From Candidatus Melainabacteria bacterium (lineage in GTDB: Bacteria; Cyanobacteriota; Vampirovibrionia; Obscuribacterales; Obscuribacteraceae), in assembly GCA_020854255.1 (NCBI GenBank), contig JADZFV010000134.1, forward strand, positions 1 through 48,328: a stretch of DNA of 48,328 bases. The letters run 5' to 3'. The position numbers were made by a program, and so were the translations under genes. This document shows, piece after piece, positions 1 through 48,328 of the stretch. Below the pieces are notes generated by a model, which was not told the origin of the DNA, made no database searches, and saw only the letters and a list, made by a program, of their open reading frames with translations. Within the stretch, counting starts at the first letter, position 1. Every line of letters begins with the position of its first letter.

Positions 1-528
1 GATCTCGGTGCCGCTTTGAAAGAGGATGCAAAACGGCTGGCTGAAAGAAACTCCATGAATCTCAACTGGCTTAAGACTGCGACACCTAGGATCATCTCCT
101 GTGATGTCGGCACTCTTAAAGACTCCGATTCGAATGTGTTGATGCAGGAAGGATTCGAAGAGTTGAAGGTTCAAGATCTGGAAAAAAACTATATTAACAG
201 GACCAGCAAATTGTACAAAGGCAATATAGATGCGCGTCTCCCATCACCAGATGATGATCTGCACTTTCGTTTTTCCGCCCTTCCTGCACCTGTTAAAGGC
301 ACCATATCCGGTGCGCGCTTATTGTCGGATGAGAAATTCGAACCACAATCCCAAATCGACCTGCAAACCCCAAAAATAAGCTTTGGAGGAAAAATTCCCT
401 GTGCCGTGCGTCTTAGACTCAGTACCCAGGTAACGGCAAGCGGAAAAGGGGAATTGTCTGGTAATGTGGCAAATAGTAGTGTAGCCCTCACGGATGGGGG
501 CAGCCCCGCCCCCGATGAGGAGCCTTGA
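1..528 (+). CDS. C-terminal part of an unknown protein (5' end outside window)
   Basis: The reading frame is open from base 1, so the gene begins upstream and only about 175 C-terminal residues are visible. I do not recognise a family. The visible part is hydrophilic. It has a stretch rich in Gly, Ser and Thr with alternating polar/hydrophobic residues around VTASGKGELSGNV, which suggests beta strands, and it ends in an acidic/proline tail (PAPDEEP). No membrane segment or catalytic motif is seen. The stop lies 3 bases before the ATG of the TPR gene downstream, so the two are very probably co-transcribed. A TTG at base 16 could be read as a start but has no supporting ribosome-binding site in view. 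Confidence 0.6.
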   Translation, partial: DLGAALKEDAKRLAERNSMNLNWLKTATPRIISCDVGTLKDSDSNVLMQEGFEELKVQDLEKNYINRTSKLYKGNIDARLPSPDDDLHFRFSALPAPVKGTISGARLLSDEKFEPQSQIDLQTPKISFGGKIPCAVRLRLSTQVTASGKGELSGNVANSSVALTDGGSPAPDEEP

Positions 529-531
529 TCG

Positions 532-1719
532 ATGGCTAAAAGCGAGCAGATTTCGAAAGTGGACGACCTGTATGCCCAGGGGAAATACCAGGAAGCTGCC
601 TCAGAGTGCTCCCGGATGCTCGATGGCTTGAAGGATGGCTCCGGCGAGCAGGCGCTTACCTTGCTCAAGCTCGGTAAATTGCATGACAAATTGCACAACC
701 TTGAAAAGGCCATCGATTGCCTGAGAAAGTCTCTGAAGATTTCCTGCAAAGTTTTTGGCGAAAACAATGAAAAAACAGCCGAAGCCATGTCGGCACTTGC
801 CCTGGCGCTTGCCGCTCATGGCGAAACGAACGAAGCTGAATCCCTGGTAGAGGATGCCACAAGGATTCGCTGCAACGCGTGCGGAGTGGACAGCCCGGAA
901 GCTGCCGATGCGTATGACGACATGGGGCTCGTGCATTTGAGTTGCGGTCACCCACAGGAAGCAGAAAAAAGTCTGGTTAAATCAATGGGCATCAGACGCC
1001 GTTCGCCAGGAAAGATGCATAAAGACTATGCAATTTCGCTCAGGCACACTGCCATTCTCAGGCAAAAAGAAGGCAAAGCTTCGCTGTCGGAACCGCTGCT
1101 CAATCAATCTGTCGACATTTTGCAGCGCCAGCTAGGTAAGGACCATCCCGAAGTCGGTGCCTCGCTTGACCTTCTGGCGGAACAGCAATTCGATAGAAAA
1201 AGACCGATCGAAGCAGAAAAAAATTGGCTGCGTGTCAGAGACATCCTTGCGCCGGCTCTGCCTGAAGAACATCCTCAACGCATTTCGGTTCTCAATCGCC
1301 TGGCAGCATGCGCTCTAATTTTGCGAAGTGCAGACGAAGCCGCCCAACTCTACACTCAAGCTTTGGAAATTTGTGACAGAGCCTACGATGAAGACACTAT
1401 ATTCAAGTTGGATTCCGTGCTGGGTCTCGGTTTGACTTACTTGAGAGATTATCAGTTTGCTCTGGCAGAACCGCATGTAAAACGTGGACTGCGCATGATC
1501 GAAGGTTTGAGCGCAAAAGAAATGCGCCTGGAAAACCTATTGATCGACAAACTCTTGACGATTTACATTTTCCAGGGCAAATTCGCAGATGCATTATTGC
1601 TTTTACCTAACTCACTGAGAGCCAAGCACACTGCCGAATTCCACGACACGATGGACAGCATATATCAGCTCGCCAATGTGATCAGAAAGGCAATCGGAAA
1701 AGAGCCTCTAAAACACTAG
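532..1719 (+). CDS. TPR-repeat protein (kinesin light chain-like repeats)
   Basis: The 395-residue protein consists almost entirely of about 42-residue helical repeats of the TPR_10/TPR_12 (kinesin light chain) type. Examples are the segments around LLKLGKLHDKLHNLEKAIDC, AAHGETNEAESL, HLSCGHPQEAEKSL and ILRSADEAAQLYTQALEI, often followed by the G-x-x-H/N-P/E turn seen in GKDHPEVGASL. Such repeats form a superhelical scaffold for protein-protein contacts. No signal peptide or membrane helix is present, so it is probably cytoplasmic. The partner is unknown. It starts 3 bases after the preceding gene, suggesting an operon, and runs convergently into the secreted-protein gene ending at 1742 with only 22 bases between them. 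No function beyond scaffolding can be inferred. Confidence 0.8.
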   Translation: MAKSEQISKVDDLYAQGKYQEAASECSRMLDGLKDGSGEQALTLLKLGKLHDKLHNLEKAIDCLRKSLKISCKVFGENNEKTAEAMSALALALAAHGETNEAESLVEDATRIRCNACGVDSPEAADAYDDMGLVHLSCGHPQEAEKSLVKSMGIRRRSPGKMHKDYAISLRHTAILRQKEGKASLSEPLLNQSVDILQRQLGKDHPEVGASLDLLAEQQFDRKRPIEAEKNWLRVRDILAPALPEEHPQRISVLNRLAACALILRSADEAAQLYTQALEICDRAYDEDTIFKLDSVLGLGLTYLRDYQFALAEPHVKRGLRMIEGLSAKEMRLENLLIDKLLTIYIFQGKFADALLLLPNSLRAKHTAEFHDTMDSIYQLANVIRKAIGKEPLKH

Positions 1720-1741
1720 GTGTAACTCGTTCGCCTTTAGG

Positions 1742-2785
1742 TTAGAAGCGAATCTTGCGAATAGCCATATTGGTTGCGCGTGCTGCTCCGATGCTGATAC
1801 CGCGATTTATGTTGCGATTCAAGGCTTTGTTCACAGATCTGTTTATCGTTTTTGGAACACCGGTCAGCACGTTGGGACTGTGCGATTTGGTCCGGAAAAA
1901 TGATTGATTGACTCCGCCGCCTGGCGCCGCAGCGCCAGGTGTCGGTCGCTTCGGCATGATATTCATGAGTACTTCCATAAGGCCGCCGGCTCCACCCATT
2001 CCACCGAGTGCGCCGCCCAATCCACCCAGGCCTCCCATACCGCCCATTGGGTTACCACCCATACCGTTCAGGCCGCCGTTCATTCCTCCATTCAAAGGAC
2101 CGCCCATGCCACCACCCATCGGGTTGTTCAGTCCGCCGCCATTCATGTCACCTATGCCACCGCCATTATTGACTGTACGGTCGCGCTCAACACCACCCTG
2201 AAGTTGGGTACTTGTATTGTTGCCGCCCATATTTTGTTCTTGCTGCAAGACATCGCCCAGAGTCGCGTTTGAACCACCGCCTGAGCCGCTGGTTTGCCAG
2301 CCGGACAAGCCCTGTGACCCGCCGCTTGTGCCGGAACCGCCGCCGCTTGTGCCCGTTTGCCAGCCGGACAAGCCCTGCGACCCGCCGCTTGTGCTGGATC
2401 CGCCGCCGCTCGTGCCCGTTTGCCAGCCGGATAAGCCCTGCGACCCGCCGCTTATGCCGGAACCGCCGTCGCTTGTGCCCGTTTGCCAGCCGGACAAGCC
2501 CTGTCCTTTGGAGGAGAAATCGCTGGAGAAATCATCAGTTCTTAGTGGAGGCGCCGATGACGCTTTGCTGGACGTGTTCGTTTTTTTTGCCGGAGCCTTG
2601 CCTGCTGAAAGATAACTTCCAGGCGGAGTCGAAGACCAATTGGGGTCAGGCGCTGACGGACTGGTCGAAGACTGCCAGTCGGATAAACCTTGTTGAGCAA
2701 AGACCGGAGAAGCAATAAACACTCCGCAGGAAATCGCGGCAAGAATTCGGCTGCTCGACGCAGACCTATCCCTAAACCTGATCAT
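1742..2785 (-). CDS. Secreted low-complexity protein with 21-residue SGWQT repeats
   Basis: The 347-residue protein begins with a signal peptide (hydrophobic stretch ILAAISCGVFIASPVFA, probable cleavage after residue 30). A Ser/Pro-rich region follows, then four tandem 21-residue units starting QGLSGWQT (residues 95-178), a very Gly/Met/Asn-rich stretch (about 205-270), and a basic C-terminal part ending AIRKIRF. No known domain is recognised; it is likely exported, surface or envelope material. The start is supported by GGAG upstream of the ATG. A TTGACA-type promoter lies just upstream, and the gene follows another secreted low-complexity gene and ctpA on the same strand. Both secreted proteins end in an Arg-x-Ile/Phe-Arg-Phe tail, which may be a sorting or processing signal. 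Confidence 0.75.
   Translation of the reverse strand: MIRFRDRSASSSRILAAISCGVFIASPVFAQQGLSDWQSSTSPSAPDPNWSSTPPGSYLSAGKAPAKKTNTSSKASSAPPLRTDDFSSDFSSKGQGLSGWQTGTSDGGSGISGGSQGLSGWQTGTSGGGSSTSGGSQGLSGWQTGTSGGGSGTSGGSQGLSGWQTSGSGGGSNATLGDVLQQEQNMGGNNTSTQLQGGVERDRTVNNGGGIGDMNGGGLNNPMGGGMGGPLNGGMNGGLNGMGGNPMGGMGGLGGLGGALGGMGGAGGLMEVLMNIMPKRPTPGAAAPGGGVNQSFFRTKSHSPNVLTGVPKTINRSVNKALNRNINRGISIGAARATNMAIRKIRF
2252..2503 (-). repeat. Four tandem 63-bp coding repeats
   Basis: Four in-frame copies of a 63-base unit encode the 21-residue repeat beginning QGLSGWQT. The DNA copies are nearly identical: the segment gtttgccagccgga or a close variant recurs every 63 bases from 2292. This suggests recent expansion or homogenisation. 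The fourth unit (nearest 2252) is the most divergent at its C-terminal end. Confidence 0.9.
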
Positions 2786-2813
2786 TTATCTTCTCCACTA
2801 GTAAGTAGTTCGT

Positions 2814-2842
2814 ATCTAATACCTAAATGCACAACTTGTCAA
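2814..2842 (-). promoter_or_regulatory. Candidate promoter for the SGWQT-repeat gene
   Basis: On the minus strand a perfect TTGACA (2837-2842) is followed after 17 bases by TTAGAT (2814-2819), or after 18 by TAGATA. This lies 29 bases or more before the ATG at 2785. A small inverted repeat, TCGGCA-N3-TGCCGA (2864-2878), sits just upstream of the -35 and could be an operator or a weak stem after the preceding gene. The -10 match is poor, so the call is tentative. Confidence 0.4.
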
Positions 2843-2897
2843 GATTTCCGACTGTAGCTATTATCGGCACTTTGCCGACGGTTTGAGTGAAATTCAT

Positions 2898-3911
2898 TCA
2901 AAAGCGAAACATGCGCATCCCTTGATTGAGGATGTTATTCATCATGCTTCCGCCACCCATTGTCCCCATTGGAGCCCCAAGCAAACCCGGCGAACCCATC
3001 ATCGGATAGCCCATGGGTGCGGCGCCGTAGGGCATTCCATATCCACCGCCATAAGGCATTCCATATCCGCCACCATAAGGCATTCCATAGCCACCCATAC
3101 CCATGCCGCCAGGAGCCATCATCGAGTTTTTCACTATATTGAGCAGACCGGTACCTACTTTTTCAGCTGTGGATGGTGCTTGAACATTTTTGGCAGGATT
3201 TTGCTGAAAGGTTTCATTCAGCTCATCCATGCTTGGATAGCCTTCGTTGGGAGGGGGGGTAGGAACTTGATTTTCCACAGGCGGGGGTGCATAGGATTGA
3301 GTCGCCTGTCCCTGCAAGTTAGGTTGCTGATTTTGATAATTCCAATTTTGCCCTTGCTGCTGTTGATACTGCGGCGCCGCTCCATATTGAAGAGGAGCAC
3401 TTGTAGGGAGCGGACCGTAATTAGCTGGTGGTGCACCTCCTGAGTAATTCGGTTGTTGACCGTACATGCCCTGTGGAGGCTGCTGCTGTATTGCCTGCAA
3501 GGGAGAGCCTTGCCACTGCTGTGGCGGCATCGTGCCTTGATACAGAGGATACTGATTGGGAGCGCTTCCGGCAGGACCCATTCCCTGACCTTGAGGTGGT
3601 GCCCATTGACCGTTTACAGCTGCTTGCCCGCTCCTTTGACCGGGAGCACCTGAAGCTCCTGCAGCTCCTGGTGGTAAGCCGGTTTGAGGAGGTTGCCCCT
3701 GCCACTGCAAGGGTGGGGTGCTCTGGTATTGCTGCTGGTATTGCTGATATGGAGCCTGCGGCGGTGCGTTTTGCTGAGCAATGAATAGCTTACTATCAGG
3801 CTGAGCAAACCCAGGCGACGCATAAAAACCTAAGCAGAAAAAAGCGGAAAGAAGAGTCAAATCGACTCCTCGCTTCCGTTCTATCTTTTGCACTTCACTG
3901 GATGGTTTCAT
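2898..3911 (-). CDS. Secreted Pro/Gln/Gly-rich protein with GGYGMPYG repeats
   Basis: The protein has 337 residues from the ATG at 3911. That start is preferred over a longer frame because AAAGGA lies just upstream and the longer version would overlap the end of ctpA. A signal peptide is visible (LTLLSAFFCLGFYASPGFA, cleavage about residue 36). The mature part is dominated by Pro and Gln (PQAPYQQYQQQYQ-type segments), then carries three GGYGMPYG repeats and ends with GMRMFRF. No enzymatic domain is seen; it is probably extracellular or envelope-associated. It starts 28 bases after ctpA on the same strand, so co-expression with that periplasmic tail-specific protease is likely. The C-terminal tail resembles that of the next secreted protein (ending IRKIRF). 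Confidence 0.75.
   Translation of the reverse strand: MKPSSEVQKIERKRGVDLTLLSAFFCLGFYASPGFAQPDSKLFIAQQNAPPQAPYQQYQQQYQSTPPLQWQGQPPQTGLPPGAAGASGAPGQRSGQAAVNGQWAPPQGQGMGPAGSAPNQYPLYQGTMPPQQWQGSPLQAIQQQPPQGMYGQQPNYSGGAPPANYGPLPTSAPLQYGAAPQYQQQQGQNWNYQNQQPNLQGQATQSYAPPPVENQVPTPPPNEGYPSMDELNETFQQNPAKNVQAPSTAEKVGTGLLNIVKNSMMAPGGMGMGGYGMPYGGGYGMPYGGGYGMPYGAAPMGYPMMGSPGLLGAPMGTMGGGSMMNNILNQGMRMFRF
3028..3096 (-). repeat. Three 24-bp coding repeats (GGYGMPYG)
   Basis: Near-identical 24-base units containing ggcattccatatcc(a/g)cc recur in tandem and encode GGYGMPYG three times within the secreted Pro/Gln/Gly-rich protein. The repeat is coding low complexity, not a mobile or CRISPR repeat. Confidence 0.8.
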
Positions 3912-3939
3912 GATCCATCCTTTCAAAAAATGAGTTGTA

Positions 3940-5145
3940 CTACTTACTGAAGCTGATATTGCTAGTTCTGACAGGTTTTTTCGAAGAAGCAATCATCACT
4001 TTGAGCTGAGCCATAGCTGCGCTGTCTTGACCTTCTTTGTCGGCTTTGCATTCGATGTCCGGCTTAACGCCAACTTTGTTGATGTCTGAGCCATCCGGAG
4101 TGAGGTAGCGGGAGACCGTTATGTGAATTGCTGCGCCACCGGGAAGGCGGTTGATTTCTTGCACGAGGCCTTTGCCGTAGGTGCGAGTGCCGACAATTTT
4201 TGCCCTGGTGTTGTCTTTCAGCGCACCAGCCAGAATTTCCGAGGCGCTGGCGCTTTCTTCATCAACCAGCACAACGATTGGTTGACGTGTTAAAGGGTCG
4301 CCTGAGGCCACATCTGCGTGACGTCCGTGGCGGCTGATAGTGCTGACGATAGTTCCTTTTTCAAGGAGCATGTCGGCAATTTCGAGGGCGTTGGAAAGTA
4401 ATCCGCCCGGATTGTCTCTGAGGTCAACTATCAATCCGTCACAGCTGGAAAGTTTTGCCAGTGCGGCGCGAAACTCTTTGGAAGCATCGTTGGAAATAAA
4501 TGTAGAGAGGGTGATTTGCCCGATCTTGCCGCCTTCCAGGAGCTTGGTGGAAACTGCGTGGATGGCAATTTCTTGCCTTACTATTGTGAACCTCTTGGTG
4601 TCGTCTGAACGCTTAACGCTGATGTTTACCGGGGTGCCGGCCTTGCCGCGGATTTTTTCTGCGGCTTGCTCGGGGGTGATGCCAACTGCGTTCGAGCCGT
4701 CGATTTCAACGATTTCGTCTTTTGCTCTCATGCCTGCCGTCTCAGCCGGTCCGCCTTCTATCGTGCGGGTGACGATCAGGTGTTGTTCTTTCTGCTGCAG
4801 GTTGACGCCGATACCGACTATGCGGGCGTCGATGGCGTCATTCTCATCCTGAAACGCGCGTGGATCGAGGAAGCGGGTGTATGGGTCGTTGAGCGTTTCG
4901 AGCATCGACTTGATGTAACGGAACGCATCGGCATTGGTGTGGATTTGCCCGTCGTATTTGTGTTCGAGCTCACCCCAGTTCTTGCCTGCCATGTTGGCGT
5001 CGAAGTAATTGTCTCTCACGAGCTGCCAGGCGCGGTGGTAAATTTCTACCGGCTGCGACCTGTGACCCGAAGCAGGTTGGTACAGCATCGAAACAACGAA
5101 AAATGCAGACAAAAACAAAGCGCTTAAGCGCTTAACGTGTTTCAT
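3940..5145 (-). CDS. ctpA: Carboxy-terminal processing protease, S41 family
   Basis: The protein has 401 residues from the ATG at 5145. A GTG 39 bases upstream gives a longer frame but adds residues before the signal peptide. The order is signal peptide (LSALFLSAFFVVSMLYQPASG), N-terminal helical region, PDZ domain (about 108-185, with GIGV and the AGMRAKDEIVEIDG loop), then the S41 peptidase core. SASASE (298-303) contains the nucleophilic Ser, and Lys325 in RTYGKG completes the Ser/Lys dyad. Such enzymes recognise C-terminal tails of exported proteins through the PDZ domain and cleave them in the periplasm. Downstream on the same strand lie two secreted low-complexity genes, the first after only 28 bases; they are natural candidates for clients. 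Confidence 0.93.
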   Translation of the reverse strand: MKHVKRLSALFLSAFFVVSMLYQPASGHRSQPVEIYHRAWQLVRDNYFDANMAGKNWGELEHKYDGQIHTNADAFRYIKSMLETLNDPYTRFLDPRAFQDENDAIDARIVGIGVNLQQKEQHLIVTRTIEGGPAETAGMRAKDEIVEIDGSNAVGITPEQAAEKIRGKAGTPVNISVKRSDDTKRFTIVRQEIAIHAVSTKLLEGGKIGQITLSTFISNDASKEFRAALAKLSSCDGLIVDLRDNPGGLLSNALEIADMLLEKGTIVSTISRHGRHADVASGDPLTRQPIVVLVDEESASASEILAGALKDNTRAKIVGTRTYGKGLVQEINRLPGGAAIHITVSRYLTPDGSDINKVGVKPDIECKADKEGQDSAAMAQLKVMIASSKKPVRTSNISFSK

Positions 5146-5182
5146 AGGGAACCACACCAGGCGAAAATTGTATGAAAAGACC

Positions 5183-5200
5183 ACCGCTCAGTGGAGCGGT
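5183..5200 (-). terminator. Possible terminator after the ubiD-family gene
   Basis: On the minus strand a 7-bp GC-rich stem (ACCGCTC / GAGCGGT, loop of 4) is followed by GGTCTTTT. A second 6-bp stem (GGACCC-type, 5206-5227) lies just before it. Both fall between the UbiD gene and the ctpA ATG, so they may end the upstream transcript or structure the ctpA leader. The U-run is short. Confidence 0.35.
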
Positions 5201-5298
5201 TTGTCGACCCCGTGCAAATTTGGGGTCCGTAAAGGTCTTATGCCACGATCAAGCTAGTTTCAACACTTTTTTCAAAAAAACATCTCTTTACAACACAT

Positions 5299-6882
5299 TC
5301 AGCGCTTAATCGCCTCAGGTGAGCGTGCCACGGCGCTCAAGCCATATTCCTCCCAGCGGGTAGACACCTTCTTCTTGATATCTTCGCGCATTTCCAAAGG
5401 CTTCGGCCAATCTCTCTCGAATCCCTCTGCGCGCCATTTGCGCGTGGCATCAATACCGACTTTGCTGCCATAGCCCAGAAGAGGGCAGGCATGGTCGAGA
5501 ATATCGAGCGGACCTTCTACAAACATCATGTCTCTTTTCGGGTCGGTATTACCAAAAACATGCAGAGCAACCTGAGAAAGGTTCTGGACGTCGACGTCTT
5601 TATCGAGAATTATGGCGAACTTAGTGAACATCAGCTGACCCAGTCCCCACAAAGCGCTCATTACCTTTCGGGCATGCCCGGGAAAACGCTTGTCGATAGC
5701 CAGAATTACACAGTTGTGGAAAACACCCTCCCACGGAAGATTCATATCCACTATTTCCGGAACCAGCATTTGCACCATAGGCAAGAATATACGCTCTGTA
5801 GCTTTGCCTAGATAGCAGTCTTCTTGAGGTGGTATGCCTACTATGGTCGTTTGGTAGATAGGGTTCTTCCTGTGTGTGACAGCCGTCACATGCATAACTG
5901 GAAACAAGCCGGCCAAACTATAAAAGCCTGTGTGATCCCCGAATGGACCCTCTTCTTTTAGCTCCGACTGGTCCACATATCCTTCTATTACAATCTCCGC
6001 GTTAGAAGGTACTTCCAGATCTATGGTTTTGCATTTGGTTAAACGAACAGGGCTCTGTCTCAAGAACCCCGCAAATAAAAGCTCATCTATATCAGGCGGC
6101 AGAGGGGCAGTGGCCGCATAAGTCACAGCCGGGTCGGAGCCGAGCACAATCGCCACTTCCAGTCGCTTTTTCACGTTATCAACTTCCTTCGTCTGGAAGA
6201 ATGTTCCGTAATTAGGCGGCTCTGTCCCGCGTGAGCCATCCGTCCATTCGCCTTTGGCGTCGCGACGGGACTCCTCAAAGTGCTTTGCACCATCATGATG
6301 CTTGTGCCAGTGCATTCCGGTCAGGTCATTTCCGTATTTTTGTAAACGATAGACGCCCAGGTTTCGAATTCCTGTTTTCGGATCGCGGGTTATGACCACA
6401 CCCAGGGTGACAAATGCCCCGGCATCTTCCGGCCAGCATTTGATAATCGGCAGTTTGTCCAGCATCGGCTCTGCAGGATCGGTGATCACAACTTCCTGAC
6501 AGGGCGCAGGCTGACTGGAAAGTTTGGGCGGAAATTTGGCCACATCCATAAGAGTGGGCAGCAGAGCCAGTTTTTCCATGAAGCTCTCCGGCACCTTCGG
6601 TTTGATTAAGTGACGGATACGCTCGGCAATGTCGTCGAGACTTTCTGTTTCAAGTGCCAGACAGATACGCTTCATCGAGCCGAAGGCATTGATCAAAACC
6701 GGAATGTCGTAGCCTTTCACGTTTGTGAAAAGCAATGCCTTATTGGAACCGTCGAGGGACTTGCTCACACGATCTGTGATTTCGGCGATTTCCAAATCAG
6801 TCGAAACAGGCGCGTCGACTCTTATCAGCTCGCCGTGCCGGTCCAGCTCCTCTATGAAAGCTCTCAGGTCGTTGTATCCCAT
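5299..6882 (-). CDS. UbiD-family decarboxylase, possibly of menaquinone synthesis
   Basis: The 527-residue length fits the UbiD family, prenylated-FMN-dependent (de)carboxylases of aromatic and unsaturated acids. Family motifs are visible: LGVYRLQ (175-181), GMHWHKHH (189-196), the AEIVIEG segment (about 295-301) and EGPFGDHTGFY (311-321). Members act in ubiquinone synthesis (UbiD) or, in organisms with the futalosine route, are proposed to decarboxylate a naphthoate intermediate of menaquinone. Because mqnA lies in the same window, the menaquinone role is the better guess, but family membership alone cannot settle the substrate. A UbiX-type flavin prenyltransferase partner would be required and is not present here. 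It is transcribed alone or with the genes upstream on the minus strand. Confidence 0.88.
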   Translation of the reverse strand: MGYNDLRAFIEELDRHGELIRVDAPVSTDLEIAEITDRVSKSLDGSNKALLFTNVKGYDIPVLINAFGSMKRICLALETESLDDIAERIRHLIKPKVPESFMEKLALLPTLMDVAKFPPKLSSQPAPCQEVVITDPAEPMLDKLPIIKCWPEDAGAFVTLGVVITRDPKTGIRNLGVYRLQKYGNDLTGMHWHKHHDGAKHFEESRRDAKGEWTDGSRGTEPPNYGTFFQTKEVDNVKKRLEVAIVLGSDPAVTYAATAPLPPDIDELLFAGFLRQSPVRLTKCKTIDLEVPSNAEIVIEGYVDQSELKEEGPFGDHTGFYSLAGLFPVMHVTAVTHRKNPIYQTTIVGIPPQEDCYLGKATERIFLPMVQMLVPEIVDMNLPWEGVFHNCVILAIDKRFPGHARKVMSALWGLGQLMFTKFAIILDKDVDVQNLSQVALHVFGNTDPKRDMMFVEGPLDILDHACPLLGYGSKVGIDATRKWRAEGFERDWPKPLEMREDIKKKVSTRWEEYGLSAVARSPEAIKR

Positions 6883-7062
6883 GAATTAATCTGCCTCTTT
6901 TACGCCCTTTGCGGCGGGAAAAACGTTATTTTAGCTACAAAAACCACAGGGGCCGGAGAAAAGAGGATAAATATGAACCGGGCTGGCATTTATTAATCGA
7001 GCTCGGCCTTCAAATCGAACAGCGATAAGATAAGGGCTGGATATCCATAAGGCCCACAAAAC

Positions 7063-8496
7063 CTAGCGAATTCCGCTCATCAGTCTGCGCACTGTCGGCG
7101 TCAAAATCCAGAGAATGGCTGCGGCCAGGAATAAGAAGCCGCCCATGGACCCAAACATTTTGATCAATGTGGTGGTGCTGTTTTCATCGAAAAACCCTGC
7201 CAGGTAGCCGGCCAGGAAATTTCCACAAGCCGTAGCCAGCATCCAGACACCCATTGTGCTTGAGGCAAAGCGGGGCGGAGCAAGTTTTGTCACTGTCGAT
7301 AATCCCACAGGACTGAGACACATTTCTCCCAGCACTTGAAGCAAATACGAAATGCACAGCCATAAGGGGCTGACTCTACCATTTGCAGCCAGTATCGATG
7401 CGGGCACCATTATCGCGATCCCCGCTGCCAAAAGGGCCAGACCAATTGCGAATTTGGCCGGGCTGGAAGGCTGGTGGCGCCCCATCTTCACCCACAGTAC
7501 AGAAAACGTGGGCGCCAGAATAATGCAATAAACGGCAGGCAATGTTTGAAACCAACTGGAAGGAAACTTCCATCCGGCCATCGAACAATCGGTCAATTTG
7601 TCGGCAAAGAGATTTAGACTTGAGCCGTCTTGCTCGTATACGGCCCAGAACAATGCGGCAAAACAAAACAAAATGGCAATGGCGCCCAATCTGTTCCACT
7701 CTTGCGTGGTCAGGGGCAACTTTTCCACCGCCTGCTGCGGCGCCGCATCAGACGTTTTAAGGTCAGTGCCGGAAAGAGATTTCACCGGTTTGGCACCTTT
7801 GCTTCCCAGTCGTTTGTATTGGAACAAGAAATGCGCAAGACCGATGAGCATTCCTACTCCGGCGGCGGCAAATCCAAAATGCCAGCTGTCGGAGGCCTTG
7901 AATCCGTATCCGACAATAAAATTTTTGAACTGATCGCTCTGTGCAAGATAGCCGCATACAAGCGGCGACAGTGCGGCGCCGATATTGATGCCCATGTAGA
8001 AAATTGAAAAGCCGCCGTCTCTGCGGTCGTCATCGGCGCTGTAAAGAGTTCCCAATAATGTACTGATATTTGGCTTGAGCAACCCGGTGCCGAGAATAAT
8101 CAGTAGCAGCCCGCCGTAAAAAGCGTAAATGGAATGAATGGCCAGGGTGAAATGACCGAGGGCGATGATGCTGCCGCCGATCAGAATGCACATTTTTGCG
8201 CCGAGAAATTTATCGGCAATCAAGCCGCCCGGGATCGAGGTGACATAGACGCTCGAGGTGTACACACCATATATAGTGGCAGCGGTTCTGGTATCCAGTG
8301 CCATGCCACCGTCCGCAATCGTTGCCACCATATACAGCATCAAAATTGCGCGCATGCCGTAATAGCTGAATCGTTCCCACAATTCGGTAAAAAACAAGGT
8401 GGTCAGTCCATTTGGATGCCCCCACAATCCGGCTGAATCAGACAGACTATCAGCATTGTTGGCTGGCAATGATTCTTCAGAAACGAGTGTCGACAT
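7063..8496 (-). CDS. POT/PTR-family proton-coupled oligopeptide transporter
   Basis: The 477-residue integral membrane protein belongs to the major facilitator superfamily, POT (PTR2) family. The family signature ELWERFSYYGMRAIL lies near the N terminus (about 38-52; ExxERFxYYG couples proton and peptide movement). About 12-14 hydrophobic helices follow, including GLLLIILGTGLLKPNIST, the second POT signature region. The usual substrates are di- and tripeptides driven by the proton gradient across the inner membrane. It starts 2 bases after the stop of the cytidine deaminase-like gene on the same strand, implying an operon. Substrate details cannot be read from the sequence. Confidence 0.9.
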   Translation of the reverse strand: MSTLVSEESLPANNADSLSDSAGLWGHPNGLTTLFFTELWERFSYYGMRAILMLYMVATIADGGMALDTRTAATIYGVYTSSVYVTSIPGGLIADKFLGAKMCILIGGSIIALGHFTLAIHSIYAFYGGLLLIILGTGLLKPNISTLLGTLYSADDDRRDGGFSIFYMGINIGAALSPLVCGYLAQSDQFKNFIVGYGFKASDSWHFGFAAAGVGMLIGLAHFLFQYKRLGSKGAKPVKSLSGTDLKTSDAAPQQAVEKLPLTTQEWNRLGAIAILFCFAALFWAVYEQDGSSLNLFADKLTDCSMAGWKFPSSWFQTLPAVYCIILAPTFSVLWVKMGRHQPSSPAKFAIGLALLAAGIAIMVPASILAANGRVSPLWLCISYLLQVLGEMCLSPVGLSTVTKLAPPRFASSTMGVWMLATACGNFLAGYLAGFFDENSTTTLIKMFGSMGGFLFLAAAILWILTPTVRRLMSGIR

Positions 8497-8498
8497 TA

Positions 8499-8930
8499 TC
8501 AGCTCAAATTGTGCGGACCAAAGTGGGAAGGTAATAGCTCCCTCAGATTGACAACCTCGATATGTCCTGAAGAGTCCTCTATGACAACATCCAGATTGAT
8601 GCCGAATTCAGCCAGCATTTGCCTGCTTGTGCCGCATGGATACTCTGAAGGATGAATGGCGATTGCCTGGAAGCGGCGGACTCCTTCACTGATTGCAGCC
8701 GTCAAAGCCGCAGTCTCTGCGCATACGGCGGCTCCATAGGAGGCGCATTCCATCTTGGCGCCTTTGAAAATCTTGCCGTCAGCCGACAACAAAGCCGCTC
8801 CCTGAGCCGTTTTTGAGTAGGGAGCATAGGCTGACTCAGCCGCTTTTTTAGCGCAGTCGACAAGCGCTCTATATTCAGCCAGGCGCTCCAAACTGATGGC
8901 TCCCTGAATTACCAAAACAGCAAGAAACAT
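8499..8930 (-). CDS. Divergent cytidine deaminase-like protein
   Basis: The 143-residue length and fold motifs match homotetrameric cytidine deaminase: AYAPYS (35-40), GAALLSADGKIF, C70-A-E72 (zinc ligand and proton-shuttle Glu) and PCG-x-x-RQ (98-104). Several usually conserved residues differ. The second Cys of PCxxC is Ser (S102 in PCGTSRQ). The nucleoside-binding NVEN is KMEC (59-62). The Arg after CAE is Thr. It may have altered metal binding or substrate, or be weakly active. The N terminus is slightly long and the start is uncertain. It is co-transcribed with the POT transporter. If active, it would convert (deoxy)cytidine to uridine in pyrimidine salvage, a pathway that also includes the phosphorylase at 14284-15594. 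Confidence 0.75.
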   Translation of the reverse strand: MFLAVLVIQGAISLERLAEYRALVDCAKKAAESAYAPYSKTAQGAALLSADGKIFKGAKMECASYGAAVCAETAALTAAISEGVRRFQAIAIHPSEYPCGTSRQMLAEFGINLDVVIEDSSGHIEVVNLRELLPSHFGPHNLS

Positions 8931-8975
8931 ACCATAACTGGACCTGCGGTTGATCTTGCCGATAAATTTGATTGG

Positions 8976-9251
8976 CTAGGCAGGCGAAACTTCAGTGTAA
9001 GGCGCAAGACGCAATTCCAGATTGATCAACCACATAAGCAGTTCGCGAGCTCTTTCAACGCCGAAGCTCGGCAAAAGGTCGGTCTCCTCAGGTTGCCAGT
9101 CGGCAACCGCTGGAAAAGCCGGCTCGGCATCCATAATCGGCTCAGACTCGAGTTGCACTTCGGGCGACGTCTTTACAGGCTGACTTCCGCCGGGGGGGGC
9201 TGCCTGGATGTACGACGAGTAAGTAGATGTCGGTACAAATATCTCGCTCAC
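8976..9251 (-). CDS. Small hypothetical protein (91 aa)
   Basis: This short frame starts at a GTG with a good GGAG ribosome-binding site 8 bases upstream. It lies between rdgB and the deaminase-like gene on the same strand. The product is acidic and proline-rich in its first two thirds (PVKTSPEVQLESEP, PAVADWQPEETD). It ends with an amphipathic helix (RARELLMWLINLELRLAPY). No signal peptide and no known family is recognised. The ribosome-binding site and position support it being real. Confidence 0.5.
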   Translation of the reverse strand: MSEIFVPTSTYSSYIQAAPPGGSQPVKTSPEVQLESEPIMDAEPAFPAVADWQPEETDLLPSFGVERARELLMWLINLELRLAPYTEVSPA

Positions 9252-9385
9252 GCAGAAAACTCCGGGGTAATTGGAAATGTGGGGGTCAGGACCCTCACAG
9301 ATAAGAGCCTAATACTTGGAAACGGCGAGGCCTATGCTGGAAACGCCACCTTGGAAAGTTTGAATGTTCTTGACAACCCGTAATT

Positions 9386-9973
9386 TCAGACAGAAATCGG
9401 CTGAGACCTGATGAAATCTAGGATATTGCGCCAGGCCTTACCGCGATGAGAAAGTGTATTTTTCTCTTCATTTGTAATCATTGCTGAGGTTTCGACTCTG
9501 CCATCCAGCTGAAAAATCGGATCGTAGCCGAAGCCGTTCTCGCCTCTGCAATCGTATCCGATACTGCCACGCCAACGATCCTCGGTTGTTTTGAGAATAC
9601 TGCCGTCAGGAAGGCAGAGAGCCATCGCACAAACGAAGGCAGCCTGTCGTTTGCCGGCAGGAACCGAGACCATCTCCTCGAGAATCTTGAGCCGCCTGTC
9701 GGCGTCACTGCCCTCACAATAACGGGCGGAGAGAATACCAGGACGCCCGTCTAAAGCTTCTATTACGAGCCCAGAATCATCAGCCACCGCCGGCAAACCG
9801 GTAGCTTTAGCGGCGGCCCTCGCCTTGATCAGCGCATTTTCCATGAACGTAAGTCCGGTTTCTTCAGGATCGAGCTCCTCAGGAATGGGCAAAAGTTCAA
9901 TACCGTGGGCTGCGGCCATCTGGGAAAATTCGCGAATCTTTCCTTGGTTATGAGTGGCAAGCACTAGCTTCAT
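9386..9973 (-). CDS. rdgB: XTP/dITP diphosphatase (Ham1/RdgB family)
   Basis: The 195-residue length is normal for the family. Visible motifs are ATHNQGKIREF at the N terminus (nucleotide binding), DDSGL (metal-binding acidic residues), SARYCEG, the GENGFGYDPIF loop and SHRGKAW near the C terminus. The enzyme hydrolyses non-canonical purine nucleoside triphosphates (dITP, XTP) to monophosphate and pyrophosphate, keeping them out of DNA and RNA. Its ATG overlaps the rel stop by 4 bases, so the two are translationally coupled in one operon. Linking a nucleotide-pool sanitiser to the (p)ppGpp enzyme is plausible housekeeping. Confidence 0.96.
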   Translation of the reverse strand: MKLVLATHNQGKIREFSQMAAAHGIELLPIPEELDPEETGLTFMENALIKARAAAKATGLPAVADDSGLVIEALDGRPGILSARYCEGSDADRRLKILEEMVSVPAGKRQAAFVCAMALCLPDGSILKTTEDRWRGSIGYDCRGENGFGYDPIFQLDGRVETSAMITNEEKNTLSHRGKAWRNILDFIRSQPISV

Positions 9974-12294
9974 TCCGCTTTCTTCTGGCGTTTCCGTGAG
10001 CCTTTGGAATCATCGCCGCGATTTTTTGCCGAAGTGAGCGGCATCACATTGCTCGTTTTTGCAGCCGCCGAGGTTGAGCCGGAGCCGGCGGCACCTCCGT
10101 TATGTCCGCGGCGCCTGTGATCTTTTCTCTGTACGCGCAAGACATCGCTTATCTGGCTTATGGCCTGAGCCACACGCGTAAGTTGATCGATGTCGAGCAC
10201 TTCCATAATCAAATTGATGGTGGCAGTCTTTTTCTCTTTTTGCGTTTCCACTTTGAGATCGCGCAAATTGACTTCGAAATTGGAGACTTTCTTCAGAATG
10301 TCGTGAGCGATGCCGATCCGATCGAGGCATTCGACCGTCAGTGCCGCCGGATATGTAGTGTGTCTTTCAGGCGACCAGTCAACAGCCATGCAACGTTCTG
10401 CATCAACCTTTTGGAGATTGCCACAATCGGATTTGTGCACGGCGATGCCACTGCCTCTGGTGACAATACCGATGATCTCTTCGCCCGGAACCGGCTGGCA
10501 GCACTTGGCCAGATGATGCAGAAGCCCGCCCAGGCTGCCGATCGAACTCTGTTTTTTCGGTTGTCCGGTAATCGAAATTTTATCGAGAGACTTGTCGTTG
10601 GGGTCCTTCTCACGCATGCGATTGACGACTTGCGTGACAGATAGATCTCCATAACCGACCGCGGCCAAAATATCGTCAGGCTCGGTGATATTGAGCTTTT
10701 TGCCTACTTCCTGGACTTTGTCGGACTTGAGGAATTCATCTAAAACTCCTTTACCAAGTTCTTCTTCCAACATTTGACGGCCTTGCTGGATATGTTCTTC
10801 GCGGTGGTGCTTTTTGAACCACTGCCGGATACGACTCTTGGCACTGTGCGTCTTGGCAAAATTGAGCCAATCCATCGTGGGATGAGCGTTTTTGCTGGTG
10901 ATGATCTCGACGATATCGCCGTTTTTCATGCCTGTGTTCAATGGAACAATGCGATCGTTGATGCGAGCGCCGATGCATTTGTGTCCCACATCAGTGTGCA
11001 CTCGGTAAGCAAAATCGATGGGGGTGGCGCCTTTCGGCAAGTCATAGACATCGCCGCGCGGGCTGAATACAAAAACTTCATCGGCGAAGAGATCCATCTT
11101 CACCGTATCCATGTATTCCTGCGCATCGGCCAGATCTTGTTGCCAGTCGACCAGCTGCCTGAGCCAGGCCAGCTTTTGATCGTCATGGCTGTCGGCGACA
11201 ACAGAGTCTCCGGCTTCCTTGTAAGCCCAGTGCGCCGCGATTCCATATTCAGCAACATGGTGCATCCGGCGGGTGCGAATTTGAATTTCTACCGGTTTGC
11301 CTTTTGGTCCAACTACCGCCGTGTGCAAGGACTGGTAATTGTTGGGCTTGGGCATAGCGATATAGTCTTTGAAGCGCCCCGGAATCGGTTTGAACAGGGC
11401 GTGCACAAGCCCCATCACTTCATAGCATTTTTGCGTGTCCGGATCGGCATTCAGTTCGCAATAATTCTTGTCCATATTGCTGTCGATGATTACCCTGATG
11501 GCCAGTACATCGTAGAGTTCTTCAAATGTCTTTTGCTGCTTCTTCATCTTTTTCCAGATGCCGAAGAAGTGCTTGGGACGCCCGACAATCTCAGCATCAA
11601 TGCTGCGGTTTTCCAGCTCACTGCGCATTTTTTCCACTACTTGCTCAATCAAGTAGTCTCTTTCCGAATGGGTGTCGGCGACCAGGCGCTCGATGTCGGA
11701 GAATTCCTCCGGATGCAAATACTTGAGACCAAGGTCCTCCAGCTCCCACTTCATACGTCCCAAACCAAAGCGATTTGCCAGAGGTGCATAGATTTCCAGC
11801 GTTTCTTTCGCAATCTCACACTGCTTGCGAGGCAGCATGTACTCCATGGTGCGCATGTTGTGCAAACGGTCGGCCAGTTTGACCAAGACAACGCGAACGT
11901 CTTCGGCGATAGCGACAATCAGTTTGCGGAAATTTTCGGCCTGCCGTTCTTCTTTGGAGCTAAAACTGAATTTGCCGAGCTTGGTGACCCCTTCTACAAT
12001 TTTGAGAACCGGCTTGCCGAATTTCTCTTCCATTTCCTTGGGCTTGACGTCACAGTCTTCCAGAACATCGTGCAACAGTCCCGCCGCAATGGTCTGATAG
12101 TCGCAATTGAGCTCGGCAAGCAAACAAGCCACTTCAACCGGGTGGACAATATAAGGCTCTTCCGACTTGCGCACCTGACCGTCGTGACTCTTGAAAGCAA
12201 ACTCATATGCCTTGCGGACATAGTCGAGCTCTTCCTGAGGCCGAGCTTGACGACTGAGAATTTCAAAGAGTCTCGCCTCGATGGGCTGGGGCAT
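9970..12294 (-). CDS. rel: Bifunctional (p)ppGpp synthetase/hydrolase, Rel/SpoT family
   Basis: The protein has 774 residues from the ATG at 12294. The start is supported by AGGA 8 bases upstream and a TATAAT promoter ending 53 bases upstream; a longer in-frame extension to 12684 would start upstream of that promoter and is rejected. Domains in order: HD hydrolase (H51, HDVLED at 75-80 intact); synthetase (GRPKHFFGIWKKM and RFKDYIAMPKPNNYQSLHT, with RFKD at 307-310, the RxKD form typical of bifunctional enzymes); TGS (about 395-455); helical and conserved-Cys region with CCQPVPGEEI; and a C-terminal ACT domain. It makes and degrades the stringent-response alarmone in the cytoplasm. The tail is Gly/Ser/Lys-rich and its last codons overlap rdgB. 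Confidence 0.95.
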   Translation of the reverse strand: MPQPIEARLFEILSRQARPQEELDYVRKAYEFAFKSHDGQVRKSEEPYIVHPVEVACLLAELNCDYQTIAAGLLHDVLEDCDVKPKEMEEKFGKPVLKIVEGVTKLGKFSFSSKEERQAENFRKLIVAIAEDVRVVLVKLADRLHNMRTMEYMLPRKQCEIAKETLEIYAPLANRFGLGRMKWELEDLGLKYLHPEEFSDIERLVADTHSERDYLIEQVVEKMRSELENRSIDAEIVGRPKHFFGIWKKMKKQQKTFEELYDVLAIRVIIDSNMDKNYCELNADPDTQKCYEVMGLVHALFKPIPGRFKDYIAMPKPNNYQSLHTAVVGPKGKPVEIQIRTRRMHHVAEYGIAAHWAYKEAGDSVVADSHDDQKLAWLRQLVDWQQDLADAQEYMDTVKMDLFADEVFVFSPRGDVYDLPKGATPIDFAYRVHTDVGHKCIGARINDRIVPLNTGMKNGDIVEIITSKNAHPTMDWLNFAKTHSAKSRIRQWFKKHHREEHIQQGRQMLEEELGKGVLDEFLKSDKVQEVGKKLNITEPDDILAAVGYGDLSVTQVVNRMREKDPNDKSLDKISITGQPKKQSSIGSLGGLLHHLAKCCQPVPGEEIIGIVTRGSGIAVHKSDCGNLQKVDAERCMAVDWSPERHTTYPAALTVECLDRIGIAHDILKKVSNFEVNLRDLKVETQKEKKTATINLIMEVLDIDQLTRVAQAISQISDVLRVQRKDHRRRGHNGGAAGSGSTSAAAKTSNVMPLTSAKNRGDDSKGSRKRQKKAE

Positions 12295-12346
12295 CAAAAG
12301 GTTCCTATGAGGAAAATGCGCCTCCGGCTTGGCGGCGTTAATGAAG

Positions 12347-12376
12347 ATTATACAATTGACGAAACGCTTATCCCAA
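12347..12376 (-). promoter_or_regulatory. Promoter of rel-rdgB
   Basis: On the minus strand TTGGGA (12371-12376) is followed after 18 bases by a perfect TATAAT (12347-12352), giving a start near 12340 and a leader of about 46 bases before the rel ATG at 12294. This is the clearest sigma70-type site in the region and helps fix the rel start. Confidence 0.65.
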
Positions 12377-12483
12377 AGGTAGTGACGAACTATTTCTTTG
12401 AATTGCCTGTGCCCCAAACCGTCTAGAATCGCGAGCTTTTGCAGAATTTCTGGCTGGCGCGGCTTTTCGGGAAACGACAGGCT

Positions 12484-12513
12484 GAAATTTCTACCGATAT
12501 CGGTAGAAATTTC
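12484..12513. repeat. 30-bp perfect palindrome with ACCG-N4-CGGT core
   Basis: The left half is GAAATTTCTACCGAT and the right half its exact reverse complement, with no loop. It lies about 110 bp upstream of the rel -35 and about 250 bp upstream of the rightward gene. The core ACCG(ATAT)CGGT resembles ACCG(TTAA)CGGT in the palindromes at 26418 and 33836. It could be an operator for a dimeric regulator or a small palindromic repeat element. Confidence 0.85.
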
Positions 12514-12761
12514 CAGACGAAGCTCCGGGCAAAAGCCCAAAAATTGGCACTTTCCAGCTACGGACAGGAGCAGCCCGGGGGACCCTGGACTTACACAGGC
12601 ACTTACCGACCGACTCAACCAGTTACCTGTCGAATGAAAACCTTCTTTACCCGCCCGGGAACTTTGCAACCGCCAGGGCGTCACTTTGCTAATGCAGCGA
12701 AGCCAGGGGCATGGCCGCTAGCGGTTAGCTGTTGCATCGTCTCAAGTCATAGGTATCTTTT

Positions 12762-13406
12762 ATGCGCGATCCCTTCCGTGGGATGCGGGGCACCGCTATT
12801 GGTGCCGCCGTGTTCACCCTCCTTTTCGCTTCGAATCTAACTGTTCCAGCATTTGCAGAAGCTTTGAGTACAAAGTCAGCACTCATGTCGACTCCGTTAA
12901 ATGGAGTGATCCACGCCGAACAGGCAATTGGGAAAAAGGATTTTGTAGTCAGCAAGACACTGGTGCACGCGACACCGGAGAAAGTGTTTGAAGTGGTCAC
13001 TGATTACCTTAATGCAGTGAGATACTTCACCAATTTGACTGGCTGCCAGGTTCTCAGTGAAAACAACGGCGTCAAACACGTCAGATTCAGCGCCAAGGCG
13101 ACCGGGATTATGAAACTCGATTATGTTCTAGCCATCGATGAAAGCAAGCCGTTACGCGTCGAATGGACTCGCATTAAAGGATCGTTCAAGGCTAATGAAG
13201 GTTATTGGGACCTGACTCCCATAGACGGCGGAAAATCGACACTGGTAACCTATGCAAAACACGTCGATCCGGGCTTCTTTGCACCCAAGATGTTTGTGCA
13301 CAAGACGCTCAGGGATACAGCTGAGAACATATTTCGCGATTTGAAGCGACATGTGGAGTCCCCGCGCATAGCCGTAGACTCGCACTCGAAAAAGATCGTC
13401 AAGTAG
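12762..13406 (+). CDS. Secreted SRPBCC (START-like) family protein
   Basis: The 214-residue protein has an N-terminal signal peptide (AAVFTLLFASNLTVPAFA, cleavage about residue 32). The mature region matches the SRPBCC/polyketide cyclase-like fold. It opens with VSKTLVHATPEKVFEVVTDY, the first strand and helix typical of the family, has alternating strands through the middle (KHVRFSAKATGIMKLDY, EGYWDLTPIDGGKSTLVTY) and ends with a long C-terminal helix (TLRDTAENIFRDLKRHV). The fold encloses a hydrophobic cavity for lipids or other ligands; the ligand is unknown. Export suggests a periplasmic lipid-binding role. It is monocistronic, with a likely terminator at 13424-13453, and divergent from rel. 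Confidence 0.8.
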   Translation: MRDPFRGMRGTAIGAAVFTLLFASNLTVPAFAEALSTKSALMSTPLNGVIHAEQAIGKKDFVVSKTLVHATPEKVFEVVTDYLNAVRYFTNLTGCQVLSENNGVKHVRFSAKATGIMKLDYVLAIDESKPLRVEWTRIKGSFKANEGYWDLTPIDGGKSTLVTYAKHVDPGFFAPKMFVHKTLRDTAENIFRDLKRHVESPRIAVDSHSKKIVK

Positions 13407-13423
13407 TTTTACGCCGCAGAAGA

Positions 13424-13453
13424 GCGCCGGGCTTAAGAAAATCGACCCGGCGC
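13424..13453 (+). terminator. Likely terminator between convergent genes
   Basis: A perfect 8-bp GC-rich stem (GCGCCGGG / CCCGGCGC, loop of 14) is followed by CTTTCCTCT. It sits between the stop of the SRPBCC gene and the convergent lipM stop, so it probably serves the rightward transcript. Confidence 0.55.
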
Positions 13454-13460
13454 CTTTCCT

Positions 13461-14261
13461 CTAGAGAGCCCAATTTTCTCTATTGGCTCGCTCTTTAATT
13501 GCTTCCGCCTTCAGCCATTCGACATCACTCAATTCACCCGCAAAAAGCTCAACTGAAAAAGTTTCTTCAAAACCTCTTTTGAAGGCCGGTATCAGTTCTG
13601 ATGCTGAAACAACGATGCCTGTAATTTCAAACAAATTAGCATGCCGACTGCCTTCCGGTGCCCTTGAGGCGGTGGTGGAATCTTTGCCGGTGAGCAATTC
13701 GCCCATCAGGTTTTGGTCCTGGCACAGAAGAATCGATCCGTGCTGCAATAATGCATCGTGCCTGCGTAATTGAGCGCTGCCGACAATCTTTTTGCCCTGG
13801 TAATGAAGGTCGGCTGTAGTTGTGGCTGTAAAACAATCGTGTATCTGTCTTGCCGCCGTCTGCCCCTCACCGATTTCCACATTGACCGACAGATGCCTAA
13901 ACCCGGCTATTAGAGCCTGGCAAATTTTTTTATACGACTCTATGACGCCCAGACCCAGCAATTTTCCGGAATCAACATTCGAACCGACAAAGGAATAAGT
14001 CAATTCGTCCAGATGCAGCACTGCCCTTCCGCCGGTCGGCCGTCTTACGACGTCGAAGCCCAGAGCGACTATCTTTTGCCGTGCTTTGTCCGGCAGTTTT
14101 TGCCCGTAGCCGATCGATACTGCCGGCGGTGCCCAGCCATAGAATCTCAAAGTGGGCGGAACAACACCCTCGATGTGCGCATCTAAAATTGCTTCGTCCA
14201 CCGCCATATTAGTGGCACCGTCAAAGCTTTGGAAATCTATGAGACGCCACGTATCTTTCAT
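13461..14261 (-). CDS. lipM: Octanoyltransferase, LipM type (lipoate biosynthesis)
   Basis: The 266-residue protein belongs to the biotin/lipoyl protein ligase (LplA/LipB/LipM) fold. Motifs seen: RRPTGGRAVLHLDELTYSF (73-91), the family's substrate-binding loop; C143 in HDCF, the position of the acyl-thioester Cys of LipM; and GKKIVGSAQLRR (157-167) with LQHGSILL after it. LipM transfers octanoate from acyl carrier protein to a lipoyl-domain carrier (GcvH or E2), the first step of lipoate assembly. The Cys and the RRPTGGRAVLH loop favour LipM over a lipoate-scavenging LplA. The gene follows the pyrimidine phosphorylase by 22 bases on the same strand, so they are probably co-transcribed, without an obvious functional link. 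Confidence 0.85.
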   Translation of the reverse strand: MKDTWRLIDFQSFDGATNMAVDEAILDAHIEGVVPPTLRFYGWAPPAVSIGYGQKLPDKARQKIVALGFDVVRRPTGGRAVLHLDELTYSFVGSNVDSGKLLGLGVIESYKKICQALIAGFRHLSVNVEIGEGQTAARQIHDCFTATTTADLHYQGKKIVGSAQLRRHDALLQHGSILLCQDQNLMGELLTGKDSTTASRAPEGSRHANLFEITGIVVSASELIPAFKRGFEETFSVELFAGELSDVEWLKAEAIKERANRENWAL

Positions 14262-14283
14262 GGTCTTCCATCAACAAGCAAAA

Positions 14284-15594
14284 TCAGGCGACACTGGCCT
14301 TGACGATTTGCTCCATGGCGACAGGCGAGTCGCTGAAGCTGAAGGCTTCGTTCAGAAGCGGCAAAGCCGCATCATACTCACCTTCCGAATCCGCGTGCAC
14401 GGTGGCCAGAGATGAGCCGCCTCTGACTGCAGAGCCTACTTTGCCTGTTAGAACCACGCCCACGGCAAGATTGATTGGATCGTTTTTCCTGGTGCGTCCG
14501 GCGCCTAAGATTTTGCAAGCTTCGGCGACTTTTCTTCCGTCGATGTGCTTGATCCACTTTTGACCGGTGCCGGGCAGCAAGAGATCGAACTCATGTTTGG
14601 CCTGCGGCATCAAATCAGGGTTTTCGATTACGTCCGGGTTGCCGCCCTGAGCGACAATTAGTTTGCGAAAGTGCGCCAGAGCCGCTCCGCTTTCCATAAG
14701 CCGAACGAGTTTTAGGCGAGCCGCTTCTTCATCTTTGGCCAGACCCGCCTTAACAAGGGCAAGCGATCCAAGAGCAAGCGTCAGTTCATGCAGGTCTCCA
14801 GGTCCTTTGCCCTGAAGCGCTTCCACCGCCTCAATAACTTCCAGCGTGTGGCCGACAGCCATACCGAGCGGCTGCTCCATATTGGTTACGACTGCAGTGA
14901 TATGCCTTCCGATGCGCTTGCCGACCTCAACCATTATGCGAGCCAGATTTTGAGCCTTCTCTTCTGTGTCCATGAAAGCTCCGCGTCCGCACTTAACGTC
15001 AAGAATAATCAAATTGGTGCCGGCGGCGGCCTTCTTAGAAACAATGGAGGCGGCAATCAGTGGCACTGATTCGACTGTTCCTGTCACATCGCGCAACGCG
15101 TATATTTTTCCGTCGGCCGGCGCCAGTTCTTGAGTCTGACCGGCAATCGCCATGCCTATATCTTTCACTTGCTTGATGAAGTGATCGATCGAGATGTCGG
15201 TCTTGAATCCGGGAATTGCTTCCAACTTGTCTATCGTTCCACCAGTATGACCGAGCCCGCGCCCGGAAAGTTTGGCCATGGGCAGTCCGGCAGCCGCCAT
15301 CAAGGGCACGAAGACTAAAGTGGTCTTGTCTCCCACTCCGCCAGTCGAATGTTTGTCGGCCACAAGCGGTCCAATCGACGAAAGATCAAGAACTTCGCCT
15401 GACTTGCACATACCGTCGGTGAGATAGGCAGTCTCATCAAGGGTCATGCCCTGCCAGCAAACTGCCATCAGCCAGGACGCCAGTTGATAGTCCGGTATGG
15501 ACCCCGTCATGATGCCGTCCAAGACAAAGTCGATCTCTTGTTTTGAGTGTTCTTTTCCTGACCGCTTCGCCAGGATTACATCGACCATTCTCAC
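14284..15594 (-). CDS. Pyrimidine-nucleoside/thymidine phosphorylase
   Basis: The 436-residue length matches the DeoA/Pdp family. The phosphate- and nucleoside-binding signature KHSTGGVGDKTTL (about 81-93), the following KLSGRGLGHTGGTIDKLE, and GTNLIILDVKCGRGAFM (catalytic-domain Lys/Asp region) are all visible. The enzyme splits thymidine, deoxyuridine or uridine with phosphate into base and (deoxy)ribose-1-phosphate. Two starts are possible: a GTG at 15594 with GGGAG 8 bases upstream (preferred) and an ATG 6 bases inside. It is the first gene of a two-gene unit with lipM. With the deaminase-like gene in this window it would form a short pyrimidine salvage route. Confidence 0.92.
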   Translation of the reverse strand: MRMVDVILAKRSGKEHSKQEIDFVLDGIMTGSIPDYQLASWLMAVCWQGMTLDETAYLTDGMCKSGEVLDLSSIGPLVADKHSTGGVGDKTTLVFVPLMAAAGLPMAKLSGRGLGHTGGTIDKLEAIPGFKTDISIDHFIKQVKDIGMAIAGQTQELAPADGKIYALRDVTGTVESVPLIAASIVSKKAAAGTNLIILDVKCGRGAFMDTEEKAQNLARIMVEVGKRIGRHITAVVTNMEQPLGMAVGHTLEVIEAVEALQGKGPGDLHELTLALGSLALVKAGLAKDEEAARLKLVRLMESGAALAHFRKLIVAQGGNPDVIENPDLMPQAKHEFDLLLPGTGQKWIKHIDGRKVAEACKILGAGRTRKNDPINLAVGVVLTGKVGSAVRGGSSLATVHADSEGEYDAALPLLNEAFSFSDSPVAMEQIVKASVA

Positions 15595-15709
15595 TGGGTT
15601 CTCTCCCTTTCAAAAGACGAATTTGAATTGTAGCGGGAACCTGAGTCCTTTCTTTGCCTTGTAAAATTTGTCCGTCAAGAATTCCAAGGAAAAAATTTTG
15701 CCTCCCCTC

Positions 15710-15737
15710 TTGACGACCCGCAGATCTTCTGCATAAT
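15710..15737 (+). promoter_or_regulatory. Promoter upstream of mqnA
   Basis: TTGACG (15710-15715) and CATAAT (15732-15737) are separated by 16 bases, each matching the sigma70 consensus in 5 of 6 positions. Transcription would start near 15744, giving a leader of about 180 bases before mqnA. The -35 is the right half of an inverted repeat (CGTCAAGA/TCTTGACG, 27 bases apart). Confidence 0.6.
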
Positions 15738-15744
15738 GGTCATA

Positions 15745-15790
15745 GGGACCCTGGCCCATGAAAAACACTAATTACTCACGGCCGGGTCCC
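15745..15790 (+). other. Leader hairpin at the 5' end of the mqnA transcript
   Basis: GGGACCC-T-GGCC (15745-15756) pairs with GGCC-GGGTCCC (15780-15790), an 11-bp stem with one bulged T and a 23-base loop. It begins where transcription is predicted to start and is followed by ATCTTTGTTTTCTC. It could be a transcript-stabilising 5' stem, a regulatory element, or a short terminated RNA. No known riboswitch class was recognised. Confidence 0.55.
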
Positions 15791-15926
15791 ATCTTTGTTT
15801 TCTCTCGTCTTTCATTTGCATGACTGGCGAGCTTTTTGTTTTTTAGGAGTTCAACCTTAGACGGTAAGCCGGTATGTATAGCTTTGCTTTTGCTATGCTT
15901 TTGACCGCGTCCAGGGAGAGCATTTC

Positions 15927-16766
15927 TTGCCGTTACTACCTCAGGTCGAAACAATAACTGGAGTCAAGGAGCTTCGCCCGCGGCTCGGCCAGATCAACTT
16001 CGTCAATTGCTTGCCGGTGCATTTACCTTTGACATCCGGCCATGTGGATCTCAATGCCGACATAACCGAAGACACTCCTGCCAACCTCAATTCCGGTTAC
16101 TCAACAGGCATTCTCGATCTGGGTGCGATGAGTTCTTTCTACTACCTCTCAAACGAGAAAGACCTGATCCTGTTGCCCGGACTCTCTATTTCAACCAAAG
16201 CAAAGGTGGGATCGGTTTTGTTTTTCTGCAAAAATCCGCTCGAAGACGGATGCCGCATCGTTGTGCCGACAGCATCGGCTACTTCGGTAGCTTTGCTTCG
16301 TCTTTACTTGGCCAACGTGCATGCCGTCAAAGCTAAAATCATTTCCAGTGCAAGACCAGACCTGGCCGGCGGCGATATTGACGCCGCCCTTGTGATCGGC
16401 GATCGGGCCTTGACTGTGGATGCCCTCTGGAGTGAAGAAGCGGATCGCATCGACTTGGGAGAGTGGTGGTCGACAAACTTCAATACGCCCATGGTTTTCG
16501 GGGTATGGGCCGCGCGCAAGGATTGGTTCGCCGCCAATACAGATGCTTTCGAGTGCCTGGGCGGTCACTTGAGAGCTGCTCGCGACCTGGGTTTAAGGTC
16601 GCTCTTCGCCCAGGTTCTTGACCAGGCGCAAGAGCGCACATCATTGAGCCGCAAGCGTTTAGAGCGATATTTCCTGGAAGAGCTCGACTACTCTCTTACA
16701 AAAGAGCACCTCAAAGGGCTTTCGCTTTTCCGCAATAAACTCAAAGAACATTCAATCCTTGCCTGA
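15927..16766 (+). CDS. mqnA: Chorismate dehydratase (futalosine menaquinone pathway)
   Basis: The 279-residue protein matches the MqnA/MqnD periplasmic-binding-protein-like fold. It has RLGQINFVNCLPVHLP near the N terminus, the NSGYSTGILDLGAMSSFYYL segment, and PTASATSVALLRLYL, the family's substrate-pocket loop. MqnA converts chorismate to 3-enolpyruvylbenzoate, the first step of menaquinone synthesis through futalosine. The start is a TTG with GGGAG 8 bases upstream; no better ATG fits. MqnD is a close relative, but the N-terminal G-x-I-x-(F/Y)-x-N-C-L-P motif is the MqnA form. A TTGACG/CATAAT promoter and a leader hairpin precede it. Other mqn genes are not in the window, apart from a possible UbiD-family participant at 5299-6882. 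Confidence 0.88.
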   Translation: MPLLPQVETITGVKELRPRLGQINFVNCLPVHLPLTSGHVDLNADITEDTPANLNSGYSTGILDLGAMSSFYYLSNEKDLILLPGLSISTKAKVGSVLFFCKNPLEDGCRIVVPTASATSVALLRLYLANVHAVKAKIISSARPDLAGGDIDAALVIGDRALTVDALWSEEADRIDLGEWWSTNFNTPMVFGVWAARKDWFAANTDAFECLGGHLRAARDLGLRSLFAQVLDQAQERTSLSRKRLERYFLEELDYSLTKEHLKGLSLFRNKLKEHSILA

Positions 16767-16872
16767 TTGGATCTGCAAAATCCCATCTAAATGGGCTCCC
16801 TCAGGGTCCAAAAACTTCTCTTGCCAACCGCCTGGATTCGCAAATAATGGGCGATTCAGATGGCTTAACTAT

Positions 16873-16881
16873 TGTTATACT
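16873..16881 (+). promoter_or_regulatory. Extended -10 promoter of the kinase gene
   Basis: TG-T-TATACT matches the extended -10 form (TGnTATAAT, one mismatch). No good -35 is seen at 17 bases, which is typical of extended -10 sites. Transcription would start near 16888, giving a leader of about 90 bases. Confidence 0.5.
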
Positions 16882-16896
16882 TATTTAGGTCGGTAA

Positions 16897-16933
16897 GTCC
16901 GGAGATCATAAGATCGAAAGACAGGCTCCGGAC
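16897..16933 (+). other. Leader hairpin of the kinase mRNA
   Basis: GTCCGGAG (16897-16904) pairs perfectly with CTCCGGAC (16926-16933) across a 21-base loop. It lies about 10 bases after the predicted transcription start and 44 bases before the ATG. No U-run follows, so it is not a terminator. Confidence 0.5.
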
Positions 16934-16977
16934 CGAAGCCAGAAATGTTCTTTTGAATCACGCGGACTTCCCAAAGC

Positions 16978-18321
16978 ATGACGGAATCGCCTTACCAAAA
17001 AGCGCCGCAGGGCCAGCAAAACGCGCAAGCGCTCGTATTACAGGGGCGCTACGAAATCATCGATCAGCTCGGACAGGGTGGCATGGGTACAGTTTACCTG
17101 GCCCGCGATCACCGGCTGCACGGTCGCACATACGTTATCAAAAAGCTGAGGGATGATTTCTTCCGCGACGAAGACCGAGAAAAAGCGATGGCCTTTTTCA
17201 TGCGAGAGATTGAGGTGCTTTGCGATCTCAAACATCCCAATATCGTCGACATCAAAGATCACTTTCCAGAAGGCAATGACTACTTCATCCTCATGGAGTA
17301 CGTGGAGGGCAAAAACCTTCACGAGATGCTGCACGAGCGCGGCGAGCCGTTTGCAGAAGAACAGGTTCTGGAATGGTCGGTGCAAATTTGCAAGGTGCTC
17401 AACTACTTGCACACTCACGATCCGCCAGTTATTTACAGAGATTTAAAACCAAGCAACGTCATGATCGACACCTTGGGTAGGGTCAAGCTGGTCGACTTTG
17501 GAATCGCTAGACAATACAGAGACGACTCCGACAATACCCACGTAGTCTCGGCTGGCTATTCGCCACCTGAGCAGTACTGGGGAGCGGCAGAACCTAGATC
17601 TGACGTCTATGCGCTGGGAGCGACGATGTCTTTCTTACTGACCGGACAAGAGCCCCTGGCCTTGCAAACGTCGTCACCTCGAAAACATGTCGAGACTCTT
17701 TCCGAACACGTTGACTATATCGTGCAAAGAGCGACCGCTCAGGATCCATGGCTGCGTTTTCAAAACGCGCTGGAGATGCTGGAAGAACTGGAATATCAAC
17801 CGGAAGTCAAACGTGGTCTGCCGCAAGGCAACTGGCTCTGGGGCGGTATCATCGGAGTCTCGGTTATCTCTTTGGCATTGGCCATTCTGTATGTCGGCTG
17901 GCACAGCGCCTTTAACGCCAAGCAAGATGGTCAGGCAATCGCCAACAAAAACGAAAAACGCGTCGGCACATTGGAAAAGGAACTCAAAGACGTTGCCGAT
18001 CGAGAGCAGAAGGTCAAACAGCAGCTGGAGATATTGCGCAGGCACATGGAAGACGAAGGCAAAAAGAAGTCGCAGGAAGTAGCCCCAAGAGTAGCGGACT
18101 CACAACCTGAGTCAGGCACACCTGGCGTGTCTCCAATGCCCTTGCCGCAAGTCAGTCCGCTGCCGCCTGAGGACACGATGAAAGCGAAAGGACCTGAAAT
18201 TATATTCCAGGAAGACTCAGAAGCACAACTGACGGACCCTGAAGGATTGGCACCGCTGGAGGAAGATTCGCACAAATCGCCTTTCGGATTTCCCATATTC
18301 AAGTCGACTGAAAACCGTTAA
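16978..18321 (+). CDS. Membrane-anchored Ser/Thr protein kinase (Hanks type)
   Basis: The 447-residue protein has a complete kinase domain (about 24-275): Gly loop LGQGGMGTVYLA (31-42), Lys of VIKKL (55/56), catalytic loop YRDLKPSN (153-160, D155), DFG (173-175) and activation-segment end SAGYSPPEQY. A single membrane helix follows (286-308, GGIIGVSVISLALAILYVGW). Outside it lie a charged coiled coil (about 325-365) and a Pro/acidic tail, so the kinase faces the cytoplasm and the coiled coil the periplasm. The usual HRD is YRD, as in the second kinase at 33906-35060, indicating one subfamily. It phosphorylates Ser/Thr on unknown targets. It is preceded by an extended -10 promoter and a leader hairpin, and followed after 32 bases by a membrane-protein gene. 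Confidence 0.93.
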   Translation: MTESPYQKAPQGQQNAQALVLQGRYEIIDQLGQGGMGTVYLARDHRLHGRTYVIKKLRDDFFRDEDREKAMAFFMREIEVLCDLKHPNIVDIKDHFPEGNDYFILMEYVEGKNLHEMLHERGEPFAEEQVLEWSVQICKVLNYLHTHDPPVIYRDLKPSNVMIDTLGRVKLVDFGIARQYRDDSDNTHVVSAGYSPPEQYWGAAEPRSDVYALGATMSFLLTGQEPLALQTSSPRKHVETLSEHVDYIVQRATAQDPWLRFQNALEMLEELEYQPEVKRGLPQGNWLWGGIIGVSVISLALAILYVGWHSAFNAKQDGQAIANKNEKRVGTLEKELKDVADREQKVKQQLEILRRHMEDEGKKKSQEVAPRVADSQPESGTPGVSPMPLPQVSPLPPEDTMKAKGPEIIFQEDSEAQLTDPEGLAPLEEDSHKSPFGFPIFKSTENR

Positions 18322-18353
18322 CTACACAAACTCCACAGGTCCCAGATTCCAGA

Positions 18354-18854
18354 ATGCCGCTCTTACACCCCTTCCAAAAGGTAAGAGAACACCTTTGGCA
18401 GAGTGCTCTTTTCGGAGCTACAGCCGGCTGCTTGAGCCTGGTTGCAGCGGCGGTGGTAAACGGAATCTCCCTGACTATCACTCATCAAAAACTCTCTTTT
18501 CTCGCCAACGGAATGGTGGGGATCTTCTGGGGACTCTTTGTGGGCGTACCGATGGGCGCGATGTGGGGCGCCACCATATTGAACGTCCTCAAATTGACAA
18601 GAAACCTGGGCAGAGAATTCTGGCCGCGCATTCTTGTTTATACAGCAGGCGGAGTTGCCGGCCTCCTAATTGCCTACACACCATTGGGCAAGATGATGGC
18701 GACGAATTTCAGTGCTTTGAGCTATACAACAGGCATTCTCGATCCGTTCGCGCCTGTCAGTCAGTGGATTCCAATCATGCCTATTACAGGCACTCTGGCC
18801 CTGGCGCTCATTGCTCTGTGGAAGAGGAAAGTCGGCCAATATGATTCTCAGTGA
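18354..18854 (+). CDS. Hypothetical membrane protein with four predicted helices
   Basis: The 166-residue protein is strongly hydrophobic. Helices are predicted at about 16-42, 50-76, 92-111 and 138-156, with a short basic N terminus and a basic C-terminal end (LWKRKVGQYDSQ). Gly- and Ala-rich helix surfaces (FGATAGCLSLVAAAVV, GLFVGVPMGAMWGA) suggest tight packing. No family is recognised and no charged catalytic residues lie within the membrane. It starts 32 bases after the membrane-anchored kinase, so it may be co-transcribed with it. It overlaps the end of the convergent uppP by 7 bases. Ribosome-binding evidence is weak. Confidence 0.65.
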   Translation: MPLLHPFQKVREHLWQSALFGATAGCLSLVAAAVVNGISLTITHQKLSFLANGMVGIFWGLFVGVPMGAMWGATILNVLKLTRNLGREFWPRILVYTAGGVAGLLIAYTPLGKMMATNFSALSYTTGILDPFAPVSQWIPIMPITGTLALALIALWKRKVGQYDSQ

Positions 18855-19675
18855 ATCAAATTGGCGGCAGTCAGTACAATCAAAGCAACACCGAATATGA
18901 TGCGATAGATAACAAAGACCCACGTGGAATGATTGCTCAGATACTTGAGCAGCCAGGCAATTGCTGCATAACTGACAATTGCTGAAACGACCGTGCCAAT
19001 TACCAGCGCTGCAATGCTTGATTCCGTGGTGCCATGCTCGAGAAAATGTTTGAGTTCAAAAATTCCGCTCAGTGCCGTAGCCGGAATTCCGAGTAGAAAA
19101 CTAAATCTGGCAGCGTCTTCGCGCTTCAAATTCGACAGCATCGCAACAGTCAAAGTAGAGCCACTGCGCGAGCAGCCTGGAATCAAAGCCAGAGCCTGTC
19201 CCAAGCCAATAATCAGTCCATCCTTGACGCCAATCGAATCAAGGCTGCGTATATGTTTGGCCAGCTTTTCGGCAGCCAGCAAAAGCAGTCCCATCACGAT
19301 CGATGCCGTTCCGATTAAATAAAGGCTGCGCAGCGGGCCGCCATTTTGTTCCAGGATGTCTTTGAACAACAATCCAATTACGCAAACTGGTATCGTTCCG
19401 ACAATTATCGCTCCGGCGATTCGAGCTTCCTTGCTCTCCAGATCGCCCTTTCTAAGCGCATTGAACGAACCGGTGGACAGTAAAACTATATCGTTTCGAA
19501 AATAAGTAAAAAGTGCCAAAACCGAGCCCAGCTGAATGACGGCGGTAAAATCCACTCCCGGATCGGCCCAGCCAAGCAAGGCCGGTACTGCTCTTATGTG
19601 AGCCGTACTGCTTATTGGCAAGAATTCGGTTAGCCCCTGAACGACTCCTAATACGACCGCCTGCAGTGCGTCCAT
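18848..19675 (-). CDS. uppP: Undecaprenyl-diphosphatase
   Basis: The 275-residue integral membrane protein matches UppP/BacA. Signature 1 is QGLTEFLPISSTAH (13-26, E17 catalytic region) and signature 2 is the PGCSRSGST loop. It dephosphorylates undecaprenyl pyrophosphate to regenerate the lipid carrier for peptidoglycan and surface glycans, and gives bacitracin tolerance. The start chosen (ATG at 19675) puts the signature where it is in homologues. An ATG at 19696 is also in frame, and a still longer frame would run inside the pilZ gene. The gene starts right at the pilZ stop, so translational coupling is likely. Order: rsmI, pilZ, uppP. Confidence 0.94.
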   Translation of the reverse strand: MDALQAVVLGVVQGLTEFLPISSTAHIRAVPALLGWADPGVDFTAVIQLGSVLALFTYFRNDIVLLSTGSFNALRKGDLESKEARIAGAIIVGTIPVCVIGLLFKDILEQNGGPLRSLYLIGTASIVMGLLLLAAEKLAKHIRSLDSIGVKDGLIIGLGQALALIPGCSRSGSTLTVAMLSNLKREDAARFSFLLGIPATALSGIFELKHFLEHGTTESSIAALVIGTVVSAIVSYAAIAWLLKYLSNHSTWVFVIYRIIFGVALIVLTAANLIH

Positions 19676-19679
19676 TGAT

Positions 19680-20438
19680 TCAGCTTGGTTCAACATCGGG
19701 TGGTGAGATTTCTCCTGTCTTTCTAATGAAAGTGTGGTCTTCTTTCTGTCCGCGCTGCTCTCCTTTCCAACCGAAGAGCTTGCCGGCCATTGATGCGGTT
19801 TCTTCTTCAGGCTTGTCGTCCAGACCCAGCAAGGCAAGAAGTTTCATCAAGGTGTCGGACGAATCGTCGTCCATGTAGGTCATCTCGACACCGAGTACTG
19901 TCTTATTGGCCAACCAGTCTTTTTTAACCCGGATCACACGGGCGGTAGCTTCGATTTTTCCCGTCTTCGCATCGATGTTGACAATGATGCTTTCTCCGAC
20001 TTCTACTCTGGCGGGAAGATCGCTTTGAGAAACAAGGGCGATACCGGAACTGGAAATATCCTGCGTTCTCAAATGAAAGCTGTTTTCATCGCCTTCAAGG
20101 CGAATAGTTGCATTCACATCAAGTGCGGCTCTTGGTGTTCTGCGCCTCTGCAGAAGCGCTTCCAGTCGGGGAGCGGAACAGACAAGTGCGGTGCGGCCGG
20201 AGAATAATTGCGCGCCCAGAACGCTTGTCGCCCACATGCCATTGAAAGAATTTTCGGAAGATTCACTGACGAACCACATCCGTGTGCCCTTGGGTAAAAT
20301 CTTGTTCGCCTCGCGACTGGTTTTCAATTGCACGAGAATCTTCTCGCCCAGTTTGTCCACGATGGTCGCTCGCCCGAAGCCAACTTCTCCCGGCACCGCC
20401 TCGACTTTTACTTTGTATGCTTTACCTTTTTGAAACAC
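19680..20438 (-). CDS. PilZ-domain protein (c-di-GMP receptor)
   Basis: The 252-residue protein has a YcgR-like N-terminal beta domain (about 1-95) and a PilZ domain (about 96-215). The c-di-GMP binding motifs are both present: RxxxR at R99-R103 within QRRRTPR, and DxSxxG at D127-G132 (DISSSG). It therefore should bind cyclic di-GMP and relay it to an unknown partner, commonly motility or exopolysaccharide machinery. The C-terminal 40 residues are charged and probably disordered. It is the middle gene of rsmI-pilZ-uppP on the minus strand and its stop overlaps the uppP start region. No diguanylate cyclase is in the window. Confidence 0.88.
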   Translation of the reverse strand: MFQKGKAYKVKVEAVPGEVGFGRATIVDKLGEKILVQLKTSREANKILPKGTRMWFVSESSENSFNGMWATSVLGAQLFSGRTALVCSAPRLEALLQRRRTPRAALDVNATIRLEGDENSFHLRTQDISSSGIALVSQSDLPARVEVGESIIVNIDAKTGKIEATARVIRVKKDWLANKTVLGVEMTYMDDDSSDTLMKLLALLGLDDKPEEETASMAGKLFGWKGEQRGQKEDHTFIRKTGEISPPDVEPS

Positions 20439-20524
20439 GGAAGACTTTTCTGACGCACCTATTCCGTTTGTTCTGGCAAGACTTCAGTCCGACTCAAACG
20501 GCACTTTTCAATTATCGTCTCTTT

Positions 20525-21379
20525 TTACCTGTTTTGTCGCTCTTTCTGGAAGTCAACAACGAGACGGTACACGTCAGACCGCTTTCTTTCAAAGATTTTT
20601 GCCGCATCCTGAGCGACATCTGAGGCTCTGTCACCATGCTCCAGCCTGAGCCGAACATATTCCTCATATTCCTTTTCACTTCGATCGCTATCTTCAGTAT
20701 CGGGGTCTTTATTTCCTTCAATGACCAGGACGAATTCCCCTCTGGCTCCCTTCTGATTGATTTTTTGCGTAATTTCTTCCACCGTACCCCGAAGAAACTC
20801 TTCGTGCAATTTGGTCAATTCCCGTGCCAGGCAGGCTTTACGCTGCCCAAACAGGGCTCTCACTTCGGACAAAGTGCGCTCCAGCTTGTGGGGCGAGACG
20901 TAAAAAACCAGAGTCCGTTTTTCTTTAACCAAGCCCATCAGCGCATTACGGATATCTTTCGGCTTGTCAGGAAGAAAACCTTCGAAGCAGAAACGATCGC
21001 AAGGTAAACCGCTGCCTACCAGAGCCAGCAAGAATGCGCTTGGTCCGGCGATTGGAATGACTGCAAAACCCAGCTCTAAGGCTCTGGCAATCAAGTGTTC
21101 TCCAGGATCGGAAATAAGTGGTGTGCCGGCATCCGACAGCAACGCCACGGTCAGATTCTTTTGCTGAGCCTCGCTTAAGACCTGAAGTCGTTCTTTTTCA
21201 TTGTGTTCGTGACAGCTGACCATCTGTTTTTTCAAATCCAGATGGTTGAGCAGCCGGGCGCTGACACGAGTGTCTTCCACCAAAAGAATGTCGGCTTTTG
21301 CAAGCACGTCCTTAACCCGGTCGCTCAGATCGTTCAAATTGCCTATTGGGGTACCAACTATATATAGAGTCCCTGCCAA
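20525..21379 (-). CDS. rsmI: 16S rRNA (cytidine-1402-2'-O)-methyltransferase
   Basis: The protein has 284 residues from a TTG at 21379 with AGGA 5 bases upstream. An ATG at 21415 gives 12 more residues that homologues lack. Family motifs: GTLYIVGTPIGNLNDLS at the N terminus, LLVEDTRVSARLL (about 31-43), LLSDAGTPLISDPG (SAM-binding region) and PIAGPSAFLLALVGSGLP. The enzyme methylates the ribose of C1402 in the 30S decoding centre using SAM. A C-terminal extension of charged residues precedes the stop. It is the first gene of rsmI-pilZ-uppP and diverges from the DNA methylase gene. Confidence 0.95.
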   Translation of the reverse strand: MAGTLYIVGTPIGNLNDLSDRVKDVLAKADILLVEDTRVSARLLNHLDLKKQMVSCHEHNEKERLQVLSEAQQKNLTVALLSDAGTPLISDPGEHLIARALELGFAVIPIAGPSAFLLALVGSGLPCDRFCFEGFLPDKPKDIRNALMGLVKEKRTLVFYVSPHKLERTLSEVRALFGQRKACLARELTKLHEEFLRGTVEEITQKINQKGARGEFVLVIEGNKDPDTEDSDRSEKEYEEYVRLRLEHGDRASDVAQDAAKIFERKRSDVYRLVVDFQKERQNR

Positions 21380-21632
21380 GAGAATCCTGCTTTCTTTCCG
21401 TAAACAGCAAAACATCCACAGTATCCGGGATCCGAGACTTTTTACAGGTTTTCTACAGCTGTAGATAATTTAATTCCCGACCTTAATAACACCAACTTGC
21501 ATTTCAATATCAATGGTCTCCTCGTTGCCACCTGGACGATTTCGCCATAAATTTGAGTGGTGACGAATTAGACTATAAAGTCATGATGATTGAGCTGCTC
21601 ACCCTTTCAGGGAATTTTCGACGCGACATTTG

Positions 21633-24068
21633 ATGAAACAGCCAAAAACGCCACAGTCACACAAAAAAGCTCTCATGCAACTGCGTCTTGCAGTAGCTCG
21701 CGCAACAGTCCGTTACGCACTAAATACAACGTGTGCTAAGGGCGATATACCTGACGCCGCGGAGCTTTCCGAACTTTGTGATGAATACGCTTTGCGTGCT
21801 TTGGCAATCTGGCTCGCCACCACTTGTGGTTCGCATATATGCAGATCGGCTATGCCAAAAACCCACTGGCAAGAAACACCGGCTCTGCTATCTCACATGG
21901 TTAGGAATAATGAATATCCTTTTGCTAACTCGATTTCAAAGGAGCTGGAAAGTGAGTTGATCGCAATCGCTCAAGAACAGCTCTTAGCAGGGCTGGCTCC
22001 CAATGTAGAGCTTCTGGGAACTCTCTTCGAACAGATCGCCAATCAAAGCCTGGATATATCTTTAGAAGAAGGCGGGAAAGTCGGATTTGATATTCAGGCG
22101 AAAGAAAGAAGGCGCATTATCGGGCAATTCTATACGCCACCGCCGGTAGTGAAATACTGCTTTGATATAGCTTTTGGAAGAAACTTAGCTGAATTAATAA
22201 ATCGCCTTAAACCGGCTAAATCAGCGCCTATATTGGCTGATCATCAACAAGCATCCAGGTCGCATATCTCAAAAACATTCAAAGTGCTGGACCCTTCGGC
22301 TGGCACCGGAAATTTCCTTTGCGGCTTTATTCAATATGTAAGAAATACAGACGCATGGCAATCAAGTAATCAAATAGAAAATGCAGAGACGTTATATTCT
22401 CTTGCCTGCTACTCTCTGCACGCGCGAGAAATAGACGCACGTGCAGCCTGTCTGGCAAGGCTGGCAGTAACCCTTGCCGTCAAAGATGAAATCGGCTTCC
22501 TGTGTGAATCAAACGTGAGCCCTGAAAAGGCCGGTTCAGACTGCGTACATCTATATAAATATCTAGCTCAAAAATTGCAGCAACATTTTGTCGTTTCTGA
22601 TTCGATTCTTGCTGCAGCCCATTTAGACACTGGCGCCGATAACGAATTCGACCTGGTGATTACCAATCCCCCCTATGTAAGCTTCGGCGCACGCAACCAG
22701 AAAGTTCTACTTGAAGGATCTGCCAAATTATTGAAGCGGCGTTATCCGGAGGCGGCAGAATATAAAGTTCGCTATCATTCGATATTTCAAGATATCGCCC
22801 TCAGATATACTGCCACCGGAGGCAGTATCGTGCTTCTTGTCCCGGACGGCTTTCTGACCGGCAGTTATTACCGCAAATTGAGAAAGCTTTTGCTTAAAAG
22901 CTGCCGGATTCAATCATTGACTGAACTGCCGGCCTCAATAATTCCTGATGCGGTGGTGGGAAGATGGTGCATAGCTCACTACCTGAAAGAAAAGGAAAAT
23001 GAAGGAGATTATCTCGTTGACCTGGCCACATTTATCGACGAGAAAGGGCAAGCTTTAGGGTCCTTAGAAGGCGGGCCGAATACAGCACAAACATATGCAT
23101 TGTCGATAAATGAGCTGCGTGATAAGACCAGCGACTCCTTTCGTCTGATTTTCGATAAGCAGGATCACGAGCTTCTGAAGCTCACCGACCGGATGCCCAG
23201 ATTGAAAAGCCTGCTCTGCGGATATACAGGCATACGTTCTCTGACCGGCAGAAACTCAATCACAGGCAGGCAGCCTATCGATAAATCCTGGCGTAGAGGA
23301 ATTACATCCGGTGCGCAGGTAAAGCGTTTTATGGTCTTTTGGGCAGGCGACTGGATAAACGTCAACCCGAAATTGCTCTTTAAAGGCGGCTTCAACGAAC
23401 AAGTAGTCGAGAATCCCAAAATATTGGTCAGGCAAACCGGCGATTCGCTCGTTTGCGCCTTAGATCCAAGCGGGCTCTACCATCTCAACAACGTACACAG
23501 TTTTTCCGCCGCCTTAAGCAAGGACCCATCACTTGATTTGCCGAGCCTTTGCGCGATTATGAACTCCAGTCTCTGGCGCCACCTCTACAGGCTGAGAACA
23601 AGAGAGACCGGCAGGGCGCTTGCGCAAGTCGACATCGACACAGTGGAAGCAATGCCAATTCTTCAACTCCAGGCAATGAATGAACTATTGTGCCGTGGCG
23701 TTTCTTACCTGACAAACCGCATTTCCGAACTGATAGCCTATAAAAGCCTGGACTCCTGCCAAAAGACCGACGATCTGATACTCTTCATCGACAGATCGAT
23801 CGACCGGCTCATCTACGATGCGTATGATTTGGACCCTTTTATCGTAGCCAGAGTAGAAACTGTGAGCGCAAAAGTGAGAGTAAAGACGAGACTGTCAGCA
23901 CTTCAACCTCAGGAGACTGAAACAATTAAGAAAAACGCGGACAATTCTGAGGCAAGAAGACTCGTGCACGCATCGATCAAACTGCAATCAATCAATCTGG
24001 AAACAGCTAAGACACGGCTACCATCGTCAAAAGAAGTTCAAGATTTTATCGAGGAAATTTCATGCTAA
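21633..24068 (+). CDS. Orphan adenine-type DNA methyltransferase (Eco57I-like/N6_Mtase)
   Basis: The protein has 811 residues. A helical N-terminal region (1-150) is followed by a gamma-class amino-methyltransferase core: GQFYTPPPVVKYCFD (164-178), motif I LDPSAGTGNFL (219-229) and motif IV NPPY (345-348). A C-terminal target-recognition-like part contains WRHLYRLRTRETGRALAQVD and VEAMPIL. Such enzymes methylate adenine N6 at a specific sequence using SAM. No PD-(D/E)xK nuclease motif is evident in the N-terminal region and no restriction gene is adjacent, so it appears to be an orphan or a type IIG relative lacking nuclease. TTG at 21630 is an alternative start. Its end overlaps the next ATG by 7 bases, coupling it to a secreted caspase-fold protein. 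Confidence 0.85.
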   Translation: MKQPKTPQSHKKALMQLRLAVARATVRYALNTTCAKGDIPDAAELSELCDEYALRALAIWLATTCGSHICRSAMPKTHWQETPALLSHMVRNNEYPFANSISKELESELIAIAQEQLLAGLAPNVELLGTLFEQIANQSLDISLEEGGKVGFDIQAKERRRIIGQFYTPPPVVKYCFDIAFGRNLAELINRLKPAKSAPILADHQQASRSHISKTFKVLDPSAGTGNFLCGFIQYVRNTDAWQSSNQIENAETLYSLACYSLHAREIDARAACLARLAVTLAVKDEIGFLCESNVSPEKAGSDCVHLYKYLAQKLQQHFVVSDSILAAAHLDTGADNEFDLVITNPPYVSFGARNQKVLLEGSAKLLKRRYPEAAEYKVRYHSIFQDIALRYTATGGSIVLLVPDGFLTGSYYRKLRKLLLKSCRIQSLTELPASIIPDAVVGRWCIAHYLKEKENEGDYLVDLATFIDEKGQALGSLEGGPNTAQTYALSINELRDKTSDSFRLIFDKQDHELLKLTDRMPRLKSLLCGYTGIRSLTGRNSITGRQPIDKSWRRGITSGAQVKRFMVFWAGDWINVNPKLLFKGGFNEQVVENPKILVRQTGDSLVCALDPSGLYHLNNVHSFSAALSKDPSLDLPSLCAIMNSSLWRHLYRLRTRETGRALAQVDIDTVEAMPILQLQAMNELLCRGVSYLTNRISELIAYKSLDSCQKTDDLILFIDRSIDRLIYDAYDLDPFIVARVETVSAKVRVKTRLSALQPQETETIKKNADNSEARRLVHASIKLQSINLETAKTRLPSSKEVQDFIEEISC

Positions 24069-25627
24069 GAGACGCCATAATTTATACCGCAGTCCTGCTC
24101 TTTCAGACGGCATGGATGCAAACAGCAATGGCGGAGAATTCCTTTGTGCGCATGAAAAACGCAGCACTGTCAAAAGTAAGTGCAGCACAGCAAAGGATCG
24201 CCGCACCGGTTAACACTGCAAAGAAGACGGGACCAGCGACCGAAATCCGAGACAAATGGGGAGTTTTCATCGGTGTCGGTCAATTCGAAGACCCGAGTAT
24301 CGCTCCTTTAAAGTTTGCCTTCAAAAACACTACTTGTCTTACAGACGTCTTTAAAAATGTCGGCATCGGCAGGTTTGCGCCCGATCACGTGATTGCAATC
24401 GCCAATCAAGCGGCACGAAAGGATTCAATAGAGCAAACGCTGACCGATCAGTGGCTCTGTAAAAAGGCCCTGCCTGAAGATCTCGTCGTCATCTACATTT
24501 GCACGCGGTTCGTTCGGGGTGAAGCAGGCAGAGGCGTGATGCTCCTCGCCAGTGACACCCGGCTGGAAAACGCGGCACAAGATGGAATTCCTCTCAGTGG
24601 GTTGTTGTCCAATGTCAAACGACGCCTGCAATCCAAGCGCGTAATCGCTTTTCTCGATCTTTCTCCTGCGGTCAAGGAAAACGATCCATCCGCCTCAAAA
24701 GATGGCGGGCTGAATATCGAAGCCATAGCAAAAAACAGCTGCGTCACCATATTGTCGGCGACAAGAGGAATGCAGCAGTCGCAGAGTTCTTCAGTCGCAC
24801 CTGTCTCCAGTTTTGCTCAATACATTGTTGAAGGAATGACCTCAGGCATGGGCACTCTGCCCCTTGCTGCCGTAGCTGGATATGTGGTTGAAAGCGTCAA
24901 TCGAGATGCCGCCAGCGTGCACGGAAAAGAACAGACTCCGCTTTTCGTGGCTGCAAGCGACAGTCCCGGTATCACCGACGTGCCCCTGGGAGTACGCCTG
25001 AAAAGCTCGATTGCCGAAAAGTCGGTGCAGATTGGGCATCCGATCGACCAGCTGACTATGCAACGTCCCGATATCATTTCCGGTACACCCGGGCGCCAGA
25101 GCAGATCAAGAACTCTGATTGCTGCGAAGCTTCCAGGCAATGACTTAGATATCGCCCAAGCAACAAAGGCTCAACCCGAGACATCAGTGGAAAAGGCGCC
25201 GGCCGGCGCAAAACCTCAAGCGGCAGCCAATACTCCGCCTGCAAAAACACCAGCGAAAGCTGCTGCCAAGGAAGCAAGCGACGATGACGACAACGACGAC
25301 ACGCCGCCGCAAAATGTCGACATGGGCCCATATATAAAAGAGATGAAGCGCTTGATTCAATCTAAGTGGACGCCGCCAAAAGGCATGCAAGAAAAACATG
25401 TGGTCTCTGTTTTTACGATCCGGCGCAACGGCACAATTGAAGATCCGACCATTGTGGAAAGTTCCGGCACCGAATCGGTCGACGAATCGGCCATGGCGGC
25501 CTTGAAAGCGGCCTCGCCTCTGCCTAAGCTGCCAGCCGGCTCGCCTCAATTCATCCAAATTCGCTATAAGTTCGATTGGAACGTCAAGCCCAGCGCCGGC
25601 TCGGGCAATCCAAGTGCCTCCCCATAG
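24062..25627 (+). CDS. Secreted caspase-fold pseudoenzyme fused to a TonB C-terminal domain
   Basis: The 521-residue protein has a signal peptide (IIYTAVLLFQTAWMQTAMA, cleavage about residue 24). A C14-type caspase-like domain follows (about 62-300). DKWGVFIGVGQFEDPSIAPL matches the first strand and loop of metacaspase-like domains, and VVIYI (142-146) and KRVIAFLD (192-199) match the two catalytic strands. The residues after them, normally SGHG and DxCxSG, read CTRF (147-150) and DLSPA (199-203), so the His and Cys appear replaced by R149 and S201. Then come an Ala/Pro/Lys linker with an acidic run (about 370-415) and a TonB C-terminal domain (418-508, VDMGPYIKEMKRLIQSKW to FIQIRYKFDWNV). 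It is probably periplasmic and non-proteolytic. Its ATG overlaps the methylase stop. Confidence 0.7.
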   Translation: MLRDAIIYTAVLLFQTAWMQTAMAENSFVRMKNAALSKVSAAQQRIAAPVNTAKKTGPATEIRDKWGVFIGVGQFEDPSIAPLKFAFKNTTCLTDVFKNVGIGRFAPDHVIAIANQAARKDSIEQTLTDQWLCKKALPEDLVVIYICTRFVRGEAGRGVMLLASDTRLENAAQDGIPLSGLLSNVKRRLQSKRVIAFLDLSPAVKENDPSASKDGGLNIEAIAKNSCVTILSATRGMQQSQSSSVAPVSSFAQYIVEGMTSGMGTLPLAAVAGYVVESVNRDAASVHGKEQTPLFVAASDSPGITDVPLGVRLKSSIAEKSVQIGHPIDQLTMQRPDIISGTPGRQSRSRTLIAAKLPGNDLDIAQATKAQPETSVEKAPAGAKPQAAANTPPAKTPAKAAAKEASDDDDNDDTPPQNVDMGPYIKEMKRLIQSKWTPPKGMQEKHVVSVFTIRRNGTIEDPTIVESSGTESVDESAMAALKAASPLPKLPAGSPQFIQIRYKFDWNVKPSAGSGNPSASP

Positions 25628-25871
25628 CTGATTGTCCGCTTTTTTGCACGCACTTCACTTGAAAAACACGAACGATACATGCAGATGTATTATTTCTAGT
25701 GAGAAGTTACTGTAACTACGTAATTACCGCATTGACTGCCAGCAATGTACAGGGTAAGTTCGAAAATGAGGTATCAGGTCTTGCTTCGGGGCCGATCTCG
25801 AAGCGACCGTTACTAAATTCCGTAAAATAGCGCAAAAGACACCCCATGGCAGTTTGAGGGCAGGAGCTTTT

Positions 25872-26348
25872 ATGAGCAGAGATGTAGGTAGAGAAATACC
25901 AAAAGGCGGCGGCGACAAGAGCAATGACGGCTCAGCCCAGATGCATCGTGAGGCCTACGAGAGCAAGGACAAAAAAGAGAAGGCTGAAAAGAAAGACGTT
26001 CAACAGGCCAAAGAAGTCAAGAAGATCTCTGACAATAAATTAAAGACTGCCGATCAGGTTGTGGAAGACTACGCCAAATCAAAAAACGGCGAAAACCTCA
26101 AGGCACTGCGCACGACTCTGGCTGGGCCAAACGTTGAGCAGTATTGCAAAGACGGCGCTCAAGCAGCGGTCGACTGGGCGCAAAGCCAGGCCGACAAAGG
26201 CGGCTATGGCAAGCTTATGGCTGGAATCCTTACCCTGACCGGACCTCCTGGCGAAAATTCGGTCAAGAACAAGGGCGGATCGCAGACCAGTGGACCTTCC
26301 ACAACGCAAAGCAAGCAAGGTCCAACTATCGATCCCAACAATTTCTAA
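25872..26348 (+). CDS. Small charged hypothetical protein
   Basis: The protein has 158 residues from the ATG at 25872, chosen because AGGAG lies 5 bases upstream; an ATG 18 bases earlier is less well placed. The N-terminal third is very rich in Lys, Glu and Asp (KDKKEKAEKKDVQQAKEVKK) and probably a helix or coiled coil. The middle is an alpha-helical region (LRTTLAGPNVEQYCKDGAQA), and the C-terminal third is Gly/Ser/Thr-rich and disordered. No signal peptide and no known family is recognised. The preceding 244 bases contain an AGTTAC-T-GTAACT inverted repeat (25705-25717) of unknown role. It is followed by the 38-bp palindrome at 26418. Confidence 0.65.
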   Translation: MSRDVGREIPKGGGDKSNDGSAQMHREAYESKDKKEKAEKKDVQQAKEVKKISDNKLKTADQVVEDYAKSKNGENLKALRTTLAGPNVEQYCKDGAQAAVDWAQSQADKGGYGKLMAGILTLTGPPGENSVKNKGGSQTSGPSTTQSKQGPTIDPNNF

Positions 26349-26417
26349 AGTGCCGCCGCCCGGCTGCTTTTTGAACAAACTCATGGGCGCGCTTTTTTTG
26401 GCGCACCTGACTGTAGG

Positions 26418-26455
26418 TTTTAGAAGTTAAACCGTTAACGGTTTAACTTCTAAAA
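26418..26455. repeat. 38-bp perfect palindrome, copy 1
   Basis: The left arm TTTTAGAAGTTAAACCGTT (19 bases) is followed directly by its exact reverse complement. The inner 28 bases recur identically at 33836-33863. It lies between a hypothetical gene and rpsT. A transcript would form a long hairpin but would end in UAAAA, so it is not a standard terminator. The core is ACCG(TTAA)CGGT. Confidence 0.9.
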
Positions 26456-26578
26456 GTCCTCAAGTGCAAAAATTTTGTAAGCAACCTTTTCGGCGCAGAG
26501 GCTGACTGCCACCTAATGCAATTGGCATGTGTTAGAATACTAACCTTCAAAACGTACAACAGGTCAGGATTCTAAGCC

Positions 26579-26848
26579 GTGCCTAATATCAAGTCAGCAA
26601 AAAAACGTGTCCTTGTCTCCGAACGCAATCGCATTCGCAACAAGACATGGAAGTCCGCAGTCCGCACCGTGCGTAACAACGTTGCCGATGCAGTCAAGTC
26701 GACCAGTGCAAAAAACGCCAAAGAAGCTCTCAGCCATGCCTATGAAGTAATCGACAAGGCAGTGGCAAAAGGGGTTTTGCACAAGAACGCAGCAGCCAGG
26801 AGAAAATCTCGTCTGGCCACCAAAGTTCTGGCGCTCTCAGCCAAGTAG
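26579..26848 (+). CDS. rpsT: 30S ribosomal protein S20
   Basis: The 89-residue length and the N-terminal PNIKSAKKRV signature identify S20. The helical basic core (RNRIRNKTWKSAVRTVR) and the C-terminal KGVLHKNAAARRKSRLA are typical. S20 is a primary binder of 16S rRNA in the 30S body. The start is a GTG with AGGA 9 bases upstream. A TAGAAT -10-like hexamer lies at 26533-26538 without a good -35. It is not in a ribosomal operon here, as is usual for rpsT. Confidence 0.97.
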   Translation: MPNIKSAKKRVLVSERNRIRNKTWKSAVRTVRNNVADAVKSTSAKNAKEALSHAYEVIDKAVAKGVLHKNAAARRKSRLATKVLALSAK

Positions 26849-27104
26849 TCGCAAAAAAAATCAAAAGCATCAAGAGTCGGCGCCCAGACGCGTCGGCTTT
26901 TTGGCACGTACTTGCCAGCAGAATTTCCTGTCTTGGAGCCTGAACTTAGCGATCACTTTGATCTTTAGCCGCAAAGACGATTGAGCACAGCGGCTTTTCC
27001 GGCTAAGATGTGTCTGAGAATTGATTGAAGAAATCCTCTGAAATCGAGACGCAGTTTGGTTCTTGTCATTCAATGCATTTCCCTTCGATATGCAAAAGGA
27101 GTCT

Positions 27105-28601
27105 ATGAGCATACATCCTGGCGGTTTGGAACATACATTGGAGATAGACAGAACTGTCGAGCCCACAAGTACCCAGCAGGCAGCATTGCAGACAGCTGAA
27201 TTGAAACTTGAAAATCTTGCCGAACCGGTGCATTTCATCGGCATTGGCGGCATCGGCATGTCGGCACTGGCCAGATTGCTCTTGCGCGAAGGTAAAGCTG
27301 TATCTGGTTCTGACAAGCAGGCTGGAGATATCACCAACGAACTCGCCGATTTGGGCGCCAAAATTTTTATCGGGCACGTGGCCGAAAACGTGGCGGAAGC
27401 CGGCAGTCTAGTGATCTCCACGGCTATCGTCAATGAAAACCCAGAGTTGGCGGCTGCACGCGCCAAGAATCTGCCTGTGTTCCACCGTTCTCAAATGCTG
27501 GCTGCGCTCGGCTCCAAATCAAAAATGGTGGCGATTACAGGCACGCATGGCAAGACGACAACCACTGGAATGGTGGCACAGGTTCTCATTGACGCTGGTC
27601 TCGATCCGAAGGTAGTGGTTGGTGGCATTTTCGAGCGCATCGGCAGCAATGCTCGCTACGGACAGGGCGGCTATTTCGTTGCCGAAGCCGACGAATCAGA
27701 CGGCACCCATGCAAATTTGCCGTCGCATCTGGCGGTGATAACAAATATCGAGCCCGATCATCTGGAGAATTATCCGGGCGGCATGGCGCAAATCGAAGAA
27801 GCGATGCTGGAGTTCGCTGCACATACAGACAACAATGTGATCGTCTGTGTAGACGATATCGGCTGCAAAAATTTGCTCAAAAGAATCGCCAAGCCAACAG
27901 TCACTTATGGCCGAATAGATCTCGCACCGGAAGCCGATTATCGATATGAGTCCTTACCCGGATTCGCCATGCGCGTGTATAGACGAAACTCTCTACTTGG
28001 CGAATTGACCCTCAAAGTACCTGGCGAGCACAACAAACAAAACGCCCTGGCGGCAATTGTTTCCGGTATGGAGCTGGGCATTCAATTTGAGCAGGCGGCT
28101 CGCTCACTTGAGACTTTCGGTGGTGTCGCACGTCGCTTTCAAATCAAAGGTGAGGTTGCCGGTACGGTCGTCGTCGATGACTATGCCCACCATCCGACTG
28201 AAGTGATTGCCACGCTGCAGGCGGCTAAGCAATATCTGGCCGCTCAAGCCGTCAACGGAAGTAAGGTAAGTTCCCGAATCGTCGCGGTCTTCCAACCGCA
28301 TCAACCGGGACGATTGCGCGACCTCTGGCAAGAGTTTCTAAAGTCGTTTGACGGCGCCGATCTTGTTTTGATCACAGATATCTACGTAGCACGTGGTGGC
28401 GCGATTGAAGGCATAACCACAGAGCGTTTCGTTCGCGAAATGAGTCATGCCAATGTAAAACATTTGGAAGGCAAGACAACTGATCTTGCCGCCAAGATAG
28501 CCGGTCATCTTCAGCCGAATGACCTGGTTTTGACTATTGGAGCCGGTGATATTACAGATGTCGGCAGCGAGCTCATCAAATGCTTGAAAAAAGGCAAGTG
28601 A
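27105..28601 (+). CDS. murC: UDP-N-acetylmuramate--L-alanine ligase
   Basis: The protein has 498 residues from the ATG at 27105 (AAAAGGAG just upstream; in-frame starts at 27063 and 27090 are less supported). Motifs: nucleotide-sugar loop GIGGIGMS (46-53), ATP P-loop GTHGKTTT (146-153, K150), EADESDGTH, and DDYAHHPTE near the start of the C-terminal domain. MurC adds L-Ala to UDP-MurNAc in the cytoplasm, opening the peptide branch of peptidoglycan synthesis. An N-terminal extension of about 40 residues precedes the first strand, longer than in E. coli. It overlaps murB and heads murC-murB-hydrolase-murF-like-ddl. Confidence 0.96.
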   Translation: MSIHPGGLEHTLEIDRTVEPTSTQQAALQTAELKLENLAEPVHFIGIGGIGMSALARLLLREGKAVSGSDKQAGDITNELADLGAKIFIGHVAENVAEAGSLVISTAIVNENPELAAARAKNLPVFHRSQMLAALGSKSKMVAITGTHGKTTTTGMVAQVLIDAGLDPKVVVGGIFERIGSNARYGQGGYFVAEADESDGTHANLPSHLAVITNIEPDHLENYPGGMAQIEEAMLEFAAHTDNNVIVCVDDIGCKNLLKRIAKPTVTYGRIDLAPEADYRYESLPGFAMRVYRRNSLLGELTLKVPGEHNKQNALAAIVSGMELGIQFEQAARSLETFGGVARRFQIKGEVAGTVVVDDYAHHPTEVIATLQAAKQYLAAQAVNGSKVSSRIVAVFQPHQPGRLRDLWQEFLKSFDGADLVLITDIYVARGGAIEGITTERFVREMSHANVKHLEGKTTDLAAKIAGHLQPNDLVLTIGAGDITDVGSELIKCLKKGK

Positions 28602-29506
28602 TAAAAGAAGAACAATTCGACGCGCCACTGGCTCGTTTTACGACGCTCAAAATCGGTGGTGTTGCAAAGCGCCTCATTCAACCGACAACGGTTGCCGAAC
28701 TGGCAGCCATTGTCGACGAATTATCCAAGAACAACGAAAAATGGTTTGTTTTGGGAGGCGGCTCTAATCTTCTTGTTTCCTCGAAGGGTTTTGCAGGCAC
28801 CGTAGTTAGAACCACTCAAATCACAGCGGTCGAAAGACTGGAAAGCAATTTGATTGAGGCGGGAGCGGGCTCGCGTTTGCCACATCTGGCCAGACACGCT
28901 GCCCAGTGGGGATTGTGCGGGCTGGAATTTGCCGCCGGCATCCCCGGCACGGTAGGCGGTGGCGTGATCATGAATGCCGGTGCCCATGGAAGTTCTATGT
29001 CAGAAATTGTTGAAGAAGTGTCGGTGTACGACTCGACGATCAATAAAGTGATCAATCTGGCAAAGGACGAGCTCGGTTTTCAATACAGGCGTTGCGCCCT
29101 TGATCCTAATAGACATGCTGTATTGTCGGCAAAACTCAGACTCAACACGGACAGACCGGAAGAAATTGAAACTCGCATTCGCCACAACGAAGAGTATCGC
29201 CTGCGCACTCAACCAATTGGCTTCCCGAATGCCGGCAGCACCTTCAAGAATCCGGAACCGGCTCGCGCTGCCGGTATGCTCCTGGACCAATCCGGTGCCA
29301 AAGAGTTAAAAGAAGGGCAAGCGGCAGTTTCTGCCCTGCACGCCAATTTCATAATCAATCTGGGCGGCGCCACCTCAGATGAGGTGACCAGCCTGCTCCA
29401 GAAGATGCAAAACAGGGTTATGGAGAAATTTGGAGTCAGACTTAATCCGGAGTGGAAAACGCTGGGAGACTTTACTGCAGAAGAAAAAGCGGTCTGGAAG
29501 ACCTGA
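28580..29506 (+). CDS. murB: UDP-N-acetylenolpyruvoylglucosamine reductase
   Basis: The 308-residue protein matches type II MurB (no extra Tyr-loop domain). FAD-binding motifs are FTTLKIGGVAKRL, VLGGGSNLLVS and AGIPGTVGGGVIMNAGAHG; YRRCALD, NAGSTFKNPE (Ser proton donor region) and HANFIIN lie further on. It reduces enolpyruvyl-UDP-GlcNAc to UDP-MurNAc with NADPH. Two starts compete: the ATG at 28580 (22-base overlap with murC) and a GTG at 28598 whose GTGA overlaps the murC stop by 4 bases, a common coupling arrangement. The second is quite possible. Confidence 0.95.
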   Translation: MLEKRQVIKEEQFDAPLARFTTLKIGGVAKRLIQPTTVAELAAIVDELSKNNEKWFVLGGGSNLLVSSKGFAGTVVRTTQITAVERLESNLIEAGAGSRLPHLARHAAQWGLCGLEFAAGIPGTVGGGVIMNAGAHGSSMSEIVEEVSVYDSTINKVINLAKDELGFQYRRCALDPNRHAVLSAKLRLNTDRPEEIETRIRHNEEYRLRTQPIGFPNAGSTFKNPEPARAAGMLLDQSGAKELKEGQAAVSALHANFIINLGGATSDEVTSLLQKMQNRVMEKFGVRLNPEWKTLGDFTAEEKAVWKT

Positions 29507-29601
29507 AGGAGAACAGTCAAAAGCGGCTATTTTACTAGTTTTTAAGTGGGTTAAGAAGGCGGCCGGGTTACCATAGAAGGCAGCCAATATGGATAAAATC
29601 A

Positions 29602-30396
29602 GTGGCAGAAGTAAATTACGTCAAGTTGGGTGAGCACGGCAGTCCTGTCGTGATGTTGCACGGCTGGGGCCAGTCGCTCGAATCCATGCGCGTCTTGGGC
29701 GATCTGCTCTCACGCTACCATCAGGTTTATCTTGTCGACTTACCAGGCTTCGGCAAATCAGCAAAACCCAAAGATGACTGGGACACAATAGATTACGCTC
29801 GTTGCATTGATGAGCTTTTTAAAAAGTTGGGTCTGGAAAATGCAATAGTGATCGGACATTCATTCGGCGGACGGGTCGGCATGCGCATGGCCGTAAAGCA
29901 CAAAACACGAGTCAGTGCACTTGTGTTGATCAATTCGGGCGGCCTCAAATCGCAAATGAATGGAAGACGCCTCTATCGCGCCAAAGCCCTCAAACTGCTC
30001 TCCAACAGTCTCAAATGGTGCGATTCCACATTCGGCAGTCATTATTTTGAAACCTGGTTCTCTCCAAAATTTGCATCGCGCGATTACAAAAACGCTGGCG
30101 CTCTGAAAAATATACTGGTCAAAACAGTCAACGAAGATCAAAGCCAGGATGCGGCACAAATTAGCTGCCCGACTTTCCTCCTCTGGGGAGAAAATGACCA
30201 GGAGACACCTGTAGAGATGGGATACAGATTGAATTCAATCATACCTAAATCGCAACTTCTGGTTTTACCTGAAAAAGATCACTTTCCTTTTATCGACGAA
30301 GGCGCGCATCTTTGCGCATACTATATTTTGGATTTTTTAAAAACGCATAAAATAGAATCTCCGGCGCTTCGGCAGGGGGATTTGGCCAATGTTTGA
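29602..30396 (+). CDS. Alpha/beta-hydrolase fold protein in the mur cluster
   Basis: The 264-residue protein has the classic hydrolase layout: oxyanion region LHGWGQ (19-24), nucleophile elbow GHSFGG (85-90, S87), acid D199 in GEND, and H227 in KDHFPF. A helical cap lies between about 115 and 180. No signal peptide is present, so it is cytoplasmic. The substrate is unknown; relatives include esterases, C-C bond hydrolases and lipases. It starts at a GTG about 95 bases after murB and overlaps the MurF-like gene by 8 bases, so it is translationally coupled to peptidoglycan genes. That location hints at an envelope-related ester or thioester, but this is inference. Confidence 0.85.
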   Translation: MAEVNYVKLGEHGSPVVMLHGWGQSLESMRVLGDLLSRYHQVYLVDLPGFGKSAKPKDDWDTIDYARCIDELFKKLGLENAIVIGHSFGGRVGMRMAVKHKTRVSALVLINSGGLKSQMNGRRLYRAKALKLLSNSLKWCDSTFGSHYFETWFSPKFASRDYKNAGALKNILVKTVNEDQSQDAAQISCPTFLLWGENDQETPVEMGYRLNSIIPKSQLLVLPEKDHFPFIDEGAHLCAYYILDFLKTHKIESPALRQGDLANV

Positions 30397-32098
30397 AGAA
30401 TTTTCGGCATCTGCCGAATCAATCGCAGTCGGCATTACACTTGCTGCGCTCGGCAATCTCGGCTTCTTTGAAAAGAGAGGGCTGCGCTACCTGCAATACT
30501 TTCAACAACAAGAGTATGAAGGAAAACGTTTCTTAGACTGGATTATAGAAAAACGCGCATTCGACAAAAGAGCGTCGGCAATTACGGTTTTCTGCGCGGC
30601 GACCTCGGCCTATTTTCTGTCGGTTGATGACAGAGGCACTTTCCTGACTGGCGTTTTCGCCTGTATGATGCTTCTCTGGCTGGCCAAGCAAGAAGAGGAT
30701 CCGACAGGCACAGGCAAGATCAAGCTCAAGATGACTGAGCGGGCGCGCCGCATTTTCCGCCTGGCCATGTGGCTATATGTGGGTGCTGTAGCGCTTTTGG
30801 CATTAGCAGTTTGGTTTATAGACGGCGTCAACAGGCTGCCTCATTTCCTCCTTGCTTCAGTTGTATTGACCCAGGCTCAACCGCTCTTTCTCGTGCTGGC
30901 CAACCTGATACTTTCGAAAAACGAAAAAGAACTGCAAGAAAACTTCGCCAAAGAAGCGCGCAGTATTATCAAATCAGTAAAACCGAGAATTGTCGGCATT
31001 ACAGGCAGCTACGGCAAAACCAGCACGAAAGTCATACTTGCCGACATACTCTCGTCTGTCGGTCCAACCTTCAGCACTCCTCGCAGCATCAACAGCTACA
31101 TGGGCATGACGCGTGAGATAAGAGAACGTATGCGCCCCGGACACCGTTTTGCAGTGGTTGAAATGGGCGCCTATTACATTGGTTCGATCAGACGCATGTG
31201 CACGCTTACGCCGCCGGATGCCGCAATTGTCACGGCGATAGGCGGTATGCATCTGGAAAGATTTGGCTCGCCGGAGAACGTTTTTAAAGCCAAGTCTGAA
31301 CTTGCTCAAGCTGTGCCCGCAGACGGTATTCTTGTCGTCAACGGAGACAGTGAATTTTGCCGCCGTGTTGCTAAAGAAAATCCGAAACGCATCACCAGAC
31401 TCTACGGATTGGATAGAAAGTCAGGGCATCTGGACGCTTACATGTGCGACATCAAAGCGACCGCAGACGGAACGTCATTCACGATCGAGTTTGAAGGCAG
31501 GTCTTACAGGGGCTTCACAAAGCTGCTCGGCAAGCCGATGTTAGGCAATATTCTTGCCTCGTTTACTATGGCAGTGTCGCTTGGATTGAACCCCGATCTG
31601 GTGATAGCAGCAATCCGCCATGTAAAAACTGAAAGCAATCGCCTCGAGCCTGTCAAAACAACTGCCGCGTCATTTGTGGCCGTGCCGGGCAAAAAACCGA
31701 TTCGCCAGGGACGCGTACTCAGGCTCAATGATGCATACAACTCAAACCCGGTCGGTTTTGCCGCAGCACTTGAAGTTCTGTCTCAGCAGAAAGAAGGCAG
31801 GCGCGTGCTCGTCACACCGGGCATGGTAGAGCTGGGCGAAAGACAGTTTGAAGAAAACAAGAAAGCCGCCGAGTTGGCCGCAACAGTCTGCGATATGGTG
31901 GCAATAGTCGGCAGTACCAATCGCCAGGCGCTCCTGGATGGACTTTTCCAGGGAGGAATGCCAACTGAAAAGATCAAGAAATTCGACAAAATGTCGGAAG
32001 CCTTCAGTTTTCTCGGTCACGACTACTGCCAGGACGGTGACACAGTCTTGATTGAAAACGACCTGCCCGACCTTTACGAAACCGTCCCGGTATTTTAG
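30389..32098 (+). CDS. Membrane-anchored MurF-like ligase
   Basis: The 569-residue protein has an N-terminal membrane part (helices about 11-27, 64-80, 84-100, 126-145 and 152-174) and then a Mur ligase. The P-loop GITGSYGKTSTK (203-214) is of MurF form, followed by TAIGGMHLERFGSPENVFKAKSE (MurF IGxxHLExFGSxE region), the RLEPV motif and DAYNSNP, close to MurF's DxYNxNP. MurF joins D-Ala-D-Ala to UDP-MurNAc-tripeptide. Position directly before ddl, which makes D-Ala-D-Ala, supports this role. E. coli MurF (about 450 residues) has no membrane helices; here the ligase would be tethered to the inner membrane. A non-MurF Mur-family ligase is the alternative. Confidence 0.8.
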   Translation: MFEEFSASAESIAVGITLAALGNLGFFEKRGLRYLQYFQQQEYEGKRFLDWIIEKRAFDKRASAITVFCAATSAYFLSVDDRGTFLTGVFACMMLLWLAKQEEDPTGTGKIKLKMTERARRIFRLAMWLYVGAVALLALAVWFIDGVNRLPHFLLASVVLTQAQPLFLVLANLILSKNEKELQENFAKEARSIIKSVKPRIVGITGSYGKTSTKVILADILSSVGPTFSTPRSINSYMGMTREIRERMRPGHRFAVVEMGAYYIGSIRRMCTLTPPDAAIVTAIGGMHLERFGSPENVFKAKSELAQAVPADGILVVNGDSEFCRRVAKENPKRITRLYGLDRKSGHLDAYMCDIKATADGTSFTIEFEGRSYRGFTKLLGKPMLGNILASFTMAVSLGLNPDLVIAAIRHVKTESNRLEPVKTTAASFVAVPGKKPIRQGRVLRLNDAYNSNPVGFAAALEVLSQQKEGRRVLVTPGMVELGERQFEENKKAAELAATVCDMVAIVGSTNRQALLDGLFQGGMPTEKIKKFDKMSEAFSFLGHDYCQDGDTVLIENDLPDLYETVPVF

Positions 32099-32113
32099 GA
32101 AGCACAGCCTTAG

Positions 32114-33355
32114 ATGAACACTAACGGTGACAAAAAAAGAAAAGCAGTGGCTGTGCTCTTTGGCGGTCGATCGGTCGAACACGAGATTTCGATAATCACC
32201 GGGCTGCAACTGATCAAAGCAATAGACACAGTAAAGTACAGGCCGATTCCGGTTTACGTTTCACCGCAGGGCAAATGGTACAGCGGCGACGCGCTTTACG
32301 ACAAGAACTTCTATCGCCGTATGCCTGCTTCATTAGGCAACGTCGACGAAGTGACAATTCTTCCCGAACCGAATATCAAAGGGCTGACAATACGTCGAGC
32401 CAGGACAACCGCACAGGCACCATACTCGATGCTGAGTAGAGCATCGGAGTCAGTCATTCATGTCGATATTTTCCTGCCCGCATTTCATGGCACCTACGGC
32501 GAAGACGGCTGCATTCAGGGGCTTTTAGAGCTGGCTGACGTTCCCTATACCGGCTGTAATGTGCTTGCTTCGGCACTGGGAATGAGCAAGTATCACGCAA
32601 AAAAACTGGTCGAGAGCCACGGAATACCGGTTCTGCCAGGAGTGGTTGTGAAGCGGGAATCTATTGAAGCCGACTATGGCAATCATCTCGACTTCTTGCG
32701 CGAACAAGTCTTGCAACACCCTGGACTGGAAGAGTTTCCGCTCTTTATAAAACCTCTGAATCTGGGCTCCAGCATCGGTGTAGCCAAGGTCAGAAATGTT
32801 GAAGAATTTAATTCCGCCGTCGTTCTGGCATTGAAATATGACGTGGGCGCGATTGTAGAGCCTTGCCTGGACGACAAGATGGAACTCAACGTCTCCGTCA
32901 TCGATGATGGAGACCCGAAAGCATCGGTAGTTGAGATACCGGTTTCTTCGTCCGGCGATGAACTTACATATGAGGACAAATATCTGCGCGGAGGTAGCAA
33001 GAAAGGCGACAACACGCTTGCCGGAATGGCTTCTCTCACACGTGTAATCGATCCGCCTGATTTACCGGAGGAGTTGCGGACGCGAGCTCGTGAATACGCG
33101 GTCAAAGCCTTTAAAGTCCTTAATTGCTCCGGTGTTTCGCGTATCGACTTCATGCTCGACAAGCGCACAGATGTGCTTTACTTCAACGAGATAAACACTA
33201 TCCCCGGTTCATTTTCTTTCTATCTGTGGATGAATTGCAAGCCGCCGCTTTTCTACACCGAAGTAATTACCACGATATTAGAGAGAGCCGAAGACACTTA
33301 TGCTCGCAAAACCGCTCTGGCTCGCGAAATCGGTTTTAAGGCGTTGTTTAAGTAA
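32114..33355 (+). CDS. ddl: D-alanine--D-alanine ligase family
   Basis: The 413-residue protein has the ATP-grasp Ddl layout. VLFGGRSVEHEIS (14-26) forms the N-terminal signature, FHGTYGEDGCIQGLLE the second. FIKPLNLGSSIGVAKV is an ATP-binding strand, and FNEINTIPGSFSFYLW holds the metal-binding Glu and Asn near the C terminus. It joins two D-Ala for the MurF step. At 413 residues it is longer than E. coli DdlB (about 306), with insertions near residues 60-100 and 270-310. The last motif reads NTIPG where E. coli-type enzymes have NTSPG. A change to D-Ala-D-Lac specificity cannot be excluded from sequence alone. It ends the mur cluster, 15 bases after the MurF-like gene. Confidence 0.92.
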   Translation: MNTNGDKKRKAVAVLFGGRSVEHEISIITGLQLIKAIDTVKYRPIPVYVSPQGKWYSGDALYDKNFYRRMPASLGNVDEVTILPEPNIKGLTIRRARTTAQAPYSMLSRASESVIHVDIFLPAFHGTYGEDGCIQGLLELADVPYTGCNVLASALGMSKYHAKKLVESHGIPVLPGVVVKRESIEADYGNHLDFLREQVLQHPGLEEFPLFIKPLNLGSSIGVAKVRNVEEFNSAVVLALKYDVGAIVEPCLDDKMELNVSVIDDGDPKASVVEIPVSSSGDELTYEDKYLRGGSKKGDNTLAGMASLTRVIDPPDLPEELRTRAREYAVKAFKVLNCSGVSRIDFMLDKRTDVLYFNEINTIPGSFSFYLWMNCKPPLFYTEVITTILERAEDTYARKTALAREIGFKALFK

Positions 33356-33788
33356 TATGCGACCGATTCTCTGCCGGGACCATTCCTGGCGATGCCAATC
33401 GGCAAGGGAAGGCTTTTCCTGTCAGGTATAGGATCCTGGTCCAGGCAGGCAATAGCCAGTCCTGCGCTAAGATTTGGGAACAAATAGCGACCACGCCGCA
33501 AATCAAGATCGATTGAGTAGCAAAGATCTTCGACATTAAGGGGGCAAAGCGCAATCTTCCTTGGTATGGGTTTGGAACATTGGTCGCATCTACAAAGCTC
33601 CATGGACGCTCGCCTGTAAGAGGTCCAGCACCATGTCTTGTCAAATAAGTGCGAGTCACGTAGTTTACTTTCAATTCTTCAATTCCGTAAGTTCGACAGA
33701 GAAAAGCTACATGCTCCAAACCCGTTTTTGAACGAGTCAGGTGCGGAAATTGCTCCAATCTGTTTTCATCCTCACAGGCACCCCGCCC
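33298..33788 (-). pseudogene. Decayed adenylosuccinate synthetase-like (purA) remnant
   Basis: On the minus strand one frame reads FPHLTRSKTGLEHV, then VTRTYLTRHGAGPLTGE and VPNPYQGRLRFAPL. These match PurA features (compare YxTRxGxGPxxTE). A second frame continues as NVEDLCYSIDLD, LAIACLDQDP and NGPGRESV, resembling the PurA C terminus. Restoring one base in a run of five G (33540-33544, plus strand) joins them. The N-terminal half, with the GTP loop, is missing: the frame hits a TAA (33789-33791) inside a GC hairpin. It is therefore truncated and frameshifted, although a sequencing slip could explain the frameshift alone. Its 3' end overlaps the ddl tail. The synthetase normally makes adenylosuccinate from IMP and aspartate. 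Confidence 0.55.
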
Positions 33789-33801
33789 TTAATGGCGGGG
33801 T
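33780..33801. other. GC-rich hairpin at the broken end of the purA-like remnant
   Basis: ACCCCGCC (33780-33787) and GGCGGGGT (33794-33801) form a perfect 8-bp stem with a 6-base loop. Only two more T follow, so it is a weak terminator at best. It lies at the truncated end of the purA-like remnant, 35 bases from the palindrome at 33836. Confidence 0.6.
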
Positions 33802-33835
33802 TTGACACATTAAATGCCAGCGAGCGACCCAGGCA

Positions 33836-33863
33836 GAAGTTAAACCGTTAACGGTTTAACTTC
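33836..33863. repeat. 28-bp perfect palindrome, copy 2
   Basis: The left arm GAAGTTAAACCGTT is followed directly by its exact reverse complement. All 28 bases are identical to the centre of the palindrome at 26418-26455, while the flanks differ, so the 28-mer is the conserved unit. It lies between the kinase stop (33906) and the purA-like remnant. Confidence 0.9.
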
Positions 33864-33905
33864 CAGGAACATTGCCCGGATAGATTTCTCTGCACATGAA
33901 TACGC

Positions 33906-35060
33906 TTACTTATTGAAAAAATGCCTTAGCTTGTCCCAGAAACTTTGAGAAGGTTGTTGCGTCTGTGTATTTCTCTTGCGGTATGTAGAATCTTTAGCAT
34001 CCGGGCGCGTCATCCGCTCGCTGGTTTTTCGCCCTCCTGAGCCATGCTGTTGGTTCTGCTCGAATCGTTCTGCGTCTTTGCGTGTCACTTTCTGCCAGTC
34101 CTCTTCCTTGGGTGGTTCTCGCTCGAGCCAGTTAGATGGACGTTTGCTCGAATCAGAATGCAAACCGGAGCGCAAGTTAGGATTGGTGGGCGGCCCGTCC
34201 TTGCGGGTTATCGTTGCCGCTACAGGCGCTGCCATTAACGCCTCTTCCGGAATTTCAAAATCAGGATGAATAGCATGATAGATTTTATAAAGCTCATAGC
34301 GAATTTCGCGAGCGCTGAATGGTCGATCTTCCGGATTGTGCGCGGTCAAACGTCGAATCAAGTCGTCCAGTTCCGGAATCACATCCGGATGTGTAATGCC
34401 AGGCGCACTTACAGTCAGCGGTTTCGGCCGCACCCCCGTACAGAGATGCCCAAGCGTAGCGCCAAGAGCATATAAATCACTGCGCGTTTCCGGACGTCCG
34501 AAATACTGTTCGGGCGGAGAGTAGCCTGCTGTAACGACTCTTGTGGCAGCCTGCTTTGGCATGAACATGCGGGCGATGCCGAAATCAATAAATACGATTT
34601 GACCTTCCGGGGTGAGCATCAAATTGCTCGGTTTGAGATCTCTATAAATAATTGGTTGATCTCTTTCATGCAAATATTCGAGTACTTCGCAGCACTGAAT
34701 GCCGATCTCAACTGTGGCTTCAGAGCCGAACGGCCCATAATTTTGCACGATGCTGTCCAGGTTCTTGCCCGGGACATAATCCATAACTAGGAAGTATTTG
34801 CCGTCATCGGTGACGTGAAAGTCCGAAAAACGTACAATGCCGGAGTGATTTAATTGCCGCAGAATATCGACTTCGCGTTTGAACAGCCTTTCTGCTTCAA
34901 ATTGCTCGTCTGGATTGCTGGGTTTGCTTATCAGTTGTTTGACTACGCACTGCCTGTTGCCCTGCCCTTTGTCTTCAGCCAGGTAAATAACGCCCATACC
35001 GCCCTGTCCGAGCGGTTGGCAAAATCTATACCGTTGAAACCAGTCAGCGGAACTTAGCAT
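33906..35060 (-). CDS. Cytoplasmic Ser/Thr protein kinase (Hanks type)
   Basis: The protein has 384 residues from the ATG at 35060; an in-frame ATG at 35129 adds 23 residues and cannot be excluded. Kinase motifs: LGQGGMGVIYLAED (17-30), K41 of CVVKQL, the YRDLKPSNLML catalytic loop, IDFGIAR and TAGYSPPEQYFG. After the kinase domain (to about 275) comes a long hydrophilic tail, Arg/Lys/Gln/Thr-rich, ending in FWDKLRHFFNK, a short amphipathic helix that might touch the membrane. No transmembrane helix is present. The YRD in place of HRD and the GYSPPEQY segment match the kinase at 16978-18321, so the two are paralogues. It is divergent from ssb. Confidence 0.9.
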   Translation of the reverse strand: MLSSADWFQRYRFCQPLGQGGMGVIYLAEDKGQGNRQCVVKQLISKPSNPDEQFEAERLFKREVDILRQLNHSGIVRFSDFHVTDDGKYFLVMDYVPGKNLDSIVQNYGPFGSEATVEIGIQCCEVLEYLHERDQPIIYRDLKPSNLMLTPEGQIVFIDFGIARMFMPKQAATRVVTAGYSPPEQYFGRPETRSDLYALGATLGHLCTGVRPKPLTVSAPGITHPDVIPELDDLIRRLTAHNPEDRPFSAREIRYELYKIYHAIHPDFEIPEEALMAAPVAATITRKDGPPTNPNLRSGLHSDSSKRPSNWLEREPPKEEDWQKVTRKDAERFEQNQQHGSGGRKTSERMTRPDAKDSTYRKRNTQTQQPSQSFWDKLRHFFNK

Positions 35061-35204
35061 TGCGAGTTCTAACTCCGGCACTTGCACACATGGCCGTGCC
35101 TCACGATTCCGATACAGCAATAGATTCATACCCCTGCTATCGGCCTATCAATCGAGCTGTAAAGCCAAAAGGACGATGGACAGGTATCAAGCAAAAGTCA
35201 AGAG

Positions 35205-35234
35205 TTGACATACGTTCGTATGGTGTGCTAACTT
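35205..35234 (+). promoter_or_regulatory. ssb promoter with an embedded inverted repeat
   Basis: A perfect TTGACA (35205-35210) is followed after 18 bases by TAACTT within an extended -10 (TGC-TAACTT). Between them lies CATACG-TT-CGTATG (35209-35222), an inverted repeat overlapping the -35 and spacer, placed as a repressor site would be. ssb is DNA-damage-regulated in many bacteria, so a LexA-type operator is one possibility, but the sequence is not a known LexA box. Confidence 0.5.
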
Positions 35235-35303
35235 TTAATCATCTCCCCACTGCAAATGAGTCGTACCCCTTATGCGGGCCGCAAGCCCGTCGGAGGTAGA
35301 GTT

Positions 35304-35858
35304 ATGGGTCTTGCCAACATATCTATAGTGGGGAATCTCGTGAAGGCTCCCGAACAAATACAACTTGCCAGCGGAAAGCTAAAAACTACTCTCGTCGTAG
35401 CTGTTAATCACGCTAAAAAGAACGAAAGTGAATCAGCCGACTTCTACAACGTTGTCGCTTGGGGCCGCCTTGCTGAACTCGCCGGACAATATCTGGATAA
35501 GGGTCAGCAGGTGACCGCGGCAGGGCGACTCACGCTCGATCGGTGGACCGACAAAAACGGTCAAGCGAGAGTCACGCCTGTTGTAAGTGCCGATCAAATC
35601 GCCTTTCCAAGGCGCACTCAGCCAGATTATTCCTCAGGAGGTGATACAGACATGGGCAAAACATTCTCTAAAAGTGGCAAATCTGTTGCCAGCATGAAGT
35701 TCAAAGAGGCTGAGGTAGATGATGAAAATTTCGATGAAATTGATGAAAACCTGGGCGATGAAGATGATGAGGACGAACAAATCGTCGAAAGAGTGAAAGG
35801 TGTCTTTGCAGACCAGCCACCGGTAAAAGGTGGAAGAAAAAGCGCCAAGACAGCGTAA
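35304..35858 (+). CDS. ssb: Single-stranded DNA-binding protein
   Basis: The protein has 184 residues from the ATG at 35304, with GGAGG 7 bases upstream; the frame extends to 35256 but lacks support there. An OB-fold SSB domain occupies about 1-105: GLANISIVGNLVKAPEQ, FYNVVAWGRLAELAGQYLDKG and AAGRLTLDRWTDKNGQAR. A flexible segment and a very acidic stretch (DENFDEIDENLGDEDDEDE, about 136-154) follow. The protein ends in a basic tail, KGGRKSAKTA, without the usual C-terminal DDDIPF-type tip that recruits repair proteins. It binds ssDNA during replication and repair; the unusual tail raises the possibility of a paralogue or altered partner use. It has its own promoter with an inverted repeat and ends at the terminator at 36088. 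Confidence 0.93.
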   Translation: MGLANISIVGNLVKAPEQIQLASGKLKTTLVVAVNHAKKNESESADFYNVVAWGRLAELAGQYLDKGQQVTAAGRLTLDRWTDKNGQARVTPVVSADQIAFPRRTQPDYSSGGDTDMGKTFSKSGKSVASMKFKEAEVDDENFDEIDENLGDEDDEDEQIVERVKGVFADQPPVKGGRKSAKTA

Positions 35859-36087
35859 GTAAAAACAATCTTTTTGCAGAAGAAGTAGTAGTCATCTTGC
35901 TTTCACACCAAGCAAGAGCGGCTGTGACGTGAAAAACAAATGAGGCATTACATCTGACTAGAAACAGGAGGGACAGCTAACGCTTTCTTTCAACAACCAC
36001 TCACCATAGAAGGGAAACTGCCTATCGAGCAAAAACGAAAACCGATACTCGATTGTAGAACTAGTTAAAAAATCGGTTCAAAAAGTA

Positions 36088-36122
36088 AAAGGGAAAGGCA
36101 TGGGGATCGCCTTTCCCTTTTG
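36088..36122. terminator. Strong bidirectional terminator between ssb and tRNA-Arg
   Basis: AAAAGGGAAAGGC (36088-36100) pairs perfectly over 13 bp with GCCTTTCCCTTTT (36110-36122) across a 9-base loop. It ends in a U-run on both strands. It lies 230 bases after the ssb stop and 7 bases beyond the 3' end of the minus-strand tRNA gene, so it can serve both. The 271 bases between ssb and the tRNA hold no other gene. Confidence 0.85.
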
Positions 36123-36129
36123 CAATAAG

Positions 36130-36203
36130 CACCCTCTGAGGGATTCGAACCCCCGACACCCGCCTTAGGACGGCGGTGTTCTATCCAGCTGAACTAAGAG
36201 GGC
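36130..36203 (-). tRNA. tRNA-Arg (anticodon CCU)
   Basis: The minus strand folds as a full cloverleaf of 74 bases. The acceptor stem GCCCTCT / AGAGGGT has a G-U at the first pair. The D stem is GTTC/GAAC, the anticodon stem CCGCC/GGCGG with loop GTCCTAA (anticodon CCT), and the T arm GGGGG-TTCGAAT-CCCTC. The discriminator is G and CCA is not encoded. It reads AGG codons. Confidence 0.95.
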
Positions 36204-36252
36204 CACCAAAACATAGTTTCAACAGTACATATGATCCTAGCATCATTGCAAC

Positions 36253-38898
36253 TCACTTTTTACCGGCCGTCCATCTTACGAAGCGCCAGGCAGAGGGACC
36301 AAATGTCATTGATGCAAGCATTGCCAACGCCGCCAGAGCTAACAGGGCGACCCTTACTCCATACCTAAAACTGTCAGGCTTGTAGTTAAACTCGATTGCA
36401 TGCGCTCCTTCAGGAACATAGATGGCTCTGGTCAATCCATTAGCTCTGTAAATCGGCACAGACACTGAATCGAGAAGCGCTTTCCAGCCTGGATAGAACC
36501 GATCGCGCAAAATCAACATGCAGGGATGCGGCACGCTGACTGAGATAGTTATGTGTTCCGGTTCGTCTTTGAGCAACTGGCAAGTAGGCGCATATTTGTG
36601 ATCGGGCGACAGAAAACCGCGTGGATAATCCTTTTTCTCTTTTTCCAGTCTTTCAATAAGAGGCATCATAGATACGCCTCTCGCTTTCAATTCTTCTGCC
36701 TGCAAAATTCGATACGCTTTATCCTGACTGTCCACCCAGGTCCAGCGATCGACAAGCTCGAATCGAGGTTTCGGACGCTTTGCCTTATACAGGCGAAGAT
36801 TGAAATTTGTAGCCTCCTCAACAACATCGAAATCACCCGGGTCCAATGCGGGCTGCTCCTCTCCATCCTTATGGATTTGGCAGGCAACATATTGAACCCC
36901 GGTAGCAGCAAGAAATCGGCGCATCCTTTCGTTATAAACACTGCCGCCGAACGCCTTATCGCTCTTCTGAACCGGGCCGGCAGCTTTAGCATTTCGAAAG
37001 TCATTGATCAGACCCAAAGTAAGACGGCGGTACTTGGCCGACAGTGTTCCCTCGTAGCCATAGGCCTCATGGACTCCGTAATCCATATTGCAGTTACAGA
37101 CCAGTAAATCGCGACAATACCGGTAATAGTTCAAAGTCCTGACAGCCGGCGGTCCATCAAAGATTCTGTTCGGTGTTGCAAGCGGGTCGTAATACAGATT
37201 CATGACCCGACAAGAACCAATGTTCTTCTCCCCGACTTGTTTTTCCAACATGCTCAAGAGGGCTGGCTTGTCTGTAATAAAAGTAGCCGGCGCCGACAGA
37301 GGAGAGAACCTTATTGCAGTGCCAAACAAATCCATGGCTAAAAGCGCAAAGGTGAAGACTGCAAAAGCTAAACCGCCCAACATATTCTTGTGCCGCAAAA
37401 TGCAGATCACCGACATGGTCAGTCCGATTGAACCGGCGTGAAAAATAGCTGTCCCTAAAGCAATGGATATCTCTGAATTGATGCTCAATCTAACCGACTG
37501 CATAGTCAACCAGTACCTTCCAAAAAAGACACACGCCAATCCTGCAAACATGACGACCAACCAGGCTATGGCCATACCTCGCAAGGCACGATAGCCGACA
37601 AGATTGTCCTTAGCCGCCTGAATTCCGAACGCCGCCAAAAGGCAGAGAGCCATTATCGGCAAGACCAGCAGTTTTACAGGATACCTCATTACCGAAAGTG
37701 CACTGACATGCTCAACCAACCACGGCAGAACAGGGGTATAGCGTCCGAGAGAAAACGTTGTTCCGACAGTAAGCAAAAGCGCAGCCGGCACCAGCCATGG
37801 TGAGCGTGTATGAAAGATCCCCAGAAGCGCAAGCGTAAGAACACCTGCCCCCACATAGGCAGAAGGTAGAAATGGCAAGTACGATGCCCTGTCCGCGGCA
37901 AACGGCAGGAAGCCGTTGCCCAGAAGTTGCAGATCGCCAAATGGCTGGCCCAAGAACATGGTAGTAAAACTGTACCAGTTGGCACTCCACATCATTACTT
38001 CACTTGTTACCAGACCTTTTGCTCGAGTTGATGTGGCGGCCCACTCAAGGGCAGGCAAGAGAAGCGGCATGCACAAGCAACCACCAATGGTGAGGGCGGC
38101 GATCCGGCAAAGGAAAACTTTCAGTGGATGATGGGTATCGAGTTTGTCTGCCGGATCAGGATTTTCAAAATCAGCTTTTCTCAGCCAATTTCTTTTGTAC
38201 TTAAAAATGTAATGACGCCCAATTCCGGTAATTGCGTGCGCGGTCACGATCACAAGGACAGGAACGAAAGCCTCCGGGCGCCCGGCGCTGATCATGAGGA
38301 ATACAAAAATCGAAAGCATCATCGTCCAAAAACATCGCTGCGCGCGATTGGCGGCAAATCGTATTCGTCTTGAAACGAAAAGGGCAAGCGGCATCCAACT
38401 CACTGCTGCCACCAGCGAATAATTGGCACTGAGCGAAAACATATAGCCGCTGAAGGCGAAGGACATGCCGGCACAAGCGGCAGCGGCAAATCCCAGACCG
38501 AGACTTTCGGCAAGAAGCGCACCGCCTATAGCGGCAACGACGTGATGAATAATCTGTTGAGTAGACAGACCCTGACTGTAAGTCTGAATGGCATATAGAA
38601 GCGAGGGCGGATAAAGAAAAGACGGTGACGGCAGGGCAAACTGAGGCATGCCGAAGTATAGATATTGATTCCATAAAGGTAAACGCCCATGCCTGTATGC
38701 ATCGCCTATGAAGCGGCAGAACGGCTCGAAAAACAAATGATGATCGGAGGAAACATAGACACGTCCGGCAAACAAGAACGGATAGTAGTAAGCCAGCAAA
38801 AGTGCGATCAAAAACGCCATAAACAAGATATAGCGAAGCGGGCGGCTCAACTGGACTGGTTTTCCGGGCAGACTCTCGAGACCGGTGAGCAAGCTCAT
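36253..38898 (-). CDS. Large polytopic membrane protein, YfhO-like
   Basis: The 881-residue protein has about a dozen hydrophobic helices, a first extracytoplasmic loop with SDHHLFFEPF and GRLPLWNQYLYFGMPQFA, and a C-terminal soluble region followed by a last helix (VALLALAALAMLASM). The L-P-L-W-N-x-x-x-x-x-G-x-P pattern and overall layout match the YfhO family, membrane proteins related to GT-C glycosyltransferases that use polyprenyl-phosphate sugars; some modify teichoic acid or surface glycans. The substrate is unknown. The C-terminal soluble part (PRFELVDRWTWVDSQDKAY, HITISVSVPHPCMLILRDRFYPGWKALLD) matches the beta-rich tail usual in these proteins. It is downstream of nuoN on the same strand, 18 bases apart. 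Confidence 0.8.
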   Translation of the reverse strand: MSLLTGLESLPGKPVQLSRPLRYILFMAFLIALLLAYYYPFLFAGRVYVSSDHHLFFEPFCRFIGDAYRHGRLPLWNQYLYFGMPQFALPSPSFLYPPSLLYAIQTYSQGLSTQQIIHHVVAAIGGALLAESLGLGFAAAACAGMSFAFSGYMFSLSANYSLVAAVSWMPLALFVSRRIRFAANRAQRCFWTMMLSIFVFLMISAGRPEAFVPVLVIVTAHAITGIGRHYIFKYKRNWLRKADFENPDPADKLDTHHPLKVFLCRIAALTIGGCLCMPLLLPALEWAATSTRAKGLVTSEVMMWSANWYSFTTMFLGQPFGDLQLLGNGFLPFAADRASYLPFLPSAYVGAGVLTLALLGIFHTRSPWLVPAALLLTVGTTFSLGRYTPVLPWLVEHVSALSVMRYPVKLLVLPIMALCLLAAFGIQAAKDNLVGYRALRGMAIAWLVVMFAGLACVFFGRYWLTMQSVRLSINSEISIALGTAIFHAGSIGLTMSVICILRHKNMLGGLAFAVFTFALLAMDLFGTAIRFSPLSAPATFITDKPALLSMLEKQVGEKNIGSCRVMNLYYDPLATPNRIFDGPPAVRTLNYYRYCRDLLVCNCNMDYGVHEAYGYEGTLSAKYRRLTLGLINDFRNAKAAGPVQKSDKAFGGSVYNERMRRFLAATGVQYVACQIHKDGEEQPALDPGDFDVVEEATNFNLRLYKAKRPKPRFELVDRWTWVDSQDKAYRILQAEELKARGVSMMPLIERLEKEKKDYPRGFLSPDHKYAPTCQLLKDEPEHITISVSVPHPCMLILRDRFYPGWKALLDSVSVPIYRANGLTRAIYVPEGAHAIEFNYKPDSFRYGVRVALLALAALAMLASMTFGPSAWRFVRWTAGKK

Positions 38899-38916
38899 CT
38901 CACTTATATCGTGCCA

Positions 38917-40539
38917 CTAATGCAGCAGACTGGCTGTACCGGCAATCTCAGTTTTTCTCTTGATCGAATTGAATGGAGATGCTTCCTCAAGAAGACTAAC
39001 TGGAGAAGGTCCTGTCGAAGGATGAGCAATCAGCGGTTTGACGGCTTCCTTCGAGAACTTCATTACCGGATCGACTGCTGTTGTGCCGGTTGCCACAATG
39101 ACGATCAAGCACATTGCCAGAGCCAAGGCCGGAGCCTCTTGCGGGCTGTCGATATAGGCTTTCTCTTTGGGCAACGCTTCTACAACTTGAGAAGGCTTGT
39201 CGACAATCATTTTGATTACTACTTGCGTGTAGTAATAGATGGCCGGTACCGATGTCGCCAGTGCCACGAAGATCAAAAGCGCTCCCAGGGGTATACCGCC
39301 CACAGGCTGCTGAATTGACGAACCGGCCCAGAAGACGAAAATCTTGGCAAAAAAGCCGGCAGGTGGAATCGGCAGACCGGCCAGATTGAGCAAGCAAACG
39401 GACATACCAAGGCAGAGAAGAGGACGCTTGCGGATCAGTCCTGCATAATCGTCAATTTTGTCGCTGCCCGTTTCATTTGCAAACAGAATGGCGCCGGCGA
39501 ATGCACCCAGGTTCATGAAGCCATAAACAACGATGTAATACATCATCGCCCCCAGCCCTTCGTGATTGATGGCCAGCATGCCGATCATGATATAGCCGAC
39601 ATGAGCAATTGACGAATAAGCAAGCATACGCTTGAAGGACTTCTGGGCAAGGGCGACCAGATTGCCGACCACCATGGAAAGAATGGCCAGGGCGCTTATC
39701 ACTATCACCCAATCTTGAGACTGCTTGCCGAAAACATCGATGAGCAAGCGCAATGCCACCACAAATCCGCCTGCTTTGGAGCCGATGGAAAGAAAGGCAG
39801 TGACGGGCGTGGGAGCACCTTCGTATACGTCAGGAGTCCACATGTGGAAAGGAACAAGCGAAAGTTTGAATCCGATCGCGCTCAAAAGCAAAATCAGAAG
39901 AAAAACGCTGCCCATCATTTCTGTCGGCGAGGACATCGGCATTTCCAGACGTTCTCTAATGGCCTGGAAACTTGTGGATCCGGTCATTCCGTAGAGGAAT
40001 GAAAGACCGTACAAAAGCGTGGCTGTTGTAGCTGCCGTAGACAGCAAGTATTTCAAAGCCGCTTCGCTGCTGCGAGCGTCCGTTTTTGAAAAACCGGCCA
40101 GGATGACGCAGCAGATGCTCAACGTTTCCAAACTGACAAAAAGCATAATCAAGTCAGTGGAGCCGGCAAGCAGCATCACAGATAAAACTGCCGTCAGCAA
40201 AATTGCATAAAACTCACCGCGGTTTCTGCCCAGATGATGCTCGTAGCCGACCGTCATCAAAACAACGATCGCACCGACCATGCAAACAAGCAGTCCAAAA
40301 CTGGTGGTCAATTGATCTACCGTGAACAAGCCGTTGAATAATGGCAAGGAAGTGCTGGACCAGGAGCGCATCAAGAACCACATTGCAGAGGTCAAGCCGA
40401 GAAGCGAGAAAAACGGCGTCCATTCTTTCGCCTTGGGAACAAACAGGTTCCAGACCGCGGTCAAAAGAATCGCCACCACAAGGCATATCTCTGGCAGGAG
40501 ATACTTTATGCAAATGGCGTACTGCTGCAAATCGTTCAT
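38917..40539 (-). CDS. nuoN: NADH-quinone oxidoreductase subunit N (complex I)
   Basis: The 540-residue protein has the 14-helix antiporter-like layout of NuoN/NdhB. Segments typical of the family are LPEICLVVAILLTAVWNLF at the N terminus, FKLSLVPFHMWTPDVYEGAPTP (conserved His/Pro loop, about 222-243), FKRMLAYSSIAHVGYIMIGM, and LNLAGLPIPPAGFFAKIFVF (broken helix with the conserved Lys). It is one of the proton-pumping subunits, in the inner membrane. The other nuo genes are not seen, although nuoN is often last in the operon; here the upstream neighbour is a 429-bp gap, so nuoN seems detached. A TTTTGAAAG / CTTTCAAAA inverted repeat (40563-40588) lies in its leader. A YfhO-like gene follows. 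Confidence 0.92.
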   Translation of the reverse strand: MNDLQQYAICIKYLLPEICLVVAILLTAVWNLFVPKAKEWTPFFSLLGLTSAMWFLMRSWSSTSLPLFNGLFTVDQLTTSFGLLVCMVGAIVVLMTVGYEHHLGRNRGEFYAILLTAVLSVMLLAGSTDLIMLFVSLETLSICCVILAGFSKTDARSSEAALKYLLSTAATTATLLYGLSFLYGMTGSTSFQAIRERLEMPMSSPTEMMGSVFLLILLLSAIGFKLSLVPFHMWTPDVYEGAPTPVTAFLSIGSKAGGFVVALRLLIDVFGKQSQDWVIVISALAILSMVVGNLVALAQKSFKRMLAYSSIAHVGYIMIGMLAINHEGLGAMMYYIVVYGFMNLGAFAGAILFANETGSDKIDDYAGLIRKRPLLCLGMSVCLLNLAGLPIPPAGFFAKIFVFWAGSSIQQPVGGIPLGALLIFVALATSVPAIYYYTQVVIKMIVDKPSQVVEALPKEKAYIDSPQEAPALALAMCLIVIVATGTTAVDPVMKFSKEAVKPLIAHPSTGPSPVSLLEEASPFNSIKRKTEIAGTASLLH

Positions 40540-40968
40540 CTAGGTGTCGTCCGTAAGAATCGTTTTGAAAGAAAGTCAGCTTTCAAAAACCTGTGAATTA
40601 AGTCCTCTAATTCTACAAAGGCGGGCCTGCTCTCCCCAAAACAATCGCTTATATTCAGCTCATAAAGCCCGCGCGAAAATGCATGTCAAAGCTGGACAGC
40701 AAGTAATACTTGAAGGTTGTTAAGCCAATTAACAAATTCTGAGATGGCGGCAGGCTTTGAGCAGGGCGCTATATGCTTGATTGAGTCCAAAACTGCAACC
40801 GGAAGCATTTTTTCCATCCGGGGTATATGCAATCGTCCTATTGATGAGCTCACGGAGCACATTTAATCCCGTTCTGGTCATCAATCCAGTCAACCTGATT
40901 AGCTGTAGGACCGTACCCAGTTCAGGTGTTTCCGGTAATATAATTGATACAAGAGGTTACTTGAATTA
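40540..40968. other. 429-bp divergent region between nuoN and carA
   Basis: No convincing gene is present. A 62-codon frame from TTG 40781 lacks a ribosome-binding site and family match. Seen here are a perfect 9-bp inverted repeat TTTTGAAAG-N8-CTTTCAAAA (40563-40588) in the nuoN leader, GCGGGC/GCCCGC arms 40 bases apart (40621-40672), and the carA -10 near the right end. No known riboswitch was recognised. Confidence 0.65.
40939..40944 (+). promoter_or_regulatory. -10 box of the carA promoter
   Basis: A perfect TATAAT lies 25 bases before the carA GTG, giving a leader of about 18 bases. No good -35 is found at 16-18 bases, so an activator or another element may be needed. AAGAGG (40951-40956) just downstream is the probable ribosome-binding site. 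Confidence 0.5.
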
Positions 40969-42102
40969 GTGGCAACAAGAGAAACGAAAGAGAATTCTCA
41001 TAGCGACTCTCCCAAGCGCTGCCTACTGGCTCTGGAGGACGGTGAGACATTCACCGGCATCGCATTCGGAAAAGCAGGAACAACAACCGGGGAGTTGGTG
41101 TTCAATACCAGTTTGAGCGGTTACCAGGAGATCATGACCGACCCGAGCTATGCCGGGCAGATCGTTACTCTCACGTATCCGGAGATAGGCAATTACGGAA
41201 CCAATGACCAGGACCTGGAATCGCGAAAGATATTCGCTCGCGGTCTTGTAATCAGGCATTTAAGTAGACGCTTCAGCAATTGGCGCGCCAGCGCTTCGCT
41301 CTCAGAGTTTCTCGAGGCTCAAGGAATTCTCGGCATCTCGGATGTCGACACGAGGGCAATAACGCGACATATCCGCGAAAAAGGCGCCATGCGCTCCGCC
41401 ATGTCCACAGAAATTCTTGATCCTGAAAAGCTGATTGCCCTTGCCAGATCGGTGAGCGAGATGGAAGGTGCCGATCTTACACAAGAAGTCTCGACGAAAG
41501 AACCTTATAAGGTCGGGGTCGGCAAATATAAGGTCGCCGTCATGGACTTCGGCGTCAAAAAGAGCATCCTTGAACAGTTGGCAGCCCGCGATCTGGCACT
41601 GACTGTGTATCCGGCATCGGCAACTGCCGACAAAATGCTTGCCGACAAACCGGATGCTGTTTTTCTTTCCAACGGTCCTGGAGACCCTGCCGCCTGCCAG
41701 GGCGTCTTGCAAGAGCTACCGAAATTGATCTCGGCAGGTCTGCCAATCTTCGGCATCTGCCTGGGTCACCAGCTCCTTTGCATCTCAATGGGTGCTCAAA
41801 CCTACAAATTGAAGTTTGGTCATCGAGGCGGCAATCAACCCGTCAAAGATCTAGTTACCGGTAAAGTTGAAATTACCTGCCAAAATCACGGTTTTGCCGT
41901 TTCGGAAGATAGCCTTCCTGAGTCGCTGGAACTCACTCATGTGAACCTCAACGATCACAGTGTTGAAGGTTTCCGCCACAAGACTCTGCCTATATTCGGT
42001 GTGCAATATCACCCGGAATCAAGTCCTGGTCCTCATGACGCCAACTATCTTTTCGAGCGCTTTTTCGACCTGATCGAATCCCATCGAAAAGTGAGCGTTT
42101 GA
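40969..42102 (+). CDS. carA: Carbamoyl-phosphate synthase, small (glutaminase) subunit
   Basis: The 377-residue length is normal. The N-terminal CarA domain (about 15-150) shows LEDGETFTGIAFG and FNTSLSGYQEIMTDPSYAGQIV. The class I glutamine amidotransferase domain (about 185-375) carries C264 in GICLGHQLLC, HRGGNQPVKD and H348/E350 in QYHPESSPGP, so the catalytic triad is intact. It supplies ammonia from glutamine to CarB for carbamoyl phosphate, used for pyrimidines and arginine. The start is a GTG. The large subunit gene is not adjacent; a HAD phosphatase follows 1 base after the stop. Confidence 0.96.
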   Translation: MATRETKENSHSDSPKRCLLALEDGETFTGIAFGKAGTTTGELVFNTSLSGYQEIMTDPSYAGQIVTLTYPEIGNYGTNDQDLESRKIFARGLVIRHLSRRFSNWRASASLSEFLEAQGILGISDVDTRAITRHIREKGAMRSAMSTEILDPEKLIALARSVSEMEGADLTQEVSTKEPYKVGVGKYKVAVMDFGVKKSILEQLAARDLALTVYPASATADKMLADKPDAVFLSNGPGDPAACQGVLQELPKLISAGLPIFGICLGHQLLCISMGAQTYKLKFGHRGGNQPVKDLVTGKVEITCQNHGFAVSEDSLPESLELTHVNLNDHSVEGFRHKTLPIFGVQYHPESSPGPHDANYLFERFFDLIESHRKVSV

Positions 42103-42103
42103 T

Positions 42104-42772
42104 TTGTATAAACTGGCAATCTTCGACTTTGACGGCACCCTTGTGGACTCTGCCCCTGGAATTATCGATGTGATGCGTCAGGTCGTAGAGGAATACGAAC
42201 TTCACGAAGACATTCTCACGAAGTGGCGCGATCTCGTTGGTGTGCCGCTCGGCAAGCAAATGGAAATAATTTTCCCAAACCATAATGAAGAGTTTTGGCT
42301 GGAAGTCGCCGATCGATATCGTGCCATTTACGATGGAAAAACAATAGAGATTTGCCCGCTCTTTCCTGATTTGATGTCGATGCTCAACAGTTTGAAAGAT
42401 GCCGGCATCAAAATCTCGATTGCTTCGTCCAAGCGCCGTCCTCTCATAGAAGTAGTGCTCGATCACCATAAACTGGCTTCGTATTTCGAACTTGTCGTTG
42501 GAGCCACCGATATCACCCACCATAAGCCGCATCCGGAGTCTGTGCATCACACAATTAAGCTTCTGGGCGTCCAACACTCAGACACGGTCGTGATTGGAGA
42601 CAGCATCTACGACCTGGACATGGCACGCAACGCCGGTGTCGATGCAATTGGCGTGACCACAGGAATTCACAGCCGCGATATTTTGAGCACAGCCGATCCT
42701 CTTTACATCGTCGATTCACTTGACGAGGTGACGCCAATAATTCTTAACGGTCGAAGCCAAAAACTGGCGTGA
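42104..42772 (+). CDS. HAD-family phosphatase (Gph/PpaX-like)
   Basis: The 222-residue protein shows the haloacid dehalogenase motifs: DFDGT with nucleophile D8 and D10 (motif I), ASSKRRP (motif II Ser and III region with Lys), and VIGDSIYDLDMA (motif IV acidic pair). A helical cap (about 17-85) fits the phosphoglycolate phosphatase/pyrophosphatase PpaX subfamily, which removes phosphate from small phosphorylated metabolites. The exact substrate is not deducible. It starts at a TTG 1 base after carA, so it is co-transcribed and probably translationally coupled. Confidence 0.87.
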   Translation: MYKLAIFDFDGTLVDSAPGIIDVMRQVVEEYELHEDILTKWRDLVGVPLGKQMEIIFPNHNEEFWLEVADRYRAIYDGKTIEICPLFPDLMSMLNSLKDAGIKISIASSKRRPLIEVVLDHHKLASYFELVVGATDITHHKPHPESVHHTIKLLGVQHSDTVVIGDSIYDLDMARNAGVDAIGVTTGIHSRDILSTADPLYIVDSLDEVTPIILNGRSQKLA

Positions 42773-42935
42773 TATAGAAACAATTGGCAAAACTTTTTTT
42801 AACGGTAATTTGGGACCAACTGGCAACCTCCTGCCGTCTGTTAATATAGGCAGTTCTTAAGAGCCGCACACCTGCCGATTTCAGCTGTCATATATGCATT
42901 TGACTACCCGATTCGGCGGCTAAAGAAAGAGCAAG

Positions 42936-43997
42936 TTGACAAGAGCTTTCCACTTCCCGATAAGCATTACCGCAGGCACCTTGTGCTTGCTCATGACGGC
43001 AGTCGTGATGCCGACCAAGTATTCTCAAGCGCAAGCCGCCGATGCAGTGCAAACCCCAGCGGCGCAGACTCAAGAAGTTCAGGTCCCTCAATTCGGCACC
43101 GCCAATGGTGACAAACCGGCGTGCGCGCAAAAAATTGTCGTCAGACCGGGAATTCCCATCACGGTTACGACTCAAACCGAAGATCTTGTGCCCACCGACG
43201 ACCCCGAACTGGCGAAGAAACAGGTCGATGCATATCCGGACAGCGCCGAAGCAAGCTTCATCTATGCTGTAGCACTGACACGGACAAGCAGAGTCGAAGA
43301 AGCGCTCAAAGAGATAAGAAAAGCCCGGCGCCTGGCTGAAAAAGACGGCGGACCTCAGTATTTCGATAAAATGATCGCTTCTTATGAAGAGATGGTACAA
43401 AACTATCCCGACGAGAACCGCGTTCGCTATGGGCTTGCCTGGGCTTATTACATGAAGGCTTACCTGGTGGCCAGGCAATCGAAAAAACAGCAAGAATATC
43501 AGGAAAAACTCAAGCAGCAGGCTCAGGCGAAAGACGCAGGGCTTGCAAACAAAGACGGCAAAACTGCAGCTCCCGGCTGGCTGAATGCCTGGGCGACACC
43601 ATACATGCCCAAAGATAAAGATGGCAATCCTATCAAGATCCCGGAACTAAAAACAGGCGCCGACGCCCCTCACATAAAGGGCGCGCTCGAACAAGCCACA
43701 CCGTCTACAGTGCCGAAAGTGAAGGCATACTATCAGTCGGCGCTCAACAACCTGGACGAATTGATTAGGAGAAAACCGGATGATGTCTGGGCTATTGCCT
43801 ATCGAGCCCATCTAAACCTGGAATTCTCGGGCGATCTGGATTCTTCAATGGCAGTTTGGAAAGACTGCGCGCAGCGTTTTCCGGACAACCCGGCAGCTTA
43901 TTTCTTCCTGGGCGAAGGGTATCTAAAGCAAGGAAACTTGAAAGAGTGCCTGAGCAATATTTCACGGGCAATCGCACTGAGAGGATTGTCTAAGTAG
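42936..43997 (+). CDS. Secreted TPR-repeat protein upstream of the lpt genes
   Basis: The 353-residue protein begins at a TTG (purine-rich AAAGAAAGAGC upstream). A signal sequence follows (ITAGTLCLLMTAVVM), so it is exported or anchored. After a Gln/Ala/Pro-rich linker come TPR-like helices: AEASFIYAVALTRTSRVEEALKEIRKARRL (about 108-137), ENRVRYGLAWAYYMKAYLVA, a charged insert with KKQQEYQEKLKQQAQAK, then PDDVWAIAYRAHLNLEFSGDLDSS and NPAAYFFLGEGYLKQGNLKECLSNISRAIAL at the C terminus. Such proteins act as periplasmic scaffolds. It precedes lptC by 3 bases, so it belongs to the same operon and may assist envelope assembly. A CTGGCA-N16-TAATAT promoter-like sequence precedes it. Confidence 0.78.
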   Translation: MTRAFHFPISITAGTLCLLMTAVVMPTKYSQAQAADAVQTPAAQTQEVQVPQFGTANGDKPACAQKIVVRPGIPITVTTQTEDLVPTDDPELAKKQVDAYPDSAEASFIYAVALTRTSRVEEALKEIRKARRLAEKDGGPQYFDKMIASYEEMVQNYPDENRVRYGLAWAYYMKAYLVARQSKKQQEYQEKLKQQAQAKDAGLANKDGKTAAPGWLNAWATPYMPKDKDGNPIKIPELKTGADAPHIKGALEQATPSTVPKVKAYYQSALNNLDELIRRKPDDVWAIAYRAHLNLEFSGDLDSSMAVWKDCAQRFPDNPAAYFFLGEGYLKQGNLKECLSNISRAIALRGLSK

Positions 43998-44000
43998 ACC

Positions 44001-44612
44001 ATGACAGGACTTCTCGGAAAAATCTTTAACAAAAGCACGATCAAGTTCGTGGCGGCTTTATCCATTCCAGCCTTGCTGATTTACTTCTGGTATTACTCCA
44101 ATGAGCAGGCTCGCATCGAAATGGAGTCCTACCGCCAGGAGCAAAAGCAAAACCCGCTTCAGGACAAGGTGACCATCGACAATTACCAGTTGAAGGAAGT
44201 GGACGACGGTAACCACGTGCGGTGGCAGCTTATCGCAAAGTCAGGAACCATGCATGCAGCCACCAAAGACGTAAATTTGGAAAAAGTTATGGTGGAATAT
44301 TTCGACGGGCCGAAGCTTAAAATGCGTTTAAGCGCGCCGAGCGGTCTAGCTAATGAGAGTACTCGTAAAATCAGACTTGACGCCAATAATCAGGCTCGTG
44401 TGATTGCCGAGGGTGAGGAAGGCAAAGGTCGCATGGAAGCTTCCAAAGTGGAGTTAACTAAAAAAAATCAGTTTGAAGCTACAGGTGGTGTTAACATCGA
44501 CATGCCCGGGGTAGCCAAGGTGACCGGAAACCACGCGGTGGGTGAGTTCGGGAAAGGCGGGATTCAGAAGTTACGGATCATCGGCAACACTCATTCGGTC
44601 GTCACTATGTGA
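44001..44612 (+). CDS. lptC: LptC-like lipopolysaccharide export protein
   Basis: The 203-residue protein has a single N-terminal membrane helix (about 14-32, IKFVAALSIPALLIYFWYY) and a periplasmic beta-jellyroll with LptC-type pattern: DNYQLKEVDDGNHVRWQLIAKSG, ATKDVNLEKVMVEYFD, LSAPSGLANESTRKIRLDAN and FEATGGVNIDMPGVAKVTGN. LptC receives LPS from the LptBFG transporter and passes it to LptA in the periplasmic bridge. Sequence identity to E. coli LptC is low, so the call rests on topology, the beta pattern and the neighbours lptA-like, lptB and lptF/G. It starts 3 bases after the TPR gene. Confidence 0.85.
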   Translation: MTGLLGKIFNKSTIKFVAALSIPALLIYFWYYSNEQARIEMESYRQEQKQNPLQDKVTIDNYQLKEVDDGNHVRWQLIAKSGTMHAATKDVNLEKVMVEYFDGPKLKMRLSAPSGLANESTRKIRLDANNQARVIAEGEEGKGRMEASKVELTKKNQFEATGGVNIDMPGVAKVTGNHAVGEFGKGGIQKLRIIGNTHSVVTM

Positions 44613-44688
44613 GTGAGAATCGATATCAAAAAACCGCATTGAAAGCGGATTTAAAAGCAACAGGAAACCCCTAGATCGGAAACTCGTT

Positions 44689-46224
44689 TTGATAAAGCAA
44701 AGCCCCAGACTGAAAAATTCGTCGACCCTATTGGCGGCCGTACTGATCTTGTCGGCGCCGCTTCAGGCTGGCGCGCAGTTTGGCATCGGAGCAGACGATG
44801 GCGGCGGCACCATCGACATCCAAGCCAACGAACAAGAATTTGCAGACGACCATGTGATTGCCCGCGGCAATGTTCGCGTCGTATACAAAGACAGCATTAT
44901 CGACGCACCGGTGGCCACTCTCTACAAAGACGCGGCCGGCAAGCCGCAACGTGCAATCTTCACAGGGCACCCGCGCCTCAGGCAGGGGCAGAACCTGATC
45001 CACGCGGACAAACTTACATTCGAAATGGCCTCTTCGATCATCATCGCGGAAGGCAATGCGCATTCCGAAGTTATCCCTCAAGACGGCTCCAATGCCACAA
45101 AAGCCTCTAAAAAGGTCGAGAACAAAGCAGGCGCAAAAAAAACTGTTAAGGATCTGAAAGACCCGAAGGATCCGAAAACCGACGTCGCCAGTGAAGGCAA
45201 TCTTATAGGCGATCCAACAGGAGATCCAACGGGCGAAGCAGTTATAGCCTCAGAAGATGAGGCGAAAGCGGCTGCCGCCCCAAGCAAGGGCAGAGGGCAG
45301 CCGGCCAAGCAAGACAAAATAATTACGGATGCAGATCGCCAGCAATACAACCGCACAACCGGTCAATTCGACGCAGCCGGTAACGTGAGGGTAAAAACCG
45401 GAGACATCTTCGTCAAGTCGGACAAGCTAAAACTTGTATACGACGCAGAGCAGAAGCCCGAGACGGCGCTCTTTACAGGCAACGTGAAGGCGACGCAAAA
45501 CGCCAACTGTACGGAAGCGGACCTGATGACCTACTTCCTGACAACAAAGCGATTACAGGCAACAGGACATGTGAAATCAACGGTGGTTCAGACTAAACAA
45601 GCTGAAGCCACTAAAAAGGGGGGCCCATTCACCGCCTTTAATGCAGGACCTGCCCAGAGGTCTGTGAAACCTGTCACGCCTAATAAAGTTGCAGCCGAAG
45701 CGGCAAGAGCAACCGATCGAGCCAATCCCGACAGCCCTGCCGAGACAGTTTCTGAAGATGCAATAGCGGATGTTCCAGAACAAACAGTGCCGATCGTCAT
45801 CTTTTCCGATTCTCAAGACTACAGTGAAAGCACCGGTCGCAGCACCGCTGACGGCAATGTAAAACTGTTCTACCAGGACACGATAGGAGTCGCTCCCAAA
45901 ATGGTCATGGTCAGGAATCCTGAGACCGGACAAACCGAAAAAGTACTTCTTTTCGGCCGCTGCCAGATAACGCAGACGGGCAAACGCTGGATTGCCGACC
46001 GCATCACTTACACGGTTGCCGACAACAAAGTAATCGCGGAAGGCAATACAAAAGCATTCATCCTCCAAAACGGCCCTCAGAGAGGACCGACCGCACCCAA
46101 TCAGGTCAGACCGACCACCGGTCCAATGCTCGCGATGCCCAAAAATGCGATCGCCAACACTCAATCCAAACACGCGTCCGGCAACCCCAAGCTGAGCGCC
46201 TCAAAGGTGGAAATTCCCAAATGA
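44689..46224 (+). CDS. LptA-like protein with three OstA-type modules
   Basis: The 511-residue protein has a signal peptide (STLLAAVLILSAPLQAGA) and three related beta modules (41-128, 211-300, 370-460). Each shows the OstA/LptA pattern of a tagged strand followed by ARGNVRVVYKDS-like, AAGNVRVKTGD-like or ADGNVKLFYQDT-like strands and a final A(E/T)G(N/H) strand. Long linkers rich in Lys, Asp, Ala and Pro (129-210 and 301-369) separate them. E. coli LptA has one such domain (about 185 residues) and oligomerises into a bridge; here a single chain holds three. It should sit in the periplasm carrying LPS to LptD. The start is a TTG; its stop overlaps the lptB ATG by 4 bases. Confidence 0.82.
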   Translation: MIKQSPRLKNSSTLLAAVLILSAPLQAGAQFGIGADDGGGTIDIQANEQEFADDHVIARGNVRVVYKDSIIDAPVATLYKDAAGKPQRAIFTGHPRLRQGQNLIHADKLTFEMASSIIIAEGNAHSEVIPQDGSNATKASKKVENKAGAKKTVKDLKDPKDPKTDVASEGNLIGDPTGDPTGEAVIASEDEAKAAAAPSKGRGQPAKQDKIITDADRQQYNRTTGQFDAAGNVRVKTGDIFVKSDKLKLVYDAEQKPETALFTGNVKATQNANCTEADLMTYFLTTKRLQATGHVKSTVVQTKQAEATKKGGPFTAFNAGPAQRSVKPVTPNKVAAEAARATDRANPDSPAETVSEDAIADVPEQTVPIVIFSDSQDYSESTGRSTADGNVKLFYQDTIGVAPKMVMVRNPETGQTEKVLLFGRCQITQTGKRWIADRITYTVADNKVIAEGNTKAFILQNGPQRGPTAPNQVRPTTGPMLAMPKNAIANTQSKHASGNPKLSASKVEIPK

Positions 46225-46982
46225 CAGCAATTGCACTTAATCGAACCAGCGTAGCGACAAAGACGTTGACCGTAGAAAATCTTCAAAAAACCTACGGCGG
46301 CAGGAAAGTTGTCGACGGAGTGAGCTTTCACGTCAGCCGCGGTGAAATCGTCGGCTTGCTGGGCAGAAACGGCGCCGGAAAAACCACCTCTTTCGATATG
46401 GTGCTGGGGCTCGTCAAACCGGAGCGCGGCAGGATTTCTCTGGGCGACAGAGAGATGACCAAAAAGTCAATTCACGAACGTGCTCGCATGGGCGTTGGCT
46501 ACCTTCCGCAGGAAAATTCGATTTTCAGGAAACTGACCTGCAAAGAAAATATTCGCCTGGTTCTGGAAATGCGAAAGATGTCCAGACGCGACCAAAACGA
46601 GCGTATTGAGTGGCTTTTGGAACAGTTCGGGTTGAACCATCTGGCCAATATGACGGCTGTCGCCCTTTCCGGCGGTGAAAGACGCCGCCTGGAAATCGCT
46701 CGCTGCCTGGCCATCGAGCCTGAGTTCATTCTTTTGGACGAACCTTTTACCGGAGTCGACCCGATTTCGATTGTAGACATACAGGGTCTGATCAGAAGAC
46801 TGCGCGACGAATGGAATATGGGCGTTCTGATTACCGACCACAACCCGCGCGCCACGCTTAAAATAACCGATCGTGCATATTTGATCGATTACGGCAAAAT
46901 ACTTGTCGCCGGCACGTCGCGCGAAGTGGCCGACAGCCCTGTGGCGCGCAAACAGTATCTCGGAGAGGACTTCGTTCTATGA
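46221..46982 (+). CDS. lptB: LPS export ABC transporter ATP-binding protein
   Basis: The 253-residue protein is a complete ABC ATPase: Walker A GRNGAGKTT (about 49-57), signature LSGGERRRLEIARCLA, Walker B FILLDEPFTGVDP and the switch His in ITDHNPR. The LptB hallmark stretch GVGYLPQENSIFRKLT is present. It powers extraction of LPS from the inner membrane with LptF/G. The ATG overlaps the LptA-like stop by 4 bases and its own stop overlaps the permease ATG by 4 bases, so all are translationally coupled. Confidence 0.96.
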   Translation: MTAIALNRTSVATKTLTVENLQKTYGGRKVVDGVSFHVSRGEIVGLLGRNGAGKTTSFDMVLGLVKPERGRISLGDREMTKKSIHERARMGVGYLPQENSIFRKLTCKENIRLVLEMRKMSRRDQNERIEWLLEQFGLNHLANMTAVALSGGERRRLEIARCLAIEPEFILLDEPFTGVDPISIVDIQGLIRRLRDEWNMGVLITDHNPRATLKITDRAYLIDYGKILVAGTSREVADSPVARKQYLGEDFVL

Positions 46983-48079
46983 TTGGCGGCATCAAACTTC
47001 TCGACCGTTATATTGCCAATGAGTTCTGGCAGCCGCTTTTGTTCGGTATCGGCATCGTTACCGGCGTCTGGTTCGGTGCCGATCAATTGAAGACAATCTT
47101 CAATCTGATCATGCGCGCTGGCGTTCCAATCAACATGGCACTGACGATTCTCGGTCTGCACTTGCCTGAAATCATCGTTATGACCATTCCTATCGGAGTT
47201 TTGCTGGGCACTCTGCTTGTATTCAACAGACTTTCCAGTGATTCGGAAATCATCGCCTTGCGCACCAGCGGTGTTTCATTCTACAGAATCATGGTGGCGC
47301 CACTCTTGTTCGGCTTGATGACAAGCATTGCCAGCTTTGCCGTCAATGAATGCGTGGTCCCTGTGGCTAACCGCACCTCGAAAAAACTGGAATTCCTCGC
47401 CCTATATAAATCAGAACTTCCTTCTGGACAAGCCAACTTCACTTATATGGAGCGGGGCAAGGACTTGAACTTGAACCGCATTTTCTACATTGGACTGTGC
47501 AATGGAAAAAACCTGTACAACGTGATCATCCTTGATTTCACGCGCGACAAACTGGTGCAGATCATCAGCGCCGCATCTGGCGTCTGGAATCATGGCGAGT
47601 GGATTCTCAGTGAAGGACGTACTTATGTGCTGGCCGGCAACAGCGACATCACTCGCATACTGCAATTCAAAAAATTGACATTGCCTGGCATTCAAAACGT
47701 GCAAAAGGTCATGGATACCGGCAAAATCAATCCCAAAGAAATGAATATGTGGGAATTGGGCAATTACATCAGCCTGCTCAAGGAATCAAATGCAGTATCA
47801 AACGATCTTCTGGTTCGCTACTACCAGAAGTTCTCCCAGCCTCTCGCCTGCTTAATCGTAGCCCTCGCCGGAGCACCTCTTGGACTTCTGGCCAGACGAT
47901 CCAGAAGCAATCTCGGTTTGATTTACTCTGCAGTCGTGGTTTTCATCTACTATGTCCTGCAATCTACCTCGGGAGCTCTCGGGGAAGCGGGAAGAATTCC
48001 TCCGATGCTGGCCGCCTGGATGCCCAATATCTTCGTGGGGACGCTCGGACTGATTATCCTGTGGTTTAAGAGTCGTTAA
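46979..48079 (+). CDS. LptF/LptG family permease
   Basis: The 366-residue protein matches the YjgP/YjgQ family: an N-terminal segment LLDRYIANEFWQPLLFGIG, helices at about 15-38, 58-82 and 97-122, a periplasmic beta-jellyroll (about 125-265) and C-terminal helices (about 290-365, with LAGAPLGLLARR). It extracts LPS from the inner membrane with LptB. E. coli uses a LptF-LptG heterodimer, but only one permease gene is seen here and the next ORF is unrelated. The second partner could be elsewhere, or this protein may act as a homodimer. ATGA overlaps the lptB stop. Confidence 0.9.
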   Translation: MIGGIKLLDRYIANEFWQPLLFGIGIVTGVWFGADQLKTIFNLIMRAGVPINMALTILGLHLPEIIVMTIPIGVLLGTLLVFNRLSSDSEIIALRTSGVSFYRIMVAPLLFGLMTSIASFAVNECVVPVANRTSKKLEFLALYKSELPSGQANFTYMERGKDLNLNRIFYIGLCNGKNLYNVIILDFTRDKLVQIISAASGVWNHGEWILSEGRTYVLAGNSDITRILQFKKLTLPGIQNVQKVMDTGKINPKEMNMWELGNYISLLKESNAVSNDLLVRYYQKFSQPLACLIVALAGAPLGLLARRSRSNLGLIYSAVVVFIYYVLQSTSGALGEAGRIPPMLAAWMPNIFVGTLGLIILWFKSR

Positions 48080-48089
48080 TAAAGAAGGC

Positions 48090-48317
48090 TCAAAACCCCT
48101 TTACAACAAACATACTCCTCCTCTTGTCAATTATGTAGATTGCGCTGTAATTCGTGTATTCCGTATTGACTCCGGGATCGAACGATATTACTCTTGGCAT
48201 GCGAGCGCATATATATCCATCTCCCAAAAATTCGGTCCCTAAAAGTTCCGAAAAGTTAAATTCCTCAAGTTTTCGCATCTGGCGTGGTGCAACTGATTTT
48301 GGAATCAGCAAGGACAA
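48090..48317 (-). CDS. Short hypothetical ORF at the window edge
   Basis: The 75-codon frame on the minus strand starts at TTG 48317, with an in-frame TAG 6 bases further upstream. The product (IPKSVAPRQMRKLEEF, then FDPGVNTEYTNYSAIYIIDK) has a normal amino-acid mix and could be a small protein or the tail of a broken one. No ribosome-binding site is evident. No family is recognised. It is convergent with the lpt operon, with 10 bases between the stops. Confidence 0.35.
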   Translation of the reverse strand: MSLLIPKSVAPRQMRKLEEFNFSELLGTEFLGDGYICARMPRVISFDPGVNTEYTNYSAIYIIDKRRSMFVVKGF

Positions 48318-48328
48318 ATCAAACTAAC

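Follow-up and report, generated by a model that had tools for sequence, protein, structure and literature searches.

A predicted non-proteolytic orthocaspase homolog fused to a TonB/TolA-type domain and conserved beside cell-wall genes in Obscuribacterales

What might a caspase-like protein do once both of its catalytic residues have been replaced, and why would it be joined to a TonB-type C-terminal domain? The question is raised by a gene in the window, by which we mean the whole 48,328-nucleotide stretch of DNA analyzed here (contig JADZFV010000134.1 of the Candidatus Melainabacteria assembly GCA_020854255.1). An initial annotation, made from the sequence alone, had read its product as a signal peptide, a caspase-like region with Arg149 and Ser201 in place of the catalytic residues, a linker and a TonB C-terminal domain, together forming a periplasmic binding module without proteolytic activity, linked to an envelope machine.

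Gene and domain architecture

The gene and its parts lie as follows, all on the plus strand.

24062–25627, plus: pseudo-orthocaspase–TonB_2 fusion gene, 521 aa, ATG start (ORF call and orthologs)
24062–24133, plus: predicted signal peptide, residues 1–24, cleavage between TAMA and EN (sequence rules only)
24245–24970, plus: dead caspase p20 domain, residues 62–303 (homology, alignment, AlphaFold2/Foldseek)
24326–24328, plus: Asn89, in the column of the S1-pocket Asp (alignment)
24506–24508, plus: Arg149, in the catalytic His column (alignment with 26 active paralogs)
24656–24664, plus: Asp199 to Ser201, Ser201 being in the catalytic Cys column (alignment with 26 active paralogs)
25034–25072, plus: family-specific motif GHPxDxLxxxRPD, residues 325–337 (ortholog alignments)
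25097–25312, plus: Ala/Pro/Lys-rich linker with the acidic tract DDDDNDD at its end (low-confidence part of the AlphaFold2 model)
25313–25585, plus: TonB_2/TonB_C (TolA-like) C-terminal domain, residues 418–508 (profile matches and model)

Profile searches, the predicted fold and sequence rules agree with the layout read initially, the order being signal peptide, caspase p20 domain, linker with acidic tract and TonB_2/TonB_C domain; beyond the caspase domain, profiles and AlphaFold2 revealed only the linker and the TonB domain. BLAST against the host genome (6.19 Mb in 674 contigs, 90% complete) identified some 12 genes of caspase type and some 12 TonB-C proteins; among the paralogs read, the two domains are joined only in this gene. 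Judged from the orthologous sequences, the architecture is no product of chance, being conserved over Obscuribacterales.

A sequence search of the PDB with the fusion protein returned TonB/TolA-type matches only and no significant caspase match, so that assignment of the caspase domain rests on paralogs, profiles and fold. Intact paralogs from the same genome share 27–32% identity with it (E down to 1e-26, BLAST), the NCBIfam model caspase_w_EACC1 matches residues 68–269 at 1.5e-10, which is under the model's cut-off, and Pfam Peptidase_C14 matches 13 of 30 orthologs (best 2e-11). AlphaFold2, supplied with an alignment of 30 orthologs and 24 caspase paralogs, gave a pLDDT of mostly 93–98 over residues 61–310, with one weaker loop near 200–220, and of 88–97 over most of the TonB-type domain, the linker being disordered. 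The caspase fold claimed initially, and proposed then as the point to check, was thus predicted with high confidence, with MALT1 and caspase-7 at the top of the Foldseek matches in the PDB and GSU0716 and yeast Yca1 lower. Because active paralogs sat in the input alignment, this fold is partly dependent on homology; from the single sequence without an alignment, pLDDT was only 35. The caspase homology itself, as a matter of sequence comparison, stands on the BLAST paralogs and the Pfam profile, apart from the fold. The protein accordingly shows both the fold and the sequence homology of the caspase/orthocaspase p20 (C14) family.

The predicted signal peptide, MLRDAIIYTAVLLFQTAWMQTAMA, ends in an A-x-A site ahead of EN, and a rule-based scan found no second hydrophobic helix or transmembrane segment in the protein. 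A hydrophobic N-terminus and an A-x-A-like site recur, by such rules, in 39 of 40 orthologs. Export by Sec, followed by cleavage to a soluble periplasmic protein, is thus a prediction from sequence rules rather than from SignalP.

Loss of the catalytic residues

Given this architecture, we compared the caspase domain with 26 active paralogs of the genus. Their SSHG aligns to C147-T148-R149-F150 and their DACHSG to D199-L200-S201-P202 (DLSPAV), placing Arg149 at the catalytic His and Ser201 at the catalytic Cys, exactly the residues named in the initial annotation; paralogs of the same genome retain SSHG/DACHSG. The expected loss of the dyad was confirmed, with the small correction that the ancestral form of the His motif is S[ST]HG and not the SGHG that had been assumed. 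Across 40 distinct orthologs the His column holds Arg (32), Lys (6) or Ala (2, both in members of the same taxonomic family), compared with His in all 26 active paralogs, while the Cys column holds Ser (18), Ala (6), Thr (5), Gln (4), Leu (3), Gly (2) or Asn (2) and never Cys. Inspection of these two columns, as had been suggested, thus found the His/Cys dyad in 0 of 40 orthologs, which argues that the fusion protein is not an active orthocaspase. In the diverged sister family, Ile/Leu or a gap falls in the His column according to which alignment is used, and Asn/Tyr in the Cys column.

The surroundings of the dyad have changed as well. Flanking catalytic-loop residues are lost (Gly of SHG; His, Ser and Gly of CHSG), as is Trp241, while K65, W66, F105, P138 and D199 are invariant among orthologs and D77 is a new invariant residue in all 40 orthologs of the host's taxonomic family. 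The column of Asn89, equated by our own motif alignment with Asp95 of T. brucei MC2 (TbMC2), a residue that lines the metacaspase S1 pocket (PMC6426788), holds Asn in 31, Ser in 7, Ala in 1 and Asp in 1 of the orthologs, compared with Asp in 26 of 26 active paralogs. Paired acidic S1 residues, a trait reported for the cyanobacterial pseudo-orthocaspases and no part of the definition, are not retained: Asp199 (Asp211-like) is kept in 40 of 40, and the other Asp is Asn, Ser or Ala in 39 of 40. With the dyad replaced on a p20 fold and no p10 domain evident, the protein has the defining features of a pseudo-orthocaspase, and the dead dyad in 40 of 40 orthologs, together with the confident fold, favors the non-proteolytic periplasmic module with an envelope-type domain that had been proposed at the outset.

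Could the domain instead be a cryptic enzyme with a different chemistry, for example with Ser201 as nucleophile? Of the 40 orthologs, 18 have Ser where the catalytic Cys would be, and the invariant D199 and the new invariant D77 might be taken to point this way. However, the same column also holds Ala, Thr, Gln, Leu, Gly and Asn, no catalytic base is conserved at the His position and the flanking loop residues are gone, and we regard such an activity as very improbable.

The TonB-type domain

The C-terminal domain matches TonB_2 at 1.2e-14 (residues 423–501) and TonB_C at 1.5e-8, which together with the model bears out the TonB assignment; TonB_2/TonB_C matches were obtained for 30 of 30 orthologs. 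The model tolA_full also matches all 30, but the fusion protein scores 36.5 bits against a cut-off of 59.45 and falls below the threshold for TolA. In profile matches to the PDB, TonB was found at 1e-6 and TolA at 0.004, and the order of elements is helix-strand-strand-helix-strand. This is the best-conserved part of the protein, with a mean pairwise identity among orthologs of 56% versus 36% for the caspase part. Between the two sit the GHPxDxLxxxRPD motif and the acidic tract, and the linker, rich in Ala, Lys and Asp across orthologs, varies from 16 to 149 aa.

A TonB_C match raises the possibility that the protein transduces energy within a TonB system to a receptor in the outer membrane, its caspase domain acting as a regulatory spacer, and the genome does encode two ExbD genes (one beside ExbB) and one TonB-dependent receptor. 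Yet no retained N-terminal membrane anchor is evident, the variable linker takes the place of a long Pro-rich periplasm-spanning region, the ExbD loci lie on other contigs and the identified flanking genes are not exb. Moreover, membrane-anchored Pro-rich TonB-like proteins are encoded elsewhere in the genome, and in the sister family one such protein adjoins ExbB/ExbD. Coupling to ExbBD is unlikely because the fusion protein apparently lacks both a membrane anchor and a Pro-rich spacer. We rejected an energized TonB on these grounds, among them the ExbD genes at other loci and the TonB-like proteins that do carry an anchor, and consider the transducer reading improbable, if slightly less so than a hidden enzymatic activity.

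Distribution and conservation

Full-length fusions were found in 41 of 50 genomes of the host's taxonomic family (Obscuribacteraceae), five of them further members of the genus with orthologs of 61–71% identity, and a diverged ortholog (~25% identity) in 2 of 3 genomes of the sister family. There was no further match at E ≤ 1e-33 in ~330 other genomes of the class, and none at 1e-45 outside the host genome in a sample of the phylum. In a scan of contigs, a single-protein query matched nothing and an alignment query succeeded. Named records carrying the fusion are Candidatus Obscuribacterales or Melainabacteria metagenome-assembled genomes, and there is normally one copy per genome. A 42nd genome of the family (G019) has the TonB-C end only, at a contig edge, and in six drafts (G002, G003, G010, G014, G035 and G047) the locus is probably unassembled, because murC was unfound or lay at or near a contig end.

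The remaining two genomes, G017 and G018 of genus g6, carry the TonB-C part only, as an exported TonB_2 protein of 159–163 aa upstream of rpsT-murC with no caspase domain. A MurC tree nests g6 within the family, the enclosing branch having support of 83/90, which makes a secondary loss of the caspase part more likely than an ancestral state. The stand-alone exported protein at this locus implies that in g6 the TonB-type domain performs a task independently. The 40 orthologs form one clade with support 100/100 in a tree whose active paralogs were sampled from the genus only, and inactivation is therefore most simply a single event. Taken together, these sequences indicate that the fusion is an ancient, order-wide, single-clade and syntenic family, a point that the initial annotation had overlooked.

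A decaying, functionless protease gene is another reading, which the missing catalytic residues could suggest. In genus pairs, dN/dS is ~0.04–0.14 for the caspase and TonB-C parts where computable, with dS near saturation, and purifying selection acts on the coding sequence. Such constraint, full length in 41 of 50 genomes and family-specific invariant residues led us to reject pseudogene decay, whose likelihood we consider negligible.

A decoy or allosteric regulator of the same cell's active exported caspases, in the manner of a cFLIP-like partner or a substrate trap, is a more serious rival. Most of the ~12 caspase-type genes of the genome have an intact dyad and several have signal-peptide-like N-termini, and pseudo-caspases elsewhere do behave so (cFLIP-L; TbMC4, which is processed by TbMC3; PMC6426788). 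Against this, the near-complete genomes G026 (98%) and G048 (97%) keep the fusion and no active caspase was found in either, and in the sister family the fusion is the sole caspase-like frame found; a substrate trap is further disfavored by the lack of conservation of the substrate pocket. We thus rejected an obligate, ancestral regulator of active caspases, since the fusion persists where none was found, and judge regulation of this kind in general unlikely.

Genomic neighborhood

Genes around the fusion gene in the window include the following.

18848–19837, minus: uppP/bacA undecaprenyl-pyrophosphate phosphatase, conserved neighbor (locus comparison)
20525–21415, minus: rsmI-like methylase, divergent upstream neighbor conserved over both taxonomic families (locus comparison)
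21630–24068, plus: Eco57I/TaqI-like DNA methylase, overlapping the start of the fusion gene by 7 nt, in part of the family only (ORF call, locus comparison)
25854–26348, plus: small hydrophilic ORF downstream of the fusion gene and ahead of rpsT (no Pfam match)
26579–26848, plus: rpsT (S20), conserved downstream neighbor (locus comparison)
27063–28601, plus: murC, followed by murB, murF and ddl (locus comparison)

Over 34 named loci the order uppP-rsmI ... fusion-rpsT-murC-murB is kept where contigs extend: upstream, rsmI diverges from the fusion gene, accompanied by uppP and frequently by a PilZ gene, and downstream rpsT-murC-murB share its strand. The sister-family ortholog adjoins rsmI, and uppP where the contig permits, murC not being alongside. 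Cell-wall genes abound in this block (uppP, murC, murB, murF, ddl), and synteny with the mur genes may reflect chromosomal neighborhood rather than function. Intergenic gaps are ~200 nt, and no shared promoter emerged from scans for promoters and terminators, which performed no better than on shuffles. A similar-looking small ORF precedes rpsT in other genomes inspected.

We also rejected the idea that the fusion protein works together with the DNA methylase whose gene overlaps its own, the methylase being absent beside the fusion gene in many family genomes.

Discussion

The reading that we favor, with moderate confidence, is that the gene encodes an exported non-proteolytic pseudo-orthocaspase that acts as an envelope tether through its TonB/TolA-type domain, probably in connection with peptidoglycan synthesis or cell constriction. 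Once exported by Sec and freed of its signal peptide, the protein would be soluble in the periplasm and would dock by this domain on an envelope partner, be it an outer-membrane or Tol-Pal-like protein or the flexible N-terminus of a partner. Arg or Lys at the former His position would remodel the caspase groove, turning the domain into a platform that binds a second partner without cutting it, and the whole protein would serve as a flexible tether that organizes the envelope, with a tie to peptidoglycan synthesis or constriction that the neighborhood suggests. Coupling to an envelope machine, the partner, the function and the link to the cell wall are what we infer from these observations. 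The tether reading is supported by the dead dyad (40 of 40), the basic residue at the His column (38 of 40) and the loss of the S1 Asp (39 of 40); as a counterpoint, Arg/Lys is not universal, given Ala in two members of the family itself and Ile/Leu in the diverged sister family. More tentatively, and with somewhat less than even confidence, we suggest an ancient family, spread over the order, in which a caspase fold turned a single time into the non-catalytic periplasmic adaptor of a TonB/TolA-type tether that serves cell-wall or outer-membrane assembly independently of caspases and photosynthesis; the conserved Arg/Lys would remodel its former active site.

The family is kept across non-photosynthetic Obscuribacterales, at a fixed site beside cell-wall genes, and persists in genomes in which we found no active caspase. 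This pattern of retention implies that pseudo-caspase function is separable from both proteolysis and photosynthesis, and the attached TonB/TolA-type domain hints at a compartment and offers a handle for finding the partner.

Pseudo-orthocaspases as such are already known: they make up 8.6% of bacterial orthocaspases, are mostly Tyr-Ser and similar, and have in one proposal been tied to photosynthesis (PMC6426788). TonB is unmentioned in PMC6426788, PMC8283722 and PMC3501461, and in the literature covered, which lay largely outside subscription journals, we found no description of a caspase-TonB fusion or of its syntenic family. Like the cyanobacterial and alphaproteobacterial forms (YS, YN, YA, FS, QC; PMC6426788, PMC8283722; Synechocystis SyOC, PMC7889975), the fusion is a p20 without p10 in which the dyad is replaced, and it is widely retained in its lineage; the YS variant also has an N-terminal export-like signal. 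In most of those proteins Tyr stands in for the catalytic His; they retain the two acidic S1 residues and rarely carry extra domains, whereas the fusion has Arg/Lys for His (PMC8283722 includes one RG variant), has lost one S1 Asp, carries TonB_2 and occurs in non-photosynthetic hosts. With TonB/TolA C-terminal proteins (PF13103, PF03544, TIGR02794) it shares the helix-strand-strand-helix-strand order and a flexible preceding linker, but it has no evident anchor after signal-peptide cleavage and a caspase fold in front, and its linker is short, variable and acidic where those proteins have a long spacer that is Pro-rich or a coiled coil. The active TPR-orthocaspases encoded in these genomes belong to the same domain family (25–32% identity) and several have signal-peptide-like starts; unlike the fusion, they have intact SSHG/DACHSG and TPR or other partners, with no TonB domain in those read. 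Finally, the metazoan and trypanosome pseudo-caspases cFLIP-L and TbMC4 likewise use a dead caspase fold as scaffold or regulator, yet these work with active caspases, whereas the fusion gene persists without them.

Variation of the fusion among relatives

In the orthologues at loci L129 (genome G039) and L130 (G037), both from one genus, the TonB-type domain has diverged strongly and the linkers are long, at 79 and 149 aa. Within the genus of genomes G017 and G018, the caspase half of the fusion appears to have been dropped; Pfam Peptidase_C14 gave zero matches in this genus, and at the rpsT-murC locus we found stand-alone exported TonB_2 proteins:

L175:6002-6478 (G018), stand-alone exported TonB_2 protein
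G017:C32:8863-9111, stand-alone exported TonB_2 protein

Gene neighborhood

Throughout the genomes inspected (L069-L096), a hydrophilic, low-complexity ORF of ~130-200 aa separates the fusion gene from rpsT, and the copy in the window had no Pfam match. The cell-wall block is flanked by two Ser/Thr-kinase-like genes of similar type.

Window 25854-26348, small hydrophilic low-complexity ORF between the fusion gene and rpsT
Window 16978-18321 and 33906-35129, Ser/Thr-kinase-like genes

Related genes in the same genome

Besides the fusion gene, G000, the genome of the window, encodes three more pseudo-caspases, whose dyad losses, judged by eye, are unlike that of the fusion gene:

L158:642-1580 (C666), His->Ala, Cys->Asp
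L160:1024-2793 (C279), C-terminal TPR-like repeats, His->Glu, Cys->Lys
L161:14-1807 (C520), C-terminal TPR-like repeats, His->Ser, Cys->Ala

The sole TonB-dependent receptor found in G000 has two genes near it, one for a small exported protein resembling TonB-C and one for what looks by eye like a Fur-like regulator.

L155:3610-6375, TonB-dependent receptor
L155:6622-7077, Fur-like regulator
L155:7077-7475, small exported TonB-C-like protein

On contig C311, an active TPR-orthocaspase gene (L144:2796-5459) immediately adjoins a TPR-TonB_2 gene (L144:5751-7805), and this pair is a second caspase/TonB-C association, by adjacency.
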